Virus record (IMG/VR): IMGVR_UViG_3300028809_000070
Span: 1 to 23,144 of that record
Strand: one strand, 5' to 3'
From: a virus
Length of the DNA: 23,144 nt
Shown here in pieces: positions 1 to 23,144 of the stretch. The position numbers and the translations under genes were made by a program. The notes under the pieces were generated by a model. The model had not been told where the DNA came from, did no database searches, and saw nothing but the letters and a program-made list of their open reading frames with translations. The first letter of the stretch is position 1. Every line of letters starts with the position of its first letter.

Positions 1-223
1 CAGCGCGTTGGTTGAGCTCGCGTCGCACCAGCATGGCGTGCCGATTGATGATGCCCAGCTCGTGGGCGTTGGCCGGGCGCGCGTCGCCCGCTCGGTCCAC
101 GCCGCCAGTGCACACATTGCGGTCGTAGGCCTCGCAGCGCTCGTGGTACTCCTTGGCCAACGGCAGGAGCTGGCCCTCACGCTCCCACTCGTAAAACTCT
201 CGAGACTCGAACGCGGTAGTCAT
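1..223 (-). CDS. hypothetical phage protein, C-terminus cut by window edge
   Basis: An ATG at 223 opens a frame that runs without stop to the window edge, giving about 74 visible residues beginning MTTAFESREFYEWEREGQ. The visible part is charged and mostly helical in character, with two cysteines (ERCEAYDRNVC) and no membrane segment or motif I recognise. It lies 2 bases downstream of the stop of the 226-885 gene on the same strand, so it is most likely the next gene of the early operon. Function unknown. The missing C-terminus prevents a family call. Confidence 0.6.
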   Translation of the reverse strand, partial: MTTAFESREFYEWEREGQLLPLAKEYHERCEAYDRNVCTGGVDRAGDARPANAHELGIINRHAMLVRRELNQRA

Positions 224-225
224 GA

Positions 226-885
226 TCAGGTCTTTTCCATCTCGTCCATCGCGGCCACGTGCAGCGCGCGCTGGTAGGCGGTGTGGCCCATCACGTCGAC
301 GGGCACGCCAGCCAGCGCGAACGTCTCGTTGTACTTGACCATGCCATGCTTGCCGATAAATTCGCGCCCCCGCGTGATGTGCTGGAAGGGCGTCACGACG
401 GTTTCGCCGCCTTCATCCGCGGCAGGCTCGGGCTTCTTGTCGCCGTTGAGCGTTTCCGCGCCCTCTGCGGGGGCTGCCGCCGCATTGGCAGGCTGGTCGA
501 AGGGGTTGGCACCCTGCGTGCCTTCGGGCTGCACCTGGCCGGTTTGCTGCGCCTTGGCGAGTTCTGCGGCAGCCTCTTGAGCGGCCTTCTCGTCGGCTTC
601 GATCTCGGCCTTGGTGCGGCGCTTGCGCTTCGTCGGCTCGGGGGTGCCGGCGGCCTGCTGCGCGGGAGATTGCTCGGGGAGCGGGGCCGGGCCGGTAGCC
701 GTCGTGCCGTCCGTGTAGACCTTGGTCTCGATGCCCGCGCTGGCGGTGTCCTCGCCCGTGTCGAGCGTCGGGAATTTGAGGGCGTCAGCCGGCAGGCGGA
801 GCGTCAGCTCCTGACCGCTGGAGTACTTGTCGGCCCAGTGCAGGAATTGCTTGAGGTCGTCGATCGAGTCGAATGAGAGGTTCAT
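226..885 (-). CDS. hypothetical protein with basic KRKRR patch and Ala/Pro-rich linker
   Basis: The start is placed at the ATG at 885 (MNLSFDSIDDLKQFLHW), because residues upstream of it in the same frame look non-coding and run into the gap before the 912-1181 gene. The 219-residue product has three parts. The first is a short N-terminal domain (about 1-45). The second is a low-complexity Ala/Pro/Gln-rich middle with a basic patch KRKRRTKAEIEADE (about 88-101) and an ANPFDQP motif. The third is a compact C-terminal piece (about 163-219, TPFQHITRGREFIGKHG). The basic patch could contact nucleic acid, but that is inference. It sits in the replication operon between a putative HTH protein and another hypothetical gene. 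No enzyme motif seen. Confidence 0.65.
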   Translation of the reverse strand: MNLSFDSIDDLKQFLHWADKYSSGQELTLRLPADALKFPTLDTGEDTASAGIETKVYTDGTTATGPAPLPEQSPAQQAAGTPEPTKRKRRTKAEIEADEKAAQEAAAELAKAQQTGQVQPEGTQGANPFDQPANAAAAPAEGAETLNGDKKPEPAADEGGETVVTPFQHITRGREFIGKHGMVKYNETFALAGVPVDVMGHTAYQRALHVAAMDEMEKT

Positions 886-911
886 GGTTGAGGTCTTCAG
901 GTGGTGGAAAT

Positions 912-1181
912 TCAGGCGGCCACGGCACGCTCGGCGCGCGTGGCTTGCAGGCGGCGCGTCACGACGAGCCGGCGGCGGCAATTCTCTTCGTCGGCGCGCA
1001 CGGCTGCGATGAGCTGCAGCATGCGGGGCGCCGACAGCGCGCTCGTGTTGCGCACCGTGTAGATGGCTCGCGAGCTGGTATTGAGCAGCTTGGCCGACTC
1101 GGCGATGCCGAGTGCGTCCGTGAGGTCTTTCACGCTCAGCAGCTCCAGCGAGCAGGACGTGAAGTCGAGGGTTTCGGTCAT
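912..1181 (-). CDS. small putative helix-turn-helix DNA-binding protein
   Basis: An 89-residue protein from the ATG at 1181. The segment SVKDLTDALGIAESAKLL followed by NTSSRAIYTVRN (about residues 16-45) reads like a helix-turn-helix, and the C-terminus is Arg-rich (CRRRLVVTRR). The size and basic tail would suit a Cro-like or other small phage regulator. That role is inferred from pattern only and no family was recognised. It is first gene after a clear promoter at 1214-1242, so it can be expressed independently of the polymerase gene upstream. The 226-885 gene follows after 26 bases. A regulator of the nearby palindromic promoters is possible but unproven. Confidence 0.55.
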   Translation of the reverse strand: MTETLDFTSCSLELLSVKDLTDALGIAESAKLLNTSSRAIYTVRNTSALSAPRMLQLIAAVRADEENCRRRLVVTRRLQATRAERAVAA

Positions 1182-1213
1182 GGTTGGTTCCGTGTCAGCG
1201 TTAGCATTCGCTC

Positions 1214-1242
1214 AGTATGCCGGTTTGTCAATCGGGTGTCAA
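1214..1242 (-). promoter_or_regulatory. sigma70-type promoter for the 1181 gene
   Basis: Read on the minus strand, a perfect -35 TTGACA (1237-1242) is separated by 17 bases from CATACT (1214-1219), about 35 bases upstream of the ATG at 1181. It would drive the HTH-like gene and the two genes after it. Confidence 0.7.
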
Positions 1243-1245
1243 CGA

Positions 1246-1265
1246 TTTGTCGTTTACGCAACAAA
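1246..1265. promoter_or_regulatory. operator-like inverted repeat upstream of -35
   Basis: TTTGTCG (1246-1252) and CAACAAA (1259-1265) form 7-base arms with one mismatch, 4 bases upstream of the -35 box of the 1214-1242 promoter. They also overlap the stop codon of the 46-residue gene. The position suits an activator or repressor site. The short arms make chance possible. Confidence 0.25.
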
Positions 1266-1394
1266 CCACGTGTATCCGAGGGCGACCCAACTGCACGCCA
1301 TACACGCCCAGCCACACCAACGGGCGATGCGCGGCGGTAGGCTGCGCGCAAAGTAGACCGCGGAGAGGACTAGCCAGAAACCGACCGTGCTCAC
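1254..1394 (-). CDS. 46-residue small membrane protein, two predicted TM helices
   Basis: A GTG at 1394 overlaps the TGA stop of the upstream 1391-1600 gene by 4 bases (GTGA), and a GGAGA Shine-Dalgarno sits 8 bases before it. The frame ends at TAA (1254-1256). The product begins MSTVGFWLVLSAVYFARSL and ends in a second hydrophobic stretch, MACSWVALGYTWFVA. A short basic connector (PPRIARW) separates the two. Size and topology resemble small phage inner-membrane proteins (superinfection exclusion, holin-like or host-takeover peptides). No family is recognised, so the role is open. The overlap, the ribosome site and the uninterrupted hydrophobic pattern are the reasons to call it. Confidence 0.55.
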   Translation of the reverse strand: MSTVGFWLVLSAVYFARSLPPRIARWCGWACMACSWVALGYTWFVA

Positions 1395-1600
1395 GATGGT
1401 GTCTCCATGCCTAACGCTACGAGCGCGGCCTTGTGCATGATGAACACCTCCTTGAACAGCTTGCCCTCCCAGCTGCTAAAGGGCCAGAGACACGCACCCT
1501 CTAGGGTTTCACCACGCGCAGCTGCGCGCTTGGCCTGAAGGTGCACCGTGTCGGGGTTTGTGCGGGGCGGCTTGCGCCCTTGGATGGTGTCGATGTTCAC
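1391..1600 (-). CDS. small hypothetical protein directly after the polymerase gene
   Basis: A GTG start at 1600 follows the polymerase TAA with no gap, and a strong purine-rich ribosome site (GGAGGAAGGA) lies just upstream inside the polymerase C-terminal codons, which suggests translational coupling. The 69-residue product (MNIDTIQGRKPPRTNPDTV...) is basic at its N-terminus. It contains WPFSSWEGKLFKEVF near the middle and has no membrane segment or known motif. It may be a small accessory factor of the replication operon, but nothing in the sequence states a function. Confidence 0.65.
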   Translation of the reverse strand: MNIDTIQGRKPPRTNPDTVHLQAKRAAARGETLEGACLWPFSSWEGKLFKEVFIMHKAALVALGMETPS

Positions 1601-3565
1601 TTAGTCCTTCCTCCATCGGTTGTTGACGTAGCCGGCGGCGTCCAGCGGCAGGCCGGGGCACCATGCGGGATTCATGCGAAAGCGGGCGATGAGCTGCTCG
1701 AGCCGCAGCTCGGCGCGTTCGGTTGGTACCTCCAGGATGAGCTGGTCGTAGACGTGGTGCACGATGTCTTCGACGCGGCCGACGTCCACCATTGCCTCCC
1801 AGAACAGGTCGCGGGCGAGGCCCTGCGTCTGGTTGTTCGACAGGATCTTGCGGTCCAGCGTTTCGACATAGCCCTCGGGCTTGTCGTAGACCGCCGTGGG
1901 CACGCTCGCACCGGGTTCCAGCGACAGGCGCGCGTTGTGGTAGCTGATGGTGCGGCCCGAGGGCAGCTCCATGCGCAGCGCGCGGTCGTCGCGGATGAAG
2001 GTCGCCTTCGTGCACTCGCCACGGCCGATGGGCACGTCGACCGGGCGGCCCGGCGTGTCTAGTGCGATGAGCGCTGCGTACTCCAGCATGGCCCACCAGC
2101 GCTCGAAGGCGGGGTGCGCCTCGCGGAACTTCCACACGATGCGCTCGGCTTCTTCGGGCTCCACGTAGACGCCATAGTTCGCAGCCATCGAGGTGAAGGC
2201 GCCCACACCGCCACCGAAGCCCAGCGACAGGCGCACGACCTTGCCGACCTGGCGCTGGTCCTTGTCCACGGCCTCGTAGGGCACGCCGAAGATGTTGGCA
2301 GCTTCGACCTTGTAGCCGTCCACCCCGGACTCGATCTCGACCAGCATGGGCTCGTCGTTCGCGAGCCAGGGCACCTTGCGCGTCTCGATGCCTGTCAGGT
2401 CGACGTCCACCAACACGTGCCCGGGGCGCGTAGCGCAGAACAGCGAACGCTGCGCATCGGCCAGTGCGGCCAGGATGGGCCCGTGGCCCGGGCGTGACAG
2501 GAACTCGACATCGCGACGCTTCGCTGCGTCCAGGAAGGCTTCGCACAGTTCGGCCGACTTGCCGGGGCGCGGCCGCGCGACGTTCAGTGTCTGCGCGCCG
2601 CCGGCACCGCGCGCGGTGGATCGGCCCGACAGCGCGCCGTGCCATACGGTCGAATGCTGCAGCCGGTTGTTCACGTGTGCGCGCAGGATGGCCGCCGACT
2701 TCTTCGGTGCTCGGGATGCGTCCAGGCGCAGCGACAGCAGCTCGCGCAGGTCGGACGGCAGATCTTCGCGCAGCACCAGCTTTTTTAGCGCCTCCTTGCT
2801 CGCGTCGTCCACCTCGGTGCCGAAGTCCCGGGCGAACTCCTTGATCTTGGCGATCTCGGTTGCGGCCAGCACGCCGCCGCCGGTGAGCACGGCCACCTGG
2901 TAGTCGATCTGGGCTTCGGCCAGCTGCTTCATTTCCTCCATGGCCGCAGCGCCCTCGACGTCCACGCCGAAACCGCGCGCGTTGATCTCCATGTCCAGCT
3001 CGAAGAAGCGCTGCTCGCGCGCCGGCAGCGGCTGCGTGGCGTTCCACAGGCCGACCATGGCGTCGGTGTCGATGATGGCGTACTTGAAGGTCCGGGCGAA
3101 CTCGTCAGGGTGATCGGCGATGGTCCATTCGGGATGCTTGGCGATCTGCTTCATCACCTCGCCGCCCTCGGCGTCTTTCTGCACCGGCAGGCCCATCGCG
3201 GCGCACGCGCCGGCCAGCGAGCCCGGCAAGCCGTTGTAGCGAGCGCGCGCGGCGCTGCAGCGCACCTGCGACGGCTTCAGACGCGGAAGCTCGGAATGAT
3301 CGCGGCAAAGAATCTCGTTCCAGATATGGAAGTCGAAGGGCATATTGTGTGCGATCACAATGCCGCCGGCCGCGATGTGGGCCACCACGTCGCCCGGGAC
3401 GGGCTGCTCCTCGATCCAGATGTCGGTCGCGACCATGTCCGGCAGGCGGTAGGTAAAGCAGTAGGCGCGCGTCGTCGGGTCGACAAGGTATTTGCCGAGC
3501 CCTTCGGCGGGCAGGTCCGTTTTCGAGGTGGTCTCGAAGTCGAGGAAAAGGAGCGGTTCATTCAT
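1601..3565 (-). CDS. family A DNA polymerase with 3'-5' exonuclease domain
   Basis: This 654-residue protein is the phage replicative polymerase. The N-terminal DnaQ-like proofreading domain shows LDFETTSKTDL (D9, E11), and a later exonuclease Asp is likely in YAIIDTDAMVG. Polymerase motif A is VDVDLTGIETR (about 386-398). Motif B is RQVGKVVRLSLGFGGG (about 436-452), keeping the Arg and Lys of the O-helix. Motif C is VYDQLILEV (about 605), where the usual HDE is YDQ but the catalytic Asp is kept. There is no 5'-nuclease domain, as is normal for phage members. Start is the ATG at 3565 (MNEPLLFLDFET). Its own extended -10 promoter lies at 3591-3599. The gene acts with the primase/helicase, DEAH helicase and ssDNA-binding protein in this window. 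Confidence 0.95.
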   Translation of the reverse strand: MNEPLLFLDFETTSKTDLPAEGLGKYLVDPTTRAYCFTYRLPDMVATDIWIEEQPVPGDVVAHIAAGGIVIAHNMPFDFHIWNEILCRDHSELPRLKPSQVRCSAARARYNGLPGSLAGACAAMGLPVQKDAEGGEVMKQIAKHPEWTIADHPDEFARTFKYAIIDTDAMVGLWNATQPLPAREQRFFELDMEINARGFGVDVEGAAAMEEMKQLAEAQIDYQVAVLTGGGVLAATEIAKIKEFARDFGTEVDDASKEALKKLVLREDLPSDLRELLSLRLDASRAPKKSAAILRAHVNNRLQHSTVWHGALSGRSTARGAGGAQTLNVARPRPGKSAELCEAFLDAAKRRDVEFLSRPGHGPILAALADAQRSLFCATRPGHVLVDVDLTGIETRKVPWLANDEPMLVEIESGVDGYKVEAANIFGVPYEAVDKDQRQVGKVVRLSLGFGGGVGAFTSMAANYGVYVEPEEAERIVWKFREAHPAFERWWAMLEYAALIALDTPGRPVDVPIGRGECTKATFIRDDRALRMELPSGRTISYHNARLSLEPGASVPTAVYDKPEGYVETLDRKILSNNQTQGLARDLFWEAMVDVGRVEDIVHHVYDQLILEVPTERAELRLEQLIARFRMNPAWCPGLPLDAAGYVNNRWRKD

Positions 3566-3585
3566 TGCGAGCTTAAGAGTTTATT

Positions 3586-3819
3586 TCACGATTGTAGCAG
3601 GATCATGCGCCAATCCGCGCCACGACTTTGTTGCACTCCGCTGGTCACGCGGCTACGGCGGGCCTCAGCAATGGACGCGTGGACCAGCCACCAGACGCCA
3701 TTCGTGTAGCGTGCGTACAGTGGCCGATTTGCGATGCGATGAACCCGATAGACGCCATCGCGCACGGGCTTCACGTTGCTAGGAAACCAGTCGGTAAACT
3801 CATGAGTATTCGGGGTCAT
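3586..3819 (-). CDS. small hypothetical phage protein (WFP/KPVRDGVY type)
   Basis: I chose the ATG at 3819 (MTPNTHEFTDWFPSNVK) over the longer start at 3843, because GGAGG sits 9 bases before it and the overlap with the helicase stop shrinks to 20 bases. The 77-residue product has the pattern DWFPSNVKPVRDGVYRV, then a G-V-W-W core and a WRMILLQS end. This pattern recurs in short uncharacterised phage proteins of Burkholderiales. The spacing of Trp, Gly and Tyr suggests a small beta fold (inference). No catalytic residues are apparent. It is translationally coupled to the helicase and sits just before the polymerase. Confidence 0.65.
   Translation of the reverse strand: MTPNTHEFTDWFPSNVKPVRDGVYRVHRIANRPLYARYTNGVWWLVHASIAEARRSRVTSGVQQSRGADWRMILLQS
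3591..3599 (-). promoter_or_regulatory. extended -10 promoter for the polymerase gene
   Basis: The minus strand reads TGCTACAAT: a TACAAT -10 (3591-3596) with the TG of an extended -10 (3597-3599). I see no good -35. It lies in the last codons of the 3586-3819 gene and would start a leader of about 20 bases. That leader carries CTCTTAAG (3572-3579), also found at the same place in the helicase leader. Confidence 0.5.
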
Positions 3820-5641
3820 AGCGGAATGCCTCCATCTTTCCATCGCGCACGAAGCGCACTTCGGTCAAAAAGACCTGGCCGTCATCCCACTTCGTCAGCG
3901 TGATGTCGACAGGTTTCGGAATCAGCTCGCGCGACAGCAGCACGCGATAGCCCTCGCCCGGCGCCTTGCGGCCGGTGGCGCGCTCATAGAATTTCCGGGC
4001 CATCGCGTAGAACTTGTTGTCAGCGCTAGCCCGGTCGAAGTCCAGGCGCAGCGGGTGCGCGCCGAAGTCGGTGATGAATTTGAAGTTCAGCACGCCGTTG
4101 CCCTCGGGTTCGAGCAGCATGTCGTGCACGGTCAGCGTGCGCACCTGGCGACACACCTCATCGGCCAACACCACGTTCGCCTCGTCGTGGATCTCGTAGG
4201 AGTCGCCCTCGCCGATGCCGCGCTCGGCCACCTCGCGCCGCGTGCGTGCGGTCAGGAAGCCCTGGCGCGGCCGGCCGCACTGGCGGCAGGTCATGTGCTC
4301 AGCGTCGTTCAGGAAGCCGCACGCCGCGGCCTCGGGGTCCATGAGGACCAGCGCGATGCGCAGGTCATATTCGGCCTGCACGGGGTTGTTGATCGGAAAG
4401 CGGATGGCACTGCGCTCGCGGTCGGGTACCGGCGTTCCGTCCTTGCTGCCCTTCTTGAACGGCGAGCGGATCACGGCGTCCGTGCACTCCCACAAGCCAG
4501 CGCGCGAGTCACCCGAGCCGATCTCGGCATTCACTGCCCCATGCCGCACGAAGTTGCCGCCGGCGTCCAGCACCAGCACGTTCTCTTTGCCCGGATAGGG
4601 ACGCAACCCTCTACCCACGATCTGGCGCCACAGCACGAGCGAGCGCGTGGGGCGCAGGCCAACGATGCAGTCGACGAACTTCGCATTGAAACCGGTCGTG
4701 AGCATGGCCACCGACACAACGTGCCGGTGCATCTTCTTCAGGTATTCCTCGACGCCCGTCACGCGCTCGCTCTTTTCGAGTTCGCCGTGAATGGTCACAA
4801 CGGTCTCGCCGGCCTCGCGCAGAGCGCTCTCGATCATCTTCGCGTGCTCGATGTTCACCGCGAACCACATGAAGTGCTTGCGCTCGCGTGCGTTGTCCAG
4901 CGCCACGCGCACGCACTCGCGTGTGACCTTCATCGCCTCCTGGGCTAGCGCGGCCTCGTCGAAATCGCCACCCTTGGTCTTCACGTTGTCGGTGTCGATC
5001 TGCGGAAAGCGGATGGCCGGAGCTACCACGGGCGAGATGTACTCCTCGCGAATCAGCCGATTGAAGTTGCGGCCGGCAGTTAGGTCGTAAACCTTCGTGT
5101 CGAACAGGCCGCACTCGGTCAGCGGCACGACCTTCAGGCCCTTCATCTGGAACGGCGTCGCGGTCAGGGCGATGAAGCGCACTTTCGGGTTCGCCTCGCG
5201 CAAGCCGTTGACGATGGTCTTCCAGGTCTTCAGGTCGATGTTGACGCCGTGCGCCTCGTCAACGATCACATAGTCCTGCTTGCCGAAGCGCTTGACCTGG
5301 CGAAACACCGACTGCGGCGTGCCGATCGTGATCTGCGACAGGCGCTCTTTCATGCCCAGCCCGGCGCAGTAGACGCCCACACGCGCGGCCAGCGCCGTCG
5401 GCAGGTAGCCCATCGCCTCGTCGACGTTTTGCTTGACCAACTCCATCGAGGGCGCGAGGGACATGATGCGCGCACCCGGCTGGAGCTGGCACAGCGCCTC
5501 GATCAGCATCGCGTTGATGAGGGCCTTGCCGCCCGCGGTCACGATGGCCGCGATCGGGTTGGTATTCTCAGCAGCCATGAGCGCGGACAGCAGCGCGTCG
5601 CGCGCTTCGGCCTGATACCAGCGCGGTACGAGTTTAGGCAT
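3800..5641 (-). CDS. superfamily 2 DEAD/DEAH-box helicase
   Basis: A 613-residue ATP-dependent DNA helicase. Visible motifs in order are a Q-motif-like PRWYQAEARDAL (6-17), a variant Walker A TAGGKA (35-40), DEAH Walker B in VIVDEAHG (128-131) and LTATP motif III (159-163). Motif VI is QIVGRGLRPYPGK, followed by VLVLDAGGN. A CxxC pair (MTCRQCGRPRQGFL) in the C-terminal part, with a nearby Cys, may bind zinc. The Walker A lacks the usual Thr/Ser after the Lys, which may reflect a subfamily rather than loss of activity. Start is the ATG at 5641 downstream of a good promoter (5676-5704). It probably unwinds or remodels DNA during phage replication or recombination. Confidence 0.9.
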   Translation of the reverse strand: MPKLVPRWYQAEARDALLSALMAAENTNPIAAIVTAGGKALINAMLIEALCQLQPGARIMSLAPSMELVKQNVDEAMGYLPTALAARVGVYCAGLGMKERLSQITIGTPQSVFRQVKRFGKQDYVIVDEAHGVNIDLKTWKTIVNGLREANPKVRFIALTATPFQMKGLKVVPLTECGLFDTKVYDLTAGRNFNRLIREEYISPVVAPAIRFPQIDTDNVKTKGGDFDEAALAQEAMKVTRECVRVALDNARERKHFMWFAVNIEHAKMIESALREAGETVVTIHGELEKSERVTGVEEYLKKMHRHVVSVAMLTTGFNAKFVDCIVGLRPTRSLVLWRQIVGRGLRPYPGKENVLVLDAGGNFVRHGAVNAEIGSGDSRAGLWECTDAVIRSPFKKGSKDGTPVPDRERSAIRFPINNPVQAEYDLRIALVLMDPEAAACGFLNDAEHMTCRQCGRPRQGFLTARTRREVAERGIGEGDSYEIHDEANVVLADEVCRQVRTLTVHDMLLEPEGNGVLNFKFITDFGAHPLRLDFDRASADNKFYAMARKFYERATGRKAPGEGYRVLLSRELIPKPVDITLTKWDDGQVFLTEVRFVRDGKMEAFRYDPEYS

Positions 5642-5670
5642 ATTCTTTGCGATTACTTAAGAGATTGGAG

Positions 5671-5685
5671 CGCTAATTATAAGCG
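5671..5685. promoter_or_regulatory. palindrome over the helicase -10 box
   Basis: CGCTAATTATAAGCG is a 15-base near-palindrome (6 of 7 arm positions pair) centred on the TATAAT -10 of the helicase promoter. Such a position suits repressor binding, although part of the symmetry comes from the AT-rich -10 itself. Confidence 0.3.
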
Positions 5686-5704
5686 CGCCTCAGTGGCGCT
5701 GCAA
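5676..5704 (-). promoter_or_regulatory. sigma70-type promoter for the helicase gene
   Basis: The minus strand reads TTGCAG (5699-5704), 17 bases, then a perfect TATAAT (5676-5681). It lies in the 70-base gap between the metallopeptidase stop and the helicase ATG. The expected leader is about 28 bases and carries CTCTTAAG (5656-5663). Confidence 0.65.
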
Positions 5705-5711
5705 GGGCGCG

Positions 5712-6287
5712 TCAGCGCCGCTTCGCCAGTTTGTTGATGATCGACTGCACCGTGCGCTCGGGCGCCTCGGCAAGGCGCGAATACCACGGGTCGTCGAACA
5801 CCGGCACGAAGCCCATGCCGAGCAGGTCGCGGAACGTGCGCGGACGCAGCTGGTGCAGCAGGTCGGGATTGGTCACGAACAGCCGGAACATCTCGGCGAA
5901 CCATTCGCCGTCATCGGGGCAGTAGGACGTGAGCGGCGCTTCAGCACACCGCGCGCGCATCTCCAGGCTGAAGTCGCCCCGGTAGCGGTCGCGGCGGGTG
6001 CTGCGCGCCAGGTCGACGTGGTGGCCGAGCTCATGCGCGATCACGCCGTAGGGCGTGCGGTCCACGCTGTGCCCGGGGAACGACCAGGCCATGCCTGCGA
6101 CACCGATGGCCGCGCACTTCTCGACGCAGATGGTGATGCGGTCGGCTCGATAATAGGCGCACACGCCAAAGGGCCAACCGGCGGGCGGCTCTCGCTTCAC
6201 CTCTGGCACCTTCAGCCCATTCGCCTCGCAGAACGTCCACAGCAAGTCCACGCCGCGGTCATACAGCGCCTGCTTCGTCTCGTGCAT
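5712..6287 (-). CDS. HExxH zinc metallopeptidase-like protein
   Basis: A 191-residue protein with the zinc-protease signature in GVIAHELGHHVDLAR (about residues 82-96). The two His and the Glu of HELGH are present. A probable third zinc ligand is the Glu of GEWFAEMFRLFVTNP, about 45 residues later. That layout matches gluzincin-type phage 'putative metallopeptidase' proteins. There is no signal peptide, so it should act in the cytoplasm. The ATG at 6287 overlaps the previous stop by one base (TGATG), so I prefer it to the GTG at 6290. Substrate unknown: it could be a host protein or a small-domain protease used in takeover or defence evasion. Confidence 0.75.
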   Translation of the reverse strand: MHETKQALYDRGVDLLWTFCEANGLKVPEVKREPPAGWPFGVCAYYRADRITICVEKCAAIGVAGMAWSFPGHSVDRTPYGVIAHELGHHVDLARSTRRDRYRGDFSLEMRARCAEAPLTSYCPDDGEWFAEMFRLFVTNPDLLHQLRPRTFRDLLGMGFVPVFDDPWYSRLAEAPERTVQSIINKLAKRR

Positions 6288-6481
6288 CACCGTGGCACCT
6301 CGTTGTGGAAGTAGACCATCGGCTGCGGCGTCAGGTCGACCGCACGCACGCGCCAGATGCTACCGATCCAGGGCTGGCCCGGGATGAGCTCGGCGACGCG
6401 CACGCGCGGGCCGGACTCCAGGGCCAGGACGGCGCGGCCGTTCAGCTCGTAGCGGTGGCCCTGCTGGGCGGGCTTTCTCAT
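6287..6481 (-). CDS. small hypothetical protein
   Basis: The ATG at 6481 overlaps the preceding TGA by 4 bases (ATGA), which decides the start against a longer, low-quality N-terminal extension to 6577. The 64-residue product (MRKPAQQGHRYELNGRAV...) alternates polar and hydrophobic residues like a compact beta barrel: VLALESGPRVRVAELIP, then WIGSIWRVRAVDLTPQPM. It ends HNEVPR and overlaps the metallopeptidase start by one base. No family recognised. Likely translated in step with its neighbours as part of the early unit 5712-7290. Confidence 0.65.
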   Translation of the reverse strand: MRKPAQQGHRYELNGRAVLALESGPRVRVAELIPGQPWIGSIWRVRAVDLTPQPMVYFHNEVPR

Positions 6482-6675
6482 TTGCTTGCGCCTATTGCTT
6501 TCCACGCAGCCCGAGCTTGAACCAGTTGGACTTGTGCGCGCCGCATCTCGGCCTCCGCGAGTTGCAGCGCCTGCCATTGCGGAAATATGTAAGGCACAGC
6601 GCGTTTCAAGTCTCGTGTCTCTTTTCGAGCGCGCTTGACTCCTGCGGCTAGGCGCTTATGGTATGCGGCACTCAC
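6478..6675 (-). CDS. small helical (coiled-coil-like) hypothetical protein
   Basis: A GTG at 6675 overlaps the preceding gene's TGA by 4 bases (GTGA), with AGGTGG a few bases upstream. The longer frame to 6777 runs through the real upstream gene and is rejected. The 65-residue product (MSAAYHKRLAAGVKRARKET) is strongly basic at first. It then has a long Ala/Gln/Glu-rich stretch (QLAEAEMRRAQVQLVQARAA) that looks like an amphipathic helix or coiled coil. No catalytic motif. It may bind nucleic acid or a partner protein (inference). Confidence 0.6.
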   Translation of the reverse strand: MSAAYHKRLAAGVKRARKETRDLKRAVPYIFPQWQALQLAEAEMRRAQVQLVQARAAWKAIGASK

Positions 6676-6947
6676 GCGACCACCTGCGCAGGCTTCGGCA
6701 CGAACGGCCGCGTGTCCGGGTTGGCCAGGAACACCTCCTGGATGATCGCGGCCGGGTAGCCGCGCTCGGTGGGCCAATTCTTTCCCTGCACGGGAACGTC
6801 GACGAACGTAGCCCCGCGGATGCGGCAGACCATGGAGCAGTCCTTGCCCAGACGCTGCAGCAGCGGCAGGGGGACCGGTTGCGCGCAGGTGAGCCAGCGG
6901 CTAGCCTGCTCGACGGTGAAGTACGGGGTTTCGGTGGTGACGGTCAT
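6672..6947 (-). CDS. hypothetical early protein
   Basis: The ATG at 6947 (MTVTTETPYFTVEQASRWL) is preceded by a GAAGGAC ribosome site and begins 7 bases after the upstream stop. A longer frame reaching 7019 overlaps the zinc-binding gene and is not supported. The 91-residue product opens with FTVEQASRWL, an N-terminal helix pattern common in small phage proteins. It continues with a mixed domain containing two Cys (CAQ..., CSMVCRI) and ends in PFVPKPAQVVA. I do not recognise the family. It overlaps the next gene by 4 bases. Confidence 0.6.
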   Translation of the reverse strand: MTVTTETPYFTVEQASRWLTCAQPVPLPLLQRLGKDCSMVCRIRGATFVDVPVQGKNWPTERGYPAAIIQEVFLANPDTRPFVPKPAQVVA

Positions 6948-6954
6948 GGTGGTT

Positions 6955-7290
6955 TCAGTCCTTCGCGTGCTGTGCGACCCACTCGGCATTCGCCTTGCGC
7001 CAATCGGCCCAGCTTTCATCGGTCAGCTTGTGCGTAATCCATTCGGGCACGTCGGGCGTTTTCTCGAACGGCAGCGCGCCCGCTTCGCACCGCTCGCACT
7101 GGCACCCGCCGCCGTGCGCGGTGCAGAAATACAAGCCGCAGCCATCGTCACCGCCGTAGGGCTCGCCGCCGCACACGTGGCTAAGTCCGCGATCAATCTC
7201 TGCTGCACAGCCGGGATGATCGCAGCGCGCGGGGACGCCGTAGCCGATGTCGCGCTGCCAATTCGTGTCGTATCCGAGGCTCCAGCTCAT
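6955..7290 (-). CDS. cysteine-rich, probably zinc-binding phage protein
   Basis: A 111-residue protein beginning MSWSLGYDTNWQRDIGYGVP. It carries a dense set of metal ligands between residues 23 and 69: RCDHPGC, SHVCGG, GCGLYFCTAHGGGCQCERC. Cys pairs and a His are spaced as in treble-clef or zinc-ribbon folds. The remainder is acidic and Trp-rich (WITHKL, ESWADWRKANAEW). It resembles an uncharacterised protein of Burkholderiales phages, by memory rather than search. AAGGAA lies 5 bases before the ATG. It is the first gene after the strong promoter 7321-7350, so it is probably made early and in quantity. Its partner (DNA, RNA or host protein) is unknown. Confidence 0.75.
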   Translation of the reverse strand: MSWSLGYDTNWQRDIGYGVPARCDHPGCAAEIDRGLSHVCGGEPYGGDDGCGLYFCTAHGGGCQCERCEAGALPFEKTPDVPEWITHKLTDESWADWRKANAEWVAQHAKD

Positions 7291-7315
7291 TTCAATTCCT
7301 TGGTGGGTTGATGTG

Positions 7316-7333
7316 TCACGATTCTAATCGTGA
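7316..7333. promoter_or_regulatory. perfect 18-bp palindromic operator over the -10 box
   Basis: TCACGATT-CT-AATCGTGA is a perfect inverted repeat with 8-base arms and a 2-base centre. It covers the whole -10 (7321-7326) of the promoter for the 7290 gene. That is where a dimeric repressor would block RNA polymerase. Confidence 0.6.
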
Positions 7334-7350
7334 TCTTCGCAAATTGTCAA
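7321..7350 (-). promoter_or_regulatory. strong sigma70-type promoter for the 7290 operon
   Basis: A perfect TTGACA (7345-7350), 18-base spacer and TAGAAT (7321-7326) on the minus strand, about 31 bases upstream of the ATG at 7290. The -35 box overlaps the primase stop codon (7347-7349). Confidence 0.8.
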
Positions 7351-9836
7351 ACAGCTTTCTTCGCCGCGAACGGGTTCAGCTGGATCACGTCGGCGCCCTG
7401 TGACTCGCCGGGCATCTCGTAACCCTCCGGCGGCTTCCAGCCCCGAGAGTCCATCGTGCGAGCGGGTTGCCAGCCCCGGGTCTGCAGCCAGCGGGTGTAC
7501 TCGCGGGTGCGGATCATCTTGCCGCTGGGCAGCGCATCGAGCGCGATGCGAATGGCCGAGCTGGGCACGAAGCCTGTCGCGCTGTGCTGGCGCACCAGCT
7601 TGCGCAGCAGGTCGGGCAGCACGTCATCGACGTCCGACACCGGCACGCCGATGCCGTCGCGCATCTGGGCCTGGTTGAACGCGAACACCGCGTCGGCGGC
7701 GGCGCGCACCAGGCGCAGATAGGCGGCCTCGTCGTCCACGAAGCGCGCCTTGGCCTCGGCGAAGATTTGGCGCGCCTCGCCGGCCCACGACTGCTCGATG
7801 GGGCGCAGGACGTCCACGGGCATGAGGCGGCGGTTGCCCGTCTCGTCGCGGTTCATCTCGTGCTTGTTGGCCGTGCCGATGAGCGCGAAGCGGCGCGGGT
7901 GCTCGCTGGCCCGGCGCTCGTACGGCGCGCGGTACACGTCCTGGCACTCGGTCGTCCACTGCTTGATGTCCTCGACGTCGCGCTTGGCCATGCCGGACAT
8001 CTCACCCAGCTCGGCTATCGCGCTCACGCTCGCGGCCATGGTCATGCGAATCTCGTCGGCGAACTTCAGCGACGCCGGCGGCGGCACGCCCAGAGCCTTC
8101 GCGAGGTCATGCACGAAGACGCCCTTGCCCAGGCCGCCCTGACCGATCAGCACTGGCACCACGGGGCACGGCGCGCCGGGGCGGATCTGACGCATGAGCA
8201 CGCCCGAGAAGAAGAGCTGCGTCGTGAGCGTGAGCGCTTCGGAGGGCATCGCGCCGCACAGGTCGGGGAAGAAGTTGTCCAGGCGTGGCGCGGCGTCCCA
8301 CCGCGGCAGCGCGAGCACCGCGTCGCGCCAGGGGTCTACGGAGCTGCGATGCGCAAGCGTCTCGATGGCGTCCTCGATCGGCTTCTTCGACACGTTGCAG
8401 CAGCCGATGCGTGACAGTGCGTCGAGCAGGTCGCCGGTGTCGGGCACGTCGGCGCGGTCCATCACGCCCGTGCTGGCGTTGTACGACGGCATCGCGTCCA
8501 GCTCGCCGAGCAGCGTGGCCAGGCCGTGCGTGATGTTCACGAGCGGCGCGGCTTTCTTTCCGGCCGGTTCGGGGTACTCGACCAGGCCGCACAGCTTCTC
8601 GGCGGCCATCGCCAGCGGGGAATCGAGGTCGGCCGAGCGGTCATCGGTGAACTCGAAGAACTCCTGCAGCTTGTGGGACCAGACACCGGGCCGGTCGCCC
8701 ATCATGACGATCTCGGCCTTGTCGAAGTGCTTGGCGTCGAGGTCGGGGCGCCACGTGTCGAAGGGGTCGGCGCAGTTGAAGCCCAGCGAGTGCGGCAGGC
8801 TAGCGACGATCTGCTGCACGGTCTGGCGGCCGATGTCCTTCACTGCAATTTCCCACGTGGCGGGCAGCTTCTTGTCGCCCAGCGCGCGCGTGGCGATGAG
8901 GCCGTAGCGCTCGCCGATCTCGGCGTCCAGCCCGTTTGCTATGGCGTTTTCGCGCTGATAGTTGATCGCTATGCGCTTGGCCTCGCGTCGGCGGCCGTCC
9001 CGGGCCTGGCGCTTCATGGTCTCGTAGCGGCGCATGTCGATCTCGCGCAGCGGTGTGAGCAGACCCACGTCGAGCAGCCCTTCCGGCGACCGCGCGCGCA
9101 GCGGTGCGCCCTTGGGGCGCTCTGCGCGCACCAGCACACGACCGCCTTCGGGGATGCTGCGCTCGATGCCATCGGCGCACACCGGCTCGGCCTCGAACAT
9201 CAGACGCGAGGGCTGGTAGACCAGCGAGTCGGACAACTGGCGCACGAGCAGCGCGCCGGACTTCGAGATTTTCACGAAGCCGCGACCGTTGAGCCATTCT
9301 TCGGCCTGCAGGCGCACCGCGAGCGCGGGAATGTCCGTGCCGCGCGTCACCGCGAAGTAGACGTGCACGCCGCGCAACCCCTTGTCGCCGACGTAGGACG
9401 ACGACGAGGGGCGCGCCACGCGCGTGACGTGGGCCAGCCAGGGGTGACACGCCTCGAGCGCATCGAGCACGGCATCGAGCGACTGAAAGCCGCCGGTGTC
9501 GACGTCCACGTCGATCGGGCACAGCGCCGGGCCGGGCGACCAGTCGAACGTAGCGTTCGTGCGCGCGACGGCGTGCAGGTTGAAGTCGGCCCGCGCTCGC
9601 GTGGTCAGCGCCGAATCGCCAGCGCGCGGTAGGCCGCACGTGATGGCCTGATTGGGCGCTAGGCTGCGCAAAGCGCCGTCCAGGTGTGACACGTCCTCGA
9701 TGGTCAGCGCGCGCGCCGCGCCCTCTGTCATGTGGGCGATGGCGCTGCTTGTGACCCGACCGTGTTCGTCGAGGGCGAAGCGCTTTGTGAGGTCGCACGA
9801 GTGCGAGGTGATCTGTGTAAAGCGGATATCGGTCAA
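7347..9836 (-). CDS. VirE-family primase/helicase
   Basis: A large replication protein of the virulence-associated E family: an N-terminal primase-polymerase-like region followed by an SF3-like ATPase. The primase part shows PIDVDVDTGG (about residue 109), a plausible catalytic DxD, and later GLRGVHVYFAV. The ATPase part has Walker A GQGGLGKG (about 568), then AELGEMSGMAKRDVEDIKQW and GTANKHEMNRDETGNRRLMP (about 650-670), the family hallmark. It ends LNPFAAKKAV. I place the start at TTG 9836 (MTDIRFTQITSHS, 829 residues). The 52 residues encoded upstream to an ATG at 9992 look non-coding and lie in the regulatory region. No strong ribosome site supports any start, so the N-terminus is uncertain. 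Confidence 0.9.
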   Translation of the reverse strand: MTDIRFTQITSHSCDLTKRFALDEHGRVTSSAIAHMTEGAARALTIEDVSHLDGALRSLAPNQAITCGLPRAGDSALTTRARADFNLHAVARTNATFDWSPGPALCPIDVDVDTGGFQSLDAVLDALEACHPWLAHVTRVARPSSSSYVGDKGLRGVHVYFAVTRGTDIPALAVRLQAEEWLNGRGFVKISKSGALLVRQLSDSLVYQPSRLMFEAEPVCADGIERSIPEGGRVLVRAERPKGAPLRARSPEGLLDVGLLTPLREIDMRRYETMKRQARDGRRREAKRIAINYQRENAIANGLDAEIGERYGLIATRALGDKKLPATWEIAVKDIGRQTVQQIVASLPHSLGFNCADPFDTWRPDLDAKHFDKAEIVMMGDRPGVWSHKLQEFFEFTDDRSADLDSPLAMAAEKLCGLVEYPEPAGKKAAPLVNITHGLATLLGELDAMPSYNASTGVMDRADVPDTGDLLDALSRIGCCNVSKKPIEDAIETLAHRSSVDPWRDAVLALPRWDAAPRLDNFFPDLCGAMPSEALTLTTQLFFSGVLMRQIRPGAPCPVVPVLIGQGGLGKGVFVHDLAKALGVPPPASLKFADEIRMTMAASVSAIAELGEMSGMAKRDVEDIKQWTTECQDVYRAPYERRASEHPRRFALIGTANKHEMNRDETGNRRLMPVDVLRPIEQSWAGEARQIFAEAKARFVDDEAAYLRLVRAAADAVFAFNQAQMRDGIGVPVSDVDDVLPDLLRKLVRQHSATGFVPSSAIRIALDALPSGKMIRTREYTRWLQTRGWQPARTMDSRGWKPPEGYEMPGESQGADVIQLNPFAAKKAV

Positions 9837-9983
9837 GGTTCGCGGCTTTCTTTGGAGGTGTGAGCATTGTCCTACCAGTTGGCAGGATTGCGCATTGAAA
9901 AGTTCTATCGGGCGGCGCTGGTGATAGCCGTTCTGAGCTGCTCGTGGTTTGATCGATTCAAGCTGGCACGATCCTTGCTTTGA

Positions 9984-10118
9984 ATGACACATGACACAAT
10001 GACACTAGTATTTAACTTATTCTTAGAAATATAGAATCATAGTTAATCCTCTTTAAGTATGTATTTTGAGTTGGCAGATACTTATGGAAAATGGTGTCCT
10101 GTCAGTCATTGTGTCATG
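9984..10118. promoter_or_regulatory. candidate replication origin or master operator: iterons flanking AT-rich core
   Basis: Three direct copies of ATGACAC occur at 9984-9990, 9991-9997 and 9999-10005. A perfect 14-base inverted repeat pairs CATGACACAATGAC (9990-10003) with GTCATTGTGTCATG (10105-10118). The 101 bases between them have about 29 G/C, far below the surroundings, and contain TTAA- and TATA-rich stretches. Iteron-like repeats plus an easily melted block beside a primase gene is a typical phage origin layout. An operator for the two divergent units would look similar. Confidence 0.5.
10028..10056 (-). promoter_or_regulatory. candidate leftward promoter for the primase
   Basis: On the minus strand TTAAAG (10051-10056) is 17 bases from TATATT (10028-10033) within the AT-rich block. 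The -35 is weak, and AT-rich DNA yields such matches easily. A transcript would cross the ATGACAC copies before reaching the primase. Confidence 0.3.
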
Positions 10119-10138
10119 GCAAGTTAGCGGGCACTGCG

Positions 10139-10166
10139 CTACAAATCGGTTGACTGTGCTTTGTAG
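10139..10166. promoter_or_regulatory. inverted repeat flanking the rightward -35 box
   Basis: CTACAAA (10139-10145) and TTTGTAG (10160-10166) are perfect 7-base arms, with the -35 TTGACT in the 14-base gap. A third related GCGCTACA lies over the -10. This is a possible operator for the nuclease promoter. Confidence 0.35.
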
Positions 10167-10178
10167 GTGCGCTACATT
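10150..10178 (+). promoter_or_regulatory. sigma70-type promoter for the DUF2800 nuclease
   Basis: TTGACT (10150-10155), 17 bases, then TACATT (10173-10178), 34 bases before the ATG at 10212. Confidence 0.7.
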
Positions 10179-10211
10179 CGCTTTACATTCATCACCAACC
10201 GTAAGAAACCT

Positions 10212-11399
10212 ATGTCAAATCCGCAAGTTGTGCACTCAATTCTGTCGTTCTCGGGGCGCAAGCGCTGGAAAATGTGCCCGATCAGCGTCCAAATGAGCAA
10301 AGGCATGCCCGACAGCTCCGGGCCCGCCGCGGCAGAAGGCACGCTGGCCCACCTGGTCGCCGAGCATTACGTGAAGCAGCACTTCGCGCTGCCCGGCGCA
10401 CCGGCAGCCGGTGCAGTCGCTCCAGAGCAGGTGCCCCCGCCTGACCTGGACCTGAAGGGCGTCACCATCGAGCGCTGGAACGAAACGATGCGCCACCACG
10501 GCCGCGGCTACCGGGACTTCATCAAATCGCTGATCCCCGACGGCCAGACCGGACATGTCGCCATTGAGCAGCGGGTGGCCATCGGCTCGATCTCCGATCA
10601 GCTTTTTGGCACCGCTGACTGCCTGGTGTGGCTGCACGACACGCGGCATCTGCTCGTGGTCGATTACAAGTACGGCTTCGCCGACGTGGATGTGGGCACC
10701 TACGACGAACCGAACGAGCAGCTTGCGGCCTATGCGGTGGCTGCTGCTGAAGGGATCACCGCAGGCAAGGACTGGCGTGTCGAGAAAATCACGCTCGCCG
10801 TGTACCAGCCCCGCCGCCCGCTCGCCGCACCGTCGCAGACGCTGGACCTTGACGCCGCTTGGTTGACGCTCGAGCGCGCAAAACTGACGCGCGAGGTGGC
10901 CGCCGTCGCCAACCCCGGCGCGCCGGTGCCGGGCGACCACTGCCGGTACTGCAAGGGCAAACCGAAGTGCCCGGCGCTGCACAGCTCGATGGCGACCGCC
11001 CTGGCCGCCTACGCCGGCGAGCGCAACCTGCTGGACATGCCCGAAGATGACATCGTGCAGCTGTTCGCCGCGCGCACGGCCTTCAAAGCATTCTGGGAGG
11101 ACGTCGAGGAGCGCATCGACCAGCTCGTGAAGGCCGGGCACAAAAACCTGACGGTCGACACGAGCGCGGGCAAGCGGATGTGGAAGGACAAAAAGGCCGC
11201 GACCGAGACTCTGCTGGCCATGAACCGACTCGACCTGCTGCAGCCGCTCGCACTGTCCGACGCTCTGCCGATCCTCCCGCCTGAGTTCCACGCCGAACTG
11301 GTGACGACCAGTAAGCCCTCGCGCACGATTCGCGTCGTCGAGGTGCAGTCGCCGAGCGCGATTGCCACGATGTTCAAGAATTACGCGAAAAGTGTTTGA
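10212..11399 (+). CDS. DUF2800 family RecB/Cas4-like nuclease
   Basis: A 395-residue protein starting at ATG 10212 (MSNPQVVHSILSFSGRKRW). The N-terminus HSILSFSGRKRWKMCPIS then AAAEGTLAHLVAEHYV is the DUF2800 signature, and the His of LAH is a typical PD-(D/E)xK ligand. The core gives GTADCLVWL (catalytic Asp) and LLVVDYKYG (D-x-K). Cysteines in DHCRYCKGKPKCPAL (about residues 240-255), with the early CPIS, could hold an Fe-S cluster as in AddB/Cas4 nucleases (inference). DUF2800 genes usually stand next to DUF2815 genes, as here, and probably supply exonuclease activity for phage recombination or replication. A frame extending to 10167 overlaps the promoter, so the internal ATG is used. Confidence 0.88.
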   Translation: MSNPQVVHSILSFSGRKRWKMCPISVQMSKGMPDSSGPAAAEGTLAHLVAEHYVKQHFALPGAPAAGAVAPEQVPPPDLDLKGVTIERWNETMRHHGRGYRDFIKSLIPDGQTGHVAIEQRVAIGSISDQLFGTADCLVWLHDTRHLLVVDYKYGFADVDVGTYDEPNEQLAAYAVAAAEGITAGKDWRVEKITLAVYQPRRPLAAPSQTLDLDAAWLTLERAKLTREVAAVANPGAPVPGDHCRYCKGKPKCPALHSSMATALAAYAGERNLLDMPEDDIVQLFAARTAFKAFWEDVEERIDQLVKAGHKNLTVDTSAGKRMWKDKKAATETLLAMNRLDLLQPLALSDALPILPPEFHAELVTTSKPSRTIRVVEVQSPSAIATMFKNYAKSV

Positions 11400-11424
11400 C
11401 ACTGAATTAACCTAGCCGCATAAT
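11396..11424 (+). promoter_or_regulatory. strong sigma70-type promoter for the ssDNA-binding protein
   Basis: A perfect TTGACA (11396-11401), 17 bases, then CATAAT (11419-11424). The -35 contains the stop codon of the nuclease gene. The leader is about 55 bases. Confidence 0.8.
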
Positions 11425-11454
11425 CGATCCTGCGCGTGCCTCCCGGCGCTATAC

Positions 11455-11470
11455 GGAGGTTCTTCAACCT
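11455..11470 (+). promoter_or_regulatory. leader hairpin masking a GGAGG
   Basis: In the ssb leader, AGGTT-CTTC-AACCT (11457-11470) can form a 5-bp hairpin with a tetraloop that pairs part of GGAGG (11455-11459). That GGAGG is 26 bases from the ATG, too far to serve it directly. GAAAG (11476-11480) is the likelier ribosome site. Function unproven. Confidence 0.25.
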
Positions 11471-11485
11471 AAACTGAAAGTTCTC

Positions 11486-12151
11486 ATGTCTCAAAATCTG
11501 ATCGATCACGTCGCCATCCTGACCCATTCGGCACTCGCGCAGGCCGTCCCGAACAAGCTCAAGGGCGGCCGCATGGAGTTCTACGCCGTCGTGGCCTTCC
11601 CGCCGGCTGCCGGCGGTGTGCTGCACGAGCTCTGCAAGTCCACCGGTGCCATGGGCCCGGGCGTGCAGGTGGGTGTCGAAACGAACGCTTCGCGTAAGGC
11701 GCCCATCCCCGGCATCCCCGGCGATTGGTTCGTCGTGCGCGGCGCAACGCAGTTCGCCCCGTTCATTGCCGACGAAACCGGCACCCAGCTCGACCAGAGC
11801 AACCCGGACCACGCCGCGAAGATCCGTTCGCAGTTCTACGCGGGCAAGCGTGTGCGCGCTTCGTTCTCCCCCTACGCATGGAACCACGCCACGGGGGGTA
11901 AGGGCATCTCGTTCAACGTGGACGGCATCATGGCCGTCGAGGACGGCGAGCGTCTGGCGGTTGGCAACGGCGAGATGCTGAACGCCTTCGCGCAGCACGC
12001 GCAGGCCCCGGCGGCCAGCGGCGGCGCGGCCAACCCGTTTGCGGGCGCACCGGCCGCGTCGCCCGCACCCACCCCGGCACCCGCAGCCAGCGCGAACCCT
12101 TTCGCCCAAGCCCCGGCGGCCAGCGCGAACCCTTTCGCACAGGCCACCTGA
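11486..12151 (+). CDS. DUF2815 ssDNA-binding protein
   Basis: A 221-residue protein from ATG 11486. The first 165 residues form the DUF2815 domain, a predicted OB-fold single-strand DNA-binding protein similar in role to T7 gp2.5. Recognisable stretches are LKGGRMEFYAVVAFPP, PGDWFVVRGATQFAP, GKRVRASFSPYAW and GKGISFNVDGIMAVEDGERL. The last 45 residues are a flexible Ala/Pro tail with three NPFA units (ANPFAGAPAAS, ANPFAQAPAAS, ANPFAQAT). Unlike bacterial SSB the tail is not acidic. It has its own strong promoter, fitting the high amounts such proteins need. It should coat ssDNA for the polymerase, nuclease and primase encoded nearby. Confidence 0.85.
   Translation: MSQNLIDHVAILTHSALAQAVPNKLKGGRMEFYAVVAFPPAAGGVLHELCKSTGAMGPGVQVGVETNASRKAPIPGIPGDWFVVRGATQFAPFIADETGTQLDQSNPDHAAKIRSQFYAGKRVRASFSPYAWNHATGGKGISFNVDGIMAVEDGERLAVGNGEMLNAFAQHAQAPAASGGAANPFAGAPAASPAPTPAPAASANPFAQAPAASANPFAQAT
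12086..12138 (+). repeat. 33-bp spaced direct repeat in the ssb tail
   Basis: The 20 bases at 12086-12105 recur exactly at 12119-12138, giving two ANPFAQA units 11 codons apart. A third, diverged NPFA unit lies upstream near 12030. The tail appears to have grown by duplication. Confidence 0.85.
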
Positions 12152-12173
12152 CCGCGCGATAGCCCTGCAAGAA

Positions 12174-12204
12174 GCCCGTCAGCCGCCCGCTGGCGGGCTT
12201 TTCT
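12174..12204 (+). terminator. rho-independent terminator after the ssb gene
   Basis: GCCCGTCAGC (12174-12183) pairs with GCTGGCGGGC (12189-12198) around a 5-base loop, with one G-T wobble, followed by TTTTCT. It ends 3 bases before the RusA ATG. Confidence 0.9.
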
Positions 12205-12207
12205 ACG

Positions 12208-12591
12208 ATGACCCCTAACCACCCTACACGGACCGTCAATCTCGTGCTCCCATGGCCGCCATCGGTCAACCGGATATGGCGCGCAGTGCTCGGGCGCATC
12301 GTCCTGGCCGAGGTGGCGCGCCGCTACGGCATCAAGTTGGCCAACGCGCTGCCGACAGGTCCCGTCGATCCGTTACGCGGCCGGCTGTTCGTGACCATGC
12401 TCATGTGCCCGCCGGCCGGGCTCAAGAATCGCCGGCACGACATCGCGAACCGCGAAAAATGCCTGTGCGACGGCCTGACGAAACAACGGGTCTGGCTCGA
12501 TGACAGCCAGATCGATATGATGCTCATCGCGCGTGGCGCGCCCTGCGACGAGGGCCGCGTCGAGATGCTGATCCAGGAGATGCCCGAATGA
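12208..12591 (+). CDS. rusA: RusA-family Holliday junction resolvase
   Basis: A 127-residue protein of normal RusA length. LVLPWPPSVNRIWR (about 12-25) is the usual N-terminal LP.PPS.N motif. RRHDIANREKCLCDGL and WLDDSQIDMM (about 72-104) supply the acidic residues that bind Mg2+: the D-x-x-N-x-x-K and D-D of the family. It cuts four-way junctions made by recombination-dependent phage replication. The ATG at 12208 stands just past the terminator T-run with no clear Shine-Dalgarno, and I see no promoter after the terminator. Translation and transcription here must rely on read-through or an unusual start. It overlaps the endolysin gene by 4 bases. Confidence 0.88.
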   Translation: MTPNHPTRTVNLVLPWPPSVNRIWRAVLGRIVLAEVARRYGIKLANALPTGPVDPLRGRLFVTMLMCPPAGLKNRRHDIANREKCLCDGLTKQRVWLDDSQIDMMLIARGAPCDEGRVEMLIQEMPE

Positions 12592-13268
12592 CCCCGTTGA
12601 ACATGCCTCCGCGCACCGTGGACCACTGGCTGAACATCCTTCGCGCTTGCGGCGTAGCCGTCGCGACGATCGATCTATGGGCGCCGATCTTCGCCGAGGT
12701 AATCCGGCGCGACACGTTCACGGCCGGCGACGCCGACCTCGCCGACTTCCTGCCGACCATCCTGCACGAGTCGGCCATGCTGACGCGGCTCGAGGAGAAC
12801 CTGAACTACACGCCCGAGGCGCTCGTGGCGACTTTCGGCGCGGCGCGCATCTCGCCCACGCAGGCGCAGGCCGTCGGGCGCATCGCAGGCAAGCAGGCCG
12901 CCGACCAGCGCGCAATCGCGAACATCGTCTACGGCGGCGAGTGGGGGCGCAAGCACCTGGGTAACATCCTGCCCGACGACGGATGGCGGTACCGGGGCCG
13001 CGGTCCGATCCAGATCACCGGCGCCGACAACTACCGGCGCGTGGGCGACCTGGTGGGCCAGAACCTCGAAGGCATCCCCGACTTGCTCGCGCAGCCGCGC
13101 TTCGCGCTCGAGGCGTGCATCGCCTGGTGGGAGGACCGCATCCCCGACAGCATGCTCGGCGAGACGACGAGCATCCGCAAGCGGGTCAACGGCGGCACGC
13201 TGGGGCTCGCCGAAGTGCAGAAACTCACGCGCACGCTGCGCCCGATACTGGAGATCAACCATGGGTGA
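12588..13268 (+). CDS. glycoside hydrolase family 19 endolysin
   Basis: A 226-residue peptidoglycan-degrading enzyme of the chitinase class I/GH19 fold that cuts the cell wall at lysis. The catalytic region is FLPTILHESAMLTRLEENLN, with the acid Glu in HES (E61) and a second Glu at about 69-70. It is followed by WGRKHLGNILPDDGWRYRGRG and IQITGADNYRRVG, both diagnostic of the family. There is no signal peptide or anchor, so export depends on a holin. The ATG overlaps the RusA stop (ATGA), with AGGAG about 9 bases before it. The next gene, a holin, starts inside its last 8 bases. Confidence 0.93.
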   Translation: MTPLNMPPRTVDHWLNILRACGVAVATIDLWAPIFAEVIRRDTFTAGDADLADFLPTILHESAMLTRLEENLNYTPEALVATFGAARISPTQAQAVGRIAGKQAADQRAIANIVYGGEWGRKHLGNILPDDGWRYRGRGPIQITGADNYRRVGDLVGQNLEGIPDLLAQPRFALEACIAWWEDRIPDSMLGETTSIRKRVNGGTLGLAEVQKLTRTLRPILEINHG

Positions 13269-13827
13269 AGGCTTCGACTGGAAAGCAACCATCGGCGCCG
13301 TGGCGCCAGGGCTTGCAGCAGCCCTCGGCGGCCCGCTGGCCGGCGCGGCCGTGAAGGTCATCGCCGACAAGGTGTTCGGCAACCCGAACGCCACGGAGGC
13401 CGATCTGGCCTCCGCACTCGCGGCGGGCACGCTCACGGGCGACCAGATCAAGGCGCTCAAGCAGGCCGAAATGGAAATGCAGGTTGAGATGGCCCGCATC
13501 GATCAGGCGTCCGAGGCTGCCTTCCTGGCCGACACCGACAGCGCGCGAAAGCAGACCGTAGCGCTGGCCGAGGCCGGCAGCAGCATTGCGTGGGCGCCGG
13601 TGGTGATCAGCGCGCTCATCGTGGGCGGCTTCTTCACCTGCGTCTACATGCTGTTCCTGGTCGAACGCAACTGGGACGAGCGCACCGCGAACCTGCTGAA
13701 CGTGCTGTTCGGTGCGCTCACCGTCAGCTTCACCCAGGTGGCCAACTACTGGCTCGGCAGCTCGGCCGGCTCGAAGCGTTCAGGCGACGCGTTGCGCAAG
13801 ATCGCAGAGCAACCCGGGAAGCTCTGA
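13261..13827 (+). CDS. three-TM holin (GTA_holin_3TM type)
   Basis: A 188-residue membrane protein matching the 3TM holin family first described for gene-transfer-agent release. An N-terminal hydrophobic stretch (AVAPGLAAALGGPLAGAAV) precedes a charged helix (about 60-100). Two clear TM segments follow, WAPVVISALIVGGFFTCVYM and LLNVLFGALTVSFTQVANYW. The conserved YWLGSSAGSKRSGD signature comes after them. It would permeabilise the inner membrane to release the endolysin encoded directly upstream. The start overlaps the endolysin by 8 bases. Its stop codon lies inside the 33-bp palindrome at the convergent junction. Confidence 0.88.
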   Translation: MGEGFDWKATIGAVAPGLAAALGGPLAGAAVKVIADKVFGNPNATEADLASALAAGTLTGDQIKALKQAEMEMQVEMARIDQASEAAFLADTDSARKQTVALAEAGSSIAWAPVVISALIVGGFFTCVYMLFLVERNWDERTANLLNVLFGALTVSFTQVANYWLGSSAGSKRSGDALRKIAEQPGKL

Positions 13828-13845
13828 GCCTCAGGGCTTCTCGGG
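13813..13845. terminator. 33-bp palindrome at the convergent gene junction
   Basis: Arms 13813-13828 and 13830-13845 pair at 14 of 16 positions around a single central C. Each strand's TGA stop lies within it: CCC GGG AAG CTC TGA on plus, CCC GAG AAG CCC TGA on minus. RNA from either strand would form a strong hairpin. There is no T-run on either side, so it is not a textbook intrinsic terminator. A bidirectional stop or mRNA end-protection element is the best reading. Confidence 0.6.
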
Positions 13846-14073
13846 CGCAGGCTGCATCGACACCGGCGGCGCACAGACCCCGGCGGATTTGTCGCACAGG
13901 CGCGTGACGGCGGCGTCCAGGCGCGCGACGGTCTGCGAGACCTGCGCGAGCTGCACCGTGGCATCAGCGCGCAGGTTGCGCGTCGTGAAGAAGATGGCGC
14001 CCGAGGCGAACAGGTTCGCCAGGGTCAGAACCAGCAGGAAGCCGGCCAGATTGCGTTGCGTGTCGACGCTCAT
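13831..14073 (-). CDS. small single-TM protein of the lysis region
   Basis: An 80-residue protein with one N-terminal membrane segment (LAGFLLVLTLANLFASGAIF, about 9-28). A heptad-like helix (ADATVQLAQVSQTVARLDAA) follows, and the tail has two Cys and several Pro (CDKSAGVCAPPVSM). An N-in membrane anchor with a periplasmic coiled coil is the layout of an inner-membrane spanin, and it lies beside two holin genes. However, it is short for Rz and no outer-membrane lipoprotein partner was found, so spanin is only a possibility. The ATG overlaps the 14070 stop by 4 bases. The end lies in the convergent palindrome. Confidence 0.65.
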   Translation of the reverse strand: MSVDTQRNLAGFLLVLTLANLFASGAIFFTTRNLRADATVQLAQVSQTVARLDAAVTRLCDKSAGVCAPPVSMQPAPEKP

Positions 14074-14459
14074 TGCGAGTTCGCTTTCTTGTCGTCGGGT
14101 AGGGTTTCCACCTTAGCACCGTCCGGCAGGATTGGCGTGTTAGACGGCGTATCAGTTGTACGCCGCGGAAACTTCGCGCCCAGGCGCGTCTCGATGAGCT
14201 TCTCGAGGTAGTCGATCGTGCGTGCGGCGCCGAGCCAGCCCGAGACGCCCACGAAGGCGTAGGTCAGATCCTCACTCACGCCCGTCGCGCGGCAGAACTT
14301 GGCCACCAGGAAGCCCACGAAGCCCGCGCCGCAGGCGGCCAAGAGGGCGGTTTGCCAGCTGGAGACCTCGCGGCGCATCAGCGCTCCGATGAGGCCGCCG
14401 AAGAAGGCGAGCGCGGCCTGCGCGGCGGTTGCGTACCACTCATCGAAGTCGAATTTCAT
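14070..14459 (-). CDS. LydA/holin superfamily III-like holin
   Basis: A 129-residue membrane protein starting at ATG 14459 (MKFDFDEWYATAAQAALAFF), chosen because it overlaps the previous stop by 4 bases. The hydrophobic segments are AAQAALAFFGGLIGALM and SSWQTALLAACGAGFVGFLV, then a third weaker one around YAFVGVSGWLGAA. The pattern W-x-x-A-L-L-A-A-x-x-x-G-F-V-G-F with a final G-x-S-G-W-x-G fits phage holins of the P1 LydA type. The tail is polar. This is the second holin in the window, encoded on the opposite strand and at the end of the tail operon. It could be the main holin, an antiholin or a redundant one. Confidence 0.75.
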   Translation of the reverse strand: MKFDFDEWYATAAQAALAFFGGLIGALMRREVSSWQTALLAACGAGFVGFLVAKFCRATGVSEDLTYAFVGVSGWLGAARTIDYLEKLIETRLGAKFPRRTTDTPSNTPILPDGAKVETLPDDKKANSQ

Positions 14460-14845
14460 GTTGGAGCGACTGGCCACTCGATCGCGTCCGGGAAGCCCGC
14501 CTGCAGCTCGATGCGGTTGAGGTCCACGCGGTACTGCTTCCACTCGGTGAGTGCCGCTACCTCGTCGCCGGTTTCGACGTCCAGGTCGACGGCATCCTGC
14601 AGCGGCGCGATGCGCAGCGCCGCGACGGCGAGCAGCGCGTCACGCTGCGCGAGCACCTCGTCGGCTGTGGGCGCCGGCACGGGCGGCGGTTCGCGCTCGG
14701 GCGGGTTCGGCTCGCTCTCGGGGTCGTAGGGCCGCAGTGCGGCGACGAATTCCGGCGTGAAGCGGGCTTCGATGGGCACCTCGGTGCCGTCGTGCTCGCA
14801 GGGCTCGATGACCTCGCCGGTCGGGGAAATGTAGAACTGCATCAT
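14456..14845 (-). CDS. tail fibre assembly protein (Tfa-like)
   Basis: A protein of about 129 residues (MMQFYISPTGEVIEPCEHDG). Its C-terminal half has LTEWKQYRVDLNRIELQAGF then PDAIEWPVAP, a Caudovirales tail fibre assembly (Tfa/gp38-like) signature. Tfa proteins help fold or cap the distal tail fibre, and some stay as the receptor-binding tip. The start is either the ATG at 14845 (4-base overlap with the fibre gene) or at 14842. GGGAG lies just upstream. Its place right after the fibre gene agrees with the role. Its stop overlaps the next holin start by 4 bases. Confidence 0.82.
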   Translation of the reverse strand: MMQFYISPTGEVIEPCEHDGTEVPIEARFTPEFVAALRPYDPESEPNPPEREPPPVPAPTADEVLAQRDALLAVAALRIAPLQDAVDLDVETGDEVAALTEWKQYRVDLNRIELQAGFPDAIEWPVAPT

Positions 14846-16221
14846 GCAAACTCCCGGATGATGACGATACCGGCCGCGCCGGCACCGCCTGTAGCCGTGC
14901 CGCCGCCGCTGTTCACGACGACGCCCGAGCCGCCGCTGCCGGCGTTGACACCCGGCGCGCCGTTGACGTTGATGGTCGGGCCATTGCCGCCCGAGCCGAA
15001 CAGGCTTCCGCCGCCGGCACCGCCGATAGCGGTCGTGCCCGACTGGGCTACCGTGACGTTGGGCGCGGCGCCCTGCGTGCTGCTGACGTTGCCGCCCGTG
15101 GGCGCTACGGCAGGGGCGCCATTGCCGTTCAGGGTCGGAGGTACCTGGTTCGCGAGCGTGCCCGCCAGCGTGCCGCCCGGGGCCGTCACGAGCGCGCCCA
15201 CCGACGACGAGCCGCCGACCGTGCTCGCGCCACCGACACCCCCCGCCGAGCCGAGCCCGACCGTGATGGCTACCGGCCCGGCGCCGAGGGCTGCGGCAGT
15301 GAGCAGTGACCGTGCATAGGAGCCGGCACAGCCTGGAGCGCCGAGCGACACATTGCCGGCCGCGGCGCCGGTTGCACCAGCACCGCCCGAGCCGGCGCCC
15401 TGCACCTCGATGTCCGCGAACGACAGACCCACCGTGGGCGTGTAGGCGCCTGCACCCGTGGGCGTCGGCGCGCCGCCGTTGACGCTGACGTTCTGCACGC
15501 CGGCAATGCGCAAGTAGACGAGCGTGCGCAGCAGGCGGCCCGATGATTGCAGCAGCGCGTTGAGGTTCGTGCCGTCGCCCCACAGGATCTGCGTGCCGCC
15601 GCTTTGCGGCACGACGACGCCCGCACCGGCGGCGGTCTTGCACGTGACGGAGAACGCCCCCGTGCAGTTGTTGATGATGCTCCAGTCCTTGAGCCAGTCC
15701 GGGAAGATGATCTGGATGTTGCCCGTGAGCGCGCCGGCCAGCCGGATCGTGCCCTTGGCCGCCTGCGCTGGCGTCAGCGTGACGTTGGCATTCGTGAGAC
15801 CCGTGAGCGACGTGGAGCCGTAGGCGTAGCCCGGCACCCAGGCCGTGCCCACGGTGTCGGGGTTGTTCGTGTTGTTGTCGGCGCCGCTGATCCACTCGCC
15901 CTGCAGGTCCGCAGACGTCACGACGGCGCCCTGCGGATACCCGCCGATGTTCGCGTTTGTGGCCCATGCTGCATCGAAGGGCAGCGCGCCGCCGGCCAGC
16001 ATCCACCACGCGACGCGCGCGACCTGGTTCATGGCGCCGTTGAAGTCTTCGCCCTCCGGCGGCACTCCGCCCGATTCGGGCGGTTGCATGGTCAGCGGCG
16101 GGAAGCCGAGCGACTGGCTGGCGCGCGCGGGGTTGGGCGTCGTGACGGGGATTTCGACCTTTGCCGCGTCATCAGCGGCAAAGGGCTTGTACCACTTCAG
16201 GGGGAGCTGAGAATTTTGCAT
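14842..16221 (-). CDS. glycine-rich tail fibre protein
   Basis: A 459-residue structural protein. The N-terminal part (LPLKWYKPFAADDAAKVEIP, then PPEGEDFNGAMNQVARVAWW) looks like a baseplate-attaching tail fibre base. The middle is a beta-rich stretch with NVTLTPAQAAKGTIRL and a GTQILWGDGTNLNALL motif. From about residue 275 it is dominated by Gly/Ala/Ser runs (GSGGAGATGAAAG, GSAGGVGGASTVGGSSS, GAGGGSLFGSGGNG) ending IVIIREFA. That resembles fibre tips built of packed polyglycine helices, as in S16 gp38-type adhesins (inference from composition). It probably sets host range together with the Tfa gene downstream. Confidence 0.82.
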   Translation of the reverse strand: MQNSQLPLKWYKPFAADDAAKVEIPVTTPNPARASQSLGFPPLTMQPPESGGVPPEGEDFNGAMNQVARVAWWMLAGGALPFDAAWATNANIGGYPQGAVVTSADLQGEWISGADNNTNNPDTVGTAWVPGYAYGSTSLTGLTNANVTLTPAQAAKGTIRLAGALTGNIQIIFPDWLKDWSIINNCTGAFSVTCKTAAGAGVVVPQSGGTQILWGDGTNLNALLQSSGRLLRTLVYLRIAGVQNVSVNGGAPTPTGAGAYTPTVGLSFADIEVQGAGSGGAGATGAAAGNVSLGAPGCAGSYARSLLTAAALGAGPVAITVGLGSAGGVGGASTVGGSSSVGALVTAPGGTLAGTLANQVPPTLNGNGAPAVAPTGGNVSSTQGAAPNVTVAQSGTTAIGGAGGGSLFGSGGNGPTINVNGAPGVNAGSGGSGVVVNSGGGTATGGAGAAGIVIIREFA

Positions 16222-16230
16222 GTGTTCACC

Positions 16231-16974
16231 TTAGCCGTAGCTATCGCCGTAGTCTAAACCGTAACCCGCGCCCGGCGTCGGCGGGAAAGGCTGGTAGAAG
16301 GGCGCCTGCGACCAGGGCGCGACGAAGTTGGGGTTCGCGCCGACGTTGGCGGTCGCGAAGCCGAAGAAGCCACCGGAAGGCGGCGCACCGTAGATGAAGT
16401 GCCCGTTCGTGCCGGCTGGCTGCGGGAACAACCCCGATTCGATGATGGCGCGCTCAATGGGCGTCGGATCGAACTCGAAGTGGTACCCGATGTTCATCGG
16501 GTGATTGATGTCGTAGCCGACGTAGCATTTGCCGCGGTCGCCGAACATCGCGCGCATGAGCGAATTGAGCGAGCCGCAGTCGCATGAGGCGATGTTCGCC
16601 GCAGCCTTCACGAGCAGCAGCTTGCGGTAATAGACGTCATCCAGCGCGTACGACACCGTGCCGCCGGCCTGACCCCCGTAGAACGGTTTCGTGCTCCAGG
16701 GCCACCAGTTGGTGCCCGGCGCGCCGCCGATGTCGAAACCGAAGTTCTCGCCAGGCTCGGCCACGATCTCCAGGTAGCGCGAGCGCCCGAGGATGCGGCC
16801 CCAGATGTCCAGGCCGAACCCGACCGCAGTCGAAATGTCCCAGACGTTGTAAAGGAAGTCCGCCGAAAACTGCGTCAGGTCGACCCACTGGTCGAACGAC
16901 TCGAGCAGCTGCAGCAACGTGACGGAGTTCGAATACTGCTTCTGGACGGTGGGCCCGAGGTAACCGGTGGTCAT
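16231..16974 (-). CDS. DUF2612 baseplate protein
   Basis: A 247-residue protein matching the DUF2612 phage baseplate family. It has an N-terminal helical part ending in a diagnostic GFGLDIWGRILGRSRYLEI (about 52-70). It then has FYGG, YRKLLLVKAAAN and SLNSLMRAMFGDRG. The C-terminus is Pro/Gly/Phe-rich (PPSGGFFGFATANVG, PFPPTPGAGYGLDYG), which may pack against the fibre. It lies between baseplate J and the tail fibre, the usual place for the protein linking wedge to fibre. Start ATG 16974, 10 bases after the J stop, with GAGG upstream. TAAGGTG follows it and serves the fibre gene. Confidence 0.85.
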   Translation of the reverse strand: MTTGYLGPTVQKQYSNSVTLLQLLESFDQWVDLTQFSADFLYNVWDISTAVGFGLDIWGRILGRSRYLEIVAEPGENFGFDIGGAPGTNWWPWSTKPFYGGQAGGTVSYALDDVYYRKLLLVKAAANIASCDCGSLNSLMRAMFGDRGKCYVGYDINHPMNIGYHFEFDPTPIERAIIESGLFPQPAGTNGHFIYGAPPSGGFFGFATANVGANPNFVAPWSQAPFYQPFPPTPGAGYGLDYGDSYG

Positions 16975-16984
16975 GCCGGGCGCC

Positions 16985-18250
16985 TCAGACCGTCACGCGA
17001 TTTACAGTGACATTCAGCACGGCGCACACGGGCTGCTGATCGATGCCGAAGGTCAGCGCAGTGCCCGAGGCCGGTGCCGCGGCTAGGCCGATGAAGATCG
17101 ACACGGGTGTGACGTTCTCGACGGCGAGCAGCGGCGCGGCGTAGGTCGCGGCGATGACCTGGCCACCGATGCGCGCGCGGCCGATGTTGATCGTGCCGTC
17201 CGGCGACGTGTAGCCACTGGCAAAGGCCGAGGCGACCGCCTGCTGCACGAGCGAGATGTAGTTCGCCGGCAAGGATGGCAGGTCCGCGACGTTCACGGTG
17301 AAGTAGACCTGCGTGGGCGGGCGGTCGTGCATGAAGCGGATCGGATACGCCGGAAACGGCTCGCTGTAGCCCTCGGTATCCTCGACGATCACCGTCACCG
17401 TGTCCTGGATCGAGAAGCCGCAGCCGCAGTCGATTTTCGACCAGATGGCTTGCGCGATGGCCTCGATGTCGCCGCCGGTCACGTTGATGCCGATGGAGTG
17501 CGCGGGGATCGGATAGGCCGTCGAGCCGGCGGCGATGGCTACGTCCGAACCGTTGTTGTAGACGTAGACGTCCGACACGCCGGTCACATTCGCGATGGCT
17601 GCGCGGATGGCCTGCGGCGTGCCTTTGCCGCCGATCTGCACGCTGTCCGCGCGCCGCGTCTCAAAGTCTGCGCGTCCCTCGACATCGCGGCCGGGCACGC
17701 TGGGCGCGGCGTTCGTGACGCTCTCCCACCCTGGTACCTGCTGGTAGATGCGCAGATCGTCCACGCCGGCCACGGGCAGCGCACCGGGCACCGTCGCCTG
17801 GAAGGCTACTTCGCCGGCGCCGGTGGGGTCGAACGTGACGGGTGCGACAGAGGCCCAGATGGTGCCGTCGCTGGAGCGCACCTGCGAGCCCTGCGGCAAC
17901 ACCGCGCCTACGATGCCGCCGACAGCACCCGACACGTAGGCATAGGTCGCCTGTTGGCGCGTGAGGAAGTAGATGCGGCCCAGCGCGTCCTGATAGGCGC
18001 CCGAGCTGGTCAGTGGGTCCACGTTCGCGATGAGCTGCGCGAGCATGGCCTGGAATGCGGCCACCATGTAGGCCTGCGAGCTGGCGAGCTGCCCCTGGGG
18101 CGTCGTCAGCTCGGTGCTGAGCGTCTTGCCGGTCGCCTGGAAGGCTGCAACGTAGTCGGCCAGGACGCCCTGGAGAATCGCCTGCTCGCTGGCCGTGACC
18201 AGGCCAGTCGGCGTAAACTGCGGGAGGGGTACGCTGGTCGTGGCGGGCAT
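16985..18250 (-). CDS. baseplate J-like protein
   Basis: A 421-residue baseplate wedge component of the gpJ/Mu gp47 family. Recognisable features include LSTELTTPQGQLASSQAYM and DALGRIYFLTRQQATYA. Further on are LPQGSQVRSSDGTIWASVAP and GRDVEGRADFETRRADSVQI, then GTPQAIRAAIANVTGVSDVYVY, the conserved domain core. The length is normal for the family. The ATG at 18250 has no clear ribosome site, and a TATCAT box sits 7 bases before it, so a leaderless transcript is possible. It follows the accessory cassette 18284-20065, which separates it from the spike gene it normally works with. Confidence 0.92.
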   Translation of the reverse strand: MPATTSVPLPQFTPTGLVTASEQAILQGVLADYVAAFQATGKTLSTELTTPQGQLASSQAYMVAAFQAMLAQLIANVDPLTSSGAYQDALGRIYFLTRQQATYAYVSGAVGGIVGAVLPQGSQVRSSDGTIWASVAPVTFDPTGAGEVAFQATVPGALPVAGVDDLRIYQQVPGWESVTNAAPSVPGRDVEGRADFETRRADSVQIGGKGTPQAIRAAIANVTGVSDVYVYNNGSDVAIAAGSTAYPIPAHSIGINVTGGDIEAIAQAIWSKIDCGCGFSIQDTVTVIVEDTEGYSEPFPAYPIRFMHDRPPTQVYFTVNVADLPSLPANYISLVQQAVASAFASGYTSPDGTINIGRARIGGQVIAATYAAPLLAVENVTPVSIFIGLAAAPASGTALTFGIDQQPVCAVLNVTVNRVTV

Positions 18251-18257
18251 GGCCGCG

Positions 18258-18275
18258 ATGATAGCAGGCGCCTGC
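18258..18275 (-). promoter_or_regulatory. extended -10-like box beside a perfect palindrome
   Basis: The minus strand reads TGCTATCAT (18258-18266), much like the polymerase promoter's TGCTACAAT. It overlaps the perfect 12-base palindrome GCAGGCGCCTGC (18264-18275). No -35 seen. It could restart transcription of baseplate J after the inserted cassette. Confidence 0.3.
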
Positions 18276-18283
18276 GCGCGCGG

Positions 18284-18691
18284 CTACTTGGGCAGCTCTC
18301 CCTCGGCCGGCTTCTGGCCCGAGATGGCGGAATTGAGAGGCTTGGCGCCGTCGAAGAAGTTCGGAAGCGGGTGCCACGAAGACTTTGTTGCCGCAGGCGA
18401 AAGAAAAACCTTCCGAAGGTTGAAGAGAACCCAGGCCGCCGATGGTGACAATGACTTCCAATTCGCGTAGTGACTGGCTTCGTTTCTTCCGCCTCTCGGG
18501 AATTCGCAGCACGGGGGGAAGAGCCGGCCACCGAACGGGCAAAAGTCATCGCTCAGGTGAATGGCGTTGCACGAGGGGCACATCCATGCGCCACGCTCGA
18601 AAAGCGCCGAGTGGGTGTAGATCGAGTTGAAGCCCTTCGCCAAGCCTTGTTTGAGTTCGGCGGCATAGGCTGCGTGTTTTTTCTCCAGCAT
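18284..18691 (-). CDS. zinc-ribbon-like accessory protein in the moron cassette
   Basis: A 135-residue protein from ATG 18691, which follows AAGGAGG by 7 bases and overlaps the previous stop. The N-terminal helix (MLEKKHAAYAAELKQGLAKG) precedes a Cys set: WMCPSCNAIHLSDDFCPFGG and FPPCCEFP. That could hold one zinc ion. The rest is aromatic and mixed, ending SGQKPAEGELPK. Base composition from about 18300 to 18900 is visibly less GC-rich than the structural genes on both sides, suggesting separate origin. Function unknown. Nothing resembles a tail protein. Confidence 0.65.
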   Translation of the reverse strand: MLEKKHAAYAAELKQGLAKGFNSIYTHSALFERGAWMCPSCNAIHLSDDFCPFGGRLFPPCCEFPRGGRNEASHYANWKSLSPSAAWVLFNLRKVFLSPAATKSSWHPLPNFFDGAKPLNSAISGQKPAEGELPK

Positions 18692-19551
18692 CACGCACCC
18701 TCCTTAACAGCCGCTTGCGAAGGCGTTGGGTGTACAGGCCTCAACTCCATCCACTCGAATCCCGCTGAGTTTTTGCATAGCTCGCGATATTCAGTGCCGC
18801 AGGGCTCCCAACCATCCCATCCATTTTTGTGGTCTGTGTAAGCCGTTCTAACCGCCCAATAGGTTCTAACCGTCCAACTGGCTTGATCAACGAACTGCAA
18901 GGGTGCAGGGGCGTCCTGCTGCACGGGCGCGGCGAGAGACGCAAGATAGGCCTCCAGTGATGCGAACCACGCCATACGGGTGTCGTGATTGTTCGGGCCC
19001 TTGCCGAGCCACCACGTCTCTTGCAGCAGGTCATTGAGCAACGGGTATTTCGTCGTGAAACCCGGCGACTCGTTCTCAGCCTGCACGGGCGCGGGCTGGG
19101 CGAGGGCGGCGCAGGGCTTGCCGCTGTTCGGGCAGATGGGGCCGAAGTCTGCGCAGTCTCGGCACATAGGCGCAGCGGTAGGGCCGGCCGGCGTCGCTGC
19201 GGTCTGCGTGCCGGCAAAGGCGACGATGGTTCGGATGCGGGACAGCGGTGAGTCAGCCAGGTCTACCTCGGGCCATTCGTCCACGACAGCACGCACCTTG
19301 CGAATGACTCGCAGGTACTTCACTGCCCGAGAGCCTTCGCTATCAGCCAACGCCTTCGCTTCGACCAGAGCATCCTCCATTGCCGCTGGTGCTGCCTCGG
19401 GTGAGGCGGATATGGGCAAGTGGTAGTAGCTGCCACGCCATGTAATCCTGTCGCAGTGGCTTGGCACGGGCTGGACGAATGCGAGTTCGTGGACCGGGGT
19501 TCCAGCACCCGTCTCCGCCCAAGCGTATAGCTTGTGCTCACCGTCGGGCAA
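18691..19551 (-). CDS. hypothetical moron protein, probable 3' part of a frameshifted gene
   Basis: The frame is open from 19623 down to 18691 but has no ATG or GTG, only a TTG at 19551 with no well-spaced ribosome site. The residues encoded upstream of that TTG (GRTNVAVRWEAGANKLPDGE) still look like real protein. The coding signal therefore begins inside the neighbouring 19538-19861 gene and points to a single gene broken by an indel in the C5 run at 19610-19614. The visible product has YAWAETGAGTPVHELAFVQP, a helical middle, a Cys cluster (CRDCADFGPICPNSGKPC) and aromatic C-terminal segments (WLGKGPNNHDTRMAWFASLE). Family not recognised. Confidence 0.6.
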   Translation of the reverse strand: MPDGEHKLYAWAETGAGTPVHELAFVQPVPSHCDRITWRGSYYHLPISASPEAAPAAMEDALVEAKALADSEGSRAVKYLRVIRKVRAVVDEWPEVDLADSPLSRIRTIVAFAGTQTAATPAGPTAAPMCRDCADFGPICPNSGKPCAALAQPAPVQAENESPGFTTKYPLLNDLLQETWWLGKGPNNHDTRMAWFASLEAYLASLAAPVQQDAPAPLQFVDQASWTVRTYWAVRTAYTDHKNGWDGWEPCGTEYRELCKNSAGFEWMELRPVHPTPSQAAVKEGA

Positions 19552-19861
19552 CTTGTTTGCGCCCGCCTCCCAGCGAACCGCAACGTTCGTTCTGCCAAAT
19601 GCATCTGATCCCCCGATGCATCGTCATCACTGGTTCAATGAACTGCACCATTGCCACTGGCGCCCCATCGGGAGAGGCAGCGAGCATGGCGAGGTAGACG
19701 GCTCGCGGGTCATCCCACGAATGGATGTTGTCTCGGCCGTATGCACCATAGTTATGGCCTGCGCGCAACATCTCTTCAGTCGGCTCCAGCGGCACCAGCT
19801 TCCACGCTGCCGCCACTACCTGCTCGGGCGCTACGGGGGCGGTGTTGAGTTTGTCGTTCAT
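19538..19861 (-). CDS. hypothetical moron protein, probable 5' part of a frameshifted gene
   Basis: A 107-residue frame from ATG 19861. The start MNDKLNTAPVAPEQVVAAAW, then PLEPTEEMLRAG and RAVYLAMLAASPDGAPVA, has the style of short accessory phage proteins. It appears sound up to about FIEPVMTMHRG. The last 20 or so residues (IRCIWQNERCGSLGGGRKQV) look out of frame, while the next frame reads sensibly into the 18691-19551 sequence. Removing one C from the run at 19610-19614 would join the two into a protein of about 390 residues. A sequencing error, real pseudogene or +1 slippage are all possible. Confidence 0.6.
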   Translation of the reverse strand: MNDKLNTAPVAPEQVVAAAWKLVPLEPTEEMLRAGHNYGAYGRDNIHSWDDPRAVYLAMLAASPDGAPVAMVQFIEPVMTMHRGIRCIWQNERCGSLGGGRKQVARR

Positions 19862-19870
19862 GGTGGGCTT

Positions 19871-20065
19871 TCAGTGTTCGAGCGGTACAAGTTCGAGCCC
19901 GCAGTCGGCGAGCGCAACGAAGGCGGCCTGCTGGGCTTGGCGGTCCTCGAAGATGTTGCGAATCAGCAGTTCGCCCTCGGCGCCTTCGTACACGATGACG
20001 TCGACGCCGCGCAGGAAGTCGCGGGTGTCGACGTGCGTCAGGGCGAGGTTGGGTTCTTCAGGCAT
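19871..20065 (-). CDS. small acidic hypothetical protein, first gene of the moron cassette
   Basis: A 64-residue acidic protein (MPEEPNLALTHVDTRDFLRG) with GGAGA 5 bases before its ATG at 20065. It has alternating beta-like and helical stretches (VDVIVYEGAEGELLIRNIFE, then RQAQQAAFVALADCGLELVP), no membrane segment and no known motif. Small acidic proteins produced from their own early-type promoter inside a late operon are often host-interaction or anti-defence factors. That is a class-level inference only. The promoter and palindromic operator at 20074-20122 directly precede it. Confidence 0.65.
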   Translation of the reverse strand: MPEEPNLALTHVDTRDFLRGVDVIVYEGAEGELLIRNIFEDRQAQQAAFVALADCGLELVPLEH

Positions 20066-20073
20066 GCAGGTCT

Positions 20074-20103
20074 CCGGTTAGGTGGTGAGTGGATTCTAAC
20101 CGG
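20074..20103. promoter_or_regulatory. operator-like inverted repeat at the moron promoter
   Basis: CCGGTTAG (20074-20081) and CTAACCGG (20096-20103) are perfect 8-base arms 14 bases apart, extendable to 11 bases with one mismatch. The second arm overlaps the -10 (20093-20098), so a bound dimer would cover the start site. Confidence 0.55.
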
Positions 20104-20122
20104 AAACTTTCGGCAATGTCAA
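20093..20122 (-). promoter_or_regulatory. sigma70-type promoter of the moron cassette
   Basis: A perfect TTGACA (20117-20122), 18 bases, then TAGAAT (20093-20098). It begins directly after the spike gene's TAG stop. The same boxes and spacing occur at 7321-7350. Confidence 0.8.
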
Positions 20123-20977
20123 CTAGTTGTGCGGCCCGTCCGATTCGCCCGGCACGGTCTCTACGTGGTGCTCGTGCGTGTTCAACGCGGCGTTCGGCAC
20201 GATGACGTCCTCATCGGCGATCAGGTTGCGCACCTGCAGGTCGCCCTGCAGCTGGTACGTGCTGCCAGGAAGCACACCAGTGCCGAGCAGCCCACCGTTG
20301 AGCGTCATGAACGCATTCACGATGAAGCCGCCAGGTGCGGTGAGCGTGGTGGTCGTGCCCGACTGCAGGTCCGTCGTGGTTCCCGACTGCACGCTCACCG
20401 ACGTGTCGGCCGCGATCGTGGTCGAGGTGCCAGAGTGCAGGTTGATCGCTTCGCCGGCGTCCAGCGTGATCGATTCGCCCGCCGTGATGTTGATCGACGC
20501 GGGCGAGTGAATGTCGATGCCGCCGGCCTCGGGCTGGAAGCGCACGTACTGCGTCGGCTCGGGGTTGAGCACGCCGCCGATGTAGAGCGCGTCCGCGATG
20601 TCGTGGCGCCGGTCGGTCGCCGGCGGCCCCTGCGTCGTCGTGGCCTTCACGCTGGTGATGTCGCGCTCAGCGAAGTTGGCTAGGCCGATGTCCCCCGCGG
20701 CCGGATCGAGCACCACCGCGGACGGGCCGCCCTGGTAGCGCATGAAGGGAACGTTGTAGATAGGCGTCTGTGCGATGACCTTGCGCGCGGTGTCGGTCTC
20801 CTGCACCAGCGGCAGTACGTCCACGAAGCCCACCTTGCCGCTCGTGGGGCGCACGGCCAGCACGCGCACCAGCTGCGTCGTGTGCACGCGCCCGAGCATG
20901 CGCCCGATGATGAATTCCTGCTGGCGGCCCTCGTCGAACTGGTCCTCGAAGCTGGGGAGGTAGGGGAAAGCGCTCAT
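20123..20977 (-). CDS. baseplate spike protein (Gp138/gpV-like)
   Basis: A 284-residue membrane-puncturing spike. The N-terminal OB-fold domain (FEDQFDEGRQQEFIIGRMLG to about residue 120) resembles the phage phi92 Gp138 N-terminal domain. From about 150 the sequence becomes a regular beta-helix (SINITAGESITLDAGEAINL, TSVSVQSGTTTDLQSGTTTT), expected to form a trimeric needle. The end, NTHEHHVETVPGESDG, contains an H-x-H. In P2 gpV and Gp138 such residues hold an iron ion at the tip. Start ATG 20977 lies 2 bases after the hub stop with GGAGAG upstream. The frame upstream to 21304 is rejected as it overlaps the hub gene. Confidence 0.88.
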   Translation of the reverse strand: MSAFPYLPSFEDQFDEGRQQEFIIGRMLGRVHTTQLVRVLAVRPTSGKVGFVDVLPLVQETDTARKVIAQTPIYNVPFMRYQGGPSAVVLDPAAGDIGLANFAERDITSVKATTTQGPPATDRRHDIADALYIGGVLNPEPTQYVRFQPEAGGIDIHSPASINITAGESITLDAGEAINLHSGTSTTIAADTSVSVQSGTTTDLQSGTTTTLTAPGGFIVNAFMTLNGGLLGTGVLPGSTYQLQGDLQVRNLIADEDVIVPNAALNTHEHHVETVPGESDGPHN

Positions 20978-20979
20978 GG

Positions 20980-21882
20980 TCAATTCTCTCCGTTGCCTTT
21001 GGCGCCGAAGGCGTTCGATGCGACACCCGTGGTCCACTGGCCGCCAGGCAGGTTCACGTCGAGCTGGTGCGCGACGACCGCAGCCACCCACTTCGTGCGG
21101 TTGATGAAATCGAAGTCGGTCACCTGCACGTCCAGCGGCGCACCGGGGCGCAGTCGCGGGTTGAAGACGGCCGAGAACTGCAGCCCGCTGCTCGAATAGA
21201 CCGGGTAGCCCTGCAGGCCGGTGTCGGCCGCGATGCGAATGGCGTCCTCGTTGAAGGGCGCCTTCGAGCGGCGCACGATCAGGCGCTGCAGGTTGCAGAA
21301 CCACGTCAGCTCGTCGTAGTGGCGCAGCAACGTCGAGACCTGCTCCAGTGGCGAGCCCGTGACGTGCACGTCGGTGAGCTGGTAGCGCGGCGCGGTCTCG
21401 CTGTAGTCGAGCGAGAAACCCTGTGGCTGGATGATGTTGGTCAGCGCGTCCGGCAGCGCGACGGGCCCGGTGCCCGAGGCGTAGGGGCTGGCCGTCGTGT
21501 TCATGAGCACCATGGACGCGTTGGCCTCGATGGTGAGCTTGACCTGCGGCATGCCCGAGGCGTCCACCGCCGACCAGGTGATGATGCCCTGGAACAGCGG
21601 CACGAAGTCCTTGCCGTCCCAGACGTCGATCGACAGCGAGTCGGTGTTCTGCGGTGTGAGCGTCTCCATCCAGAGCCTGGCGATCTGGTTCATGGATGCC
21701 AGCGGCACGCCGAAAATTTCCACCTTAGCGTTGCCGTACTGCTTGCCGCCCTGGCGCAGCGAGATGCGCTGGCGGTGCTGCTCGAAGGTGTAGCTGTGCT
21801 CGGTCTGCTTGCCGGCGTTGTCCGGCCGCGTGACCTTCACGGTGGTGCGTGCGCGTCGCTCAACGAAGGGGTTGTAGGACAA
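20980..21882 (-). CDS. baseplate hub protein
   Basis: A 300-residue protein encoded directly before the spike, the expected place for the gp27/gpD-like hub on which the spike sits. It shows NAKVEIFGVPLASMNQIARL and WDGKDFVPLFQGIITWSAVD. HYDELTWFCNLQRLIVRRSK and FSAVFNPRLRPGAPLDVQVT follow, typical of hub beta domains. I take the TTG at 21882 (MSYNPFVERRARTTVKVTRP) because GGAG lies 6-7 bases before it and the N-terminus looks coding. A GTG at 21840 with a 4-base overlap is the alternative. With the TTG start it overlaps the zinc-finger gene by 46 bases. Confidence 0.78.
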   Translation of the reverse strand: MSYNPFVERRARTTVKVTRPDNAGKQTEHSYTFEQHRQRISLRQGGKQYGNAKVEIFGVPLASMNQIARLWMETLTPQNTDSLSIDVWDGKDFVPLFQGIITWSAVDASGMPQVKLTIEANASMVLMNTTASPYASGTGPVALPDALTNIIQPQGFSLDYSETAPRYQLTDVHVTGSPLEQVSTLLRHYDELTWFCNLQRLIVRRSKAPFNEDAIRIAADTGLQGYPVYSSSGLQFSAVFNPRLRPGAPLDVQVTDFDFINRTKWVAAVVAHQLDVNLPGGQWTTGVASNAFGAKGNGEN

Positions 21883-22166
21883 GCGATTCTCCAGTCTTTG
21901 AACAGCGCCTGCACCTTGGGCGCCAACGCCGGCGTCTCGCTGATGAGGTAGAGCGCGCAGCGGATCAGATCGTCCTCGTCGGCGCCGTCACGGTCAGCCA
22001 ACCGCAGCGCGGACAATGGATTGTAGGCGCACAGCGGCGAGCCGGGCCTGTGCTGGTAGTGGTAGCCGCCGCACCTGCACAGCTTGTGTCCGCTGGCCTG
22101 CACGTGGCGTGTGAACAGGTCGCGCGTCGTGCGCCGGGTGCGACAGTCAGGGCAACGCAAGGTCAT
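21837..22166 (-). CDS. small zinc-finger-like protein
   Basis: A 109-residue protein from ATG 22166 (MTLRCPDCRTRRTTRDLFTR), overlapping the DUF2591 gene by 20 bases. A CxxC (CPDC) is followed by HKLCRCGGYHYQHRPGSPLC, a Cys/His array able to bind one or two zinc ions. The C-terminal half is helical (ADEDDLIRCALYLISETPAL). Similar short Cys-rich proteins occur in phage accessory regions. The exact family is not known to me. It lies between genes for non-structural-looking proteins and the baseplate hub, so it may be a regulator or an assembly helper. The sequence does not decide. Confidence 0.65.
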   Translation of the reverse strand: MTLRCPDCRTRRTTRDLFTRHVQASGHKLCRCGGYHYQHRPGSPLCAYNPLSALRLADRDGADEDDLIRCALYLISETPALAPKVQALFKDWRIACPTTPSLSDAHAPP

Positions 22167-22500
22167 CGGGCACTGTGTCACCGAACTTTGACGCAACGTA
22201 GGCGCGCATTGCGGCGATGAGCGGTGTCTTCCCGTATTCATTCGGGCGGTCGCCAGCGCGACGCCGGGCGCCCCATTCGTTGCGGGCGTAGAACTCGATG
22301 TCGAATTGCCCGCGCTCGATGATCGGGCCGCCAAGTGCCCAGTCGGTGGACGGCATGAACGGGCCGTACTCGCCGCGCGCGAGCAAGTGCGCCCGGCAGA
22401 TGTCCCCCATGCCCGGCAGATGTCCGAGCGTAGGGCACAGGCCAAGGCCCTGTGCCACCCAGTAGTCGAGCAACGCGCCCGTGAGGTTGGCGGTCTTCAT
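22147..22500 (-). CDS. DUF2591 (phage NinX-like) protein
   Basis: A 117-residue protein matching the DUF2591/P22 NinX family along its length. It starts MKTANLTGALLDYWVAQGLG, then PFMPSTDWALGGPIIERGQF, then a Trp-containing segment. The hallmark end is GKTPLIAAMRAYVASKFGDT followed by VPDDLAL. The start ATG 22500 overlaps the upstream stop by 4 bases. In lambdoid phages ninX lies in the early nin region and its function is unknown. Here it lies in a tail operon, which is unusual. A frame continuing to 22953 is only a shadow of the upstream gene. Confidence 0.85.
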   Translation of the reverse strand: MKTANLTGALLDYWVAQGLGLCPTLGHLPGMGDICRAHLLARGEYGPFMPSTDWALGGPIIERGQFDIEFYARNEWGARRRAGDRPNEYGKTPLIAAMRAYVASKFGDTVPDDLALP

Positions 22501-23144
22501 GGCCGCAGCACCATGCGAAAACGCGGGTCGTTGCGGCCCGACAGCGTGCGCTCGAGGTACGGCAGGCCGTACATCAGCATCGAAGCCGCGTAGGGCGTGG
22601 TAGCGAGAAGCTGACCGGTGCGGCCGTTCCACAGCGCGAAGATGGCCTCGGGCGGCAGCGCGCGGCGCAGGTCGGTCATCATGCCTTCCATCACCTTGTC
22701 GAGCATGCCGGTGTTCGCCCGGGCCGCCGCGTCGTAGCTGCGCACCACGCGGTAGAAGGTCGCGACGTGCTCGGGCGACACCCACACGCCATGCTCGCCC
22801 TGGAACCAGCCCTCGCGGCGCAGCTGCGCGCCCACGCCCTGGCGCGTCGTGCATGCCTTGTCCGACGTCGCGCCGGTGCCGCCTTGGCACACCTCGTTGA
22901 GCGTGCGCCAGTCCGCGAGCGTGTCGGCGCGCGCTGAGCGCACGAAGCCCCAACCGAGCAGCAGGCCCAGCACGAGACCGATCAGGACGAAGCGCAGGAA
23001 CCGCGTGTTGCGGCCGGCGGGTGCGGCGGCGCGCTGGCGGCGTTCCGCCGCAGCGTGCACGCCTTCGGCGTGACCGAGGCGATAGGCCGGCGAGCCGAGC
23101 ACGGCGCGATGCTCCGATTTAGCCGTGTAGCCGGCGGCGAAACC
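22497..23144 (-). CDS. membrane protein, N-terminus cut by window edge
   Basis: The frame is open to the window edge, so the true start probably lies beyond it. An internal GTG at 23102 is the only visible alternative. The visible 215 residues begin GFAAGYTAKSEHRAVLGSPA and are basic. A single TM segment follows (FVLIGLVLGLLLGWGFVRSA), then a domain predicted outside the cytoplasm with two Cys (NEVCQGG, KACTTR), GWFQGEHGVWVSPEH and a helical C-terminus (MLDKVMEGMMTDLRRALPPE). No family recognised. A membrane-anchored periplasmic domain could act in superinfection exclusion or lysis, but this is speculative. It overlaps the NinX-like gene by 4 bases. Confidence 0.68.
   Translation of the reverse strand, partial: GFAAGYTAKSEHRAVLGSPAYRLGHAEGVHAAAERRQRAAAPAGRNTRFLRFVLIGLVLGLLLGWGFVRSARADTLADWRTLNEVCQGGTGATSDKACTTRQGVGAQLRREGWFQGEHGVWVSPEHVATFYRVVRSYDAAARANTGMLDKVMEGMMTDLRRALPPEAIFALWNGRTGQLLATTPYAASMLMYGLPYLERTLSGRNDPRFRMVLRP

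Follow-up and report, generated by a model that had tools for sequence, protein, structure and literature searches.

A duplicated origin-like element of satellite type beside the VapE primase-helicase gene of a soil phage and its Bcep781-like relatives

The DNA analysed here (the window) is a 23,144-bp stretch from a soil phage. Within it an origin-like element separates a leftward gene for a VapE-type primase-helicase (7347–9836, minus strand; PF05272, E 1e-39) from a rightward operon. The operon encodes a DUF2800 PD-(D/E)XK exonuclease (10212–11399, plus strand; PF10926, E 2e-59; PF12705; phrog_69 exonuclease), an Enc34-type ssDNA-binding protein (11486–12151, plus strand; PF10991) and a RusA Holliday junction resolvase (12208–12591, plus strand; PF05866). 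The placement between the VapE primase-helicase and the DUF2800 genes proposed in a first-pass annotation is therefore confirmed. A candidate promoter reading rightward into the DUF2800 operon (TTGACT-17-TACATT, 10150–10178, plus strand) lies outside the element. The primase reading frame as drawn from ATG 9992 covers the iterons. Homology to the primases of relatives mostly begins some 155 bp past this ATG, near 9830, and the primase of relatives G003 and G005 has its ATG start where the window has TTG 9836. The gene thus probably starts at TTG 9836, not at ATG 9992, and the element is probably wholly intergenic.

The left iteron set (9984–10005, plus strand) consists of three copies of ATGACAC at 9984–9990, 9991–9997 and 9999–10005, all pointing toward an AT-rich core (10006–10104, 28% GC), a candidate DNA unwinding element. 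The right set (10103–10117, minus strand) is inverted and also points toward the core; it comprises a fourth exact ATGACAC at 10111–10117 and a degenerate copy, ATGACTG, at 10103–10109. Repeats in opposite orientation thus number three on the plus strand against one exact and one degenerate on the minus strand. A perfect 14-bp inverted repeat has its left arm at 9990–10003 (plus strand) and its right arm at 10105–10118 (minus strand), with 101 bp separating the arms. The three plus-strand iterons, the inverted repeat and the AT-rich core had all been described in the first-pass annotation, and each was found as placed. The inverted-repeat score of 28 compares with a mean of 14.3 and a maximum of 19 in 60 shuffles of the flanks (z 8.7), and the count of four exact 7-mers in the region was never matched in 300 shuffles. 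Rather than being scattered, all four ATGACAC copies in the window sit inside the element; 2.3 would be expected over the whole window. The GC content of the core is 0.28–0.29 against 0.66 for the window, and it holds the lowest-GC 100-bp interval of the contig (0.27; runner-up 0.44). No RNA family was found at the element site and no tRNA within the 23,144-bp window. Several phages also carry a second dyad, CTATC-N-GATAG or its reverse, between the duplicated block described below and the primase or terS gene (window 9905–9927; Bcep781 36893; Bcep1 36930; G005 11388; G006 45813 and 25246; G007 24519 and 287); it is a candidate regulator site distinct from the iterons.

The nearest solved relative of the primase is PriRep1 (7pds), a helicase of the SaPI type, matched with E 2e-23 by sequence, 1e-37 by profile and 4.5e-12 by Foldseek. 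The predicted model of the protein is of moderate confidence (pLDDT 77, pTM 0.53) and ends at its C-terminus in three helices and a beta hairpin resembling a winged helix. By analogy the VapE primase-helicase is the likely initiator of the element, a putative assignment. When iteron type was correlated with primase segments in a sliding comparison controlled for overall identity, the values were weak (at most 0.37), with too few independent phages, and no segment stood out as a specificity domain. We doubt that the C-terminal winged helix is the sole determinant of specificity; the Xanthomonas phages L038 and L039 have near-identical C-terminal domains, sharing most of the winged helix, yet their iterons differ. 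The L045 primase (5001–7483) and the G014 DUF2800 exonuclease (22029–23151) each match in two pieces, which suggests a frameshift, an insertion or a sequencing error.

The region upstream of the primase was compared among the Burkholderia Bcep781 group, Xanthomonas phages and about 30 IMG/VR loci. An AT-rich core is present in each of these sets, flanked in most cases by repeats in inverted orientation. The iterons are replicon-specific: ATGACA in the window group (ATGACAC in the window itself), ATCTGTCA in the Bcep781 group and ACAGACGA, ACTGACGA, GTACGGAG, GGTGGGA, GTTGTTAA, ACAGAGGC and others elsewhere. The design is kept across relatives although the iteron sequence changes; of the conservation in relatives that the first-pass annotation had named as a check, the architecture is there and the sequence is not. 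In 13 of 23 regions the count of the top 7-mer was matched in fewer than 5% of shuffles, two of these regions (L012 and L024) having a top 7-mer other than the inward iteron. Six more (L018, L020, L034, L043, L032 and L045) were significant only with 6- or 8-mers, and the k-mer shuffle test gave no significant iteron in L004 (PhiXhv-2), L042, L046 and L025. PhiXhv-1/2, XapPhi1 and a few further phages have weak iterons. Long inverted arms occur in L044, L037 and L038 (z 15–29), those of L044 being near-perfect over 44 bp. Since the whole-flank inverted-repeat score also responded to other repeats and overlooked some elements, the analysis drew in addition on k-mer counts and on comparison within genomes. 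As in the window, the element of close relatives is located 5′ of the primase gene. The same design is found in the unrelated phages L100 and L108, directly 3′ of VapE or of a Prim-Pol/D5 primase-helicase. Arrays of the ATGACATTATGACA type with the same design occur in a further unrelated group (L097, L101, L102, L103, L106, L111, L112 and L114), near a terminase large subunit gene where this could be checked; no primase was recognised in the fragments examined of L097, L112 and others.

Every one of the 18 full-length records examined contains two copies of the element. These records are Bcep781, eleven from IMG/VR, Bcep1, BcepNY3, XapPhi1, XapPhi3, PhiXhv-1 and phiXaf18, some of them closely related to one another (G014 and phiXaf18, for example). 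The two copies are the two lowest-GC windows of the genome in 17 of the 18, the exception being G003, and each occupies a divergent gene junction. Iterons are confined to the blocks to a large extent: Bcep781 has seven copies of ATCTGTCA at 16.2–16.4 kb, seven at 36.6–36.8 kb and one elsewhere (14/15), and the corresponding counts are 14/14 in Bcep1 and in BcepNY3, 8/8 in G002, 12/12 in G010 and 11/12 in G007, beside 4/4 in the window. Identity between the copies within a genome is mostly 90–99% over 79–431 bp; it is 82% over 517 bp in G006 and weak in G005 (80% over 64 bp). The similarity is longer, 330–517 bp, in the Bcep781 group, G006, G010 and G015. Alignment of the two copies ends near the outer iterons in G002, G011, G013 and G014, with unrelated sequence beyond. 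The ends of G003 and G007 and the record starts of XapPhi3 and phiXaf18 fall inside or at the element, probably where assembly broke at a repeat.

With 23,144 bp of an expected genome of about 47 kb in the window, a second copy was expected between the baseplate and terS genes. A pattern describing the architecture only, ATGACANNATGAC N85–115 GTCATNNTGTCAT, was run against IMG/VR and returned 22 loci; the control read backwards returned none. One of these hits gave the second copy of the window block, G022:5979–6150, between baseplate and terS on a 24,026-bp contig. It is 94.2% identical to the window over 172 bp, beyond which the two sequences diverge sharply. This alignment defines the duplicated block (left iterons, core and right iterons) as 9949–10120. 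The element of the first-pass annotation is hence real and its features correctly placed; its extent was drawn too small, and the existence of a near-identical second copy elsewhere in the genome was missed. The end of the G022 contig overlaps window bases 1–131 at 99.2%, so that the two contigs adjoin each other in a single phage or in near-identical phages. Two more contig pairs, L018/L105 and L113/L098, behave alike, each pair coming from one metagenome sample.

The window copies are 96% identical to each other, against 64–69% when compared with the elements from sister phages that have 88–90% primase identity. The L018 copies are 97% identical and the L113 copies 95%; the phages of the Bcep781 group are too close to separate identity within a phage from identity between phages. 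Copies that are alike within a phage and differ by about one third between sister phages show that the two evolve in concert.

Two gene arrangements are observed. In one, that of the window, the blocks lie at primase|exonuclease and baseplate|terS (G002, G003, G005, G006, G007 and G010); in the other, that of Bcep781, they lie at primase|baseplate and exonuclease|terS (Bcep781 and G011–G015). Inverting the exonuclease-to-baseplate segment, whose two ends coincide with the duplicated element, turns one arrangement into the other. One could thus propose that the blocks are mainly recombination sites, which rearrange the genome through this inversion, resolve it or circularise it. The inverted segment that distinguishes the lineages is exactly the one bounded by the elements, which fits such a role, as do the inverted copies in G002, G011, G012, G014 and G015 and the homogenisation of the copies, which implies recombination between them. 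The copies are direct in other genomes, however, and no inversion isomers were found between close relatives in the pairs compared. A recombinase site would not be expected to have iteron sets and a melting core, and any repeat may yield rearrangement as a by-product. We consider recombination as the main function very unlikely.

The divergent junctions also bear on the alternative given in the first-pass annotation, an operator controlling two divergent early units. With the second copy lying between late genes this alternative is weakened, and its wider form would have a phage regulator bind the inverted iterons, as operator or enhancer, and control divergent promoters at both junctions, hence four units. 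Identical copies at two divergent junctions would fit shared regulation. One weak sigma-70-like match overlaps the left iterons, and the window region has two promoter-like sites where 0.4 would be expected. Similarity between the copies in the Bcep781 group runs to the baseplate start codon, and the shared stretch can therefore include promoters. Promoter candidates in several phages nevertheless lie outside the shared block, near start codons, and the genes next to the copies include early ones (primase, exonuclease) as well as late ones (baseplate, terminase); these two observations disfavour an operator. Further, the pairing of genes at the junctions changes between lineages, an operator has no need of an AT-rich core some 100 bp long, and several phages have the separate CTATC..GATAG dyad between block and primase. 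Regulation as the role of the block therefore appears rather unlikely. A GCGTTACACT/GCGCTACACT-like box, a candidate late promoter, is often seen about 10 nt before the ATG of late genes, sometimes with TTGACG and with a spacing unlike that of sigma-70 promoters; it lies upstream of bpl51 and/or terS in Bcep781, Bcep1, G002, G006, G007, G010, G013, G014 and phiXaf18.

It is also conceivable that replication truly starts at one block, while the repeats of the other, bound by the same initiator, serve as a pac or fork-arrest site, as has been proposed for SPP1 oriR. The terS gene adjoins one copy in both arrangements, and SPP1 has two similar origins, the second of which is proposed to stall forks (PMC6316719). 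The copies here are near-identical, and their sequence gives no separation of roles; we assign this division of labour a very slim probability.

We regard it as fairly probable that the block at 9949–10120 is a replication origin of the PICI/SaPI type, present twice per genome and fired by the VapE primase-helicase. The origin proposed in the first-pass annotation is supported by comparison, namely by the design of the relatives, the confinement of the iterons and the PriRep1-type neighbour. GC skew, suggested there as a check, shows no inflection tied consistently to the elements, its extremes being 60 to 14,000 bp away. Since some lineages have these extremes close to the elements and others do not, skew is uninformative and was dropped as an origin marker. 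Origin activity, the identity of the initiator, the loading mechanism and the use of both copies are what we infer by analogy with known systems. On this model the oppositely oriented iteron sets flanking the AT-rich unwinding region would be bound by the adjacent primase-helicase, perhaps through its C-terminal winged-helix-like domain. Loaded as two hexamers facing head to head, the protein would open the core and go on to prime synthesis, after which the phage family-A polymerase and ssDNA-binding protein would take over. The copy at the baseplate/terminase junction would serve either as another origin or as an additional site for the initiator to bind, and the likeness of both copies would be maintained by recombination or gene conversion.

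The doubled element in this soil phage and its relatives points to a two-origin replication system that is so far unstudied. In the literature searched, no origin was found to be reported for Bcep781 or the Xanthomonas relatives, nor a satellite-type layout in duplicate in these phages. The layout is already known from satellites; what appears to be new, judging from that literature, is its doubled occurrence here. More tentatively, we put forward as possible that the Bcep781-like phages and their Xanthomonas relatives possess two interchangeable satellite-type origins homogenised by recombination. The iterons would change fast between sisters, making origin/initiator specificity a moving lock-and-key, and the paired origins would double as hinges of the half-genome inversion. 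If the two-origin reading is correct, satellite and phage replicons would be linked through phages that include the cultured Bcep781, Bcep1, BcepNY3 and phiXaf18, and the origins of these phages become directly testable in laboratory hosts. The design-only pattern, with its 22 loci and none in the reversed control, would then be a search tool for phage origins.

The alpha protein of satellite P4 combines primase and helicase in one polypeptide and is paired with its own cis sites. This protein and its cis site are named in a study of Gram-negative PICIs, the origins of which always have two iteron sets around an AT-rich region; a rep-ori unit from a PICI drives plasmid replication (PMC6092414). 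The opposed orientation of SaPI origin repeats is described as guiding a head-to-head pair of helicase hexamers (PMC9894130). The element described here resembles both in its opposed sets of replicon-specific iterons around an AT-rich melting region (PMC6092414, PMC9894130) and in having a VapE/PriRep-type helicase next door (PriRep1 being 7pds), with a cognate role that is putative here. It differs in position, the origin being immediately 3′ of the rep gene in those systems and 5′ of the primase in the window and its close relatives, and in setting, since here full-size phages have two like copies per genome at divergent junctions. SPP1, with oriL and oriR (PMC6316719), offers a possible parallel, a double origin with like repeats and AT-rich regions in one genome; one of its origins lies within gene 38, and initiation there employs the origin-binding protein gp38, a loader and a DnaB-type helicase. 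The phages studied here have one primase-helicase as candidate initiator, and every full-length relative has two like elements, with origin function putative for both.
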